A stretch of DNA of 46,440 nucleotides, from the NCBI GenBank assembly GCA_023299885.1, contig JALZUS010000020.1, positions 1-46,440 on the forward strand, written 5' to 3'. The position numbers and the translations under genes were made by a program. Shown piece after piece: positions 1-46,440 of the stretch. The first letter of the stretch is position 1. The number at the start of each line of letters is the position of its first letter. This DNA is from Bdellovibrionales bacterium. Lineage in GTDB: Bacteria > Bdellovibrionota > Bdellovibrionia > Bdellovibrionales > UBA1609. The notes beneath the pieces were generated by a model that ran no database searches, had not been told where the DNA came from, and worked only from the letters and a program-made list of their open reading frames with translations.

Positions 1-2
1 AA

Positions 3-794
3 GAACTTTGGAGAAGTGCTGAGTTTTGGCTAGAGCAACCCAAAAAAGCTAGCATAAGACGATACGCCCTCTCTTGTGTTGGCTTTATCTTTTTTTTAGC
101 TGGGGCCTTTGCCTTTTTTCAATCTTTATTTTCAAAAAGCCCTCAAAAATCAAAGTACAGAGGTGCACACAATAATTCGCCATGGCTAAACGAGTACCCG
201 TGGCACAAGAGTGAAGCCGTAAAAAGAAAATCAAACTCTGGCACTACAGGTGGCTTTATTGCCAGCCTCGTTCTTTCTCTATTTATGGTTATTGGATATG
301 AGATCTACCTTCAGTCTGGGACAAAACTCTTTTTTATAGCTTCAATACTAATCTCTACACTTATTCTCTTGGGGACTATAAAGAGCACTATTAAAAAATC
401 AAAACAAAGAAAAGCTTATGGCCCCATCGAGCTCCACTACTCTGCTTTTCCCATTCAATTAGGATCAGAAATTGATTGTGATATACGATTTAAAAAAAGC
501 GTGCACCTAAAAAATGTTAAAATACTTATCCAGTGCGCCGAGGAGTACTGGCAAAAAACTTCAAACAATAGCAGATCTCTCAAAACAAAAGCCGTCTATT
601 TAAAAGAAATTAATTTACCAAAAGAAGAGCTTCGCCCCTCATCAGTTATTCATTTTAAATTAGAAATACCTGATGAACAAAAATTTAAAACTCATATTAA
701 GTACGGGAAGTCTCGGTTTTGGGAAGTGAGTCTTATTGGCAAGAACGACCGTAATATTAAGTTTAACGAAAAATACTTAATACCTGTTTACTAG
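3..794 (+). CDS. Membrane protein with C-terminal beta domain (5' partial)
   Basis: The reading frame is open back to the first bases of the window, so this is the C-terminal 263 residues of a longer protein; the internal ATG at 285 is only the first methionine inside the window. Three hydrophobic segments are visible: around residues 21-43 (starting YALSCVGFIFF), around 86-102 and around 105-122. They are followed by a soluble stretch of roughly 130 residues rich in alternating hydrophobic residues, consistent with a beta-sandwich. I do not recognise the family. The layout (membrane helices, then an extra-membrane beta domain) resembles DUF3592-type proteins, but this is only an impression. 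It converges with priA, with 3 bases between the two stop codons. Confidence 0.7.
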   Translation, partial: ELWRSAEFWLEQPKKASIRRYALSCVGFIFFLAGAFAFFQSLFSKSPQKSKYRGAHNNSPWLNEYPWHKSEAVKRKSNSGTTGGFIASLVLSLFMVIGYEIYLQSGTKLFFIASILISTLILLGTIKSTIKKSKQRKAYGPIELHYSAFPIQLGSEIDCDIRFKKSVHLKNVKILIQCAEEYWQKTSNNSRSLKTKAVYLKEINLPKEELRPSSVIHFKLEIPDEQKFKTHIKYGKSRFWEVSLIGKNDRNIKFNEKYLIPVY

Positions 795-797
795 CTC

Positions 798-2810
798 TTA
801 CATCATATTTTGCGGGTCGATATCTACGTTGACTCGCACGCCAGAGCTGATCCACTTTTTATCGCCAATGATTTCTTTAACATAGGTGCTTAGAGGCGCG
901 CCTACATCTGCCTTTACAATAATATGATATCTATACTTATTTCTTAAGCGAGCTATCGCTGCTGGTGCTGGACCCAACACATGAAAATCCTTATAGGGCT
1001 CACGCATTTCTTTTAATTTTTCTGCACGCTCCCTTAAGCGCTCACTCACTTCTTTTGCGCGCTGGTCACTCGCTCCTAATATTTTGAAAGAAACAAGTTT
1101 ACCAAATGGAGGATACTTTAATTCTTTTCTATGCTGAAGCTCTTCATTAGCATAGCCCGTAAAATTATTAGTTGTTGAGTGGATAATACAAGTATTATTG
1201 GGACTATAAGTTTGTATAAAAACTTTTCCTGGTTTTTCTGAGTGCCTACCAGCACGTCCACTCATTTGAGTAATTAACTGATAACTTCTTTCTGCCGACC
1301 TAAAATCGGGAATATTTAAACTGATGTCAGCCATAACTAAACCAACCAGTGTTAAATTTTTAAAATCTAAACCCTTAGCAATCATTTGAGTTCCCACTAA
1401 AAAGTCGTACTCATTTTTTTCAAAAGCATAGATTAAGTCATCCAGATCTTGCTTCTTTTGTATTTGATCTCTGTCGGCCCTTGCAATACGTGACTCTGGA
1501 AAAAGCTTTTGTAAGTCTACTTCGATTTGCTCTGTGCCCAAACCTACTGTTTTTATTTTAATAGAATCGCACTCTGGGCAATGCTCAGGGAGCTTTCTTG
1601 AAAAGTCGCAATAGTGACATACTAAGTGCGACTTATTATGCAAGGTTAAGCTAATTGAACAGTTATCACATTCAAAAGTATGACCACAGTCTAAACACTG
1701 CACCCAGTTAGCAAAACCCCTACGATTTAAAAAAAGTGCAGCTTGTTTTTTGTTTTCGTAATTCTCTAATAACTCTTTATAAAGCTCTTCACTAAGCCAA
1801 TAAGGCTCTATGGCATTAGGGCTTTTTTCTGTACCTTCTTTTTTATGAGCAGCTAAATCTACAATTTTTACATCTGGCATTGAGCGGCCACTAATACGAT
1901 TTTTTAACTGATGATAATTAAATTTACCAAGCTCAACATTATGCCAAGTCTCTAAGCTTGGCGTTGCTGAGCCTAATACTACAGGTATATTTAAAAGTTT
2001 CCCTAAAACAATTGCCGCATCTCTTGCATGATATTTTAATTTTTCATCCTGCTTATAGCTAGGCTCATGCTCTTCATCTAAAACAATGAGACCAATATTA
2101 TTAGACGGGCAAAACAATGCTGACCTTGCCCCCAAAATTAATTTAGATTTTTTAGTATAAAAATCCCACCACTGATTTGTTTTATTTCTGTCTGTAAGTT
2201 GCGAGTGAAAACTAGATATCTCCCCAGGAAACCTTTGTGAAAAACGCTTTAAAAGCTGAGGAGTTAGCGAAATTTCTGGCAATAAAAAGAGTCCTTGCTG
2301 CCCCTCTTTAAAAACCTCCTCAAAAAGACGCATATAAACTTCTGTTTTACCCGAGCCTGTAACACCATGAAGCAAGTGCACGCCAAAGCCGGGCTTTGAA
2401 CGAATGTCTTCAAATACTTTTTGCTGGTCAGAGTTAAGCTCATGAGCCTCAGCCTCTTCAAAGACTAACTCTTGAGTTTTATTTTTTGCTCCTTCTTTTT
2501 TCTTTTTCAATGGCGGGAAAGCATTAGGAAAGATTTGGCCCACTGGGTACACATAATAATCAGAAATCCATTGGATCCATTTAATATAATTTTTAGAAAG
2601 TCGCTCTCTTTCAGAATTTAAAGAAACAATATTTTTTATTTTAAAAGCGTCTGTAGTTAAATGAGAAACACTATTTACAATAACACCCTTAGACTGTCTC
2701 GCCCCTAAAGGGACAATAACCGAGTCTCCAATTTGTAAATCAAGGTCACTTTGATAGGTCAATAAATTAGAGATCGGCGCCTCAACGGCCACCTGATACT
2801 GCTGCAACAT
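798..2810 (-). CDS. priA: Primosomal protein N' (replication restart helicase PriA)
   Basis: PriA is the DEXH helicase that recognises stalled forks and reloads the replicative helicase. The 670-residue product is somewhat shorter than E. coli PriA (732). Residues 1-105 match the 3'-end-binding domain, Walker A GVTGSGKT is at 149-156, the DEEH box at 245-248, and a zinc-binding region carries eight cysteines in four pairs (C372/C375, C381/C384, C398/C401, C411/C414). Helicase motifs V and VI (GTQMIAKGLDF, QMSGRAGR) are present. The gene lies 3 bp downstream of a secreted protein gene and is probably co-transcribed with it. All key motifs are intact. Confidence 0.97.
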   Translation of the reverse strand: MLQQYQVAVEAPISNLLTYQSDLDLQIGDSVIVPLGARQSKGVIVNSVSHLTTDAFKIKNIVSLNSERERLSKNYIKWIQWISDYYVYPVGQIFPNAFPPLKKKKEGAKNKTQELVFEEAEAHELNSDQQKVFEDIRSKPGFGVHLLHGVTGSGKTEVYMRLFEEVFKEGQQGLFLLPEISLTPQLLKRFSQRFPGEISSFHSQLTDRNKTNQWWDFYTKKSKLILGARSALFCPSNNIGLIVLDEEHEPSYKQDEKLKYHARDAAIVLGKLLNIPVVLGSATPSLETWHNVELGKFNYHQLKNRISGRSMPDVKIVDLAAHKKEGTEKSPNAIEPYWLSEELYKELLENYENKKQAALFLNRRGFANWVQCLDCGHTFECDNCSISLTLHNKSHLVCHYCDFSRKLPEHCPECDSIKIKTVGLGTEQIEVDLQKLFPESRIARADRDQIQKKQDLDDLIYAFEKNEYDFLVGTQMIAKGLDFKNLTLVGLVMADISLNIPDFRSAERSYQLITQMSGRAGRHSEKPGKVFIQTYSPNNTCIIHSTTNNFTGYANEELQHRKELKYPPFGKLVSFKILGASDQRAKEVSERLRERAEKLKEMREPYKDFHVLGPAPAAIARLRNKYRYHIIVKADVGAPLSTYVKEIIGDKKWISSGVRVNVDIDPQNMM

Positions 2811-2813
2811 TGA

Positions 2814-3629
2814 CTATCTAAACCTACTATAAAATTGATTTACTCGGCTTGATGATGAACTTAATTTACCTACATTAAGTCGCGATGAAGAAAAGTAAGA
2901 AGCATTTGTTGTCTTGTTGCCCACGTAAGTTACGCCCGTTGTTTTAATGGTAGCTTTGTTGCCTGACCACTCAATAACTCGCTTCATTGGAAAATGAAAA
3001 TCAGCAGAAGGCTCTTTAAATTGAGAGGCTTTCATACTTACACCCCCGCCCAAACTTACGAAGCGCGTTCTATATATATTTTGCTCTAGCCATAATGACG
3101 GTCTTGAAGCCGGCTGACTTAATTTTGTATCTTGCCCAACAACAATATTAACAAAGCCGCCAAAGCGCCCTAGCTTTAGAAAATTTTCTTTTGCCGCTGA
3201 GTTTTCTTTGGTTAAATGAACAGCCTGGCTCGGTATCATCTTTTGGCTAGCCATATACTGCTTAATAGCCCCAGCAGATTTAAAAAATAAATAGGGCTCA
3301 AACCAATTCTTAGGCAAGGTATCTGTTTTTAGACTGCTTCCGTCTATAAATTGTTTTTTTCCATTTATGTAAAGCGCCTGATATCTTAGAGGGTTATTAA
3401 CACCCTTAACTGTGACAAACATTTTATTATGGCCGTCAACATACCAATCTTCTTGAAGTGTTTGCGGCCCCCCATTAGTTTCAACTTCTACTAATTGAGA
3501 AATTTTATAAACACCATGACCATGTTTTTTTGCAGCCTGATCAACAATGTACCAAAGCTTTGGAATATGGGCCTGAGCCAATACTCCATAAAAGAAAACG
3601 CCTATTAAAAAGATTATTTTTTTAAACAT
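2814..3629 (-). CDS. Secreted protein of unknown function
   Basis: The 271-residue product starts with a clear Sec signal peptide (MFKKIIFLIGVFFYGVLAQA, probable cleavage after AQA). The mature part has alternating beta-type segments, including a recurrent theme of measuring a sugar- or lipid-like surface: a WYVDGHNKMFVTV segment and an NGKKQFIDG segment. This recalls the LolA/LppX fold of periplasmic lipid-binding proteins, but no diagnostic motif was found. The C-terminus is rich in serine and asparagine. It sits immediately upstream of priA (3-bp gap); a link in function is not obvious. Confidence 0.75.
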   Translation of the reverse strand: MFKKIIFLIGVFFYGVLAQAHIPKLWYIVDQAAKKHGHGVYKISQLVEVETNGGPQTLQEDWYVDGHNKMFVTVKGVNNPLRYQALYINGKKQFIDGSSLKTDTLPKNWFEPYLFFKSAGAIKQYMASQKMIPSQAVHLTKENSAAKENFLKLGRFGGFVNIVVGQDTKLSQPASRPSLWLEQNIYRTRFVSLGGGVSMKASQFKEPSADFHFPMKRVIEWSGNKATIKTTGVTYVGNKTTNASYFSSSRLNVGKLSSSSSRVNQFYSRFR

Positions 3630-3803
3630 ATACTAATGAAAATCGCTGACTTTTATCAAAAAGTCATTATTCGTAGGACTATAGCTATTTGTTACGAAAC
3701 TATTGCATAGAAAGCGCTCCTAATGCCCGCCCTAGGGCCAGCCTAGGCTCACGATAAAGCTCAGATGCAACATAAGGCTATATGGGGGAATTTAAAACAA
3801 TGA

Positions 3804-3833
3804 TTGTCTTATTTTGACTCAATTTCTTACAAT
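3804..3833 (+). promoter_or_regulatory. Probable sigma70-type promoter of the large lipoprotein gene
   Basis: TTGTCT at 3804-3809 and TACAAT at 3828-3833 are separated by 18 bases. A transcript would start near 3840, leaving only about 15 bases before the ATG at 3855, with no convincing Shine-Dalgarno sequence. Upstream, at 3729-3748, two CTAGG-centred palindromes (GCCCTAGGGC and GCCTAGGC) lie side by side and could be an operator or a small hairpin. Apart from this the 225-base gap between the divergent genes shows nothing. Confidence 0.4.
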
Positions 3834-3854
3834 TTTTACCGATAAGTAACTTGT

Positions 3855-5132
3855 ATGAAAGCGCCATTAAAAAAACGAATTCTTTTATGTACCTCATTAC
3901 TGCTGCCTCTGTTTTTATTTCAAAACTGTGCTGGGCCACTCGATATTGATGATACAGAAATCTCACCCTTGGCCTCTTCAGTTTCACATGCCTTTGAATT
4001 TCAAGCTGACACCATTGCCTACATGTCTTGTGACGCAGGCAATACTACAGACAACAGTTTATTTACTTTTAAAGTGGGCGCCTACAACCAAGGCTCTGGA
4101 GTTAAACTGACAGATAGCTACATAGAGTCTTTAGGTAATTCAAGAGATAGCGATCGCATTGATGCTTTAGTTAATAGCCCCGCCAACCAAGATGCACTAT
4201 TACAGCTTTCTGTAAGAAACCCTACAAACCTTACTCAGACCTATGGGCTTGGCGGGTTTAATGAAGGCACTGATTTTGATAATTTTTTCTACAACCTAAC
4301 AACACAAAATATTGTTGAAGAACTTTATAGCCTTGAACGTGACGATAGACTTAACTACTTTAACCAAGGTGTTGCTGGCGTTCCAGGCATAGCCCCTGAG
4401 GGTATCATTAGGTTCAATAGCTCTTACAATGCTGCAAGAGACCTACGAGAGCAGCTTGGCGGAGGATTACAATTAATTTTAGGCTATGGCGATGAACTCA
4501 TACCCGAAAACAATACTTTTATTAAAGGCTTAGACGACGGTAGCCCCCGAGGCCGCTCTTTTAATATCAACTTTGGAATTGGCCGAGGCATGACTATTAC
4601 ACCTGGAAGCAACCAAGCTTCTTTTACTAGCACCTTTCGCGGTGAAGCCACAAAAGTTTTAAGCTTTGTTACGGAACAAGACCTAGAAACTAACCAAACC
4701 ATTTCAGGTAATTGGGACTGCCCAGAGCGCTTACGTTTTGTGATAGCAAGGCCTAGCTCCGAAGGTGATACAAATATTTCATGTGGCATAAACCCTTTAG
4801 ACATTAACAAAGGCTTTATACAAGACTCTGCAAGCTCACCAACAAGCCACCCAACCAACCCATTTCAAAACTACTTTAGCCAAGAAGAGTATCAGGCTGT
4901 CAGAGCTGTATTACCAGCCAACCAATGGACTGTTGATTTAGGCAGAAGGTGCGTGGTCCCTAAAGACCCCGAGTCAGCCGACCGCTGCTATGGCGAAGGC
5001 GGATTTGACCCTAATGTAAATCCAGACGGAAATATTAATTACTATGCTACCGATGACAGTGGCCGCTGTGGATCAGGCTCTACTAATACCGCCGGATGCC
5101 CCCATTATGTGAGCATTTGCGTACGCCGCTAA
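3855..5132 (+). CDS. Large outer-membrane-type lipoprotein, unknown function
   Basis: The 425-residue product has a basic n-region, a hydrophobic core and a probable lipidation cysteine at C25 in the context LFLFQNCAG. The lipobox is unusual (Asn at -1, Gln at -2), but the total signal layout is typical of a lipoprotein. The mature protein is polar, rich in Asn, Gly and Asp. It has scattered cysteines, including several near the C-terminus, that could form disulphides. No known domain is recognised. The gene stands alone between a divergent secreted protein gene and a short basic protein gene. Confidence 0.8.
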   Translation: MKAPLKKRILLCTSLLLPLFLFQNCAGPLDIDDTEISPLASSVSHAFEFQADTIAYMSCDAGNTTDNSLFTFKVGAYNQGSGVKLTDSYIESLGNSRDSDRIDALVNSPANQDALLQLSVRNPTNLTQTYGLGGFNEGTDFDNFFYNLTTQNIVEELYSLERDDRLNYFNQGVAGVPGIAPEGIIRFNSSYNAARDLREQLGGGLQLILGYGDELIPENNTFIKGLDDGSPRGRSFNINFGIGRGMTITPGSNQASFTSTFRGEATKVLSFVTEQDLETNQTISGNWDCPERLRFVIARPSSEGDTNISCGINPLDINKGFIQDSASSPTSHPTNPFQNYFSQEEYQAVRAVLPANQWTVDLGRRCVVPKDPESADRCYGEGGFDPNVNPDGNINYYATDDSGRCGSGSTNTAGCPHYVSICVRR

Positions 5133-5183
5133 CCTCTCAGGCCCTTTAGGACCTTTTCAGCCAATAAACAGGCCTATTGATAT

Positions 5184-5213
5184 TTGACAATAGGTAGGCA
5201 AAACGACTATAAA
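5184..5213 (+). promoter_or_regulatory. Strong sigma70-type promoter for the 43-residue basic protein
   Basis: A perfect -35 box TTGACA (5184-5189) is followed after 18 bases by TATAAA (5208-5213). The predicted start of transcription near 5220 gives a leader of about 20 bases carrying a GAGGAG ribosome-binding site (5227-5232) ahead of the ATG at 5241. This is the best consensus promoter noticed in the window. Confidence 0.75.
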
Positions 5214-5240
5214 TTGAGCTTCGATTGAGGAGTATAGATT

Positions 5241-5372
5241 ATGGCATCACCGACAAAAAAGACTAAAATTATCCGTAAAAAGAAAAAGGCGAATGCCGGT
5301 AAAGTTAGAAAAGCTAAAAACAGAAACCAAGGAACAACTCGCTCTAAAAATGAGTTATTTGGCGAAGAATAG
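5241..5372 (+). CDS. Small highly basic protein (43 residues)
   Basis: ATG at 5241 is preceded by a GAGGAG ribosome-binding site at good spacing. The product is 43 residues, about a third Lys/Arg, with a basic N-terminal two thirds and the acidic end KNELFGEE. It has its own consensus promoter and a clear downstream terminator, so it is a monocistronic gene that is probably well expressed. From memory, similar short lysine-rich proteins with an RNRNQGTTRS-like and ELF-like ending occur in other delta-proteobacteria; their function is not known to me. The composition suggests nucleic-acid or ribosome binding, which is inference only. Confidence 0.8.
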   Translation: MASPTKKTKIIRKKKKANAGKVRKAKNRNQGTTRSKNELFGEE

Positions 5373-5403
5373 TTTTTACTAAAATTTTTACGAAAAAATA
5401 GAA

Positions 5404-5427
5404 GCTAGGTTTTTACCTGGCTTTTTT
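5404..5427 (+). terminator. Rho-independent terminator of the 43-residue protein gene
   Basis: GCTAGGT (5404-5410) and ACCTGGC (5415-5421) pair with one G-U wobble around a TTTT loop and are followed by TTTTTT (5422-5427). It lies 31 bases after the stop codon. Confidence 0.75.
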
Positions 5428-5444
5428 ATTATCCAAAAAAAACA

Positions 5445-5590
5445 CCTTATATAATCTAAAATCTAACAAGAAAAAGTTTTGGCGAGTTCATTGGCGTGAG
5501 GCTTTGCGCGCGAAGCGCATGCAAGGCCAGAGTGCCAATGCCTGTTCGAGCGTAGAAACTTTTTCTTGTTAGATTTTAGATTATATAAGG
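5445..5590. repeat. 146-bp palindromic element with perfect 35-bp terminal inverted repeats
   Basis: The left arm (5445-5479) and right arm (5556-5590) are perfect reverse complements over 35 bases. The 76-base centre, more GC-rich than its surroundings, is itself nested: CATTGGC (5489-5495) with GCCAATG (5534-5540), GGCTTTGC (5500-5507) with GCAAGGCC (5521-5528, one wobble), and GCGC-GAA-GCGC at 5508-5518. The whole element could fold into one long cruciform or RNA hairpin. It contains no ORF of note. It lies between convergent genes and its right end supplies the last three codons and the stop of the ferredoxin-like gene (5581-5910). It may be a MITE- or REP-like mobile repeat or a bidirectional terminator. 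No second copy was noticed in this window. Confidence 0.9.
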
Positions 5591-5910
5591 CAATTTTTTT
5601 GGACAAAACTTTTCCAGTCGTCCATGCTCCAATCGCAAGCTTCTAAAGTTTTTTGCTCTGTTAAAACACCATCTTTTAAAACCATACAGCTAATGCCCTC
5701 TTGGGGACACAAACCAGTACAACCCGTCCTCAATAAAGCTGACTTTAATTGTGCTGAAGGGTCTGTGACTAATATTTTTTTAATCGACTTTTTAATTTCT
5801 TTAAAGGTGGGCTCGTCTAAAAAAACTTTAGAGTCTTTATTAAGCTTTACTTTAAGTCTATTGTTGCAGCGACCACAAATCATAAAATAGTTATCGTATT
5901 GAACAGACAT
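5581..5910 (-). CDS. Thioredoxin-like [2Fe-2S] ferredoxin domain protein
   Basis: The 109-residue product has CGRC near the N-terminus (C12, C15) and CTGLCPQEGISC in the second half (C64, C68, C75). This is the pattern of thioredoxin-fold [2Fe-2S] ferredoxins, such as the NuoE-like or Shethna-type family, which bind the cluster through C-x(n)-C plus C-x3-C. The ATG at 5910 is preferred to a TTG one codon upstream. The 3' end runs into the palindromic element, which encodes the final residues CLI and the stop. It is probably a small cytoplasmic electron carrier; its partner is unknown. msrA lies 42 bp upstream on the same strand. Confidence 0.8.
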   Translation of the reverse strand: MSVQYDNYFMICGRCNNRLKVKLNKDSKVFLDEPTFKEIKKSIKKILVTDPSAQLKSALLRTGCTGLCPQEGISCMVLKDGVLTEQKTLEACDWSMDDWKSFVQKNCLI

Positions 5911-5952
5911 CAATTAAAGCTCTCTCTCACTGGTTAATTTTCTTCTCATTCG

Positions 5953-6438
5953 CTAAATCTCTCTCTCGAAGTGACAAGTGTATCCGCCCGGGTTTTTTTG
6001 CAAATAATCTTGATGGAAATCTTCTGCAGAATAAAACTTATCAAGTGGTAAAACTTCTGTCACTATAGGCTTATCCCACCATTTTAGCTCTGTAATACTT
6101 TGAATCATTTCCTCTGCAACAAGTTTTTGAATATCTGAACTATAAAAAATAATAGACCTATACTGAGAGCCTACGTCATTACCCTGTTTATTAGGTGTTG
6201 TCGGATTATGAATTTTAAAAAAGTAGGAAAGTATTTTTTCTAATGTGGTTTTATTATTATCAAAGGTCACTTGAATAACTTCAGCATGACCTGTTGTCCC
6301 GGTTTTTACATCTTCGTATACAGGGTTATCTGTCTGGCCACCGGCATAGCCCACCTCTGTCATAATAACACCAGGCTGCTTACGTATAAGCTCTTCTACA
6401 CCCCAAAAACATCCACCCGCTAAAGTTAATTTATCCAT
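5953..6438 (-). CDS. msrA: Peptide-methionine (S)-S-oxide reductase MsrA
   Basis: MsrA repairs oxidised methionine in proteins using thioredoxin as reductant. The 161-residue product begins with the diagnostic GGCFWGVEE motif with catalytic C10. It also has GYAGG, the GHAEV segment and the HNPTTPNKQGNDVGSQYRS block, all typical of the family. The C-terminal CHFERE segment retains one further cysteine, though the resolving-cysteine arrangement differs between subfamilies. No fused MsrB domain is present. Confidence 0.96.
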   Translation of the reverse strand: MDKLTLAGGCFWGVEELIRKQPGVIMTEVGYAGGQTDNPVYEDVKTGTTGHAEVIQVTFDNNKTTLEKILSYFFKIHNPTTPNKQGNDVGSQYRSIIFYSSDIQKLVAEEMIQSITELKWWDKPIVTEVLPLDKFYSAEDFHQDYLQKNPGGYTCHFEREI

Positions 6439-6476
6439 GTAATATTAATAAGGTGAATTTTACAAAGTAGCAAATT

Positions 6477-6740
6477 TTATCTTATGCTCTTAATACTTTT
6501 TCCGGGGATAGGTGTTTCCTGGCGATCTCCTTGTGCTAATGATGCAGCAAAAGTTCTCACTGATGCCGGGCTAAACTGCCTTAAGCTAGGCGTTTTGCCC
6601 GTAAAGCAAGAGCTTGCCTTAGCTGCTTCAGTGTTTACTGCACCAGAACCACCACTATTACCTATAGTGCAATCAGCCCCATCAGCCATAGCTACTGAGC
6701 TCCCTAAAAGTATTCCTAAAAATATAATTAACGCTTTCAT
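6477..6740 (-). CDS. Small secreted protein, candidate hit-locus (Bd0108-like) protein
   Basis: The 87-residue product has a Sec signal peptide (cleavage probably after residue 19, SVAMA). The mature domain of about 68 residues is low-complexity at its start (GNSGGSGA) and contains two cysteines (C24, C45) that could form a disulphide. The start is supported by AGGAG six bases upstream of the ATG. This ribosome-binding site overlaps the end of the YD-repeat gene nine bases upstream, so the two are co-transcribed and probably coupled. From memory, Bdellovibrio bacteriovorus carries the small secreted Bd0108 next to Bd0109 at the edge of its Flp/Tad cluster; size, export signal and place agree. 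Sequence identity could not be tested. Confidence 0.75.
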   Translation of the reverse strand: MKALIIFLGILLGSSVAMADGADCTIGNSGGSGAVNTEAAKASSCFTGKTPSLRQFSPASVRTFAASLAQGDRQETPIPGKSIKSIR

Positions 6741-6749
6741 TACTAGCTC

Positions 6750-8450
6750 CTATATACTTAATTCGCTGGTCGCGGGTCCAATTAATTCTAATAAATTTGA
6801 AAATATTCCAGCAACTTGCGCCGCCACTGTCGCCCCTTGTGGGCTATTTGCCTCTTTAACACTACCATCAGGATTATACCTAACCAATAGAGAACCTAAG
6901 CCAGGCCTACTAATATTATTGGGTCGCCCTAATTCTTTATCGTACTTAATGGTCATCTTTTTTCTGGTCTGATCAGTTATAGATGTAATCCTACCATTTA
7001 AATCATGACCTAAAGTTACATATTGCCCCGATGAACTTTTTGCTGTTTTTAAATTACATTTTTTATCTGAAGAATACTGATAGTTTGTTGTAATTGTTTT
7101 AGCTAATTTTTTAACAAACTTACCCTTAGCTTTGCTTGATGGAAGCCTACTAAAAAAGTCTACCCTTAAAGCAGAAACTTTATTACACGCATTTTTATAG
7201 ATAAACTGAGTCGTCTTTGAGGGCTCTTGCTTCTTTTTAATTAAACCATTTTCGTTATAGTCATAATTTACCACTTGATTACCATTTTTTACTTTTGTTG
7301 GGCGGCCCAATATAGGGTGATAAACTATTTCAGAAATAAAGCCATTCACTTTAGAGTAGGCCATATGTAAATATCTAGACCCTTTAGTATTAAATTTATG
7401 CACGAAACGATAATGACTTTTATTAGTCACTTTACCATCACATGTTTTTGTAATTTTAGACCAGTAGTCGTTTAATGGGTCCGTTTTGCTGTCGCCAAAC
7501 TGATACCCCTCAACACATCCATTATAGTCTGTAAAACTAGTTACCCAATCTTTATCTTTATTATAAGTTAACTTTCTTACTAATGACTTTTTTGTTTTAG
7601 GGTCTTTTGTAATCACTTTTGTAATGTTATGAATGCTATCTGTTGCATACTGAGTTGTTTGGCCCAAAGCATTTTTAGCCGACACTAGATCCTCACCCTT
7701 ATAAAGGTACTCCATCTTTAAGCCTTTCGGGCCTACAACCCTATGCACTTTTTTAATGCCTGGGTGATATTTAAATGTGAGTGTTCTTGCCATATTATCC
7801 GCTATCTTTAAAATTTGCCCATTCTGTCGGGTAATCTTTATGTGATTATTATTTCTATCGTAAAGCGCCGTCAGATGACCATCCTTACTAAACCTCTGGA
7901 AAGTCCCATCAGCTAAGTATCTTGTGTATTTTCCCTTGCTAAATACAACACGTTCGTCTTTACGCCCGTTGGCTGTATAAACAGCCCCTTCCTTTATTTG
8001 ACCCCCAAAGCCTAGCTGTCGGGTTAATTCTTCACGCAAAAAAGGCCTCTGAATTAAATCTTTTTTTAATTTAGCTAAATATTCACGTGTAAGGCTCTTA
8101 TTTCGCTTGCTGACCTCTTTAATAATTTTTGCATTTGTTTTTGCTATGTCAGATGCTTGGAAATCTTTACGAAGATAGGTGACCTCTTGGCCCCCACCAC
8201 ACTCAGTCACTTTTATGTTGTTTTCAGCTGTTTTTTCTACTGAAGTCTCAAAGTCTGTACACCAACCAAAGCCAAACATACCATTAAAAAGGTTTCTACT
8301 ATTATAAGTTCTGTGAACTCTAATAAAGTAGCCCGTGCCTGGTAAACTTAAGTCCGTTTCGCTAAAAGTGTAGTTTCCGTTTTTCATATCTACTAATGAA
8401 AAAGCAGGAACAGTCATTAATAATGTTATGCAAAGTAAAATAAATTTCAT
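6750..8450 (-). CDS. Secreted YD/RHS-repeat protein, candidate hit-locus (Bd0109-like) protein
   Basis: The 566-residue product has a signal peptide (MKFILLCITLLMTVPAFS). A DUF6531-like N-terminal part follows, with the segments ETDLSLPGTGYFIRVHRTYNSR and MFGFGWCTDFET, typical of RHS proteins. Several YD-type repeats run from about residue 165 to the end (for example FSKDGHLTALYDRNNN and YNENGLIKKK). It is short for an RHS protein and has neither the conserved RHS core end nor a C-terminal toxin domain. AAGGAAGG lies eight bases before the ATG. It is 14 bp downstream of the TadB/TadC-type gene and 9 bp upstream of the small secreted gene, so it belongs to the Tad operon. A cell-surface or periplasmic role linked to the pilus is inferred from context. 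Confidence 0.8.
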   Translation of the reverse strand: MKFILLCITLLMTVPAFSLVDMKNGNYTFSETDLSLPGTGYFIRVHRTYNSRNLFNGMFGFGWCTDFETSVEKTAENNIKVTECGGGQEVTYLRKDFQASDIAKTNAKIIKEVSKRNKSLTREYLAKLKKDLIQRPFLREELTRQLGFGGQIKEGAVYTANGRKDERVVFSKGKYTRYLADGTFQRFSKDGHLTALYDRNNNHIKITRQNGQILKIADNMARTLTFKYHPGIKKVHRVVGPKGLKMEYLYKGEDLVSAKNALGQTTQYATDSIHNITKVITKDPKTKKSLVRKLTYNKDKDWVTSFTDYNGCVEGYQFGDSKTDPLNDYWSKITKTCDGKVTNKSHYRFVHKFNTKGSRYLHMAYSKVNGFISEIVYHPILGRPTKVKNGNQVVNYDYNENGLIKKKQEPSKTTQFIYKNACNKVSALRVDFFSRLPSSKAKGKFVKKLAKTITTNYQYSSDKKCNLKTAKSSSGQYVTLGHDLNGRITSITDQTRKKMTIKYDKELGRPNNISRPGLGSLLVRYNPDGSVKEANSPQGATVAAQVAGIFSNLLELIGPATSELSI

Positions 8451-8464
8451 TCTTTGGACCTTCC

Positions 8465-9340
8465 TTAGACCTTTATATTAACAATCTTTTTAATAGCAAT
8501 TCCACCCATTATTTGAAGACCAAACATAATAATTAAAGCCACCCAGCCCAAGGGCTTAGTAAAAAGTGGTTTTATGTAGTTTGGGTCAATAGCTAGAAAC
8601 ACAAGCATAAGCACAAAGGGAACTGCCGTCATGATAATCCCCTGCATTAAGCCCTGTGCAGTCATTGCATCTATCTTTTTTTCAATCTTTTGTCGCTCTC
8701 TAATTGTGTTGTTAATTGTTTCAAAAGTCTCCGATAAATTACCACCAGTTTCTTTTAAAATATTAATAGAGGTTACAAACATCTGCGTGTCTTGCCTTTG
8801 AACTCTGTCACCAAAATCTTTTAACGCATCCTCTACAGTCATACCTAATCTTATCTTGTTTAAAACTAAATTAAATTCTTTTGAAAGTGGGCCCTTAACA
8901 TTTTCTGTAACTCTTTCCATAGACTGAGTCACACTTAAGCCAGCCTTCACTCCGTTAGCCATCATGGTCATGCCGTCAAGCATTTGATTAACCACTTTAT
9001 TAGAATGAGCCTCCCACAAGCCTTCTACATATATTTTTGGCAACCTAATACCAATTAATGTAACAATAACTCCCATGATAATCCCGGGTACAACATCAGG
9101 CCATAACGCCACAAAAGTTAAAACACCCAGGCCATAACTGCAAAGCAGCAATAAAATTGTCATTTGTTTTTTATTCACATCAACAAACATTTTTTCTAGT
9201 GTTGTAAAAACAATTTCCTGTGTTTCTATAGTCTTTTTATAAAAATGCTCAATAATCCTTGGTGCCTGGTTATAAACAACCATAAAAACACAAGCTCCAA
9301 AAAGAGGTATAAAGATCCAAGGGTTTGCTAAAAAACTCAT
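8465..9340 (-). CDS. tadB: Tad pilus inner-membrane platform protein (TadB/TadC type, type II secretion F family)
   Basis: The 291-residue product has membrane segments near residues 7-25, 62-78, 82-98, 232-250 and 262-282. Between them lies the cytoplasmic four-helix GspF/T2SSF domain, with the typical LDGMTMMANGVKAGLSVTQSM and INILKETGGNLSETFETI blocks. The platform protein couples the TadA ATPase to pilin assembly. Its ATG overlaps the stop codon of the upstream ATPase gene by one base (TAATG). Tad systems normally have two such proteins, TadB and TadC; only one is present here, and the next gene is the YD-repeat protein. The symbol is the closer of the two but uncertain. Confidence 0.85.
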   Translation of the reverse strand: MSFLANPWIFIPLFGACVFMVVYNQAPRIIEHFYKKTIETQEIVFTTLEKMFVDVNKKQMTILLLLCSYGLGVLTFVALWPDVVPGIIMGVIVTLIGIRLPKIYVEGLWEAHSNKVVNQMLDGMTMMANGVKAGLSVTQSMERVTENVKGPLSKEFNLVLNKIRLGMTVEDALKDFGDRVQRQDTQMFVTSINILKETGGNLSETFETINNTIRERQKIEKKIDAMTAQGLMQGIIMTAVPFVLMLVFLAIDPNYIKPLFTKPLGWVALIIMFGLQIMGGIAIKKIVNIKV

Positions 9341-11649
9341 TACTTATCACCACTTGCTTTTTTAATTGCTGGTGATGGCCTTTTTAGAGTTGGCTTTTTT
9401 AGCCCTTCTTTTTTAATTTGTGGCCTACTAATACCAGTAACCTTACTTTTCACGCCCACTTCAGGTTTTTTTACTGAACCTATAGGCTTTTTATCAACTT
9501 TTTTATCTGGCGTAGAAGAGGTCGTCATAAATAAATTTCTTGGTATATTTATTCCTCGCCTCTCAAATTTTTCTATAAATGTTGGGATAAGACCCATCGC
9601 CTGAAACTGACCTATGATTTTTCTATTCTTATCAAAGCCTTCTTCTTTAAATCTAAAAATTTCTTGTAAAGTTACTGTCTCACCCTGCATGCCAACAACC
9701 TCAGTAATACTTTTAATTTTTCTTGATCCATCGCTAAGTCGACCAATTTGCACTATTAAATGAACAGCACCAGCTACTTGTTCTCTGATAGCTTTTGCAG
9801 GTAAATCCATACCGGCCATCATACATAAAGTTTCTAGCCTAGAAATACCCTCGCGAGGTGTATTAGCATGGACTGTTGTCATAGATCCATCATGACCCGT
9901 ATTCATCGCAGAAAGCATATCTAAAGCTGCACCATCACGACACTCACCAACGATGATTCTATCTGGCCTCATACGTAATGAATTTTTAATAAGGTCACGA
10001 ATACTTACAGCACCTGTCCCCTCCATATTGGCCGGACGTGTTTCAAGCCTTACAACATGATTCTGTTTTAATTGTAATTCCGCAGCATCTTCTACTGTAA
10101 TAATTCTTTCATTTTCTGGAATAAACCCTGACATCACATTTAAAAGTGTTGTTTTACCAGAGCCTGTACCCCCAGAAATAATTACGTTTAAACCCTGCTC
10201 AACACAAATTTTTAAAAAGTCTGCCATAGGCTGAGTTAAAGAATGAAACCTATCTACATAATCAGAAATAACAATGCGCTCTTCTGGAAATTTTCTTATT
10301 GTTACTGATGGCCCATCAATAGCTAATGGCTCAATAATGGCGTTTACACGACTACCATCTTCTAAACGAGCATCCACATAAGGTGTTTTCTCATCAATAC
10401 GACGACCTAGTGGCGTTACGATTCTTTCAATTACATTTCTAAGCTGCAAGTTAGAGGTAAATGTAATTGGGCTTAAAGTTAACTTACCCGATCTCTCAAC
10501 ATAAATTTGATCATGCCCATTCACCATAACCTCTGTTACTTTTTTATCAGATAGTAAAGCCTCTAATGGCCCTAAACCTAAAGCCTCATCGATGACTTCT
10601 TTAATGATCTGAGCACGCTCATCACGCGAAAGGCCACCCGCCATCCTGTCTACTAACATAGAAACAGTTTGAGTTGTTTTAGACCTTAGCTCAGCCTCTT
10701 TAGAAGCATCACCCTTAGTACTTGTCATATCTTTTTTAAGGTCCATCTCTTTAATAAGCTCTGAATGTATTTTTAATTTTAATTGATTATTAGTATTTAC
10801 ATCTACCGATGTTGTAGTGGCGCTACCACCTTTATCCGTTAAGGCTATTTTTTGTATTGCAGATTTCTTTAACGGCTTTTTTACACGTGATTTTAAATTT
10901 TGTAACATTCCGCCAGTTAATGTACGGACTAACTTATGATAAGATTGAGTCACTGGTGACTTCGGCTGAGACATCACAAAAGGCATAGACTTTTGAACCG
11001 AACCAAAAACAGTCACATCATCTTGTGGAATGCTGGCAATGACCTGCTTGCGCAAACTTTGAATAATCGCCTGCGAAGAAACACCGTTCTTACTTACTTT
11101 ATTTAAAACCACCTGAACCATATCACCCGGCAATGCCATGCTTGATAATTCGTTAAGGATTTTTCTTGTTTGGTTAATTACTAAAATTTCTGGCGTGGTC
11201 ACAACTAGCACTAAGTGAGCCATCTCTAAATAAGCCGCTTGAACATCCCCAATCTGAGAGCCTAAATCAGCAACAATAAATGGGAAATGCGAAGACAGAT
11301 TTTCAATAGGCGATTTCAGCATTGTTCCTGAAAAATTAAGCTGAGCTGCCTGACCAGTAGATGACCCCAAGTAATGGAATCCTGATGCATGCGGTACTAA
11401 AAACTGCTCTAGGTTTTTTTGAGTAATAACTGCTGAACCAGTAACGATATCATTTAAAGTTTTTGTAGGGCGCAATCCTGTAATAATATTTTGGTCACCA
11501 CAACTATTTTGATCTAAGTCGATAAGTAAAGACCTCTGCTTAAGCTCTTTAGTAATTGCAGTTACTAAGTTAGCAGAAAGCACACTTTTACCTACGCCGC
11601 CTTTGCCGCCAATAATTGCAATTAAGTTTGATTGTGGATTTAAACTCAT
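9340..11649 (-). CDS. tadA: Fusion of TadZ/CpaE-like MinD ATPase with TadA/CpaF secretion ATPase
   Basis: The 769-residue product carries two ATPases that are usually separate. Residues 1 to about 250 form a MinD/ParA-type domain with the deviant Walker A GGKGGVGKS (14-22) and LIDLDQ (42-47); there is no receiver domain as in CpaE. After a linker, residues 290 to about 715 form TadA/CpaF, with Walker A GGTGSGKT (493-500), the RPDRIIVGECRDG box (561-573) and the His-box TTVHANTPREG. The tail is rich in Lys and Pro. In Tad systems TadZ places the machine in the cell and TadA powers pilus assembly, so the fusion would join localisation to motor in one chain. Confidence 0.93.
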   Translation of the reverse strand: MSLNPQSNLIAIIGGKGGVGKSVLSANLVTAITKELKQRSLLIDLDQNSCGDQNIITGLRPTKTLNDIVTGSAVITQKNLEQFLVPHASGFHYLGSSTGQAAQLNFSGTMLKSPIENLSSHFPFIVADLGSQIGDVQAAYLEMAHLVLVVTTPEILVINQTRKILNELSSMALPGDMVQVVLNKVSKNGVSSQAIIQSLRKQVIASIPQDDVTVFGSVQKSMPFVMSQPKSPVTQSYHKLVRTLTGGMLQNLKSRVKKPLKKSAIQKIALTDKGGSATTTSVDVNTNNQLKLKIHSELIKEMDLKKDMTSTKGDASKEAELRSKTTQTVSMLVDRMAGGLSRDERAQIIKEVIDEALGLGPLEALLSDKKVTEVMVNGHDQIYVERSGKLTLSPITFTSNLQLRNVIERIVTPLGRRIDEKTPYVDARLEDGSRVNAIIEPLAIDGPSVTIRKFPEERIVISDYVDRFHSLTQPMADFLKICVEQGLNVIISGGTGSGKTTLLNVMSGFIPENERIITVEDAAELQLKQNHVVRLETRPANMEGTGAVSIRDLIKNSLRMRPDRIIVGECRDGAALDMLSAMNTGHDGSMTTVHANTPREGISRLETLCMMAGMDLPAKAIREQVAGAVHLIVQIGRLSDGSRKIKSITEVVGMQGETVTLQEIFRFKEEGFDKNRKIIGQFQAMGLIPTFIEKFERRGINIPRNLFMTTSSTPDKKVDKKPIGSVKKPEVGVKSKVTGISRPQIKKEGLKKPTLKRPSPAIKKASGDK

Positions 11650-11772
11650 CTCTTACTTTCCCCTACTAAAGCCCTCAACAAGGCTTTACCTATGTAAACC
11701 TATCGACATTTTTACGGAAAATATAAAGCGAAATAACCTGGACTTAGGCCATAAAAAGGCCACTGATATCTT

Positions 11773-13299
11773 TTAGTTTTGAAGCCTAAACTTCTTTTTA
11801 ATCTTATCAGAGCCCTCACTCGCAGAGCTCTTAATAATTGGAGTTACAAATACCACAAATTGGCTTTGAGCCCTTGAGAAGTCTTTTGACCTATAAAGTG
11901 AAATTAACGGATTTGAACTCGCATTAGCAGGAAGCCTATTGTAGTTCTTAGTCGAAGTACTCGATATTAAACCACCAACAGCTGCGCTCTGACTATTTTT
12001 GATAATTAAAGACGTCTCAACAGTCTTTCTTGCAATTTGCGGCTGCCCTCCAGACTGCCCAACTAAGCTAGACACACCTATATTCATTTGCAAATCTACA
12101 CTATCTCCCCTTGCCCCAGAGATAGTCGCTGTCATTTTTGTATTTACACCTGCTTTTGCAAAAAGCGTTTGTGGCTGACCCTCAGCATTTGTAGTCACAT
12201 AAGGAATGTCGTCCTCAGCAGTAATGGTACCTTGCACGCCCTCCTGCACAAGTAGGCTCGAACTTTTTAAAACACGTGCATGGCCATGCTGCTTAGCCCA
12301 GTTTAATTTTGGGAACAAATTATTAATAATTCCCGTTAAGCTAGTTACAGCATTACCCGCTGTCTGTGAGCCGGTGCTAAAACTAATGTTTGATTCATCA
12401 CCTAAGCTAGGCGTCCACTGAAAACGGAAACCCTTTTCATAACTTTTTTGTAGTTCAACAAAATGCACCACTAACTGAATAATCTTTTTGGGACCCGCTG
12501 CTGGAGGTGGCGCTATTTTTAAAAGATTAATAATTCTCTGGCCTGGTTTTGATTTATTTTGTAAAACCTTTTTTTCATTAACAGCATTATCAACAACTAA
12601 ATCTGGCAAATAGGCATCAGCTATAATTTGTGCTCTTTGTTTTTCTTCTACACTTTGAACTACGCCAAGAATCATAAATAAGTTGTTAACTGCCTTTACC
12701 TGAACTTCAGGGTTGTTAATTTCTCTCTCCATGAATTCTGCTATTTTTCCCTCGGCGATTGGACTCAAAATAGCTAAGTTAGCAGTTTGCCCAGGATACT
12801 GTCCGACCACATTATGAATTCTCTTCATTTCTGATGGCAACAACACCTGGCCATCAACAAGAACTTTGTCATTAATAGTTCTAATATTTATGCCTTCAAT
12901 ATCTTGCAATAAACCCTGTATTTCATTGGCAATGCCAAAAAGATTACTCTTTTTTACATTAATACGGAATTCATAGATAATATCATTTGTTTTTGGATCA
13001 TTAATAAATAAAGAACCATCACCAACAATTTTAGGAGTTATTCTTATTTTTTTATCTGCTGAGATATAATCGACATCGACTAATTTTGTATAAAAACCAC
13101 CGCGCTTAAAGTTTTTTGGAGCCAGAGGTATTGGCTGGTCATAATAAACGCCTCTTGTAAGTGTTAATGGTGTTACTTCATGTTTCTTTTTTTCTTGTGC
13201 AAATACTGAGCTGCCGATAAAAAACACTAAGCACGCGAGAGCTGCAACAGTCTTGCAACTTTTTAGTAGCTTTTTAGATAGTGTTTCATTTCTAGACAT
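11773..13299 (-). CDS. cpaC: Tad pilus outer-membrane secretin (CpaC/RcpA)
   Basis: The 508-residue product has a long n-region and a signal peptide with probable cleavage after SVFA (residue 34). It has the N-terminal CpaC beta domain, a BON-like middle part (NIRTINDKVLVDGQVLLPSEMKRIHNVV) and the C-terminal secretin domain with VQEGVQGTITAEDDIPYVTT and AVGGLISSTSTKNYNRLP. It forms the outer-membrane pore for the Flp pilus. The 123-base gap to the downstream ATPase gene holds two small hairpins (GGCC-ATAAAAA-GGCC near 11746-11760, and AAAGCC with GGCTTT near 11678-11697), neither followed by a T-tract in the sense of transcription. Confidence 0.93.
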   Translation of the reverse strand: MSRNETLSKKLLKSCKTVAALACLVFFIGSSVFAQEKKKHEVTPLTLTRGVYYDQPIPLAPKNFKRGGFYTKLVDVDYISADKKIRITPKIVGDGSLFINDPKTNDIIYEFRINVKKSNLFGIANEIQGLLQDIEGINIRTINDKVLVDGQVLLPSEMKRIHNVVGQYPGQTANLAILSPIAEGKIAEFMEREINNPEVQVKAVNNLFMILGVVQSVEEKQRAQIIADAYLPDLVVDNAVNEKKVLQNKSKPGQRIINLLKIAPPPAAGPKKIIQLVVHFVELQKSYEKGFRFQWTPSLGDESNISFSTGSQTAGNAVTSLTGIINNLFPKLNWAKQHGHARVLKSSSLLVQEGVQGTITAEDDIPYVTTNAEGQPQTLFAKAGVNTKMTATISGARGDSVDLQMNIGVSSLVGQSGGQPQIARKTVETSLIIKNSQSAAVGGLISSTSTKNYNRLPANASSNPLISLYRSKDFSRAQSQFVVFVTPIIKSSASEGSDKIKKKFRLQN

Positions 13300-13319
13300 A
13301 TTTAAATCCCCTTACGTAC

Positions 13320-14150
13320 TTATCGGCTTCTTGATGGAATAACAGGAGGGCTAGCTAAAGATCTTCTGCTTGGCGCCCTCAATGACCTGCCAATCACACT
13401 CTCTACTGTCGATGATGCTACTTTTGATTTAGCTCTGTCGCTTGGGTGCCTTAGTGACATATAAAGCCCGCCAGGGTTAGTAGAAAGTATATAAATTAAA
13501 TCTTGAGACTCTTTTGGTGTAAGCTCTAAAGTAATACTAGAAAAGTTAGTGTCGCCACGTAAATTTTTAATAAAATTATCTTTGCCCTGTCTTTCAAACA
13601 GCCTTGGCAACTCATTCACTATCTTTAAGCCTGTCGCTAAAATGACCTTATCTTGCATAATAGTTTTAACTTCAGTTTTAGAGTTAGCTCCGCTACCTAC
13701 TGTCAGCGACGCAATAAGGTCAATACGATCACCTGGCTTTATAAGCTTTGCAACACCGGTCAAATCACTCACTGGCACTGAAATAGCTCTTCTGCCTGGA
13801 GCCACCTGTAAAGACAATCCCGTTACTGGGCCCGGCTCCATCACTTTACTTTGTAAAATTTGTTCGCCTTTTTTAATGGGCGCTAAAGCCACCATACCAA
13901 CAGCTATCTCTGGATCTTTAATGGCTTGCGGCTCAATGAAGTCCACAGGTCTTTCCACAATCTCTAGCTTAGTTTCGTCTACTGTTTCCATTTCATTTAT
14001 ATCTTCAGCAGCAATAACAACTCTTTGTTTAGCTCCAAATTTTTTAGTTAGCTCATTTGTTTTTTCTTGAGTGTAACTATACAAAAGAAAAACGGCCATC
14101 AAGGCTGCAAACACAGATATCCAAAGTGTTCTTGTTTCATTATTTCCCAT
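13320..14150 (-). CDS. cpaB: Flp pilus assembly protein CpaB/RcpC
   Basis: The 276-residue product has one N-terminal membrane anchor (SVFAALMAVFLLYSYT) and a SAF-type domain: VVIAAEDINEMETVDE, VGMVALAPIKKGEQIL, and the GRRAISVPVSDLTGVAKLIKPGDRIDLIAS block diagnostic for CpaB. CpaB acts in the periplasm with the secretin. The ATG at 14150 is preferred to an upstream GTG at 14165: GGGG lies about nine bases ahead, and it follows the stop of the TadE-like gene by one base, suggesting coupling. Confidence 0.92.
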   Translation of the reverse strand: MGNNETRTLWISVFAALMAVFLLYSYTQEKTNELTKKFGAKQRVVIAAEDINEMETVDETKLEIVERPVDFIEPQAIKDPEIAVGMVALAPIKKGEQILQSKVMEPGPVTGLSLQVAPGRRAISVPVSDLTGVAKLIKPGDRIDLIASLTVGSGANSKTEVKTIMQDKVILATGLKIVNELPRLFERQGKDNFIKNLRGDTNFSSITLELTPKESQDLIYILSTNPGGLYMSLRHPSDRAKSKVASSTVESVIGRSLRAPSRRSLASPPVIPSRSR

Positions 14151-14151
14151 A

Positions 14152-14655
14152 CTAATTGTCCCCACAACTTGCTGTTATACACATTCCGTAACCCACTTTA
14201 ATCCAAATAGGTGATACTTCTAATCCCCTATCCCTTGTATTTCTCTCACCATTATTCAGCCCATAAATTCTTTCATTATGAAGCTGTATATCGTCTGCAC
14301 CTAAATTTCTTCTTTCTGCAGCTGGGCGCCTACCTACATAAATATCTTTTTCAGAGGCTCTGAAGGTATCGTCTGTCCCAGGATCCACAGCACCATGATA
14401 CCTTACGCCTATGTCTCTATAGTGCTGGAAGGCTCCACCATGATTAGATCTAAAATAAACAAGGTCGGCTCTGTGCCTAAATGTTTCAAAAGCATAACTT
14501 CTTGCCGCTATAGAGCTTAATGTTGCCGAGTGGATCGTGCCATAAAGGCCCAAGCCATAGCTAATAAGCATCATAAAAACAACAAGGATAGGAAGGGCTT
14601 CTAGCGTCGCCATCCCTTTATTGTTTGATATGTTTTTAAATGAAACATCACCCAT
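14152..14655 (-). CDS. TadE-like pseudopilin
   Basis: The 167-residue product has an N-terminal class III prepilin signal: polar leader, then G-MATLE with Glu at +5 after the putative cleavage site, then a hydrophobic helix (ALPILVVFMMLISYGLGLYG). The C-terminal domain is periplasmic, with a CITASC motif at the end. It is the usual layout of TadE/TadF minor pilins processed by TadV. The short spacer at 14656-14758 before it holds a CCAGG-CCCTAAGA-CCTGG hairpin and nothing else evident. Confidence 0.82.
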   Translation of the reverse strand: MGDVSFKNISNNKGMATLEALPILVVFMMLISYGLGLYGTIHSATLSSIAARSYAFETFRHRADLVYFRSNHGGAFQHYRDIGVRYHGAVDPGTDDTFRASEKDIYVGRRPAAERRNLGADDIQLHNERIYGLNNGERNTRDRGLEVSPIWIKVGYGMCITASCGDN

Positions 14656-14758
14656 GTCTCATTATCGACCGTTTTAAAGATTTACTTTAAGAATTTCGTG
14701 AATTTTTTAGCCAGGCCCTAAGACCTGGGTAAAACAGCCAGCGAGGGCTCAAAAAGGA

Positions 14759-16387
14759 CTAATAGAGAGCTTTATGTGCAATAGGCATTCTACGACCCAT
14801 ACCAAAGGCATGGCTTGTCACCTTAAGCACTGGTGGTGCCTGCCACCTTTTGAATTCGCTCCTCATTAAAGCTTTTAAGGTCCACTTTTCAATCTCACCC
14901 CTTGGGGCTTTAGATTCTGTGACTAACTTAGAAACTGCATTATCTAATTTATCGTACTCAGGAAGGCTATCCTCATCTTTTTGATTAGGCCTTAATTCAG
15001 CAGACGGAGCTCTTGTAATAATTTTTTCTGGTATGCACCCAGGCTTAATCTCATTATAATAGTGAGCTAATTCATAAACTTCTCGCTTTAATAAATCACC
15101 CATCGGAGATAACCCACCACACTGGTCACCGTACAAAGTACTATAACCACAAGCGAACTCACTTTTATTACTTGTGTTTAAAAGCATACTGTTATGCTTA
15201 TTAGAAAAAGCCATTAAATAAAGGCCACGCATGCGGGCCTGAATATTTTCATGCATTAACCCAAAGTCTGACTCCCCAAAACTTTTATCTAAAACACCAA
15301 TAACAGACTCATAAGGTTTTAAAATTTCTGCCGATAAAAATTGAATCCCTAAATTATGTGCAAGCTCTTTTGCCGCATTAAAACTTAAATCAGAAGAGTA
15401 AGGTCCCGGCATAGCTATAGCTGTTACGTTTTCAGGCCCCAAAGCTTCTGCCGCCAAAAAGGCAACAACAGCAGAATCTATACCGCCACTTAAACCAAAA
15501 TGAACTTTTTTAAGACCTGTTTTACCTAAGTAATCTTTAACTCCCAAAACTAAGGCGTCAAACAATTGCTGACTTGGCTTATTTTCTTTTGTGATTTTAT
15601 TTTTTCTTTCCAGACAATTAAAAATGTAAAGCTCTTCTTTAAATGCTGCCGCTCTCGCAACCACCTTACCTTTAGAAAAAATCATACTCTGGCCATCAAA
15701 AATAATTTCATCATGAGCACCAACAACATTAGTGTAAAGAACTGGCACCTTAAAATAATCTGATGTTTTTTTAATAACCGACTCTCGGCGCTTTAACTTA
15801 TTTCTTGTGTATGGAGAGGCGCTAAGGTTAATTACAAAATCAGGCTTTTCAGCCTTTAAAGCTTTTAATGGATTTGTCGAATAAGGAGTCCTGTCACCGC
15901 TATGACCCTCAGACCAAGCCCATATGTCTTCACATATAGTCACTAAAAACTTTTTACCCTTAAGTTTAAAAAAGTTTTTTTCCATAGAGCCTGGCTCTAT
16001 ATGCCGGCCCTCATCAAAAATATCATAAGTCGGCAATAAGGTTTTGTTAAAAAGTTTAGATTTTGATCCACCCTTAACCAAGACAGCCGAATTATAATAT
16101 TTTTTACCAAATTTTTTACTGTTTTCAGTAATGGCTCCATATAAAACAGTTAACCCTTTTGGGATCTTTTTTTCTATACGGGCAATATATTTAATTTGCT
16201 CTTTAACTATTGAATCACGCTCTAAAAGGTCTCCTGGATAATACCCAAACAAGGCACATTCAGGAAAGATGACAAGCTCACAACCTTTTTTATGAGCCTC
16301 TAAAGATTCATTAATAATTTTTTGCGCATTCTCTTTAAATGCACCAAGAGTTGAGTTGATTTGAGCCATTGCAATTTTCATAGTCAA
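14759..16387 (-). CDS. nadE: Glutamine-dependent NAD+ synthetase
   Basis: NadE makes NAD+ from nicotinate adenine dinucleotide, using ammonia from glutamine. The 542-residue product has an N-terminal carbon-nitrogen hydrolase (glutaminase) domain with E43, K115 and C152 (in VTICEDIW) as the catalytic triad. The C-terminal synthetase domain has the ATP-binding SGGIDS loop (300-305). Its start is TTG at 16387, chosen because AGAGAGG lies seven bases upstream; the ATG two codons later has no site at good spacing. It lies inside the Tad gene run but has no known role in pili. A nadD-rsfS fusion acting one step earlier is at 39561. Confidence 0.96.
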   Translation of the reverse strand: MTMKIAMAQINSTLGAFKENAQKIINESLEAHKKGCELVIFPECALFGYYPGDLLERDSIVKEQIKYIARIEKKIPKGLTVLYGAITENSKKFGKKYYNSAVLVKGGSKSKLFNKTLLPTYDIFDEGRHIEPGSMEKNFFKLKGKKFLVTICEDIWAWSEGHSGDRTPYSTNPLKALKAEKPDFVINLSASPYTRNKLKRRESVIKKTSDYFKVPVLYTNVVGAHDEIIFDGQSMIFSKGKVVARAAAFKEELYIFNCLERKNKITKENKPSQQLFDALVLGVKDYLGKTGLKKVHFGLSGGIDSAVVAFLAAEALGPENVTAIAMPGPYSSDLSFNAAKELAHNLGIQFLSAEILKPYESVIGVLDKSFGESDFGLMHENIQARMRGLYLMAFSNKHNSMLLNTSNKSEFACGYSTLYGDQCGGLSPMGDLLKREVYELAHYYNEIKPGCIPEKIITRAPSAELRPNQKDEDSLPEYDKLDNAVSKLVTESKAPRGEIEKWTLKALMRSEFKRWQAPPVLKVTSHAFGMGRRMPIAHKALY

Positions 16388-16432
16388 TTATTAGCCTCTC
16401 TAGCTTATAAATGGCAACTAAATAGCAAAGAA

Positions 16433-16819
16433 TCAATTTAAAGTTGTTGAGCCTTCAACCAATGTCATTTTATTTCCAACCTTTGATCCGGCAGGTATCC
16501 AAAATAATCCTTCAGGGTCACCATGGCGCCAACGGTATTTGCCATTATCTCCAGGCAAATCTACAACCCATAATCCTCGCGGGTCTCCGCCTAATTTTTT
16601 AACCTTAAGGTGCCATTCCCTAATAAGCCCATTCGCTTTCTCTTCGCGAGTATTAATCTTATCTTCTTGGTTTTTTGGCATAAGTTCTAATTGTGAAAGA
16701 ATGGGCTCCACCTGACTTACATACTTAGATGTAATCGAGCGTAATAAAGGCGCAATAAAACTAGCCTCAGCAGCCGCAAACTTTTTATTGGTTCGCTGTA
16801 TTTCAATAATTTCGCTCAT
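16433..16819 (-). CDS. DUF2203-like protein
   Basis: The ATG at 16819 has AGAGGGGG upstream; an in-frame start 13 codons earlier lacks such support. The 128-residue product begins with a helical part (KKFAAAEASFIAPLLRSI) and ends with LIREWHLKVKKLGG, GLWVVDLPGDNGKYRWRHGDPEGLFW. This matches the pattern of DUF2203 proteins (helical start, LGG, D-P, W/C-W-x-GE-P close), though the call rests on memory. Function is unknown. The 244-base gap upstream (16820-17063) holds no feature beyond a small CATGTGGAAAAACATG hairpin. Confidence 0.65.
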   Translation of the reverse strand: MSEIIEIQRTNKKFAAAEASFIAPLLRSITSKYVSQVEPILSQLELMPKNQEDKINTREEKANGLIREWHLKVKKLGGDPRGLWVVDLPGDNGKYRWRHGDPEGLFWIPAGSKVGNKMTLVEGSTTLN

Positions 16820-17063
16820 TAAAATTCCCCCTCTAATGGCTCGGTAAGAATCGTGCACAAAAGCTCACAAAACAATATAAAAATCTATTTTTGGTGGCTT
16901 CTGAAAACTCTTCTCGCAGCCTGCTTTAACCTCTGTCATTTTTTATGTAAAAACTTCGCGTAATATCGGAGCCAAAATGATACCCATACTGTAGAAACTA
17001 CCTAAAGTTCATGTGGAAAAACATGTAAATACGCCAAAAGCTAATGCAGAAAAGGGTTACAGG

Positions 17064-17924
17064 CTATTCGCTATCTTTTGATATCTGTAAGGCTTGGCTA
17101 CCAAAGAAGACTACAATTGCGACAATAATACCTAAAATAATAAGCATCCTTAATAGCCTACCAAAACTAAAGCCACCGCCATCATTGGCTTCTACACTCG
17201 CAGCTTTCCGCTCACGCACTTTCATCTTCTTAGTGCGGCCCTCTTCATCTTGAGAACTTTTTGTTTTTACAGTTACATTTGTACGCTCAGCACCACGCTT
17301 TTGCTGGCTATCATCATCTATTGAGTATTTACTACTTACAGCAATTCGATCCGGACGACCTGCAGCAGCCCTATCTCTTTTATTAAGAGCCCAAGCCGGT
17401 ATGCCCTCACTCTCGTCTACTTTTATTTTTTCTTCTTTAGCTTTTTTCTTAGCGCCAACTTTTCCAGAAGACCCACCATTATTATTAATGCTACTAGAGC
17501 TTATTCTTGTCCTTGAGCCATTGCCACTATTTCTGGATGTGTCCGCTGAGTCAGATGCAGCCCTTGAAGACTCTGACGAACCAGCACTTCCACCAGGCTC
17601 ATCACTAGAGCCAGATAACCCACTACTAGTAGATCCACCGCCACCTACAGGCGGCCTCCCTGATGCAAAATCAAACTCTTGATAAGCGCCATTGCATTCA
17701 CCGGCTGTATTGGCTCCACCTAAAGAGGGTAATTCACCCACTTCTATTAAGCATAAAAAATAATCTCCAAAATAACTAAAGCCCCATTCACGAACATTAT
17801 TATTAAGACCCCAAACAAGCCTTGCCATAGACACAACAATCAAAAGAACAAGAACCGTTTCTAGCACGGCTTGACCTGAGTTTGACCTAAGGTTGGGTTT
17901 AGAATTTTTATGATTATTGCTCAT
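17064..17924 (-). CDS. Pseudopilin-like protein with Ser/Gly-rich linker and C-terminal membrane helix
   Basis: The 286-residue product starts at ATG 17924, with AGG seven bases upstream; a TTG seven codons earlier has no ribosome-binding site. The N-terminus is a class III prepilin signal (SNSG-QAVLE, Glu at +5, then the helix TVLVLLIVVSMARLVWGL). Then come a short domain with two cysteines, a low-complexity Ser/Gly/Asn stretch of roughly 90 residues, a highly charged Lys/Glu/Arg region, and a second membrane helix near the C-terminus (LLRMLIILGIIVAIVVFFGSQAL). A pilin-like start combined with a C-terminal anchor is unusual. It is divergent from flp and is the first gene of the minus-strand Tad run. 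Confidence 0.78.
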   Translation of the reverse strand: MSNNHKNSKPNLRSNSGQAVLETVLVLLIVVSMARLVWGLNNNVREWGFSYFGDYFLCLIEVGELPSLGGANTAGECNGAYQEFDFASGRPPVGGGGSTSSGLSGSSDEPGGSAGSSESSRAASDSADTSRNSGNGSRTRISSSSINNNGGSSGKVGAKKKAKEEKIKVDESEGIPAWALNKRDRAAAGRPDRIAVSSKYSIDDDSQQKRGAERTNVTVKTKSSQDEEGRTKKMKVRERKAASVEANDGGGFSFGRLLRMLIILGIIVAIVVFFGSQALQISKDSE

Positions 17925-18082
17925 CAATAGCCTATCGGCAGACAAGGTAATGTACTAAAATGAGACTGCGATGTACTTGTCTCAAAATAAGACGAAATAA
18001 AATTTAATTTTTTTATAAATCTTACCGATTTAATTTATGTAAACTTAAAAAACGTCCGAAATAGAGACAAAGGGGAATACAT

Positions 18083-18262
18083 ATGAAGAATACATTAAAA
18101 AGACTATGGAATGACGAGTCTGCACAGGGTGCTACTGAGTACATCTTAATTTTAGTTGCTGTTGTTGCAGTTGCTATTTTATTTAGAAGCCGTATCCAAG
18201 GCTTTGTTGAAGGTAAACTTGGAGAAATCGAAGGTGGCCTAGGAAGCATCACAGTCCAGTAA
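18083..18262 (+). CDS. flp: Flp-family type IVb major pilin
   Basis: The 59-residue product is a textbook Flp pilin. It has a short basic leader, a cleavage site after A14 (ESA-QGATEY, Glu at +5 and Tyr at +6), then a hydrophobic helix (ILILVAVVAVAILF) and a short tail. AGGGGA lies about eight bases before the ATG. It is the subunit of the pilus whose machinery is encoded on both sides. The 158-base divergent upstream region (17925-18082) is very AT-rich and must hold promoters both ways, but no box pair is good enough to name. Confidence 0.95.
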   Translation: MKNTLKRLWNDESAQGATEYILILVAVVAVAILFRSRIQGFVEGKLGEIEGGLGSITVQ

Positions 18263-18265
18263 TCG

Positions 18266-18469
18266 ATGACTACTGAAAGCGTAATTTTAACTTTAATTGC
18301 CGTCATGTTGATGGCAATTTTTTTAGGTCCAAATGGTGTTAATAGCACTTTTGACCAAGCAACACCTCGCTTAGCCGCGCGCATTGAGCGCAATATTGCT
18401 ACTGGCTACAGGTTTACAAATGCTAAAGACGCAGCGAGAATTCCTCAATGGCAGGCACCGGCTCAATAA
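18266..18469 (+). CDS. Small membrane protein following flp
   Basis: The 67-residue product starts three bases after the flp stop codon. It has one N-terminal hydrophobic segment (SVILTLIAVMLMAIFLG) and a polar tail. It lacks a cleavable leader, but its start (M-TTES) looks like a mature pilin N-terminus. It may be a minor pilin or an assembly factor; function is inferred only from its place directly behind flp. Confidence 0.7.
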   Translation: MTTESVILTLIAVMLMAIFLGPNGVNSTFDQATPRLAARIERNIATGYRFTNAKDAARIPQWQAPAQ

Positions 18470-18573
18470 GGGCTCAACCATAGTCTTGCTAGACTCTTTG
18501 TTTAAACCTGTCTTTCTTGATCGCCTCTTATCTGGCCTACCTTTTTAGGTTTATTGTTCGGTAAAATAAAACT

Positions 18574-19086
18574 ATGTCATTACTTAATCCTATTTATCTT
18601 TTTCCCACGCTCATACTCGCTATTGGAGTTATTGATGATGTGGCTCGAAGAAAAGTAAACAATAAACTCAATGCCGTTTTACTTTTGCTTTCTATTGTTT
18701 TTGTTGTTGTTTATTTTGGAGCAAGCGGGCTAAAGATGTCGTTATTAGCAGCTTTATCCGCTTTTGCACTCACCTTACCTTTATTTGTCGTGCGGGCTTT
18801 AGGCGGCGGAGATGTTAAACTATTTATTGTTTTTGCATTTGCAACACTAAGCCCTACAGCTGTGTTTTGGACCCTACTTTTTAGTTTTGTATGCGGAGCT
18901 ATTTTAGGGTTATTTCGAGTCATTTTCCAAGGCAACTTCATGCAGCTTCTTCATAACTTATTCGCCATTATTACGTTCAACAAAGCTGAAAACATTAAAT
19001 ACCATAAAATCCCATACACGGTGGCTCTCCTTATGGGATGGCTTACTTATATTACCTTTATGACATCTAAAGGTGGCGTTCTTTAG
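18574..19086 (+). CDS. cpaA: Prepilin peptidase TadV/CpaA (A24 aspartic protease)
   Basis: The 170-residue membrane protein has the two catalytic aspartate motifs of A24 peptidases: one in GVIDDVARRKVNN near residues 18-30 and the GGGDVK motif near residues 72-77. It removes the leader of Flp and of the TadE-like pseudopilins. Five or six hydrophobic segments span the chain. It ends directly before the next pseudopilin gene (no gap), which indicates an operon. Confidence 0.93.
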   Translation: MSLLNPIYLFPTLILAIGVIDDVARRKVNNKLNAVLLLLSIVFVVVYFGASGLKMSLLAALSAFALTLPLFVVRALGGGDVKLFIVFAFATLSPTAVFWTLLFSFVCGAILGLFRVIFQGNFMQLLHNLFAIITFNKAENIKYHKIPYTVALLMGWLTYITFMTSKGGVL

Positions 19087-19344
19087 ATGAGGCCTAATAA
19101 TAAAAAAAATAATAAAGGTCAGGTTACTGTTGAAGCCGTATTGATGGTTATAGTTGTGCTTGCTGTTGTTACACTTGTCGGAGATTTTTTTAAATCTAAC
19201 GAAGTGTTTAAAAAAATTGTGCATGCTCCATGGCAGAGCATGAGTGGAATGCTTCAAAATGGAACCTGGGGCCCACCCAGCGAAACTAACTTTGCTCACC
19301 CAAACAGAGGCGATCAAAATAGAACCAACGAAGGTGATCAATAA
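19087..19344 (+). CDS. Small pseudopilin
   Basis: The 85-residue product has a class III prepilin signal: basic Asn/Lys leader, KG-QVTVE with Glu at +5, then the hydrophobic helix AVLMVIVVLAVVTLVG and a polar tail ending in Asn/Gln/Gly. It abuts cpaA and overlaps the next gene by one base (TAATG). It is probably a minor component of the Flp pilus. Confidence 0.8.
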   Translation: MRPNNKKNNKGQVTVEAVLMVIVVLAVVTLVGDFFKSNEVFKKIVHAPWQSMSGMLQNGTWGPPSETNFAHPNRGDQNRTNEGDQ

Positions 19345-20018
19345 TGAAAAAAATAAATAATGCCGGACAAATGACATTAGATTTTATTTTTGCTTTTGTT
19401 TTAGTTATGGGGCTTACAGGTATATTATTTTCATTAAGCCTAAGCCTAACAGTCGCTTCTGTAACCCAATATATTACTTATGCGTCTGGAAGAAGTTATT
19501 TCGCGTCACATATAACTTTTGGTCGACAGCAAGCGCAAGCCAGCCAAAAATTTGATGAACTTGAATCTAACCCTGCTTTTGCCACACTTTTTAATGGCGA
19601 CTGGTTTGAAGTTAATCGACTTCTACCTATTGTTACCGAAGATAATAACTCTGCTATTTTGCCCTACCAAGCCTTTTTCAGCAGAGCCCAAGAGTACGGT
19701 GAAAAAAATCTTGTAACCAATAGCGCAAGCGATGGAGAAGTTGTTAATAAATTTGCAGGTGTTGGCGCTGACTTAACAGCAAGAATGCTAGATTTTCAAA
19801 TTCCATTTTTTGGGTCAACAAACCCCGAAAGTCAGCAAAAAGGCGATGGCTTTAGAGCCTTTTTAGCTTCTTATATGCCTTACGAGCCCTCGCAATTGTC
19901 TTGCAGAAGATTTTTAAATAATAAATGGACGGCTATAAGAACACTTCATGATAGTTACGGAAATGCGCCCAATACTAATGCTGATAGCTATGCGCTAATC
20001 ACTGATAACGGCTGCTAA
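19344..20018 (+). CDS. Pseudopilin, TadE/TadF-like
   Basis: The 224-residue product has a prepilin-like start, NNAG-QMTLD, with Asp rather than Glu at +5, followed by the helix FIFAFVLVMGLTGILFSLSLSL. The rest is a soluble periplasmic domain with two cysteines near the C-terminus (one in QLSCRRFL and the last residue). It overlaps the preceding pseudopilin gene by one base. It is the last Tad gene on this strand and ends at a small hairpin (CGGCT-GCTA-AGCCG) over its own stop codon. Confidence 0.8.
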   Translation: MKKINNAGQMTLDFIFAFVLVMGLTGILFSLSLSLTVASVTQYITYASGRSYFASHITFGRQQAQASQKFDELESNPAFATLFNGDWFEVNRLLPIVTEDNNSAILPYQAFFSRAQEYGEKNLVTNSASDGEVVNKFAGVGADLTARMLDFQIPFFGSTNPESQQKGDGFRAFLASYMPYEPSQLSCRRFLNNKWTAIRTLHDSYGNAPNTNADSYALITDNGC

Positions 20019-20038
20019 GCCGCTAGTATTAAAAACTG

Positions 20039-20653
20039 CTATATATCAAACAAGTTAAATTGCTTAGGTTGCGGAATTATCTGCGGAAACTTCATTTCGC
20101 CACGGCCAGATAAAGCTACTAGGTTTTCAATAGGAGGCAACATACTTGTATGACCCATTTTCTCTAGCAGTTTGATGAATAATTTCCCACAATAAATTGC
20201 ATCATCTTCTGCCCTATGAAATACGGCTGCTGGGATATTTAAATGTTGCACCAAGGTCCCCAACTTATAATTCGCCATCCCTGGTAAAACTTTTTTTGCC
20301 ATACCATAAGTATCTAAAATAAAACCAGATGGGGCTTGAGATTCATACTTTTCTATATCTGCTTTTAAAAACTGAGTATCAAAACTAGCATTGTGAGCCA
20401 CCATAGGAAGGTCACCACAAAAATGAGCCAAGGGCTCTAATAACTCAGAAACTTTTGGCTTACCCACTAACATATCATCAGTGATGCCGTTTACCTTAGA
20501 TGCTGCTGGCGGAATACTTGTTTGCGGATCCACTAAGGTAGAAAACTTTGACTCTACTTTGCCATTTACAAATTTAACGGCACCAATCTCTACAATTCTA
20601 TCAACCCCAGCCAAAAAGCCTGTTGTCTCTAAATCAAAAGCAATAAATTCCAT
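20039..20653 (-). CDS. DnaQ-type 3'-5' exonuclease
   Basis: The 204-residue product is a DEDDh exonuclease. D7 and E9 are in FDLETTG, HNASFDTQF provides the third acidic residue, and HRAEDDA provides the final His and Asp. It is close to the DNA polymerase III epsilon subunit or the PolC exonuclease domain. It has no GIY-YIG or BRCT domain. The stand-alone form may serve as epsilon proofreading subunit, but paralogues are common, so no gene symbol is given. It converges with the last pseudopilin gene and diverges from rseP. Confidence 0.88.
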   Translation of the reverse strand: MEFIAFDLETTGFLAGVDRIVEIGAVKFVNGKVESKFSTLVDPQTSIPPAASKVNGITDDMLVGKPKVSELLEPLAHFCGDLPMVAHNASFDTQFLKADIEKYESQAPSGFILDTYGMAKKVLPGMANYKLGTLVQHLNIPAAVFHRAEDDAIYCGKLFIKLLEKMGHTSMLPPIENLVALSGRGEMKFPQIIPQPKQFNLFDI

Positions 20654-20795
20654 AGATCCCCCAACCTAATAAATATGACTTCAGACCAGAAAGTGTTGCC
20701 CAATATTTGAGCTTAGTCAGCCTCTAGTCTTGTTTTATAATTAAATGACATAAAGCATAGAGGCAAGCTGGAATCTGCCGATATACTATATATCT

Positions 20796-22439
20796 ATGTT
20801 TGAGTTTTTGAATCAGGGTTTTACCTACTTTTTTTCGTTTTTTGTTCTTATTGGCCTACTTATTTTTGTCCACGAAGCTGGACATTTTTTAGTCGCTAAA
20901 TATTTTAAAGTCAGGGTTGAAACTTTCAGCCTAGGTTTTGGAAAAAAAATATTCCAATACAAAGGCAAAGAAACCACCTACTGCATTTCCATGATCCCAT
21001 TAGGTGGGTATGTAAAAATGTTTGGAGATATTCCGGGCAAAGAAATTGCCGAAGAAGATAAGAAACATGCCTTTTTAGAAAAGTCTGTAGGAGCGCGAAT
21101 AGCTATCGTTTTAGCTGGCCCCCTCATGAACCTTTTATTTGCTATCTTTTTATTTACAACAATAGCTTTTGTTGGAGAAAAAATGCCTCCTCCAACACTC
21201 GGCGATATTAAGACCTCTTCTGCCGCTGGCAAGGCAGGCTTTCAATCAGGATCTACCATTCAATCTATTAATGGGTCCCCTATCACTTCATGGATTGATG
21301 TCCATAAAATAATTAAAGAGTCTCCTAATAAAAATTTAAGCTTTAAAATTAAAGAGAGTCCAAGTGTTATTAACATTATAGCCTCAGAAAAAAGCAACCC
21401 TGATTTAGTAAGCACTGTAGATTCTATAGGAGCTATCGAAGGCCTAGACAATTACTCGGAGGCCCCGGTGGTTGGAGTTATTAATAGCAATAGCATAGCT
21501 GCAAAAGCTGGCTTTGGGTCTGTAGATTTAATAACTGCTGTTAATGGCAAAAAAATTAATTTTATGCGTGAGCTAAAAAGCGAGCTTAAATCATTAAAGC
21601 CAAACCAAACTATTCAACTAGAAGTAGAAAACTTTTTAGAGGAAAAACCTAAAACTAGAACTATTAGTCTCTCTCATACCTCTTATGCGCTGACTTCTCT
21701 TGGCTTTAGTAAGACCGAGCTCTTTTTATCTAATGTTAAGCCCGATAGCCCAGCTGATAAGGCTGGATTAAAAAAAGGGGATCAGATACTAGCTGTAGAA
21801 AATAAACCAATTACTGAGTGGGAAGAACTCCTCGCATCAGTAAAAGCTTATGATGAAACCATGCCTGCTCTTAATTTTACAGTGGCGCGTTTAGGCTCTG
21901 AAAATTTATCCTTAAATATTAAGCCCGAGATGACAAGCCTTGTCTCCTCTGATGGCGCCGACGACAAACGCTATACCATTGGCATAATGCCAGCGCTTGG
22001 CTACGCCATGGATGATTACATTGTCGTTAAAGCTGGATCTATGATGGCTTCATTTAAGCAAGGACTACAGCAGTCTAACTTATGGACTAAAAATGTGGCC
22101 ATGAGTTTTGTGCGAATGGTCCAAGGAAAAATTTCTTCTAAAAATGTAGGCGGGCTTATCAGCATAGGTAAGTTTGCAGGCCAATCTTATGAGGCCGGCA
22201 TTAGTGCCTTTATGAAGATGATGGCTATTTTATCTATCAACTTATTTATTTTAAACCTTCTGCCTATACCAATTTTAGATGGCGGACACCTTGTATTTTA
22301 TATTGCTGAAGCCATCAAAGGAGCTCCTGTAAAGGTTGAGAAAATGATGATGGCACAACAAGTGGGCCTAGTATTACTTTTATTTTTGATGGCCTTTGCT
22401 TTCTTTAACGATATTACGCAGTTGTTAAACGCATGGTAA
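20796..22439 (+). CDS. rseP: Site-2 protease RseP with three PDZ domains
   Basis: RseP cleaves anti-sigma factors and signal peptide remnants within the membrane. The 547-residue product has zinc ligands in VHEAGH (H26, E27, H30) and the second motif NLLPIPILDGG (487-497). E. coli RseP has 450 residues and two PDZ domains. Here three PDZ-like segments follow the first helices: about 134-205, 222-295 and 305-380, each with the A-x-K/D-AGF/L-x-G-D-x-I pattern. TATACT at 20782-20787 lies only eight bases before the ATG and a TATAAT at 20736-20741 further up; no Shine-Dalgarno sequence precedes the ATG. tsaB follows after 9 bp. Confidence 0.95.
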   Translation: MFEFLNQGFTYFFSFFVLIGLLIFVHEAGHFLVAKYFKVRVETFSLGFGKKIFQYKGKETTYCISMIPLGGYVKMFGDIPGKEIAEEDKKHAFLEKSVGARIAIVLAGPLMNLLFAIFLFTTIAFVGEKMPPPTLGDIKTSSAAGKAGFQSGSTIQSINGSPITSWIDVHKIIKESPNKNLSFKIKESPSVINIIASEKSNPDLVSTVDSIGAIEGLDNYSEAPVVGVINSNSIAAKAGFGSVDLITAVNGKKINFMRELKSELKSLKPNQTIQLEVENFLEEKPKTRTISLSHTSYALTSLGFSKTELFLSNVKPDSPADKAGLKKGDQILAVENKPITEWEELLASVKAYDETMPALNFTVARLGSENLSLNIKPEMTSLVSSDGADDKRYTIGIMPALGYAMDDYIVVKAGSMMASFKQGLQQSNLWTKNVAMSFVRMVQGKISSKNVGGLISIGKFAGQSYEAGISAFMKMMAILSINLFILNLLPIPILDGGHLVFYIAEAIKGAPVKVEKMMMAQQVGLVLLLFLMAFAFFNDITQLLNAW

Positions 22440-22448
22440 TAACTCTTT

Positions 22449-23162
22449 ATGCTTAAACTTGCCATAGAAACAACAACTAATTTTGGATCTTTAAGCCTTG
22501 TTGAAAATGATAAGATTATCGATACTGTAAGTTGGAGCAAAGCTAAATCTCATAGCCAAGTTATTACTAGTAATTTCCTAGAGCTACTCGCTCAAACAGA
22601 AAAAAACAAAGATGATTTGAAAGAACTTTTTATTGATATTGGCCCTGGCAGCTTTACTGGTAATAGAATTGGCCTTAATTTTTGCGCGGCCATAAGCTAT
22701 GGCCTTAGCATACCTATTCAAACAAAAAACAGCCTAGAAATACTTGCAGCTCAACTTATTAAAAATGAACCCAATAAAAATATAATCTGCATGCAAAATG
22801 CTTTTAACCAAAAAATTTACACTGCCACCTATAAAATTGAAAATAACCAACTCCAAGAAGTAACTGCCCCAATGGTCTGCTCCCCAACAAGCCTAGACAT
22901 ACAGTCTCATAGCTATGCTTTAGGCAATGGCTTTGACCTCTATAAAGCACTCATTCCCAAAAATAGTATGACATTTTTATCTAGCTTTAAGGGCTGTGAT
23001 CACCACCCTAAGTCTAAAGATTTAGCTCACCTATGCTTAAATCAAAGCTCAGGAAAAATAGCATGGAATCAGCTAGAACCCCTTTACTTAAAAGCCTCAG
23101 AAGCCGAAGAGAAACTTAAGAGGGGCGAACTAAAAAAGGCTCTTTCAGGGCAGTACTCTTAA
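22449..23162 (+). CDS. tsaB: tRNA threonylcarbamoyladenosine biosynthesis protein TsaB
   Basis: TsaB is the non-catalytic ASKHA partner of TsaD in making t6A37 on tRNAs that read ANN codons. The 237-residue product begins LAIETTTNFGSLSL and has the diagnostic DIGPGSFTGNRIGLNF block. No ribosome-binding site is obvious. It is in the same reading frame as the MinD-like ATPase that follows, separated by its TAA stop and 45 bases. Confidence 0.93.
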   Translation: MLKLAIETTTNFGSLSLVENDKIIDTVSWSKAKSHSQVITSNFLELLAQTEKNKDDLKELFIDIGPGSFTGNRIGLNFCAAISYGLSIPIQTKNSLEILAAQLIKNEPNKNIICMQNAFNQKIYTATYKIENNQLQEVTAPMVCSPTSLDIQSHSYALGNGFDLYKALIPKNSMTFLSSFKGCDHHPKSKDLAHLCLNQSSGKIAWNQLEPLYLKASEAEEKLKRGELKKALSGQYS

Positions 23163-23207
23163 TCATTACCGCCCTATACAAATGCTACTAGTATCAAGGG
23201 GCTTAGA

Positions 23208-24161
23208 ATTTTTAATTTAACAAAAAAGATTTTTGATAAAAAAATAAAAGCCAAAACAGCCAAAGTAATTGCTGTTGGTGGCGGCAAAGGTGGCGTTGGC
23301 AAATCTTTTTTAAGCGTTAACTTATCTTTAGCTTTAAGCCATAGCCAAAAGAAAATACTTGTTGTTGATTTAGATCTAGGCGCACCCAACACTCATACCC
23401 TTTTAGGCTCAAATATACCCAAAAAAGGAATTACAGACTTACTTGAATCCCCAAAAATAAGCTTAGATTCAGTTGTCGAGAAGACTCAACATAAAAATAT
23501 ATTTTTACTTGGAGTTGGTCGAGAAAATGATGATCTTAATGAGATATCCAAAAAGAAGTTCGATCAATTACTTTTTAAAATACTAAGCTATGATGCTGAC
23601 TATATTGTATTAGACCTGGGAGCCGGTACAGGTAACGCCTACTTAAAAGCATTTACTGAAGCTGATTATCAAATTGTTGTTACCACGCCCGAAAGTTCAG
23701 GTGTAGAAAACTCTTATAGCTTTATTAGAAAAGCTTTTTTTCACGCCATAGAGCAAGAGCAAGAAGAACTCGGCCTCAAACTGGTAATAAAAAATATTTT
23801 AAAACAAAATAAAAGTATTTTCCCTCAGAAACTCATATCTGAACTTAAAGAGCTAGAACCGCATAAAGCCAATGCTTTATGCGTAAAACTAGAGTCTCTC
23901 AACCCCCTACTCGTTTTAAATCAAGGTAGAACCAAAAGTGATGTCGAAATAGCCAAAGGCATTGAAAATGTCTGCAAGAGATTTTTAGGCATTAATGTGA
24001 CTTACTATGGGTTTATCCAATATGAAAATACTGTCTGGCAATCACTGAGGCGCCGCAAGCCCCATTATATAGATTGCCCCTCAAGTATTTCAAATGGGGA
24101 AATTGCAAAGATTGCAAAAAAAATCCTTAGTGAACAAAGCCAAAAACTTATGGTAGGCTAA
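23208..24161 (+). CDS. MinD/ParA-like P-loop ATPase with apparent ATT start
   Basis: The frame from the tsaB stop to 24161 is open and encodes a full MinD-type ATPase: deviant Walker A GGKGGVGKS (25-33 from the proposed start), VVDLDLGAPNTH, YIVLDLGAGTG and a final region with VTYYGFIQYENTVW. It resembles the FlhG/MinD group. No ATG, GTG or TTG occurs in frame ahead of the P-loop. The best start is ATT at 23208, with AAGGGG six bases upstream, giving 317 residues. Other readings are stop read-through from tsaB or a frameshift from a 12-codon ORF at 23182. It precedes, by 6 bp, a J-domain/HTH protein that may be its partner. A role in placing a polar structure is inference. Confidence 0.85.
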   Translation: MFNLTKKIFDKKIKAKTAKVIAVGGGKGGVGKSFLSVNLSLALSHSQKKILVVDLDLGAPNTHTLLGSNIPKKGITDLLESPKISLDSVVEKTQHKNIFLLGVGRENDDLNEISKKKFDQLLFKILSYDADYIVLDLGAGTGNAYLKAFTEADYQIVVTTPESSGVENSYSFIRKAFFHAIEQEQEELGLKLVIKNILKQNKSIFPQKLISELKELEPHKANALCVKLESLNPLLVLNQGRTKSDVEIAKGIENVCKRFLGINVTYYGFIQYENTVWQSLRRRKPHYIDCPSSISNGEIAKIAKKILSEQSQKLMVG

Positions 24162-24167
24162 ATCACA

Positions 24168-24779
24168 ATGAATAAAAGTCTTATAGATAAAACATATTAT
24201 GAAATTCTTGATGTTGTGCCATCTGCAAGTCTTGCTGATGTCGAGAAGGCGTATAAAAAAGCAAAAGAGACTTACTCTCCTAGCAGCCCAGCTTTATACT
24301 CTGTATTTACGCCACATGAGGCCAAAGAGCTGGCTCGCCTCATTGAAGACGCTTATTCAGTTTTAATTAACCCTCAGACAAGACAACAATATGATACTCG
24401 TATAAATGCTAGGGCTGATTTAAACCCAGTAAAAACTAAAGCTAAAAATGAGCCTCCAATTAGGCTAAATAACGATTACCTTAATTACGAAAAAGACGCT
24501 TCTTTTGAGGAGACTATAAAAAATACCGAAGAATTTAATGGTTCATTTTTAAAAAAAATACGTGAATATAAAAATGTAAGCATTCCAATAATCTCTGAAA
24601 AAAGTCGCATCAGCAAAACCTACATAAAAGCTATTGAAGACGATAACTACGACAAGCTACCAGCAAGTGTTTTTGTGCGCGGCTTTGTAGACCAATACGC
24701 TAAGCTCTTAAAACTTGATAGTAAAAAAATCTCTACATATTATGTCAACAAAGTGAAGGAACATAGAGGTGAAGAATAA
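24168..24779 (+). CDS. J-domain-like plus RodZ-type HTH protein
   Basis: The 203-residue product joins an N-terminal DnaJ-like domain (residues 7-85, YYEILDVVPSASLADVEKAYKKA, ending in RQQYDTRI) to a C-terminal helix-turn-helix of the RodZ/HTH_25 kind (about 125-195, with ISKTYIKAIEDDNYDKLPASV). The HPD motif that J-domains need to stimulate Hsp70 is absent; the loop reads YSPSSPA. There is no membrane segment, unlike RodZ. It follows the MinD-like gene by 6 bp and its end overlaps rluD by 11 bases. Function is unknown; it may be an adaptor. Confidence 0.78.
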   Translation: MNKSLIDKTYYEILDVVPSASLADVEKAYKKAKETYSPSSPALYSVFTPHEAKELARLIEDAYSVLINPQTRQQYDTRINARADLNPVKTKAKNEPPIRLNNDYLNYEKDASFEETIKNTEEFNGSFLKKIREYKNVSIPIISEKSRISKTYIKAIEDDNYDKLPASVFVRGFVDQYAKLLKLDSKKISTYYVNKVKEHRGEE

Positions 24780-25794
24780 ACTTTTACTTCTAGTGACCGA
24801 GGAGCTTATAAATATGCGCGCTGATAGCGCATTAACAACTCTAGAAGAAATTTCTTCTAGGTCCCAGGCTCAAAAACTATTTGAATTAGGCTACGTCACA
24901 TGTAACGGCAAGGCGATCAAGCCCTCTCTTAAGCTTGAGGCGGGACAAGAACTTAGCATTCAATTACCTGAAGACAAACCATCAGAGCTTACACCATATC
25001 ACCATCCACTAAAAATCTATTTTGAAGATGAGCATATTATTGTTTTAGAAAAAGAAGCAGGAATGGTTGTGCACCCAGCAGCGGGGCACGAAGACAAAAC
25101 TCTTGTTAATGCACTATTAGCGCATACTAAAAATCTATCTATGGGCTTTGGAGAGCAGCGACCCGGAATTGTTCATAGGCTAGATAAGGACACTAGCGGA
25201 CTAATGGTAGTTGCAAAAAATAATGAAAGCCATGTTCACCTTGCAGAGCAATTTAAAGAAAAAACTGCAAGTAGAGCTTACTATGCTTTAGTTTTTGGCG
25301 AGCCAAAACAAAAAGAAGGACACTGGGAAAGCTTTTTATCAAGGCACCCTACTGATAGAAAAAAATTTGCTTCTGTTAAAGAACACAACTCATCCATCAG
25401 ACTCACTAAAGAGCGTGTTGCAGAAATAGACCCAGAGTATCTACCTAAGGGAAAGTTTGCCTACACAGAATATAAAGTTTTAAAAACTTCTGAAACTGGA
25501 TTTTCATTTTTAGAATGTCGATTAAAAACAGGACGTACACATCAAATTAGAATACATACTTCAGAGGCTGGCCATCCTGTTTTTGCAGACCCTGTGTACG
25601 GCGGACTTAAACGCCTCAATAATATCAAAGAAAAGAAAATTGCCCGCATGGGGCAGGCCATGGGAAGAATATTTCTTCACGCCTTTGAGCTTGGCCTTAA
25701 TCACCCAAAGACTGGCGAAAGAATGACATTTAATTCTGAACTGCCTGAAGAACTTAAAAAAGTTTATAAAGAAGCCTCTCTTTATGACCTCTAA
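24769..25794 (+). CDS. rluD: 23S rRNA pseudouridine synthase RluD family
   Basis: The 341-residue product has an N-terminal S4 domain (about 18-75) and the RluA-type catalytic domain with HRLDKDTSGLMVVAK (catalytic Asp in RLDKDTSG) and GRTHQIRIH. The start is GTG at 24769, overlapping the previous gene by 11 bases, with AAGGA eight bases upstream. RluD, RluC and RluA paralogues cannot be told apart with certainty by eye, but the S4 domain and the neighbouring pgeF favour RluD, as in E. coli where yfiH (pgeF) lies next to rluD. Confidence 0.9.
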   Translation: MKNKLLLLVTEELINMRADSALTTLEEISSRSQAQKLFELGYVTCNGKAIKPSLKLEAGQELSIQLPEDKPSELTPYHHPLKIYFEDEHIIVLEKEAGMVVHPAAGHEDKTLVNALLAHTKNLSMGFGEQRPGIVHRLDKDTSGLMVVAKNNESHVHLAEQFKEKTASRAYYALVFGEPKQKEGHWESFLSRHPTDRKKFASVKEHNSSIRLTKERVAEIDPEYLPKGKFAYTEYKVLKTSETGFSFLECRLKTGRTHQIRIHTSEAGHPVFADPVYGGLKRLNNIKEKKIARMGQAMGRIFLHAFELGLNHPKTGERMTFNSELPEELKKVYKEASLYDL

Positions 25795-26422
25795 CTTTAT
25801 TGAAAGTGATATTGGTTATTATAAAAAAACAAATACTTCACTTGTTTTTTTTGGTAAAAAGCAAGGAAGCCTGAGCGCAATCAAAGAACAGTTCCCAAAC
25901 TTAAACTTCAAAAATATAAATCAGGTTCATGGCGATCACTGCCTAGAAGCCTCAGATAGATTAACTGAAGCTGATGCTCATTGGACTAATAAGAAAAACA
26001 CAGCTCTCATTATTAAAACTGCTGACTGCATTCCATTATTTTTAATCACAAATGATACAGCCATCGCTATACATGCTGGCTGGCGTGGAGTCGCAAATCA
26101 AATCACAAAAAAGGCCATCAGCCTTACCAATCTTAATAACTATCAAGCCTATATTGGGCCACATATTTTAAAGGAAAGTTTCCAAGTTAAAGAGGATTGC
26201 TACCAGATTTTTAAAAGCCTAGATTCCCACAGACCTGAATATATCAGTAAAAATAATGACCACTTTTATATTGACCTACAAGCTTACATAAAAGAACAAG
26301 TCTCAAATTCGGCAAAAGTCATTAGCCTCAATGTAAACACCAACACACATGCAGAGCTGCACTCTTACCGCAGAGACAAAGCACAAGCTGGAAGAAATAT
26401 CAGCTTTTGTGCACTCTTATAA
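25784..26422 (+). CDS. pgeF: Peptidoglycan editing factor PgeF (YfiH, multicopper oxidase-like)
   Basis: The 212-residue product has the zinc-site motifs of the YfiH/CNF1-like family: NQVHGD (His), KTADCIPLF (Cys) and AIHAGWRG (His). The C-terminal SYRRDKAQAGRNISF is also typical. In E. coli PgeF keeps L-Ser out of the peptidoglycan stem peptide. It overlaps the end of rluD by 11 bases, as expected for a coupled pair. Confidence 0.92.
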   Translation: MTSNFIESDIGYYKKTNTSLVFFGKKQGSLSAIKEQFPNLNFKNINQVHGDHCLEASDRLTEADAHWTNKKNTALIIKTADCIPLFLITNDTAIAIHAGWRGVANQITKKAISLTNLNNYQAYIGPHILKESFQVKEDCYQIFKSLDSHRPEYISKNNDHFYIDLQAYIKEQVSNSAKVISLNVNTNTHAELHSYRRDKAQAGRNISFCALL

Positions 26423-26429
26423 TCTTTAA

Positions 26430-26457
26430 GTGACATCTCTTTTTATAGAGATATAAT
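26430..26457 (+). promoter_or_regulatory. Probable promoter of the 151-residue membrane-anchored protein
   Basis: GTGACA (26430-26435) and a perfect TATAAT (26452-26457) are separated by 16 bases. The start of transcription would fall at about 26464, immediately before the ATG at 26465, so the message may be leaderless. A hairpin ATCTCT-TTTTAT-AGAGAT overlaps the spacer and may end the pgeF transcript. Confidence 0.5.
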
Positions 26458-26464
26458 CATTTAT

Positions 26465-26920
26465 ATGCTTAACAAAAAGCCAGATCTATTAACTATGAGC
26501 CTAACACTAGCGTTACTAGTGACACTTATTATTGCCATAGCACCACCACTAAGGAAAAAATTAACTTCACTTTCTTTTATGCCTAAAAATAATGTTCTCT
26601 CTAGTATAGAAGCCAATATTTTTAATTCTAATGACCTCTATAAAATAGTAAAAATTCGCAGGGCACAATCTATAGATGTAGAGATATTTAAAAAAAATGA
26701 CAACAAAGCTTTTGAACGATTCCAGCTCATATCTCTTCCTAATACTAGAGATGCTTACTTTGAATTTGGCTCTCAGACCTTAAACTTAGCAATACAAGAT
26801 ATGGATGACGACGGTGTAGCTGAAATCATTGTCCCTGTATTTAATGAGGCCAATCAATCCTTTTTAGCTATTTATAAATACAATATTATTGCTAATAAAT
26901 TTGAAATCAGTAATCAGTAA
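26465..26920 (+). CDS. Membrane-anchored protein with an FG-GAP/VCBS-like repeat
   Basis: The 151-residue product has a single N-terminal membrane helix (SLTLALLVTLIIAIAPPL) and a soluble domain. The domain carries one DMDDDGVAEIIVPVF segment, which is the calcium-binding D-x-D-x-DG pattern of FG-GAP/VCBS repeats. It is short for that family and no second repeat is visible. It converges with mltG, with 2 bases between the stop codons. Function is unknown. Confidence 0.68.
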   Translation: MLNKKPDLLTMSLTLALLVTLIIAIAPPLRKKLTSLSFMPKNNVLSSIEANIFNSNDLYKIVKIRRAQSIDVEIFKKNDNKAFERFQLISLPNTRDAYFEFGSQTLNLAIQDMDDDGVAEIIVPVFNEANQSFLAIYKYNIIANKFEISNQ

Positions 26921-26922
26921 TA

Positions 26923-27930
26923 CTATCGCCTAAGCTGGTATTTTCTAACAGCCTCATTATGCTCTTTATAAGTTTTAGAAAAGTAATGAGAACCATCATT
27001 TTTACTAACAAAATAAAAATATTCGGCAGTATCTGGCATAAGTGCAGCTTTAATGGCCTCAAAACCTGGGTTAGCTATAGGCCCTATCGGCAAGCCCCTA
27101 AAAGTATAAGTGTTATATTTATTTGGTTTTAATATATCTTTTTTTCTAATATTTGTAGGCATCACGCCTGTCTCATGAAGCATTCCATATAAAATTGTCG
27201 GATCTGTCTGCAACTTCATATCTTTTTTCAACCTATTATAAAAAACAGAAGCAATAAGTGGACGCTCGTAACCGACTCCAGTTTCTTTTTCTATGATGCT
27301 AGCTAATATAATGATTTCATGTCGGCTTAAACTTGTTTTAGATTCTGCTTTCATCTCGTTATAAGCTGCTAAACTTTGCTTAACCATTAAGTTAATAATT
27401 TCTTTTAGCGTTGTAAATCTTGTATAGCTATAGGTTTCTGGATACAAATAACCTTCTAGCGAAATTTTTTCTTCACCCAAAAGCCCCTTAACAAAAGCTT
27501 TGTTTTTCATTAAAGATAATGCTTTTTCTTTAGTTGCTATTTTAGCTTGGCTTAGCTTCTCTGCCACCTCATACATATTGTCACCCTCAACAATAAGCAT
27601 CTTATACATTTTACTTTTACCAGACGAAAAAAGAGAAAGTAAAGCCATGGGCTTTAAACCCGACTCTAACTCATATTCACCTGCCTTAATTTTTTTATCA
27701 TAACCTGTTAGCTTGCCCAATATTTTAAAACTTAATTTATCTGAAGGCTTAATAATTTTTTGAATAAGCAGAGTTTTAATGAGTTGGTTAAAAGAGCTTC
27801 CTTTATTTATAGAAACTATTTCTAATATATCATTTTTTGTTTCTTGATTAAGAAACAAAACTGTTTTTATGCCAAGACAGCCGGCAGCGATAATTAACAA
27901 ACTCAATATAATTAAAATTTTATTTTTCAT
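26923..27930 (-). CDS. mltG: Endolytic murein transglycosylase MltG
   Basis: MltG cuts nascent glycan strands at the membrane and sets their length. The product has an N-terminal membrane helix, a LysM-like part (EGDNMYEVAEKL) and the YceG catalytic domain with ASIIEKETGVGYERPLIASVFYNRL, where the Glu of IEKE is the catalytic residue, and LQTDPTILYG. The ATG at 27930 overlaps the astD stop (ATGA). An upstream TTG at 27939 with GGGG ahead is also possible. It is the last gene of the AST operon, an unusual place. Confidence 0.94.
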   Translation of the reverse strand: MKNKILIILSLLIIAAGCLGIKTVLFLNQETKNDILEIVSINKGSSFNQLIKTLLIQKIIKPSDKLSFKILGKLTGYDKKIKAGEYELESGLKPMALLSLFSSGKSKMYKMLIVEGDNMYEVAEKLSQAKIATKEKALSLMKNKAFVKGLLGEEKISLEGYLYPETYSYTRFTTLKEIINLMVKQSLAAYNEMKAESKTSLSRHEIIILASIIEKETGVGYERPLIASVFYNRLKKDMKLQTDPTILYGMLHETGVMPTNIRKKDILKPNKYNTYTFRGLPIGPIANPGFEAIKAALMPDTAEYFYFVSKNDGSHYFSKTYKEHNEAVRKYQLRR

Positions 27931-29429
27931 GATGACCAATTAATCCCCGTCATAACTTTTTCACTATCAAATGAAGTACCGTCTTCAAGACTTGCAACAG
28001 GCACAGTACAGTAGTTAAGTGCAAAATGAGCTGATGGCCTATCATTACCCGACTTACCCATGCCACCAAATGGTAGCTGCGAGCTTGCACCATTAGTAGT
28101 TCTATTCCAGTTTACTAACCCTACTTTTGCATCTAATAATACTTTTTCATAATTTTCTCTACTTTTAGAAAATATGGAGGCCACAAGTCCAAAGCCAGAA
28201 ACATTAACAATATCAATAGCCTCTTCTAGGTCTGATGTTTTATAGATAGCCACATTAGGACTAAATATTTCTGTATTTTGATAAACAGATTTAGGGTTCA
28301 TGGCATCTACCAAGTGAATACTTGGACTCACATAATTTCCTTCAAAACCAACATCTAAAGGCCTACCCGCCATCAGAGCATCATTGCCCTCGCTAACACC
28401 AATCTCTTGAAATTTAATAAAGTTATCCATAGAGCGCTTATCAATAACAGGCCCCATAAAAACTTTTTCTTTCCAATGCCCAACAGATATTTTTTTAGCA
28501 GCAGCATGAAATCTAGAAACAAACTCATCGTAAATAGAATCATGGATAACAATTTTACTGGTACAAGAACATCTCTGTCCTGCCGACAAAAATGAACCAA
28601 TTAAGTTTTCATAAATAGCTTTTTCTATTTCAGCATCAGACCAAACAATGGCAGAGTTTTTACCACCCATCTCTAGGGCTAATAGCTTCCAATATTGACT
28701 TAGAGTTTGCTCTTTAATTTGTAAGCCCACATCATAAGAACCAGTAAATAACACCCCATCAACACCTTCATGCTTTGTGAGCTTTTTACTTACCTCTACA
28801 GCGCCATGCACTAAGTTAAATACACCCTCTGGAAAGCCTGCCTCATGTATACATTCTGCCATCAACTGTGCAGTAGCTGGCGTTTTTTCCGATGGTTTAT
28901 AAACAATCGAGTTTCCCGAAAGTAATGCTGGCACTATATGGCCATTAGGTAAATGTGCTGGGAAGTTAAAAGGCCCAACAACAAGCATAACCCCCCTTGG
29001 CTTGAAGCGAATAAATCCATCTACGCCTGGCAATGCATTTTCAACTCTTTTTTCTTTAATAAGCTCTAGTGACTTCTCGATAGTTATATTTATTTTAGCG
29101 GCAATTGCTCCAGCCTCACCCAATGTTTCCCATAAAGGCTTTCCAGTCTCTCTTGAAATAATTTCTGCCATTTCTTCTTTACGTTCTAAGTAAATTTCTT
29201 GGAGTCGGCGTAACTTTGAAATTCTCTCTTCTAAGGTTGTTCTTTTCCAAATTTTAAAACCTTGAGTCGCAGCCTCTATAGCCTTGTCCATGTGATTAAA
29301 AGAAGCTTCTATTTTTATGACCTTGTCTTTGCTATCACCAGGACTCACCACAGACCAAGACTCGTCAGCATTACCTACAGTCTCAAACTTACCACCTATA
29401 TAACTACCTTTATATTTTATAACTTCCAT
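27927..29429 (-). CDS. astD: Succinylglutamate semialdehyde dehydrogenase AstD
   Basis: AstD oxidises N-succinylglutamate 5-semialdehyde in the arginine succinyltransferase pathway. The 500-residue product is an aldehyde dehydrogenase with GPFNFPAHLPNGHIVPAL, the catalytic Glu in ALEMGGKNSAIV and the catalytic Cys in SAGQRCSCTSK. The GPFNFPAHLPNGHI block is characteristic of AstD. The ATG at 29429 shares its A with the astA stop (TGATG), with AGAGGA six bases upstream; a GTG one codon earlier is less well placed. Confidence 0.93.
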   Translation of the reverse strand: MEVIKYKGSYIGGKFETVGNADESWSVVSPGDSKDKVIKIEASFNHMDKAIEAATQGFKIWKRTTLEERISKLRRLQEIYLERKEEMAEIISRETGKPLWETLGEAGAIAAKINITIEKSLELIKEKRVENALPGVDGFIRFKPRGVMLVVGPFNFPAHLPNGHIVPALLSGNSIVYKPSEKTPATAQLMAECIHEAGFPEGVFNLVHGAVEVSKKLTKHEGVDGVLFTGSYDVGLQIKEQTLSQYWKLLALEMGGKNSAIVWSDAEIEKAIYENLIGSFLSAGQRCSCTSKIVIHDSIYDEFVSRFHAAAKKISVGHWKEKVFMGPVIDKRSMDNFIKFQEIGVSEGNDALMAGRPLDVGFEGNYVSPSIHLVDAMNPKSVYQNTEIFSPNVAIYKTSDLEEAIDIVNVSGFGLVASIFSKSRENYEKVLLDAKVGLVNWNRTTNGASSQLPFGGMGKSGNDRPSAHFALNYCTVPVASLEDGTSFDSEKVMTGINWSS

Positions 29430-30445
29430 CACTTATCCTCTGAGACTAAAACCATGTCTCCTGTTTTAATTTCTAATAAACTTGAAACCTTGCCCGGCAG
29501 ATAAATTGTATCTCCAGACACACCATAGGCTGCAGAACCACACAAAAATTGATTCTTATTATTTACTGCTAACAAACCTTTTTTATCGTACTCAGCGCAC
29601 GGGGCATCAGAAAATTTATAAGTTTTGCTCTGCTTAATAATCTTAATATCTTCAAGAATTACATTTAAATGTGGGCCACCATCAAAAGGGTCCACCTCAT
29701 CATTAAATGTAAAGCCTTGAGACTCTAACATCCTGAGCGCACCTTTAGTTTCTGAGCTCACCTGACCCATAACCAAGCGAGCGCTGGCATCCAATAAGCA
29801 AAGATGTAAATCTCCTTTAGGAAATAAGTCATTAATAAACTCTTTATTAATTTGACTCACCTCATCCGCCTCTTGATATGGCATCCCCGTAAAGCGGCGA
29901 CCTAAAGCCTCCCAAAAAGCACTTTTACCCTCTTTGGTTAGCGGAGGAGCCATCTCAGAATGTATTGTCTTGGAAAACAATTGCGACTCCATAGCTAAGT
30001 ACATAAAACGAGATAAGCTTATAAGCTTTCCTACTTTTTCAGGGCGCCTTCTGTAAGACTGTTCAACAACGAGACCACCAATTTCTGTAGGTCCATCAGT
30101 GCATACCTTTAATGTTAAAAACTGATGCAAAAAACCAATCCCTAAACTTTTACTGAAAAGCTCTTTTTTAGAAATTTTAAAACTATAAGTTGGGTTTTCT
30201 TGTGTGCCATGTTTAGCCTTAATTTGAGAACAACCTATAACTTTTTTTGTCTCTAGATCTTCTAGTACAAAAAGATAGGCTGCTTTTTCTTTTATAATAT
30301 TTTTTGAAAAAGACTCTTTACTAATTTTTAGTTTTTTTTCTAACCTTTGAGTATCTGCTGGCAAATTTAACAATGAAAATTGTTTTGCCAAACCCATAAG
30401 GTCTGATAAATCTGAGGCTTTGGCTTCACGAACAATAAAATTCAT
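29429..30445 (-). CDS. astA: Arginine/ornithine N-succinyltransferase AstA
   Basis: AstA transfers succinyl from succinyl-CoA to the alpha-amino group of arginine (or ornithine). The 338-residue product has the family blocks EIGGLVVEQSYRRRPEKVGK, EALGRRFTGMPYQEADEVS, FINDLFPKGDL and the C-terminal DEVDPFDGGPHL. The acyltransferase fold is complete and its length is usual. ATGA overlaps link it to the M20-like gene upstream, and TGATG links it to astD downstream. Confidence 0.94.
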   Translation of the reverse strand: MNFIVREAKASDLSDLMGLAKQFSLLNLPADTQRLEKKLKISKESFSKNIIKEKAAYLFVLEDLETKKVIGCSQIKAKHGTQENPTYSFKISKKELFSKSLGIGFLHQFLTLKVCTDGPTEIGGLVVEQSYRRRPEKVGKLISLSRFMYLAMESQLFSKTIHSEMAPPLTKEGKSAFWEALGRRFTGMPYQEADEVSQINKEFINDLFPKGDLHLCLLDASARLVMGQVSSETKGALRMLESQGFTFNDEVDPFDGGPHLNVILEDIKIIKQSKTYKFSDAPCAEYDKKGLLAVNNKNQFLCGSAAYGVSGDTIYLPGKVSSLLEIKTGDMVLVSEDK

Positions 30446-31797
30446 TTCAAAAAATCTTTCATAATCTGCTTATAAACTTCGACTGAATCTTGAATTGCCT
30501 TCAAGCTATTAGATTCATTCGGTGAATTTACATTATTTTCACTCATGCCAGCTCCAAAAACAACTGCTGGTATTTTAAACCGACTTAGCAAGTTAGCCTC
30601 AGTAGCATGAGTTGTTTTCTTTTCTATAAGAGTTTTAGACTGTGAGGCTAAAGACTTCTCAAGGCAGGCAATGGCATCATGGCCTGGCTCTGTAGAAAAA
30701 GGTCTTTTATAAGAAAGAATCTCAAATTGGCCACCCATTTCCTCACAAGAGGCTTTAAATTCATCCATCCATTGGCGGTAAATATCCTCTGGAACACTTG
30801 GAAGAATCCTACAACTCCCCACAATCCTAATATGGTTTTTAAAGGTTTTAATTTTACCCAAGCTAAGTGTACTTACTTTTGGGCTAAAGCCATTTTCTTT
30901 AAATTCTTTAAAATTATTCTCTATTTTACTAATAATCTCTAAAAGCCTTGAGGCTTTTACTAGCGTTTCGCTCCTTGCTTCAGCGTCTATAACAATCTCT
31001 AAAGAGGCTTCTGGCGGTATAGTGTTATAACTTAGCCCACCCTCTAAATCTAAGACCACAATACCTTCAGGCAATTGAGATAAATATTTTAACATTTTAA
31101 TAATGGCGTTTTCATCTTGCTTTAACTCTGAAGAGTGTGCAGCTTTACCTAAAAATATTTTATTTTGTGTCATAGCAAAGCTATCGCTATCCCATTTTTT
31201 TCTAAAAAATTGCTCTTGTTCAGAAAATGGCAGGTTAATTTCTACAGACAAAACACCACAACCAGCAGTGTAGACTTGTAGGTTTGTTGGGCTACCTACA
31301 TACACAAAACTTGGATTTATATGCTTACTTCTAATTAATTTTAATACCGAAGACTCTGTCTCTGTCTCACCAGACGTACCCAAAACAACTATCGAGTTTT
31401 GTTTTCCAGTTTGAGAAAAACAAGATAAAGCTTCTATCTTAGAAAGAAGATCTAGCTTTGATTTAGCCACACCTAAGCCGTAAATATGATCGCCCTCAAT
31501 ATGAACTTTAAATGGATTACTCATTGTTTTATCCCAGAACGAGTAGGAGCCCGGGTCAGTGGTCCTTATAGGTGCTGAGAATATAATCTCATTTTCTGCG
31601 ACACTTTTCTTAGTTAATATTTTTATATCCGTATATACCTGTGCATTTCCGCTTGTGCTTATCTTTTTACAGACCAAGCCTCTAGACAAGGCATAGCTTT
31701 CTAAAAACAAAACACCCTCATGAACCCCTGCTGCAGTGGTCGTATCTATAGAGACAAATATTTTTGCCGCATCAATGAAGGTGTGCTTCACAGACAT
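30442..31797 (-). CDS. M20-family deacylase homologue lacking zinc ligands
   Basis: The 451-residue product has the M20 (ArgE/DapE/CPG2) layout: a catalytic domain split by a dimerisation domain that keeps its GKAAHSS motif (217-223). By eye the five metal ligands are all replaced: the HxD site reads P76-I-R78, the GRGxxD site has K112, the EE site has E144-T145, the GEPT site reads GSPT (S169), and the final His is N424 in VNSPNE. Only the general-base Glu may remain. It lies in the AST operon where AstE would be expected, between an aminotransferase and astA. It may be a pseudoenzyme, a regulatory subunit, or an enzyme with other chemistry. Confidence 0.8.
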   Translation of the reverse strand: MSVKHTFIDAAKIFVSIDTTTAAGVHEGVLFLESYALSRGLVCKKISTSGNAQVYTDIKILTKKSVAENEIIFSAPIRTTDPGSYSFWDKTMSNPFKVHIEGDHIYGLGVAKSKLDLLSKIEALSCFSQTGKQNSIVVLGTSGETETESSVLKLIRSKHINPSFVYVGSPTNLQVYTAGCGVLSVEINLPFSEQEQFFRKKWDSDSFAMTQNKIFLGKAAHSSELKQDENAIIKMLKYLSQLPEGIVVLDLEGGLSYNTIPPEASLEIVIDAEARSETLVKASRLLEIISKIENNFKEFKENGFSPKVSTLSLGKIKTFKNHIRIVGSCRILPSVPEDIYRQWMDEFKASCEEMGGQFEILSYKRPFSTEPGHDAIACLEKSLASQSKTLIEKKTTHATEANLLSRFKIPAVVFGAGMSENNVNSPNESNSLKAIQDSVEVYKQIMKDFLK

Positions 31798-31811
31798 AAC
31801 TTTTTAAGCTC

Positions 31812-33173
31812 TTAAGCCATCTCTAAAATAGATTTTTCAAGAATACTTTTTATCTCAGCTATATGTTTATCTTCAAGCACTACAGGCAATAAAAATCTTA
31901 ACCTGTAAGGTCCTTTTCCACAGCCAAAAGCAATGATCCCATTTTTAAAAAGTACTTTTAATAAAGCCAATTGTTTTTCGCGACTAGCATCTAGTGGCGT
32001 CACAGCCACCATCAAGCCAAGCCCCTCTGCATCCTGTAAAAGGCCTTTGCAAGTTGTGTTATTAAGATCATTAAGCATAGCTATGAATTTATGGTGGATC
32101 TCCATAATCTTACCTTCAGAGCCCATATAGTTTTCTGTTTTAAGTTTATTAAGAATAGCCTTGCCCACAGTTAGAGCAACGCTGGAACCAGAAAAAGTAC
32201 CAGCAATTAAACCTGGCTTTGGATTCATTTCGTCTGTGTATAAAGCAGCTCCGTTCTGCAAAGCTTTAGCTACAGTACAAATATCAATATAGCTAACAAG
32301 ATCTAAAGTTTGAGAGGCAAAAAACTGACCTGTACGGCAAAAAGTTTGAACTTCATCAGCCCATATTGGTATTCCATGTTTTTTGCAAAGTTCAAAAAGT
32401 GGTAAGAAAAACTCTCTAGGTGCTACATTATAGCCACCCTCACCCTGCATTGGCTCAAACATAAAAGCGCAGATATTATCTTTATTCTCTTCGATATGTT
32501 TAGCCATAATATCCGTAGATTTTTTAATAGACTCAGAGTCATTCTTATCAAAAAATGGAACTCTTAAAACTTCATGATATTCTGGCAACCCTTGCTTTAA
32601 ATTTGGGTTATCTGTGAGCTCAGCCATCATTGTTGAGCGGCCTGCAAATGCTGACTTCATTGCTAAAATTTTTCTAGCACCATTCATTTTTTGACGACAA
32701 ATTTTTAATGCATTCTCATTGGACATACTTCCACAGGTAGCCAACCAAACATGCTTAAAGCGACTGCCACTGGCTGAATCCAGTAAAGCCTCACAAACTT
32801 CTGTGTATTCGTTGTTGGGCTGTAAGTTACCCTGCATAACAACATCACTCATTGCACCTATAAGAGATTGTTCGATCACCATCGGATGGTTATGACCAAA
32901 AATATGTATGCCGATACCATTAATCAGATCCATTTTAATACTACCATCTTCAAGCTTCACGTAAGGACCATGCCCAACACCCGAACCAACATGTGGGTAA
33001 AAAAGAGGTCGCCCTCGAACAGCTCCAGCGCGGTCCATTAACTTTTGATAATCCGCCGAACCATCACCAGGCTTTACTCCAGTAATATTTTCCGTAAGGC
33101 TCTGGCTTAAACCAACAAGGCTTTTTATTTTATCTAAAACTTCATTGTTATTTTTTACATTATTAATGGACAT
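31812..33173 (-). CDS. Class III PLP aminotransferase of the AST operon
   Basis: The 453-residue product is a fold-type I class III aminotransferase. IWADEVQTFCRTG carries the cofactor-binding Asp, VAKALQNGAAL the PLP lysine, and GTFSGSSVALTVG follows. The family includes succinylornithine, acetylornithine, 4-aminobutyrate and lysine 6-aminotransferases. Its place at the head of the operon suggests succinylornithine transamination (AstC role), but its sequence is not a plain ArgD/AstC, so the symbol is withheld. The ATP-like EPMQGEGGYNVAP block is intact. A 142-base divergent gap upstream shows no clear promoter. Confidence 0.88.
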   Translation of the reverse strand: MSINNVKNNNEVLDKIKSLVGLSQSLTENITGVKPGDGSADYQKLMDRAGAVRGRPLFYPHVGSGVGHGPYVKLEDGSIKMDLINGIGIHIFGHNHPMVIEQSLIGAMSDVVMQGNLQPNNEYTEVCEALLDSASGSRFKHVWLATCGSMSNENALKICRQKMNGARKILAMKSAFAGRSTMMAELTDNPNLKQGLPEYHEVLRVPFFDKNDSESIKKSTDIMAKHIEENKDNICAFMFEPMQGEGGYNVAPREFFLPLFELCKKHGIPIWADEVQTFCRTGQFFASQTLDLVSYIDICTVAKALQNGAALYTDEMNPKPGLIAGTFSGSSVALTVGKAILNKLKTENYMGSEGKIMEIHHKFIAMLNDLNNTTCKGLLQDAEGLGLMVAVTPLDASREKQLALLKVLFKNGIIAFGCGKGPYRLRFLLPVVLEDKHIAEIKSILEKSILEMA

Positions 33174-33315
33174 AGCTCCCCCATAAGACTTAAATATATT
33201 ACATGCATTCTAATTGAAATTTTAAGTTTTTGTTAGGCCATAAAACCCTCTCTACAGCACATAGACATAGGTTGAGGTCTTACAAATTATACAAGCAAAG
33301 GTTATTATAATAATT

Positions 33316-34029
33316 GTGAAGAGAATCTATTTATTAATTTTATTATTATGCCTGTGCGGGCCCACTGCTTTCGGGGCTATATATAGCCCCGCAGACTCAA
33401 CAGCTTTTAATGAAGGGCTTCAGTTCTTAAAGACGGGGGATAACACAAAAGCTGTTATTGCATTCTCTAGTAAACAATATTCCCACAATGGGACGGCACT
33501 TATTAATTTAGGCATTGCCTACAACAGCCTTGAAGAAACAATTTTAGCAGTTGGTAGCTTTAGACGGGCACGCTCGTTTTCGGACCTCTTTTCAGAATCA
33601 TCCAAACAAGCCTCTTTGTGGCTAGATCAACTTGGCTACTCCTCTTATTTTTTCGCAGACTACAGATCTTTTCTTTTTGATGCCTCAAGAATAAGCTGGC
33701 GGATCTTTTATTGCTTATTTTTTGTTTTAATTTTGCTCATTTTTAATGCACTATATAGAGCAAAAAAAGTAATCCTCTTTTTAAGTGGCCTGCTCCTGCT
33801 ATTTTCACTTTCACTTAATAAAATATATTTTAATCAGCAAATTTTTGGAACCCTAATAGGCCAAAATATAGAGCTCTACTCGGGTCCATCAAGTCAAAGT
33901 AGCGTGATATCAGAAGCCCTACCCGGAGACTATATAAGAGTTCTTTCTCAAAAAGAAAATTGGTTTGCTATAGAGCTTTCAGAGGAGCGACAGGGCTGGC
34001 TTTCAAAAGATTTTATTATTTTTCATTAA
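33316..34029 (+). CDS. TPR and SH3 domain membrane protein (BatE-like)
   Basis: The start is GTG at 33316. The 237-residue product has a signal peptide or anchor (LLILLLCLCGPTAFG), a TPR-like helical part (TAFNEGLQFLKTGDNTKAV...), two membrane helices in the middle, and a C-terminal bacterial SH3 domain (IELYSGPSSQSSVISEALPGDYIRVL ... WLSKDFI). It resembles the BatE arrangement of TPR plus SH3 near the membrane. It lies before bamD and a TPR gene. Confidence 0.78.
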   Translation: MKRIYLLILLLCLCGPTAFGAIYSPADSTAFNEGLQFLKTGDNTKAVIAFSSKQYSHNGTALINLGIAYNSLEETILAVGSFRRARSFSDLFSESSKQASLWLDQLGYSSYFFADYRSFLFDASRISWRIFYCLFFVLILLIFNALYRAKKVILFLSGLLLLFSLSLNKIYFNQQIFGTLIGQNIELYSGPSSQSSVISEALPGDYIRVLSQKENWFAIELSEERQGWLSKDFIIFH

Positions 34030-34084
34030 TTAGCTAAGGTCCACTATCATTGTTTTTAAGGCCTTACTGGTTTAAACTTTATTC

Positions 34085-34837
34085 ATGAAAGCCTTTATTT
34101 TAAGCTCTATAATTTTATCTATTTCTGCACTATTTCTAGGCTGCCAAAACATGCCCAGCCAAAAAAAATTAAATACAGCTGAAGGCTCATTCGAGTACGG
34201 TAAACAGCTTGTAGATTCTTCAAGGTATGAAGAGGCATTAACTTACTACAACAATGTCAGAGAAAAGCATCCCTATAGCCCTCTTGCCGTTAACGCTGAA
34301 CTTGAAATTGCTAATGTTTATTTTGCACAAAAAGAGTTTATTGCCGCAGAAGGTAGTTACAGGAATTTTTATGACTTACACCCTGAACATAAGCAAGCTG
34401 ACTATGTCGTCTTCCAAGTTGCAAACAGCATTGACCAACAGGTCCCTAAAGTTGTCTCTAGAGATGTCGCTGGCGCCAACAGAGCCATATCGTATTACAA
34501 TCGTTTAATTAGATATTTCCCAGAATCAAAACACATCCCTGAGGCTGAAAAATTAAAATTAAAAAATAAAAATAAATTAGCAATCAAACAAAAATACATT
34601 GCTGACTATTATTTAAAAAATGGAAATTATCTTAGTGCCATTGGCAGATACGAAAAATTTTCTAAGCTAGCTACTTCTGATCAGCAGATTAAAGAAGCCC
34701 TGCTAGGGTCAGTAGCCGCTGCAACACAACTTAAAGATGCTGATATTGCTGGCCTTTATTTTAAAAAACTTAAAGATAAGTTTCCAGATTCTACTGAAGC
34801 AGAGCAAGCTGTAAGAATCACTGAGGGTTTGCTTTAA
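34085..34837 (+). CDS. bamD: Outer membrane assembly lipoprotein BamD
   Basis: BamD is the essential lipoprotein of the BAM complex that inserts outer-membrane beta-barrels. The 250-residue product has a lipobox LFLGC (C20) and TPR repeats, including YEEALTYYNNVREKHPYSPLAVNAEL and ANRAISYYNRLIRYFPESKHIPEAE, typical of BamD (and of the similar YbgF). Its last base is the first base of the next gene's ATG (TAATG). Confidence 0.88.
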   Translation: MKAFILSSIILSISALFLGCQNMPSQKKLNTAEGSFEYGKQLVDSSRYEEALTYYNNVREKHPYSPLAVNAELEIANVYFAQKEFIAAEGSYRNFYDLHPEHKQADYVVFQVANSIDQQVPKVVSRDVAGANRAISYYNRLIRYFPESKHIPEAEKLKLKNKNKLAIKQKYIADYYLKNGNYLSAIGRYEKFSKLATSDQQIKEALLGSVAAATQLKDADIAGLYFKKLKDKFPDSTEAEQAVRITEGLL

Positions 34838-35565
34838 TGAAGACCACAACCGACTTTACAGAGGTTTACGACTTAGCCCTTAGCTATTTTGAAGATGATA
34901 AATTTACATCTGCAGAACCACTGCTCAACCAACTTATAATTAAAGGCTGTAAAAAACCGCATGTCTTTTTCATGTTGGGCGCCATCTATCATGAAGGCGG
35001 TTCTTTCAGTAAGGCCATTAGATGCTATAAGCGTTGCCTACAAATAGATGCAAGCTTTACTGATGCTAGTGTCGGCTTAAGTGTTCTTTTGAATGACCTT
35101 GGCCGCTATGAAGAAGGCCAAGCCGTTTTTAACAATGCAAAGACTTTTTACAACACTCAGTCTAGAAAAAATCAAAGGCTAGCTAACGAAAAGCTTTCAC
35201 AAAAACATCAAGAGACTGGTGACCTATATTTTAAATACGAACGTTATAAAGAAGCCCTTGATGAGTTTCTTAAGTCAGAAAGACTTAGTAGCCATAGGCA
35301 CCCTGAGCTTATCTTAACTATATCTGACTGCTACATAAAACTTAAAAACTTACAAAGAGGCCTTAGCACTCTTAGAGGCTTTATAAAACACTCGCCAAAA
35401 GCTGTGTCTGTTCGCATGCAATTAGCTAAACTTCACTGGGTTAACGGCCAAAAACAAATGGCATTACAAGAGTGGAAGCATGTTTTGAGTATTCAACCGG
35501 ACCATCCTGTGGCAAAAAGATATGTAGACGATTTTAATTTTATCCAACTTGAGGGACAGATATGA
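34837..35565 (+). CDS. Tetratricopeptide repeat protein
   Basis: The 242-residue product is built of TPR repeats throughout (for example GSFSKAIRCYKRCLQIDASF, KYERYKEALDEFLKS, NGQKQMALQEWKHVLSIQPDH). It has no signal peptide or membrane helix. It overlaps bamD by one base and the hpt start by four (ATGA), so the three genes form one operon. It is probably a cytoplasmic protein-interaction scaffold; no partner is known. Confidence 0.8.
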   Translation: MKTTTDFTEVYDLALSYFEDDKFTSAEPLLNQLIIKGCKKPHVFFMLGAIYHEGGSFSKAIRCYKRCLQIDASFTDASVGLSVLLNDLGRYEEGQAVFNNAKTFYNTQSRKNQRLANEKLSQKHQETGDLYFKYERYKEALDEFLKSERLSSHRHPELILTISDCYIKLKNLQRGLSTLRGFIKHSPKAVSVRMQLAKLHWVNGQKQMALQEWKHVLSIQPDHPVAKRYVDDFNFIQLEGQI

Positions 35566-36074
35566 AGCAAATTAAAGGAATGATTCCTTTCATCACAAAA
35601 GACGAAATCCAAACTCTTACTAAAAAATTAGCCGACGATGTTCAGGCTGATTATATCGGTAAAGAACTTGTTATTGTTTGCCCACTTATGGGTTCTGCTT
35701 TTTTCTGTACTGATTTTGTAAGACAAATTAAAAATCCTTTAAGAATGGACTTTGTTTCTATCTCTTCACCAAAGGGTGAGTCTGTAAGAATCAACAAAGA
35801 CATCTCTTTAGACTTACGTGGGCAACATGTCATTATTGTAGAAGAAGTTATTGATGCCGGCAGATCATTAAGCTTTTTAAGAGATCGTATTTTAATGTCT
35901 CACCCTGCAAGCTTAAGCATTGTGACTTTATTAGATAAGCCTTCACGTCGTGAGCTGCCTATTACAGCCGACTATATCGGCCGCACAATTGATGACCGCT
36001 TTATGATTGGTTACGGCCTAGACTCAGACCAAATCGGCAGAAACTACCCGGATATATACAACTACGTTCAGTAG
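35562..36074 (+). CDS. hpt: Hypoxanthine phosphoribosyltransferase
   Basis: The 170-residue product is a type I phosphoribosyltransferase of the purine salvage HPRT group. The PRPP loop is IIVEEVIDAGRSLSFL (usual form VEDxxDTGxT), so the second acidic residue is Glu and Thr is replaced by Ala. The motif GKELVIVCPLMGSAFF and the end RFMIGYGLDSDQIGRNYPDI are typical HPRT features. The start overlaps the TPR gene by four bases. The C-terminus NYVQ-stop is coded by the first copy of a duplicated hairpin. Confidence 0.88.
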   Translation: MKQIKGMIPFITKDEIQTLTKKLADDVQADYIGKELVIVCPLMGSAFFCTDFVRQIKNPLRMDFVSISSPKGESVRINKDISLDLRGQHVIIVEEVIDAGRSLSFLRDRILMSHPASLSIVTLLDKPSRRELPITADYIGRTIDDRFMIGYGLDSDQIGRNYPDIYNYVQ

Positions 36075-36120
36075 TTGTATTCACCTTATAAGCCCAACTA
36101 CGTTCAGTAGTTGTATTCAC
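36059..36120 (+). repeat. Tandem 26-bp repeat, each copy a hairpin, at the 3' end of hpt
   Basis: Two identical copies of 26 bases (36059-36084 and 36095-36120) lie 36 bases apart. Each contains CAACTAC-GTTCA-GTAGTTG, a 7-bp stem with a 5-base loop. The first copy includes the final codons and stop of hpt; only the second is followed by a T-tract (36121-36126), so it is the functional terminator. A further imperfect hairpin (GACTCTAGC with GCTAGTC) follows at about 36136-36157. This looks like a recent local duplication. Confidence 0.85.
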
Positions 36121-36164
36121 TTTTTTACATGAGACGACTCTAGCCTTATAGCTAGTCTAGGGAG

Positions 36165-36377
36165 TTAATAACTAATCAAAACATTGGCTAAAAAGAATAC
36201 AGCCACAAATGAAGTTAATAAAAATATGTACGGGTTTAACATATAAAAATGGTAGCGAGTGGCTGCGTATTTTGCAAGCACGCCAAAGTGGTCAACTAGA
36301 CCCTCAAAAAAACCAAATAATAAACTAAACGATGGCGCCAACAAGGTCATAATCATGAGCTTCTGTAACTTGGACAT
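36165..36377 (-). CDS. Small membrane protein overlapping the 3' end of rimO
   Basis: The 70-residue product has two hydrophobic segments (about 8-24 and 49-68) separated by a short polar loop. The ATG at 36377 lies inside rimO, with AGGGTGA eight bases upstream, and the two genes overlap by 53 bases. The downstream half is unique sequence, so the ORF is not a pure shadow. The function is unknown. Confidence 0.55.
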   Translation of the reverse strand: MSKLQKLMIMTLLAPSFSLLFGFFEGLVDHFGVLAKYAATRYHFYMLNPYIFLLTSFVAVFFLANVLISY

Positions 36378-37689
36378 TTACAAAATCACCCTGCTGATAA
36401 TTTTCTAAACCATCAGAAATAATAACAACACCATCAATATCAGGTGCCTGGCCAAAGTATCTACCTTGAACAAGTAAATCTGTTTCTTCATGCTGGGCAT
36501 CTATTAAAACTTTATATGTGTTTCCGATATGCTCGTCTTGTTTGTCTGCACTAATTTCTTTTTGCAATGTCATTATCTGATGAAAACGCTCTTCTTTTAT
36601 GTCTTCATCAATTTGATTTTCCATACTGCCAGCTTTTGTGCCCTCTTCTTTTGAGTATTTGAAAGCACCAACCCTATCAAAGCGATTGGCTTCTACGAAA
36701 TCAAAAAGCTCATCAAACTGCTCTTGAGTTTCACCAGGAAATCCTACAATAAATTGTGTTCTGATAATTGCATCAGGCAACTGCTCTCTTACATTCTTAA
36801 TAGAGCTCTCTATTTCTTCGCGAGTCATTCTGCGGTTCATTTTTTTAAGCATTTCATTATTTATATGCTGTAGTGGCATATCAAAATAAGGAAGTAAATT
36901 TTTACGAGTCTTTATTAAATTTATTAATTCTTGGTTAATACCATCTGGGTAGAGGTATAATACTCTTATCCACTCCGCGCCTGATTCATCAGCTAGTCTT
37001 TTTAAAAGCTCATTAGGGCTATCTTTAGCCTCAGCATCTTGCTTTCTCAGGTCCCAACCGTAATCAGTAAAATCATGAGAAATTACAATAAGCTCTTTAA
37101 CCCCGCCAACAACAAGAAGCTTTGCTTCATTCACAATAGCTTCGACTGTCCTAGATTGTAGGTTGCCACGGATATTAGGAATCGCACAAAAAGAACATCT
37201 TTTTTTACAGCCTTCAGAAATTTTTAAATAAGCTCTGTGCTTATACTGTGAATTAACCCTCGGGGTATTAGCTTCCTGTAAGTACGTAGGCCTATCAAAG
37301 TATTCTTTTTTCTCATCGCCAGCAAAAGACTTATCTAAAATATCTGCAATATTTTGGAAGTCCCCAGAACCCACAAAGATATCCACTTCAGGTAGCTCTT
37401 CAACCAGGTCTTTTTTATATCTTTGAGTAAGGCAACCCGCTAAAACAACTTTTTTAATTTGAGTACTTGCCTTTAGCTCTGTCATTTTTAAAGCCGTAGA
37501 AATTGATTCAGCTTTAGAGTCCTCAATAAATCCACAGCTATTTATAATAACAGCTTCAGCTAAATCTAAATCTTGAACCACTTCATAGCCTCTTGTCTTA
37601 AGAGAGCCGTACATGATTTCTGTATCTACTAGGTTTTTTGGACAACCCAAGCTAATAAAATGAACTTTAGTGTTTTGAGACTGTTGCAT
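36325..37689 (-). CDS. rimO: Ribosomal protein S12 methylthiotransferase RimO
   Basis: RimO methylthiolates Asp88 of ribosomal protein S12. The 454-residue product starts at ATG 37689, with AAGG nine bases upstream; an upstream start would add 31 residues with no homology. The MTTase domain has cluster cysteines C16, C52 and C86; the radical SAM domain has CKKRCSFC (C161, C165, C168); and a TRAM domain ends the chain. FISLGCPKNLVDTE and IRGNLQSR are RimO-specific rather than MiaB-like. The start lies 23 bases inside the LolA-like gene. Confidence 0.95.
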   Translation of the reverse strand: MQQSQNTKVHFISLGCPKNLVDTEIMYGSLKTRGYEVVQDLDLAEAVIINSCGFIEDSKAESISTALKMTELKASTQIKKVVLAGCLTQRYKKDLVEELPEVDIFVGSGDFQNIADILDKSFAGDEKKEYFDRPTYLQEANTPRVNSQYKHRAYLKISEGCKKRCSFCAIPNIRGNLQSRTVEAIVNEAKLLVVGGVKELIVISHDFTDYGWDLRKQDAEAKDSPNELLKRLADESGAEWIRVLYLYPDGINQELINLIKTRKNLLPYFDMPLQHINNEMLKKMNRRMTREEIESSIKNVREQLPDAIIRTQFIVGFPGETQEQFDELFDFVEANRFDRVGAFKYSKEEGTKAGSMENQIDEDIKEERFHQIMTLQKEISADKQDEHIGNTYKVLIDAQHEETDLLVQGRYFGQAPDIDGVVIISDGLENYQQGDFVNVQVTEAHDYDLVGAIV

Positions 37690-38377
37690 TCTTAGGGACC
37701 TTATATTCAAACTTTGAAGCATTAATTTTTTGCTTAAAGAAAGTTTTTTTAAATGTGTATGTTGTTTGATTTTCCAAGTCATCTTTATATGAAAACGAAT
37801 GAATTGTTTTTTTAGTTTTATTAAATTTAATAATTAATTGCACCACTTCTTCAGGCCCGTGCCCTTTAATAGGGTCAAGCAATAGCACTTGGTGCTGCTC
37901 TTTAGAATGCGGAATACTAACTTCAGTAACCTTAATAACTTTAAAGGCCTTCCAAAAATCTTCTTGCCCAAAAAGAGCCGCCATCATTAACGAGCCTTTT
38001 TTTAAAATTTCTTTAGATTGTATTTTTAAAACTTGGATATTTTCTTTTACACCTACTTTTGTACGCGTCTCTACCCACATTGTTTTTTTATTATAAACTA
38101 GTTTTGATTTCTCTGGACGTGTAATATTAAGATAAAAATTACCTTCAGCTAAAAAAACTTCGCCCTTACTGACTTTAGGATCATCCCATGCCGTTAAGAG
38201 TTCTTTTTCGATAACCATTTTTACCGGCTTTTTATATTTTAATAATATTTCTTTAGCGGCACTAATACTTGGTGCGGCAGCAACTTCTTCAGATGAATTA
38301 CCGGCCCTACTAATAGAAACACGGTCTGCAGCGAACACAGCCAAGCCTATAATTAATAAAATTCTAAGTACTTTCAT
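37667..38377 (-). CDS. lolA: LolA-like periplasmic lipoprotein carrier
   Basis: The 236-residue product has a signal peptide or N-terminal anchor and a beta-rich domain with LTAWDDPKVSKGEVFLAEGNFYLNI (cut across strands), the WxETxxK strand and LLLDPIKGHGPEEVVQLIIKF. This is the outline of LolA, which carries lipoproteins from the LolCDE transporter to the outer membrane. The match is by pattern and is not diagnostic. It overlaps rimO by 23 bases. Confidence 0.72.
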   Translation of the reverse strand: MKVLRILLIIGLAVFAADRVSISRAGNSSEEVAAAPSISAAKEILLKYKKPVKMVIEKELLTAWDDPKVSKGEVFLAEGNFYLNITRPEKSKLVYNKKTMWVETRTKVGVKENIQVLKIQSKEILKKGSLMMAALFGQEDFWKAFKVIKVTEVSIPHSKEQHQVLLLDPIKGHGPEEVVQLIIKFNKTKKTIHSFSYKDDLENQTTYTFKKTFFKQKINASKFEYKVPKNATVSKH

Positions 38378-38399
38378 AGCTCATTTATAACAAAACGCC

Positions 38400-39050
38400 C
38401 TAATCCGAGCAATGCTCTTTGTAAGCAATACACCAGACCTCATTAAATACATAGCCCTCAAGAAGGCTCAGGCTGTTATGAGCCGTACTCCCCGTAGCAA
38501 CAATATCATCTAAGAAAATAGCCTTATTGGCATTTTTAGTTTTTATCGGCCTTTCACTTATTTCTATATTAATCATTTCTCTTTCAGCCTTTGTTTTTGT
38601 TTTTTGCTTTATACTTTTCTTAATAAAAGGGCGCCTAAAATCCTTCCCCACAGCACTCGTAATTGCTGCCGCCCACTCATGGGCATGGTCGCCATGCCTT
38701 CCTGGTGCACAGTAAAAATCTGCATTTTTTAGTTTGAAATTTTTAATACTTAAAAAAAGATGGGCTAAAAAATTCTGCTCAGGCATGCAGCCCCCACCCT
38801 TTAAGCTATAGGCCAAATGCTTTACCCATAAGTTATGTAATTCACTCCATAAAAAAAGTGGTCTTACTATCATACCCTTTACAATAATTACTTTTGGCGC
38901 ATAAGTTCTTTTTTCTATTTCAAGTGAGCAATACCTACAAAAGCCTGGCGTGAGCACAAACATTGATCCACAAAATACACATGATTTAAAATTTTCTAAT
39001 AATGGCATGTTTAATAATGCATGCAAAAATAAAAACACAAACAAATCCAA
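38400..39050 (-). CDS. comF: ComF-family phosphoribosyltransferase-like protein
   Basis: The 216-residue product has an N-terminal zinc ribbon (C24, C27, C38, C41) and a PRTase-fold domain with the PRPP motif AIFLDDIVATGST near the C-terminus. These are features of ComF/GntX, involved in DNA uptake in some bacteria. The start is uncertain: the frame is open from a TTG at 39050, and the first ATG is at 39008; neither has a clear ribosome-binding site. The stretch between the zinc ribbon and the PRPP motif is more divergent than usual. Confidence 0.78.
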   Translation of the reverse strand: MDLFVFLFLHALLNMPLLENFKSCVFCGSMFVLTPGFCRYCSLEIEKRTYAPKVIIVKGMIVRPLFLWSELHNLWVKHLAYSLKGGGCMPEQNFLAHLFLSIKNFKLKNADFYCAPGRHGDHAHEWAAAITSAVGKDFRRPFIKKSIKQKTKTKAEREMINIEISERPIKTKNANKAIFLDDIVATGSTAHNSLSLLEGYVFNEVWCIAYKEHCSD

Positions 39051-39089
39051 TAAGGCTTTAGCTAGGACACTAATTCTTTTACTAAATAT

Positions 39090-39560
39090 TTATTTGTTGT
39101 GATAAGGAAGGCCTTTTGAAATACAAATAGACCTGTAAATTTGCTCTAGCATCACCACGAAGGCCAAAGGATGGTTCATAGTAAGTTTTGATAGGCTTAA
39201 TTTTTCTTGAGCCCTCTCTTTAATACCTTCTGATACACCGAAAGCCCCACCAATAATGAATGATATGTTTTTATATTGCTCTAATTTTTTTATAAAGTTT
39301 TTAGAAAACTCTACTGAATCGCTAAATGATTTTCCCTTTTCATCAAGCAATATAATATAATCATTAGGGTTTAATTTTTTTAAAATTAAGGCTTCTTCTG
39401 CTTTAATTTTAATTGCTGAGTCTTTTCTATCCATCGATGGCGACTTAATAGCTATAACTTCTATTGGTACATATCTCTTAATTTTAGTAATAAAGAAATC
39501 TTCAGCTGAATTTTCCCACTCAAACTTAGAAGATATAACTTTATAGATCTTTAACTTCAC
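39090..39560 (-). CDS. rlmH: 23S rRNA pseudouridine(1915) N3-methyltransferase RlmH
   Basis: The 156-residue SPOUT methyltransferase has YIILDEKGKSFSDS, IIGGAFGVSEG and the C-terminal EQIYRSICISKGLPYH block, all typical of RlmH. The start is GTG at 39560, directly after the stop codon of the nadD-rsfS gene with no gap and no clear ribosome-binding site, so translation is probably coupled. The pairing with RsfS is common in bacteria and fits a ribosome-assembly operon. Confidence 0.94.
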   Translation of the reverse strand: MKLKIYKVISSKFEWENSAEDFFITKIKRYVPIEVIAIKSPSMDRKDSAIKIKAEEALILKKLNPNDYIILLDEKGKSFSDSVEFSKNFIKKLEQYKNISFIIGGAFGVSEGIKERAQEKLSLSKLTMNHPLAFVVMLEQIYRSICISKGLPYHNK

Positions 39561-40574
39561 TTATATTTTAGAGTCCACAAGCTTTAAGTCTTGTGCCTCT
39601 TGCCAAAGCTCTTCAATCTTAAACTCATGCCTAGTTATGTCATAAAACACATGAACTAAAAGTGCGCCGTAATCTAAAATTACCCAATTAGCCTCTGGCA
39701 AACCATCAATGCGTATCGGTGAAATCCCGTACTTAGACTTCACTTGGCTTTTTACAAAGTTAGCCATAGCACCAGCATGCTTTGTACTTGTTCCTGAGCC
39801 AATCACAGCGTATTCACTAGCTGCGTCCAAGCCTTCAAAGGACTTACCTAAAACTCCCATAGCTTTTCTATCAAATAAAAGCTGACCACAAAATTGTGAC
39901 AACTCAAGGTAGTTATCTACCAAGCTTTGCTTTTCTGTGTAGTAATTGTTCGCTTTAATAACATTAACCACTTGTGCTGGTAAATTTGCACTTACATCTT
40001 TATTGGCTCGTATCTGCTCTTTTATAAAAGTAGATGAAACATCAATGTCTTCTAGTTCTAAAAAGCTGATTTCTTTTCCTGTTTTTAGCTGAATAGTTTT
40101 GCCTGAAAATTCATGACAGTATTCAGCTAACTCTTCTGGTAAATCAGATACGTCTTTTGGCAGCTCATACCCAGGACGTGTTGTTACAATGATATTAGAT
40201 TTATCAATAATAGATTCGTAGTCTTTCCATAAATGGAAAACTTCAAACTGATCGGCCCCAATAATTAAATGGATTTCACTACCCGGCATTGCATTAAAAA
40301 TATGTTTTACTGTGTCTACAGAAAAACTCATGCCCCCACGTTGCACTTCACAATCGTCAATTTCTACATTTTCACCCATTTCTGGTAAAGCAGCTTTTAA
40401 CATTTCTATACGCTGGTAAGCGCGTAAAGGTGTTTCTGATTTTGGATGCGGGCTTTGATAGTTGGGTATTAATTTTATTATATCAAGGTCAAAGTTTTCT
40501 TTAACAGTTTTGACGCTATTAATATGTCCTTTATGTACGGGGTTAAATGATCCCCCAAATAAACCTATTTTCAT
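39561..40574 (-). CDS. nadD: NadD-RsfS fusion: nicotinate-nucleotide adenylyltransferase plus ribosomal silencing factor
   Basis: Residues 1 to about 215 are NadD, which makes nicotinate adenine dinucleotide: GGSFNPVHKGH (7-17), IIGADQFEVFHLW and the closing SSTFIKEQI motif. From about residue 218 to the end is a complete RsfS domain, which blocks 50S-30S joining in starved cells: AASEYAVIGSGTSTKHAGAMANFV and ANWVILDYGALLVHVFYDITRHEFKIEELW. The two are usually adjacent genes; here they form one 337-residue chain without a stop between them. obgE lies 9 bp upstream and rlmH follows directly. Confidence 0.94.
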   Translation of the reverse strand: MKIGLFGGSFNPVHKGHINSVKTVKENFDLDIIKLIPNYQSPHPKSETPLRAYQRIEMLKAALPEMGENVEIDDCEVQRGGMSFSVDTVKHIFNAMPGSEIHLIIGADQFEVFHLWKDYESIIDKSNIIVTTRPGYELPKDVSDLPEELAEYCHEFSGKTIQLKTGKEISFLELEDIDVSSTFIKEQIRANKDVSANLPAQVVNVIKANNYYTEKQSLVDNYLELSQFCGQLLFDRKAMGVLGKSFEGLDAASEYAVIGSGTSTKHAGAMANFVKSQVKSKYGISPIRIDGLPEANWVILDYGALLVHVFYDITRHEFKIEELWQEAQDLKLVDSKI

Positions 40575-40583
40575 ATTATTTCC

Positions 40584-41606
40584 TTATTCTGTTCCAAATA
40601 CTAATTTTGACATAGCTGCATTTAAGCCTGGTAAACCTTGGCCTGTTACTGCCGATAACAACAATGGCTTAATGCCTATTTCATAAAATTTATTTTTAAC
40701 TTCTTCTAGTCTCTCTGGCTGAACAGCATCTATTTTATTAAGAACTACTATTTCAGGGTTTTCTTTTAATGAACGAAGTAAAGACCCATGATGAGTTTTG
40801 TCATAAGACTCTAGTTCATATCTAATAGCTTTATAATCTTCTACGGGATCTCTTTGAGTCATTTCACTTATATCTACCAAGTGAACAAAAGCTTTTGTTC
40901 TTTCAATATGCTTTAAAAACTCTATACCCAAGCCAACGCCTTTATGCGCATCTGGTATAAGCCCTGGTATATCAGCAACAACAAAACTTTTAATATCATC
41001 CACTTTCACAACACCTAAGTTAGGCGTAAGTGTTGTAAACGGATAGTCAGCTACCTTTGGGCGAGCCGCTGATATTCTAGAAATTAATGTTGATTTACCA
41101 GCACTCGGAAAGCCAATAAGGCCAATATCAGCAATAAGTTTTAACTCTAATATTAATTCTAATGCATGCTCATCTTCACCGGGCTGAGCCACGTCAGGCG
41201 CCTGATTAACACTTGTTTTAAAATGAGTATTTCCCTTGCCACCACGACCACCTGTTAGCGCCGTAAAAGTTTCACCCATTTGTATATCTGCTAAAATCTC
41301 ATTAGTTTCTGCGTTTATAAGCAAGGTCCCTGGAGGCACAGCTAAATGGAGGTCTTCACCATCGGCACCAGACTGACAGCGCCCGCTCCCCTGCATTCCA
41401 TTTCCTGCTTTAAACTTTTTCTTAAAACGATACTTAAGGAGTGAGTTAATATGATCTTCACAAGAAAAAATAACGTCGCCACCTTTGCCGCCGTTACCAC
41501 CATCGGGGCCACCGCGTGGGACATGAGTTTCACGACGGAAACTTATACATCCCGGGCCACCCTTGCCGGATAATACTAATATTTTTGCTTGATCTAAAAA
41601 CTTCAT
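40584..41606 (-). CDS. obgE: Obg/CgtA GTPase
   Basis: Obg is an essential GTPase of 50S assembly and stress control. The 340-residue product has the Gly-rich Obg domain (1-158, with GGPGCISFRRE and GGDVIF) and the G domain with GFPSAGKSTLIS (G1), the DIPGLI G3 motif and NKID (G4). It lacks the C-terminal OCT domain, as in many bacteria. The 208-base region upstream (41607-41814) lies before a divergent secreted protein gene and contains no clear promoter. Confidence 0.96.
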   Translation of the reverse strand: MKFLDQAKILVLSGKGGPGCISFRRETHVPRGGPDGGNGGKGGDVIFSCEDHINSLLKYRFKKKFKAGNGMQGSGRCQSGADGEDLHLAVPPGTLLINAETNEILADIQMGETFTALTGGRGGKGNTHFKTSVNQAPDVAQPGEDEHALELILELKLIADIGLIGFPSAGKSTLISRISAARPKVADYPFTTLTPNLGVVKVDDIKSFVVADIPGLIPDAHKGVGLGIEFLKHIERTKAFVHLVDISEMTQRDPVEDYKAIRYELESYDKTHHGSLLRSLKENPEIVVLNKIDAVQPERLEEVKNKFYEIGIKPLLLSAVTGQGLPGLNAAMSKLVFGTE

Positions 41607-41814
41607 TCTTTTCCTTTATCACCCTTAGGGCCTATTGCGTATAAGAGTTTTAATTTAGAAACACCATAATAACCGAATTGTAATAAAGTTAGGGCTGTAA
41701 AGCATTTAGACAACGCCTTTAAGCTAAATCATGACTCTTTAGCGTTTATGCTCATTTTAAACTATGGCACCTATATTGCTTTGTTTATTGGTTCAACCGA
41801 AAATGGAGTAAACT

Positions 41815-42597
41815 ATGCTAAAATTAATATTACCAATATTATTTCTCCCAGCCTTATCTTTTGCAGAGTCTTGTATGTATCAAGCAAATGATACTCCAAA
41901 AGAGCAAATGATTGAAAACCATATGTATGACTATAAGGTCTATAGTTGCGGTAACCTTTGTATTGCAGCTGGGCACTCTAAAAACAACTCACATATTCGT
42001 CAAGCTGAAGGAACTGAATATGTCTACTTTGGCTTTAACAAAGACGCAATTAAAGCAAAAGATGGGATTTTATTTCGGGACCAATTAGCTAATTATGTTT
42101 CTAAAAGATACAAAATCAGCAAGCACAGGACAGATTTTTGGGAAGAGGCTAAGCGCAAGATCAGTGAGCGTGACTGGCAATGGGCATTATGGCGTTCAGA
42201 ACGTGCAGTTTACGGAGACTCAAAAATTTTAGCCTTAGCACCATACATACTGCCTAATGAAAGTTCCGACCCTAAATATCATACTACTGAATACAATATA
42301 CTGCGTGCTGAAAATGCCTTAAGTAAAATTAACGACACTAAACTTTTTAGAAAAGGTCTAGATATAACAAACCAATCTTTTTTTAATATGACAGATGATA
42401 CTGACGTTGGAAAAGAAAAAACAAAGGTAAAGATAAAAGAACGCGGATTTAGCGCCAGCTTCTCATTAAAAAGAAGTCTTTGGGGAAGAGTAGCTGCCGG
42501 CAAGAAATCTTTTAAAATTAAACTTAAAGACTCAAAGCTTTCTATTGATCTGCATAACTATATCAACACTAAGATTAATTGTACTCAAGTTAGATAG
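41815..42597 (+). CDS. Secreted protein of unknown function
   Basis: The 260-residue product has a signal peptide (MLKLILPILFLPALSFA) and a mature, soluble domain that starts with three or four cysteines (ESCMYQ, YSCGNLCIAAG) and is rich in Lys, Arg and Trp. No family is recognised. The gene sits on the plus strand between rpmA and obgE, genes that are often in one operon. A bidirectional terminator follows its stop. Confidence 0.78.
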   Translation: MLKLILPILFLPALSFAESCMYQANDTPKEQMIENHMYDYKVYSCGNLCIAAGHSKNNSHIRQAEGTEYVYFGFNKDAIKAKDGILFRDQLANYVSKRYKISKHRTDFWEEAKRKISERDWQWALWRSERAVYGDSKILALAPYILPNESSDPKYHTTEYNILRAENALSKINDTKLFRKGLDITNQSFFNMTDDTDVGKEKTKVKIKERGFSASFSLKRSLWGRVAAGKKSFKIKLKDSKLSIDLHNYINTKINCTQVR

Positions 42598-42614
42598 TTT
42601 ACCTATCCAAACAT

Positions 42615-42648
42615 AAAAAAAGCCGCTATTAAACTTAGCGGCTTTTTT
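42615..42648. terminator. Bidirectional rho-independent terminator
   Basis: AAAGCCGCTA and TAGCGGCTTT form a 10-bp stem around the loop 42629-42635, with an A-tract on the left and a T-tract on the right. It can end both the plus-strand secreted protein gene and the minus-strand rpmA transcript, since both stop codons lie within 25 bases. Confidence 0.9.
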
Positions 42649-42667
42649 AACTTATACTAACTAGAGC

Positions 42668-42931
42668 TTATGCAGCTGTAGCTGGGTATACGCTAATTTT
42701 TAATTTTGTTTTATTAACTCTTTCGAAAGTTACTTTACCTTCGATAACAGCATAAATTGTATGGTCTCTGCCCATTTTAACGTTATTACCAACATGAAAT
42801 TTTGTTCCACGCTGTCTGACGATAATTGTACCGGCTTTTACAGTTTGTCCACCAAAACGCTTTACACCCAATCGCTTACTTTGACTGTCGCGTCCGTTCT
42901 TAGTACTACCTGCGGCTTTCTTAGATGCCAT
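42668..42931 (-). CDS. rpmA: 50S ribosomal protein L27
   Basis: The 87-residue product begins [20 protein letters not shown] and continues [23 protein letters not shown] (both halves of the usual L27 signature). No N-terminal extension that would need cleavage, as in Firmicutes, is present. It follows rplU by 55 bp and forms the standard rplU-rpmA pair. Confidence 0.97.
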
Positions 42932-42986
42932 AACTTAACTCCCTACTTAAATAATCAAAAATCTATTCTTTATAAACTGTCTATTT

Positions 42987-43508
42987 TTAAACTGTCTTTT
43001 TCTTCGCTACTTTCTTTTTTGTAGCTTTCTTTTTAGTCGTTTTTTTAGCTGCAGTTTTCTTTGCTGTAGCTTTTTTAGCAGTTGTCTTTTTAGACGCTGC
43101 TTTTTTAGCTACTGGCTTTGCAGTTTCTTTTTTAGGTGCCGCTTCTTTTTTAGAAGGGTCGTTTACTTTTGCTTTTTTATCAGTTTTAGCAACGCCTTCT
43201 GGAGAAGTAATCGATTTTACAAATAGCTCTGTATATAACTGTCTATGACCTTTAAGGCGTCTGTAGCCTTGGCGTCTTTTCTTTTTAAATACAATTACTT
43301 TTGGAGCTTTTGATTGGCTTGTAACAACAACAGTTACTTTTGCACTATCAACAGTTGGTGATCCAACGAAAGTTTTCTCTCCGCCAACCATTAACACATC
43401 TGTTAAATCAAACTCAGAACCAAGTTCATTTTGTAATTTTTCAACTCTAACAACATCACCGGCTTCAACTTTATATTGCTTTCCGCCTGTACGAACGATG
43501 GCATACAT
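42987..43508 (-). CDS. rplU: 50S ribosomal protein L21 with Lys/Ala-rich C-terminal tail
   Basis: Residues 1 to about 103 are a normal L21 (MYAIVRTGGKQYKVEAGDVV, KRRQGYRRLKGHRQLYTELFV). A tail of about 70 residues follows, made almost wholly of Lys, Ala and Thr (KKATAKKTAAKKTTKKKATK-type repeats). It resembles the C-terminus of histone H1-like bacterial proteins. Usual bacterial L21 ends near residue 103. The tail is likely disordered and could bind rRNA or DNA. Confidence 0.95.
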   Translation of the reverse strand: MYAIVRTGGKQYKVEAGDVVRVEKLQNELGSEFDLTDVLMVGGEKTFVGSPTVDSAKVTVVVTSQSKAPKVIVFKKKRRQGYRRLKGHRQLYTELFVKSITSPEGVAKTDKKAKVNDPSKKEAAPKKETAKPVAKKAASKKTTAKKATAKKTAAKKTTKKKATKKKVAKKKTV

Positions 43509-43612
43509 ACCATTCTCCTATTTTTGCAATTCTTTAAAACACATAAAAAGCGTATATTTCACGCAGCCTTATGCTCTTCTACGAAGATTTGGAATATGCC
43601 TTGGGACCCCTA

Positions 43613-45145
43613 TTATGTCAACTTCTTAGGCTTGATTTCATATTGCTCCCTGTGGAAACCTGGGCGCACATCTATAGTAATAGTGGCTTGTAAAACCTTC
43701 TCGGTAGCTTCAATAGCCGCCGTCTCCTCACTATAGATCCAATCGGCTACTTTCGAATGACAGCTAACTACCCAATTTTTATGGTTTTTTTCGGAACTCT
43801 CTCTTTTAAGCTCTCTAAATATCTCATTAGCTACTGTCTCACTGCGCTTAATATAACCATTGCCATCACAATACGAGCAGGGCTCACAAAGCACAGAAAC
43901 TAGGCTTGGTCGGGTGCGTTTTCTTGTCATTTCTACAAGGCCAAGCTCTGACATAGACATAACTTCTGTCCTAGAGCGGTCTGAGCTCAGATGCTCATTA
44001 AGTGCCATCATCACTTTTTCGCGGTGAGCCAGCTTTTCCATATCTATAAAATCAATCACTATTATCCCGCCAGTATTTCTTACCTTTAACTGATGGGCCA
44101 CTTCTTGAGCCGCCTCAAGGTTTGTTTTTAATATAGTTTCATCTATATCTTTTTTGCCCACATAGCTTCCGGTATTCACATCAATAACCACCAAAGCCTC
44201 AGCTTCATCAATCACAATATAACCACCAGACTTCAACCATACTTTTCTAGAAAGGGCTCGCGAAACCTCTAAGTCGACATCATACTCATCAAACAATGGT
44301 GTGTTGCCTTTATACAATTTTATTTTACTTTTAAATTGAGGCATAAATTGTGACACAAACTGAACTGCTTTTTTATGCACTTTTGAATCATCAATAATGA
44401 CTCGCGTAACTTCATCACTTAACCAATCTCTAAGAGCGCGCATTTCTGTTGGCACCTCATTATGTATTAAGCCTATGCTTTTTCTTTTTTTATAAGACTG
44501 ATCTATTTCTTTCCATAATAATTTTAAATAATCGAAGTCAGCTTTTAATTGATGAGTTTCAGCATCTTCCCCAGCCGTTCTTACAATAAGACCACCATTC
44601 ACTTTAAAACTTTTTACCATTTTTAATAATTTTCTTCTTTTAGAATCATCTGTGATTTTTCTAGATACACCCAAATGATCGACTGTAGGCATATAAACGG
44701 CGTACCTACCCGGGAGCGAAACATGAGTGGTTAATCGAGGCCCCTTTGTGCCCAGCGGATCTTTTGCCACCTGAACTAAAATTTCCTGCCCCTCTTTTAA
44801 TAAGTCTTGAATAGGAGGATGGTCATCTTTAGTTTCTATTTCTTCGATAGCCTCTGTATCTTCAACAGCTATTTCTGTGTCATCATTATCTAAAAAATGA
44901 TCATCATATTTTTTAGTTTGAGACCTAACTTCTCCAACATATAAAAAGCCAGCTCTGGAAAGACCAATGTCCACAAAAGCTGCCTGCATACCTGGCAAAA
45001 CCTTGGCCACACGACCTTTGTATATAGACCCGACTATTGTCGGTGAATGCTTCTTTTCTACCTTTAATTCAGACAGTGAGCCGCCCTCTAAGTAAGCAAC
45101 TCGCACCTGGTTAGGCAAAACATTAATTAAAATCTCAGAATCCAC
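43613..45145 (-). CDS. rng: Ribonuclease G/E
   Basis: RNase G processes rRNA and degrades mRNA. The 510-residue product has an N-terminal S1 domain (GSIYKGRVAKVLPGMQAAFVDIGL spread over residues 37-60), an insert of acidic residues, the RNase H-like and catalytic DNase I-like part with VVIDVNTGSYVG and IIVIDFIDM (metal-binding Asp residues), and the zinc-link CEPCSYCDGNG. It has no long C-terminal scaffold, so it is RNase G rather than the full RNase E of E. coli. It precedes rplU, as in many bacteria. Its 139-base gap to pilT holds the two divergent promoters, which I cannot place. Confidence 0.94.
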   Translation of the reverse strand: MDSEILINVLPNQVRVAYLEGGSLSELKVEKKHSPTIVGSIYKGRVAKVLPGMQAAFVDIGLSRAGFLYVGEVRSQTKKYDDHFLDNDDTEIAVEDTEAIEEIETKDDHPPIQDLLKEGQEILVQVAKDPLGTKGPRLTTHVSLPGRYAVYMPTVDHLGVSRKITDDSKRRKLLKMVKSFKVNGGLIVRTAGEDAETHQLKADFDYLKLLWKEIDQSYKKRKSIGLIHNEVPTEMRALRDWLSDEVTRVIIDDSKVHKKAVQFVSQFMPQFKSKIKLYKGNTPLFDEYDVDLEVSRALSRKVWLKSGGYIVIDEAEALVVIDVNTGSYVGKKDIDETILKTNLEAAQEVAHQLKVRNTGGIIVIDFIDMEKLAHREKVMMALNEHLSSDRSRTEVMSMSELGLVEMTRKRTRPSLVSVLCEPCSYCDGNGYIKRSETVANEIFRELKRESSEKNHKNWVVSCHSKVADWIYSEETAAIEATEKVLQATITIDVRPGFHREQYEIKPKKLT

Positions 45146-45284
45146 TTAATACCTCTTAGGATTATCCTCGGAACTTCCGATGAATACTTGTAACGAAACT
45201 AGACCTGGCTTGTGTATTTGTACATACGCTCCGTCTTAAGGCGACGTAGCCCATATAAATGGTGCAAGAAAAAGGAAGACGACT

Positions 45285-46391
45285 ATGGCACAAATAGACA
45301 AACTATTTAGACTAATGAAAGAGCAAGGCGCCTCTGATTTACATATCACCGCTGGCTCACCACCTTACTTTAGGCTTCATGGTGAAATGTCACCAGTAAA
45401 CCACCCCTCTTTATCTAATGAGGATGTTCAGGCTTTGGTTTTTGAAATTTTAACTGAAAAACAACAAAGTAACTTTGTTAAAAACTGGGAGCTTGATTGT
45501 AGTTACGCGCTAGAAGGCATTGCACGTTTTCGTGTAAACGTATTTATGCAAAGACGCGGACTAGGAGCTGTGTTTCGTATTATTCCAGAAGATATTAAAA
45601 CTGTAGACGAGCTTGGGCTACCAAGTGTTTTAAATGACCTTGCCAATGTAAAGCGTGGTTTAATTTTGGTTACTGGGCCAACAGGGTCTGGTAAATCAAC
45701 AACTCTAGCTGCCATGATTCATACAATTAACATGACAAGAAAAGAACATATCTTAACTGTTGAAGACCCTATTGAATTTGTGCATGAAAGCAGAAAGTCT
45801 TTAATTAACCAACGTGAGGTTCATAGCCATACGCAATCTTTTTCTAAGGCCTTAAAAGCCGCTTTACGTGAAGACCCCGATATTATTTTAGTGGGGGAAT
45901 TACGTGACTTAGAAACTATTAAGCTAGCAATGACTGCTGCAGAAACAGGTCACGTTGTTTTCGGAACACTTCATACAAATACTGCAGCGAGTACTATTGA
46001 CCGTATTATTGATGTTTTCCCTGAAGGCGAAAAGGCACAGGTAAGAACTATGCTTGCAGAAAGCTTACGCGCCGTTGTTGCCCAAACACTTTTTAAGCGC
46101 GCCGACATTAAGGGACGTATTGCTGGTATCGAAATTTTAACAGGCACAAGAGCCGTAAGTAACTTAATTCGTGAAGGTAAAACATACCAAATCCCTACTA
46201 TGATGCAGACAGGGAAAAAACACGGAATGATTACTTACCAATCTTATATTAAAAACTTAGTTGATCTTGGAAAAGTATCTCAAGAAGACGCTGATATCTT
46301 TTTAGGTAAAGTGAATGGCAAAGAAGATGAAGAGGAGAGCCCAAAAAAAGACAAAAAGTACTCTTACGGACGTAAAAAGAAAATAGGATAA
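45285..46391 (+). CDS. pilT: Type IV pilus retraction ATPase PilT
   Basis: PilT disassembles type IVa pili to power retraction. The 368-residue product has the PAS-like N-domain, Walker A GPTGSGKST (131-139), the Asp box DPIEFVH, the Walker B and retraction motif ALREDPDIILVGELRD (193-208) and the His-box GTLHTNTAASTIDR. The tail is charged. AGGAAG lies about eight bases before the ATG. It belongs to the type IVa system, separate from the Tad pilus encoded earlier in the window. Confidence 0.96.
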   Translation: MAQIDKLFRLMKEQGASDLHITAGSPPYFRLHGEMSPVNHPSLSNEDVQALVFEILTEKQQSNFVKNWELDCSYALEGIARFRVNVFMQRRGLGAVFRIIPEDIKTVDELGLPSVLNDLANVKRGLILVTGPTGSGKSTTLAAMIHTINMTRKEHILTVEDPIEFVHESRKSLINQREVHSHTQSFSKALKAALREDPDIILVGELRDLETIKLAMTAAETGHVVFGTLHTNTAASTIDRIIDVFPEGEKAQVRTMLAESLRAVVAQTLFKRADIKGRIAGIEILTGTRAVSNLIREGKTYQIPTMMQTGKKHGMITYQSYIKNLVDLGKVSQEDADIFLGKVNGKEDEEESPKKDKKYSYGRKKKIG

Positions 46392-46413
46392 GCTTTACTT
46401 TATCTTCACTACG

Positions 46414-46440
46414 AAAAAGGAGCTTTACGGCTCCTTTTTT
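46414..46440 (+). terminator. Rho-independent terminator of pilT
   Basis: AAAAAGGAGC and GCTCCTTTTT pair around the loop TTTACG, followed by a T-tract that runs to the end of the window. It lies 23 bases after the pilT stop codon. Confidence 0.85.

Follow-up and report, generated by a model that had tools for sequence, protein, structure and literature searches.

The choice that predatory Bdellovibrio makes between growth on prey and free growth is a question several decades old, for which bd0108 offers the best-known genetic handle. In B. bacteriovorus HD100, the Bd0108 protein is paired with a YD/RHS protein, Bd0109, in one operon with Tad genes, an arrangement published in 2013 (PMC3818213). 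bd0108 and bd0109 are co-transcribed with the tad genes and Bd0108 binds Bd0109 weakly in vitro (PMC3818213); the loss of bd0108 alters pilus display and permits axenic growth (PMC3818213, PMC11323537). The link between Bd0109, the Tad system and the growth switch was published in 2013-14 (PMC3818213, PMC4267844), and Bd0108 is disordered by NMR (PMC4267844). Earlier work with BLAST called Bd0108 Bdellovibrio-specific or absent from some strains (PMC3818213, PMC5941755). The preliminary description of the DNA analysed here had presented the tie of a YD protein to the growth switch and the pilus, in one operon, as a prospect; it was already known from HD100 and is not new, and for the present locus it would hold by orthology.

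Similar loci, with a YD gene and small secreted neighbours, are A11Q_2375 and A11Q_2207-2208 of B. exovorus JSS and BMS_0182-0184 of Bacteriovorax marinus (PMC4267844). For B. exovorus, Prehna et al. favoured A11Q_2207/2208 over the Tad-linked A11Q_2375 as the counterpart of the hit locus. JSS differed from the locus described here in having two YD copies (genome G045; loci L097 and L098), with 63% and 39% identity to Bd0109, which matched the 62% and 38% given in the paper. The Tad-linked copy (63%) was followed 10 nt downstream by a 124-aa secreted ORF and then by a one-Cys ORF. The small gene beside this copy goes unmentioned in the accessible part of the 2014 paper (PMC4267844), and its presence bears on the published choice of the hit-locus equivalent. 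Small signal-peptide genes also adjoin Bd0109 homologues in Bdellovibrionales bins from wastewater (PMC10469934); that survey detected them in 20/21 bins by relaxed BLAST, whereas the count presented here is phylum-wide, distinguishes two types of small gene and includes shuffle and antisense controls. More distantly, the Rhs cores of type VI Rhs effectors and the teneurins share the RHS/YD repeats and a predicted beta-sheet strip with the YD protein, but the latter is about half the length of the closed shells, lacks a C-terminal toxin and ends in a conserved helix.

The window, that is, the whole stretch of DNA analysed here, was a contig of 46,440 bases (C20) from an assembly of 86 contigs (1.84 Mb, 92% complete). 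Its locus is quite likely the hit locus of an uncultured Bdellovibrio relative, with an exported YD protein and a disordered two-Cys partner, and with a published small RNA of HD100 read as the mRNA of a second partner. Encoded upstream were a platform protein (T2SSF), the ATPase TadA with a CpaE/MinD-like domain, a secretin and CpaB (Table 1), which identified the gene group as a Tad/Flp operon. At the end of this operon the 87-aa and 566-aa secreted ORFs, with gaps of 9 and 14 bp, were exactly as first described. Shine-Dalgarno-like sites (AGGAG; AAGGAAGG) were present in front of both genes, and signal peptide cleavage was placed by eye at SSVAMA/DG in the 87-aa protein and at TVPAFS/LV in the YD protein (the slash marks the cleavage). 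A search for a FliA-type promoter at the Tad operon gave no convincing match. In the place of the window TadA with its CpaE/MinD-like domain, HD100 had an ORF of comparable length (753 aa). Immediately upstream of the Tad genes, and in their orientation, lay an NAD synthetase-like gene (by eye; 14759-16387, minus strand), with a pilin-like ORF (17064-17945) near it, and the window also carried pilT, the gene of the type IVa pilus retraction ATPase (45285-46391, plus strand).

Table 1. Features of the locus and of the neighbouring Tad genes, in window coordinates.
Feature	Position	Strand	Basis
MsrA gene, 3' of the small gene, where most relatives carry a second small secreted gene	5953..6438	-	Pfam PMSR 6.2e-64
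Small secreted protein of 87 aa, filling the Bd0108 slot	6477..6740	-	ORF list; C24, C45; predicted disordered
TEAAKASSC in the 87-aa protein, instance of the [TS]EA-x(0-12)-C motif	6606..6632	-	Shared with slot proteins
Signal peptide of the 87-aa protein, residues 1-19	6684..6740	-	By eye and heuristics; hydrophobic core and AMA/D
566-aa secreted YD/RHS protein, Bd0109 orthologue	6750..8450	-	Homology, Pfam, Foldseek
Conserved helix at the C-terminal end of the YD protein, residues 540-561	6768..6833	-	Conservation and predicted structure
Signal peptide of the YD protein, residues 1-18	8397..8450	-	By eye; PAFS/LVDMK, aligned with the Bd0109 cleavage site
Tad platform protein (TadC-like, T2SSF)	8465..9340	-	Pfam T2SSF 5.9e-22
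TadA/CpaF ATPase with N-terminal CpaE/MinD-like ATPase	9340..11649	-	Pfam T2SSE 5.6e-59, CbiA 6.2e-14; TIGR03819 1e-95
Tad secretin (RcpA/CpaC-like)	11773..13299	-	Pfam Secretin 3.5e-22
CpaB/RcpC	13320..14165	-	TIGR03177 4.1e-39, exceeds its cut-off

Judged by sequence, the 566-aa YD protein is the orthologue of Bd0109 of B. bacteriovorus HD100. The alignment joined residues 1-566 of the window protein to residues 1-550 of Bd0109 (42% identity, E=2e-159), including the N-terminal domain and the C-terminal tail, and Pfam recognized DUF6531 (4.5e-13) and RHS_repeat (1.8e-6) in the window protein; cleavage of the Bd0109 signal peptide has been reported as AFA/LV (PMC3818213). Bd0109 was also the single strong match in HD100. 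A published primer next to bd0108 matched this HD100 locus, and the 101-aa ORF 3' of the YD gene contained RRHDDTVSREIKGS, the peptide missing in the classic 42-bp bd0108 deletion (PMC3818213). A second YD copy was not found in the genome of the window, where the only other match in the genome search covered 74 residues (E=0.008). YD homologues were present in 137/144 class genomes, mostly as one strong match each (about 29-52% identity along almost the full length), and in 289/320 genomes of a phylum-wide sample.

The gene order of the window (tadC, YD gene, small secreted gene) was that of HD100, and full-length orthology of the YD protein, signal peptides and short gaps were also common to both. 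The preliminary claim of a hit locus stands for the YD gene, from its orthology, single copy and gene order, and is likely for the small gene. To the HD100 order the window contributed several differences: a small protein that could not be aligned with Bd0108 and had no CxxC, no second small gene, and MsrA in the following position.

For comparison, 120 YD neighbourhoods were taken, and counts were made on loci with readable sequence on the relevant side. In 118/119 loci, window included, the YD gene was preceded by a tadC homologue in the same orientation; the single exception was the extra YD copy of B. exovorus JSS. A small signal-peptide ORF lay directly 3' of the YD gene in 114/117 readable loci including the window (109 recognized by script, 5 by eye), or in 113/116 without it, with a median gap of 12 nt and a median length of 96 aa. 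Because of these two counts, the arrangement is not a product of chance. The three exceptions, with tadC and a YD gene but no small secreted gene, belonged to one family (G072-G074; loci L143, L144 and L139), and the small partner is therefore dispensable in some lineages. Outside the class, all 20 sampled loci (20/20) showed tadC, the YD gene and small secreted gene(s) in this order. Homologues of tadC were found in 135/144 class genomes; most genomes without a YD gene were also without tadC, and several discordant cases were at contig ends.

This close tracking of tadC by the YD gene across the class, its position beside tadC in the 20 loci elsewhere in the phylum, beyond the known obligate predators, and the failure to delete Bd0109 even without prey (PMC3818213) are what would be seen if the YD protein served the Tad machine as a structural or assembly component, with the small proteins its cargo or chaperoned substrates, and a growth-switch role confined to Bdellovibrio proper. 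We consider this reading possible but doubtful, since the loss of bd0108 in HD100 specifically alters prey dependence and the display of pili (PMC3818213, PMC11323537). A decoupling of Tad from type IVa pili through genomes devoid of the latter was attempted and given up: 16 genomes lacked PilO, but all those tested for PilT (12/12) had it, so that effects of the Tad and type IVa pili are inseparable in these data.

Whether the 87-aa protein is the equivalent of Bd0108, as had been proposed, was answered in part. Slot position and shared features spoke for the proposal; a sequence match did not appear, either pairwise with Bd0108 (E=36) or, for known structures, in a PDB sequence search. With a profile HMM of the slot proteins, 145-169 of 1000 shuffles reached the score of the 87-aa protein, and 17/25 slot members, each left out in turn, likewise missed p<0.05, which shows the low power of the profile. 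The mature slot proteins were rich in G, A, S and T, and had exactly two cysteines in 78/113 cases and four in 21/113 (two or four in 99/113), the window protein having two. CxxC was found in 49/113 (6 expected from shuffles) and is not a general feature. The motif [TS]EA-x(0-12)-C was present in 28/112 slot proteins against 2.4 expected (maximum of 9 in 300 shuffles, which kept the Cys positions); the window instance reads NTEAAKASSC, and Bd0108 of HD100 has the related FEATTSALGDC (EA-x7-C). The last residue was charged or one of R, K, Q, N, E, D or H in 103/113 slot proteins, compared with 32% of control ORFs, which include spurious reading frames, and this polar C-terminus is a Bd0108-like feature of the 87-aa protein. 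AlphaFold2 gave the 87-aa protein a mean pLDDT of 53.5 and a pTM of 0.18, and it is predicted to be intrinsically disordered.

The absence of a sequence match to Bd0108 and of CxxC would also fit an 87-aa protein that has no kinship with Bd0108 and only happens to fill the slot. This is unlikely, given that the 114 filled loci of 117 have the same anatomy, that the TEA..C motif is shared with slot proteins and that the small gene is set equally close to the YD gene. The 87-aa protein is likely the counterpart of Bd0108, from its position and shared anatomy, a point that sequence cannot decide.

The rate of evolution of the slot proteins was several times that of the YD protein: where YD proteins were 75-85% identical, mature slot proteins and second small proteins were each about 30% identical. 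In close pairs, dN/dS was about 0.05-0.5 for slot genes and, in most, about 0.03-0.05 for YD genes. By these substitution rates, the slot partner is changing fast yet is under purifying selection, and selection keeps the YD protein constant. The fast change of the slot genes can explain why BLAST led to Bd0108 being called specific or missing. That almost all genomes of the class have this slot occupied, by proteins too variable for BLAST, argues against a Bd0108-type partner confined to Bdellovibrio, and makes the growth switch testable in other species.

The AlphaFold2 model of the YD protein (from an 8-row alignment) had a mean pLDDT of 76.5, with an uncertain N-terminus, and its top Foldseek matches were Rhs cores and teneurins (8qjc, E=9.4e-19), with low TM-scores. 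The model shows an Rhs-type beta-sheet fold class, and the low TM-scores to Rhs cores limit the claim to this class of repeat fold; a closed shell was considered and rejected, the model being confident locally yet low in TM-score to the Rhs cores. Pfam and NCBIfam gave no toxin domain in the YD protein. Its most conserved 20-residue block was residues 541-560 (0.77 against a mean of 0.56 among 116 homologues), the C-terminal block of 22 residues was predicted by AlphaFold2 to be helical, and a similar tail, with PAGV and four further residues at its end, was also found outside the class. This conserved helix occupies the position of the variable toxins in other Rhs proteins. It is improbable that the small proteins are effectors that an Rhs shell carries and that reach the prey by way of the Tad pore: Rhs shells elsewhere do hold cargo, the Foldseek matches include cargo-bearing Rhs cores and the slot proteins outpace the YD protein, but loss of Bd0108 frees growth instead of ending predation (PMC3818213), the slot proteins are short and predicted to be disordered, close pairs show them to be under purifying selection, and no toxin family was matched in Pfam, PDB sequence or NCBIfam searches.

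If the window locus is a hit locus, the YD protein, exported and with an Rhs-type beta-sheet fold without a toxin domain, would be tied to the Tad pilus machine, where we infer that it acts. The 87-aa protein would be its disordered, two-cysteine exported partner and, by analogy with Bd0108 and Bd0109, would bind it and alter its effect on the pilus; the state of contact may so be fed into the growth decision, as the work on HD100 suggests. In many relatives, a second exported partner with one cysteine would be supplied by its own downstream gene. A growth-switch function in this organism is proposed by analogy with HD100.

The second gene was seen at many loci as a further secreted ORF 3' of the slot gene, with one Cys and mostly a basic charge. 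Under strict criteria (ATG, Shine-Dalgarno-like site, signal peptide and one Cys) it was present in 69/105 loci on the sense strand and in 0/105 on the antisense strand. Near the window locus there was no second secreted small ORF; elsewhere in the same genome none was found next to VTT/DedA-family genes, and a profile search, of low power, had a best E of 0.2. In HD100, a terminator-like hairpin after bd0108 was followed by an ORF of 66 aa at complement(96483-96683) (L080 8483-8683), with AAAGGAGAG ahead of its ATG. This ORF sits within the "small non-coding RNA" at 96455-96716 that Capeness et al. found raised in the bd0108 mutants they examined, and both of their RT-PCR primers for this RNA map inside the ORF. 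Compared with two close species, dN was 0.01-0.02 and dS 0.35-0.47, which at the sequence level shows purifying selection as in protein-coding genes; across second genes, dN/dS was about 0.03-0.2 in most close pairs and up to about 0.55 in one. A later paper placed a hypothetical gene, BD_RS00505, between Bd0108 and Bd0103, which is probably the 66-aa ORF; our literature search found no paper linking the ORF or BD_RS00505 to the sRNA.

A simpler reading of the RNA that is raised on disruption of bd0108 is that it is the mRNA of a second partner. We lean towards a view of the hit locus as a phylum-wide module, in which a constant Rhs-type protein is accompanied by two fast-evolving families of disordered, cysteine-bearing exported proteins (two-Cys and one-Cys) and the HD100 sRNA is the mRNA of the second. 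If so, a second secreted protein, and not a regulatory RNA, may mediate the switch in prey dependence, and a direct experiment becomes available on what bd0108 mutants up-regulate. The added value of the present analysis is the slot across the phylum, together with the protein reading of the sRNA of the locus; the fast evolution of this slot and the one-Cys secreted gene inside the HD100 sRNA look new.

A Bd0109-like part was also found in Paraburkholderia dilworthii (L008 9935-14470), at the N-terminus of a 1511-aa protein with apparent TPR and CHAT regions (by eye).

Follow-up and report, generated by a model that had tools for sequence, protein, structure and literature searches.

An ATT codon as the probable start of a MinD/FlhG-type ATPase gene downstream of tsaB in a Bdellovibrionales genome

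The window analysed here is a stretch of 46,440 nucleotides, contig C20 of the Bdellovibrionales genome G000. It carries a gene for a MinD/FlhG-type ATPase in which no ATG, GTG or TTG precedes the P-loop in frame, and from its sequence we judge that translation probably begins at an ATT codon at position 23208. ATT is the best reading on account of the strength and spacing of the Shine–Dalgarno (SD) sequence, the position at which relatives start, a habit of weak starts in the gene family and the presence in the same genome of other genes that appear to start at AUU, AUC or AUA. AUU starts are already known (infC, pcnB) and the ATPase is most likely a new case within this small class. The features of the region are as follows.

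22449–23162, plus strand: tsaB, the upstream gene, an open reading frame ending in TAA (TIGR03725, 126 bits, over the curated cut-off).
23182–23220, plus strand: a 12-codon out-of-frame open reading frame, present in the sequence and lacking an SD (+1.9 kcal/mol).
23196–23201, plus strand: AAGGGG, the SD match (duplex −6.8 kcal/mol, spacing 5 in duplex measure).
23208–23210, plus strand: ATT, the most likely start codon, the only SD-backed candidate in frame and positioned as in relatives.
23208–24161, plus strand: predicted coding sequence of the MinD/FlhG-type ATPase, 317 amino acids plus stop (PF10609/PF13614; FlhG/FleN best among PDB sequences; alignment of 28 relatives).
23283–23306, plus strand: deviant Walker A motif GKGGVGKS, from the translation (invariant alignment columns G29, K30, G31, G32, G34 and K35).
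24168–24779, plus strand: DnaJ + HTH_25 (RodZ-like) gene with an ATG start, the conserved downstream partner (PF13413 and PF00226).

The ATPase frame is open from 23163 to 24161, a length of 332 codons, directly after the tsaB TAA (23160–23162) and in the frame of tsaB. Translation and a codon scan bear out the preliminary description on both the shared frame and its uninterrupted course to 24161 with no standard start before the P-loop. The first standard start codon is GTG 23997, at codon 279, which leaves 278 codons free of any; the sole ATG is codon 330. The genome is a metagenome-assembled genome (MAG) of 1.84 Mb in 86 contigs, 91.8% complete, in which 1342 coding open reading frames were called; one 66-kb contig and six small contigs read as N. 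When these frames were ranked by the coding signal ahead of their first standard start, the ATPase came out on top by far, with 59 bits, and the runners-up that have a known domain and lack an explanation such as a frameshift reached 24 and 17 bits. Eight other genes of the genome contain start-free stretches longer than that of the ATPase. We therefore gave up treating a shortage of internal start codons as a signal of its own; the anomaly lies in the absent start and not in a low methionine content.

Start candidates were scored by the energy of the duplex with the anti-SD sequence. Six bases separate AAGGGG from ATT 23208, as the preliminary description had noted, and none of the other near-cognate codons in frame, ATC 23193, ATT 23229 and ATA 23244, has an SD of comparable duplex energy. 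An SD as good as that of ATT 23208 is found at 312 of 1244 gene starts in the genome (25%) compared with 37 of 1230 internal ATT codons (3%). The ATPase thus combines two features by which a natural AUU start may be recognized, namely a conserved coding sequence with no standard start ahead of it and an SD at the proper spacing before the ATT. From ATT 23208 to the glycines of the P-loop there are 24 codons, and relatives of the same family mostly start 22–33 codons before these residues. In strength of SD, spacing and agreement with the relatives, ATT 23208 is the best start available.

In almost all relatives from the order the gene directly follows tsaB. Among 25 relatives of the same family, 13 lack an ATG in frame ahead of the P-loop, so that GTG or TTG must serve there, and these cases are spread over several genera. 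The downstream DnaJ/HTH_25 gene at these loci is without an ATG in only one of 21 (P = 0.0009). GTG and TTG together account for 17% of starts in G000, and set against this rate the 13 of 25 gives P = 8e-5; both P values are optimistic because the sequences compared are related. The ATT of G000 may thus be seen as the extreme of the weak-start habit of this gene. All of the relatives compared nonetheless use a standard start, which counts against the ATT reading.

The bases at 23208–23210 come from this one MAG, and scans of genome contigs for a close relative in which the ATT might be checked found none. It is conceivable, although unlikely, that the ATT stems from a mistake in assembly or consensus calling, or from a strain variant. 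The true codon at 23208 would then be ATG, GTG or TTG, or one base would have been lost from the stretch between ATG 23182 and the gene; a missing base, for example in the T run 23209–23213, would give MLLVSRGLEFFNLTKK. A MAG in 86 contigs, and a base read from a single genome with no congener for comparison, leave room for such an error, and by reading of the sequence one inserted base joins ATG 23182 to the ATPase frame. That ATG, however, lacks an SD, and the good one at 23196 would have no role. The same property also recurs in several other genes of G000, and the near-absence of premature stops throughout the genome points to a low error rate.

Recent loss of the start, with the gene on its way to becoming a pseudogene, appears less probable still. 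The genome is small and the gene is absent altogether from some small-genome relatives, which would suit decay, but 332 codons are open with conserved motifs and a good SD is still present. By our estimate a gene of 330 codons offers more than 100 stop-making changes and few from ATG to a near-cognate codon, about 30 to 1, so that if several starts had been lost, some hundred broken genes or more should be present. When G000 was searched for premature stops in the same frame, nine candidates emerged, the ATPase itself included, and on inspection most are not real breaks. This near-absence argues against both an error-rich assembly and general decay; a single event, error or loss, at this one site is possible.

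The in-frame position of tsaB and the overlap of the 12-codon open reading frame with the start region raise a further alternative, in which ribosomes read through the tsaB TAA to make a TsaB–ATPase fusion or shift by −1 out of the small frame. We regard this as very improbable. In relatives tsaB and the ATPase gene lie in different frames, often with a four-base stop/start overlap, so that the fusion envisaged in the preliminary description is not conserved and read-through is unsupported. The small frame, which had been put forward as a leader, exists, but since no SD precedes its ATG neither a leader function nor frameshifting from it is supported. No canonical slippery heptamer was seen by eye (GAA TTT TTA), and we rejected a programmed −1 frameshift for this reason. 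Folding of the start region is unremarkable (z −0.96), which disfavours recoding and led us to reject a regulatory hairpin at the start of the ATPase gene.

Initiation at ATT 23208 is given weight by other genes from the same ranking in which a conserved part precedes any standard start; these include LolC/E, rnhB, NUDIX and secreted proteins.

C27:76258–77490, plus strand: LolC/E-type permease (L147), ATT at 76312 behind GGTGGAGG, SD near −9.4.
C31:26925–27602, minus strand: rnhB (L149), no standard start before the catalytic core.
C53:5527–5982, minus strand: NUDIX gene, no standard start at the natural N-terminus, CTG a possible start.
C25:25211–26098, minus strand: DUF429-like gene, no standard start at the natural N-terminus, ATT a possible start.
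C85:8247–9479, plus strand: Fic-like secreted protein, ATC after TGGAGGT (−10.5), directly before the signal peptide.
C32:17398–18837, minus strand: TolC-like protein, ATT after CAGGAG, before the signal peptide.
C58:5043–6665, plus strand: PhoX-like Tat protein, a probable case with an apparent ATA start behind an SD, before the Tat peptide.
C65:40929–41723, minus strand: apparent ATT start behind an SD, immediately ahead of a signal or Tat peptide.
C66:10647–11270, minus strand: apparent ATT start behind an SD.

For LolC/E all 29 aligned relatives have ATG or GTG within three codons of the ATT position of G000, where the first standard codon lies 35 codons past the ATT, inside the first membrane segment. 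The RNase HII domain of rnhB runs from residue 45 of the open reading frame and no standard codon occurs until residue 101; the alignments of many relatives begin at about residue 24–31, and an ATT stands at residue 26, one base past the rplS stop. In the NUDIX gene, whose domain begins at residue 20, no standard codon occurs until residue 61; the CTG is at residue 5. An outer-membrane-like protein has a probable ATT start. The appearance of prfB in the ranking is explained by its known +1 frameshift. Three further candidates were discarded: L266, a second ATPase thought to be startless, has an ATG 96 codons before its P-loop; pgpA is ambiguous, with homology beginning near its TTG; and secF has a normal ATG. 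Separately, an M24-peptidase-like fragment (C55:9475–9846, minus strand) is preceded by a short open reading frame in another frame and looks frameshifted or degenerate.

With several genes alike, G000 may accept rare start codons unusually readily. It is a real possibility, if on balance a somewhat doubtful one, that start selection is generally relaxed, with AUU, AUC, AUA and perhaps CUG serving in roughly 0.5–1% or more of genes, possibly by way of the initiation factors. Codon-blind genome-wide start censuses detected no excess of near-cognates, which tells against ATT starts, but their power was low, GTG itself not being recovered, and we dropped them as too weak. As a control we used 392 genes at the loci of relatives in three low-GC bins. 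A strong coding signal before any standard start occurs in one of these 392 and in 29 of 1341 genes of G000 (P = 0.007), although the 29 overstate the true number since many are weak scores with a normal ATG. The class of near-cognates backed by an SD has no member among the 392 and five among the 1341, three of which we accepted; alone this difference is not significant. A count at N-terminal hydrophobic segments gave near-cognates with an SD in six of 19, while the figure for other codons is 16 of 244 (P = 0.002); we give it little weight because only two of the six were accepted as cases. A generally permissive genome would provide a natural setting for testing how initiation factors govern the stringency of start-codon choice.

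The ATPase is of the deviant-Walker type, ParA/AAA_31 in Pfam (PF10609/PF13614), with an intact P-loop and conserved motifs across the 28 aligned relatives. Its best solved relatives among PDB sequences are 4rz2/4rz3 (E = 2e-19 for 4rz2) and FleN, that is, FlhG/FleN. We rejected an identity as MinD, as the score of 86.2 bits against the TIGR01968 equivalog is far under the curated cut-off of 212.9. We also rejected an flhF-linked FlhG: the neighbours are tsaB and DnaJ/HTH_25, a search of G000 for FlhF returned nothing above the cut-off, and relatives with FlhF have a separate FlhG-like gene beside flhF. The DnaJ/HTH_25 gene follows the ATPase gene in 72 of 80 fetched loci (L210–L289) from Bdellovibrionota, Myxococcota, Nitrospirota, SAR324 and others. 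Our guess is that the ATPase has a spatially organizing role together with this RodZ-like partner. Three ParA proteins of B. bacteriovorus have been studied (PMC7186360). The window also contains a second, distantly related P-loop ATPase at 11077–11631 on the minus strand, within a 770-codon frame (E = 1e-10).

We propose that the gene forms part of an operon, tsaB–ATPase–DnaJ/HTH_25, and that its product is functional. The AAGGGG sequence would select ATT 23208 for initiation, and the ordinary initiator tRNA would read AUU as formyl-methionine with low efficiency. Such a yield is probably either tolerated or favoured by selection, given the weak GTG and TTG starts of the same gene in about half of the family. 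Initiation at the ATT, the efficiency of this step and any benefit of low expression are inferred from the sequence. By reading of its sequence the initiator tRNA looks normal, with the C1–A72 mismatch and three G–C pairs. AUU and AUA sites in S. aureus reporters gave about 10% of AUG output at the three sites tested (PMC13009471), and IF3 represses non-standard start codons in E. coli and Streptomyces (PMC5472188). IF3 control of the ATPase start is possible. The IF3 of G000 has other residues in place of E. coli R99, R112 and R147; that these changes relax start-codon choice is speculation.

To our knowledge, few natural AUU, AUC or AUA starts are known. Gene finders skip or truncate genes that use them, and would in this case miss or shorten a whole conserved ATPase. 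The preference for weak starts across the family suggests that it matters to keep the ATPase low relative to the products of its operon partners.

The E. coli infC gene starts with AUU (PMC5472188), as does pcnB (as cited in PMC13009471). The ATPase would resemble them in joining an AUU start to an SD, and low, IF3-sensitive initiation would be expected; it is a different gene, and feedback of the infC type is not evident since infC in G000 starts with TTG (C71, open reading frame about 23484–24215, plus strand). In S. aureus cvfC1 starts with AUU and ccpN, citZ and infC with AUA (PMC13009471). Strong SD motifs mark the non-standard starts in both organisms, but those of S. aureus were measured and those of G000 only inferred; four sites are reported in the former, and in the latter the roughly 1340 genes include about six firm candidates and several probable ones. 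Streptomyces sigR has a GTC start that is repressed by IF3 (PMC5472188). As with sigR, a non-standard start would hold one member of a co-transcribed pair low, although the GTC is conserved genus-wide and experimentally shown, whereas the ATT of the ATPase is known from a single genome. Finally, the protein shares the deviant-Walker P-loop with FlhG/FleN and MinD but differs from them in lacking linkage to flhF and in scoring below the MinD cut-off; its linkage is to tsaB and the DnaJ/HTH_25 gene.

Follow-up and report, generated by a model that had tools for sequence, protein, structure and literature searches.

The acetylornithine deacetylase ArgE of E. coli (M20A; PDB codes: 7rsf, 8uw6) is a di-zinc enzyme; as is well established for the M20 family, H80, D112, E145, E169 and H355 bind the zinc, and the catalytic acids are D82 and E144. 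Pseudoenzymes are a known kind of protein, also within the metallopeptidase clan, and are usually met as finished products. In clan MH, nicastrin and the transferrin receptor are non-catalytic relatives with zinc-peptidase folds, which act as binding proteins after loss of the site. Both belong to family M28 and are eukaryotic membrane receptors, unlike the cytosolic metabolic proteins considered here. AstE, the succinylglutamate desuccinylase, is M14-type and of an unrelated family; its likeness to the protein described below would be one of role, the likely ancestral function of the latter being removal of succinate as the last step of an AST-like route. A search made mostly outside subscription papers found nothing in the literature on the Bdellovibrio operon of aminotransferase, M20, AstA and AstD or on M20 pseudoenzymes.

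The protein under study is encoded in a window of 46,440 nucleotides from a Bdellovibrionales bacterium, whose genome is one draft MAG, about 92% complete and without a close relative. It has the full-length fold, the motif order, the TEA motif and the dimerisation domain in common with E. coli ArgE and differs from it in the replacement of the catalytic Asp and of every one of the five zinc ligands, in an operon shared with AstA and AstD, and in scores under every ArgE equivalog cut-off. The orthologue in B. bacteriovorus (L079) has the same operon position at 33-35% identity, but its site is intact (HDDEEEH) and that of the window is not. We consider it probable that the window M20 protein is a pseudoenzyme derived from an ArgE/desuccinylase, with a predicted non-catalytic role and dispensable in other lineages.

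The M20 homologue and its metal site

The open reading frame spans positions 30442..31797 of the minus strand and encodes 451 aa; its assignment as an ArgE/DapE-type deacylase homologue with a degenerate metal site is based on Pfam, alignment and predicted fold. It scores 48.1 bits against PF01546 (Peptidase_M20, cut-off 24.6) and 26.3 bits against PF07687 (M20_dimer, cut-off 21). Among the NCBIfam models it resembles ArgE/DapE, far under every equivalog cut-off (TIGR01910, 69.5 against 217.6; TIGR01892, 56.4 against 297.7). Genes of this kind should not be annotated as acetylornithine deacetylase or desuccinylase. An AlphaFold2 model built with 63 family sequences has a pLDDT of 91.7 and a pTM of 0.88, and its best match in the PDB is the di-zinc ArgE of E. 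coli (Z score of 35.9, 2.8 Å over 359 residues), with LysK and DapE among the further top structural matches (Foldseek was also run). Almost all of the best 50 structure matches (VIA) are M20 proteins, with the fold of both the catalytic and the dimerisation domain. The window protein is accordingly modelled with high confidence, and its predicted fold is still that of M20 enzymes.

Site residues were assigned from an alignment of about 90 orthologues with E. coli ArgE, the sequence of which was entered by hand and agrees with the compared stretches of the deposited 7rsf chain. On the minus strand, the codon aligned to zinc ligand H80 encodes P76 (31570..31572), that aligned to the catalytic D82 encodes R78 (31564..31566), and that aligned to the bridging ligand D112 encodes K112 (31462..31464). 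The zinc ligands E145, E169 and H355 are represented by T145 (31363..31365), S169 (31291..31293) and N424 (30526..30528), respectively. As the catalytic Asp is replaced along with five of five zinc ligands, the sole survivor of the site is the catalytic Glu, E144 (31366..31368), aligned to ArgE E144. Alignment of the family profile to the 7rsf chain gave identical site columns. The dimerisation-domain histidine, H221 (31135..31137, minus strand), is kept within the GKAAHSS motif and aligns with ArgE H195.

A sequence-only reading of this stretch had described an M20 layout on the correct strand with correct coordinates and length, the GKAAHSS motif, and the replacements Pro76, Lys112, Thr145, Ser169 and Asn424; all of these hold, and the loss of the catalytic Asp is to be added. 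The structure prediction and the ArgE alignment that it had proposed as checks agree with it on the fold and on the ligand columns. It could still be asked whether the true ligands lie elsewhere in the chain, or whether the sequence is wrong, given the low identity to ArgE and the draft state of the MAG. However, the motif blocks are ungapped near the site, and the flanking identities FGAG, SPNE, YGLG-K and GSPT fix the columns; no break interrupts the frame, and losses of the same kind are seen in independent relatives. The alignment, together with the relatives, already refutes misalignment or assembly error, for which we see a negligible remaining chance. By this alignment, the window M20 protein is incapable of holding the M20 di-zinc site.

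Among columns conserved in intact M20 copies, the window protein keeps one of seven at the site and 39 of 55 elsewhere (Fisher p=0.006). The residues kept outside the site include H221 and R330, the latter aligned to a conserved Arg. In DapE, the dimerisation-domain His has been proposed to act in substrate binding and an Arg to hold the substrate carboxylates (PMC4012986); from its position in the alignment, R330 probably corresponds to this Arg.

Operon context and AST functions

The window M20 gene is the second in a minus-strand series that begins with a class III aminotransferase (31812..33173) and continues, after M20, with an AstA-family N-succinyltransferase (29429..30445), an AstD-like aldehyde dehydrogenase (27927..29432) and MltG/YceG (26923..27939), which is the last operon gene and conserved as such in the order. 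This order is found across Bdellovibrionales, including B. bacteriovorus (L079), and the M20-AstA pair, mostly with AstD, recurs in most other loci, from Deltaproteobacteria, Oligoflexia, Myxococcales and Omnitrophota. It is noted that MltG, a cell-wall lytic transglycosylase, lies 3' of AstD in nearly all Bdellovibrionales loci, an association of an amino-acid operon with cell-wall cutting.

The sequence-only reading had called this series an AST operon, which is correct to the extent that AstA is a family member by PF04958 (322 bits). The same protein reaches 219.8 against a cut-off of 391 for the equivalog TIGR03244, and the equivalogs of AstC (TIGR03246, 112 against 610) and AstD (TIGR03240, 440 against 579) are likewise not reached, so that the operon is only AST-like. 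The conserved columns of these three proteins show no collapse of the M20 type: 78 of 81 are kept by the aminotransferase, 69 of 77 by AstA and 101 of 113 by AstD. The other steps of the pathway thus appear to be functional.

As had been said of the operon, AstB and a convincing AstE were not found, here in the whole genome at about 92% completeness. AstE was sought in it with PF04952 and TIGR03242, neither of which gave a match, and M14 matches were weak; PF24827 has matches in 57 of 58 genomes and is too broad to identify AstE. Because AstE is missing, the ancestral protein would most likely have been an ArgE-like di-zinc deacylase that removed the succinyl group put on by AstA, in the place of AstE.

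The window genome has a second M20 protein (L139, 1494-2681), CPG2-like and with intact ligand motifs, which by these motifs could carry out desuccinylation. Its presence, the retention of H221 and the dimer domain in the window protein and the substrate-binding role proposed for the equivalent DapE histidine would be compatible with a hetero-dimer, in which the window protein is the regulatory half and lends His221 in trans to the intact partner. We hold this to be highly improbable: the second M20 protein is distant and lies outside the operon, two relatives (G005, G011) have an eroded operon copy and no other M20 match, and H221 is kept in just a third of the deeply eroded members.

Erosion and loss of the M20 gene among relatives

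A locus search with the window M20 alone as query returned 0 loci, and with the family alignment as query 80 loci. At E<=1e-15, an M20 orthologue is present in 42 of the 58 same-family or same-order genomes. None of the 22 outgroup loci (L089-L110) departs from the intact site HDDEEEH, which B. bacteriovorus and many relatives also have; the family thus began as an ordinary di-zinc enzyme. In a tree of 87 operons, built from the aminotransferase, AstD and MltG (short search, SH-aLRT support), the site is intact in 34 rows and eroded in 41, a class that covers single changes too, such as HDNEEEH; the M20 gene is absent from ten rows, and two are uncallable. The minimum numbers of changes on this tree are nine between intact and eroded, six for presence or absence of M20 and four for AstA. 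Within one bacterial order, a single syntenic gene is seen in all states from an intact site through partial and full erosion to deletion, with the cultured predator B. bacteriovorus having the intact form.

The window belongs to a clade of six rows (97%) in which every M20-bearing member is without the first His ligand, so that on the phylogeny proposed earlier as a check the loss is clade-wide. The sites in this clade read PRKETSN (window), NDTKEEY, NQSHFER, NDHREHQ and PDSRTFF, and in the sixth member neither M20 nor AstA is left. A separate clade of 25 rows has no fully intact site, with the M20 gene kept in 24.

Eight rows from several genera (L051, L058, L059, L060, L065, L075, L082, L155) read HDDAQEH, in which Ala-Gln replaces the Glu pair, that is, the catalytic base and one ligand, and the other five residues are kept. 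Judged by its residues, this variant might be stable and bind metal without being a hydrolase.

The sequence-only reading had left a choice between a non-catalytic partner and an enzyme with a new mechanism. The former is well supported; for the latter we found no positive evidence. A hydrolase that works metal-free, or with metal bound elsewhere, through the kept Glu144 together with R78, K112 or other new residues could draw on the retention of E144, H221 and R330, and the HDDAQEH rows, keeping most metal ligands without the Glu pair, would be compatible with altered chemistry somewhere in the family. A new active site should be conserved, however, and within the window's clade each lineage has replacements of its own; the deeply eroded set has few new residues in common and none among the seven site positions. 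Loss that is clade-wide, with replacing residues that are unconserved, speaks against a new common catalytic site, and such a hydrolase is improbable.

Whole genes were lost as well. M20 is absent where the aminotransferase, AstA and AstD are kept (G013, G017, G023, G030, G037, G041, G046, G051), AstA is absent where M20 is kept (G015, G026, G039, G045), and both are absent, with the aminotransferase and AstD kept, in G002 and G038. Clean deletions of M20, which join the aminotransferase to AstA within -10 to +71 nt, were seen in seven operons. The ATGA stop/start overlap of M20 and astA (30442..30445, minus strand) is real, but the proposal drawn from it, that M20 is needed at the same level as AstA, fails: since relatives have deleted M20 only, AstA only, or both, tight coupling is no argument for equal need. 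In L161 (G002) and L162 (G038), the aminotransferase is joined directly to AstD, and these remnants suggest that the pair needs no succinylation in order to work.

Among the operons of Bdellovibrionales that were seen complete, M20 persists without AstA and never without the aminotransferase and AstD, which are the constant core of the operon. Because M20 persists without AstA and always beside these two, the aminotransferase or AstD is weakly favoured over AstA as its partner. It should be mentioned that this argument draws on four operons only (L087/L130, L131, L132, L133), and that the site is nearly intact (HDDEEEQ) in two of them.

The presence of AstB was tried as a correlate of M20 erosion and rejected (11/42 against 0/9, Fisher p=0.18), with no independent pair differing in AstB. 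For an AstE/AspA-like deacylase, the counts are 12/42 against 0/9 (p=0.09), with too few independent pairs. Five relatives, all with eroded M20, have aspartoacylase/AstE-type deacylases with PF24827 and PF04952 matches (L111-L115), which look aspartoacylase-like; the association is not significant when relatedness is allowed for.

Constraint on the eroded protein and its likely role

The terminal-branch ratio of M20 to the other operon proteins has a median of 1.90 in eroded and 0.99 in intact rows (p=7e-5), and is 2.13 for the window; constraint on the eroded M20 is relaxed, not gone. At fourfold sites, 57-79% of the window M20 positions differ from five relatives, which is near saturation, and in simulation 0 of 300 ORFs of 451 codons were still open at a neutral distance of 0.1. 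Neutrality was judged from silent-site saturation and simulation. With saturated silent sites, yet an ORF that is still open and folded, the window M20 is not a neutral relic; under neutral drift its frame and many of its conserved residues would have been lost long ago. Each of the 41 eroded frames has a length of 428 aa or more, and W88, P95, G107, G109, K114, G415, G417 and E428 are kept in 19 of 19 deeply eroded members.

The main competing explanation is slow gene decay, in which the deacylase is no longer needed, owing to another enzyme or to a route without succinylation, and the protein is useless. The frame would stay open only since stops would be polar on the coupled astA, and a clean in-frame deletion would be the end state. 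The ATGA coupling, the clean aminotransferase-AstA joins, the faster evolution of M20 and the bare aminotransferase-AstD pairs of G002 and G038 would all be expected from decay, and the clean deletions, in at least six lineages, together with the raised rate count to that extent against the pseudoenzyme reading. Coupling, even if the frame served purely as a translational relay, nevertheless explains an open frame and not the residues, 39 of 55 conserved columns being kept at silent-site saturation, nor the eight residues kept in every deeply eroded member. The confident prediction of a full fold, and the persistence of eroded copies through the 25-row clade with one gene loss, likewise argue against decay, which we consider unlikely, though the most serious of the alternatives.

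We therefore return to a pseudoenzyme with a non-catalytic role. In this proposal the window M20 would have lost all hydrolytic activity and would persist as a folded and probably dimeric protein, acting as a scaffold or binding a partner enzyme or pathway metabolite. The role would be conditional, because several lineages have cleanly deleted the gene. A broader proposal, that a metabolic deacylase was converted repeatedly across Bdellovibrionales into structural or regulatory subunits of their own pathway's aminotransferase or dehydrogenase, is tentative and rather less than even in our estimate. If true, the conversion of enzyme to pseudoenzyme would have been run by nature as a replicated experiment, in which each stage between the intact site and deletion of the gene is represented. 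The value of the case is in this replicated series of stages, pseudoenzymes as such being already known; the series makes it testable whether a non-catalytic role preceded the loss of catalysis and what takes the place of a desuccinylase in an AST-like route.

The most diverged family copy seen is a 428-aa frame between the aminotransferase and AstA of G043 (L122:4879-6165), still full length, with no Pfam match, a family HMM score of 108 bits and the site SEHRGTN. Elsewhere in the window, positions 39561-40574 hold a single frame of 337 aa that by eye appears to fuse a putative NadD with a following RsfS-like domain.
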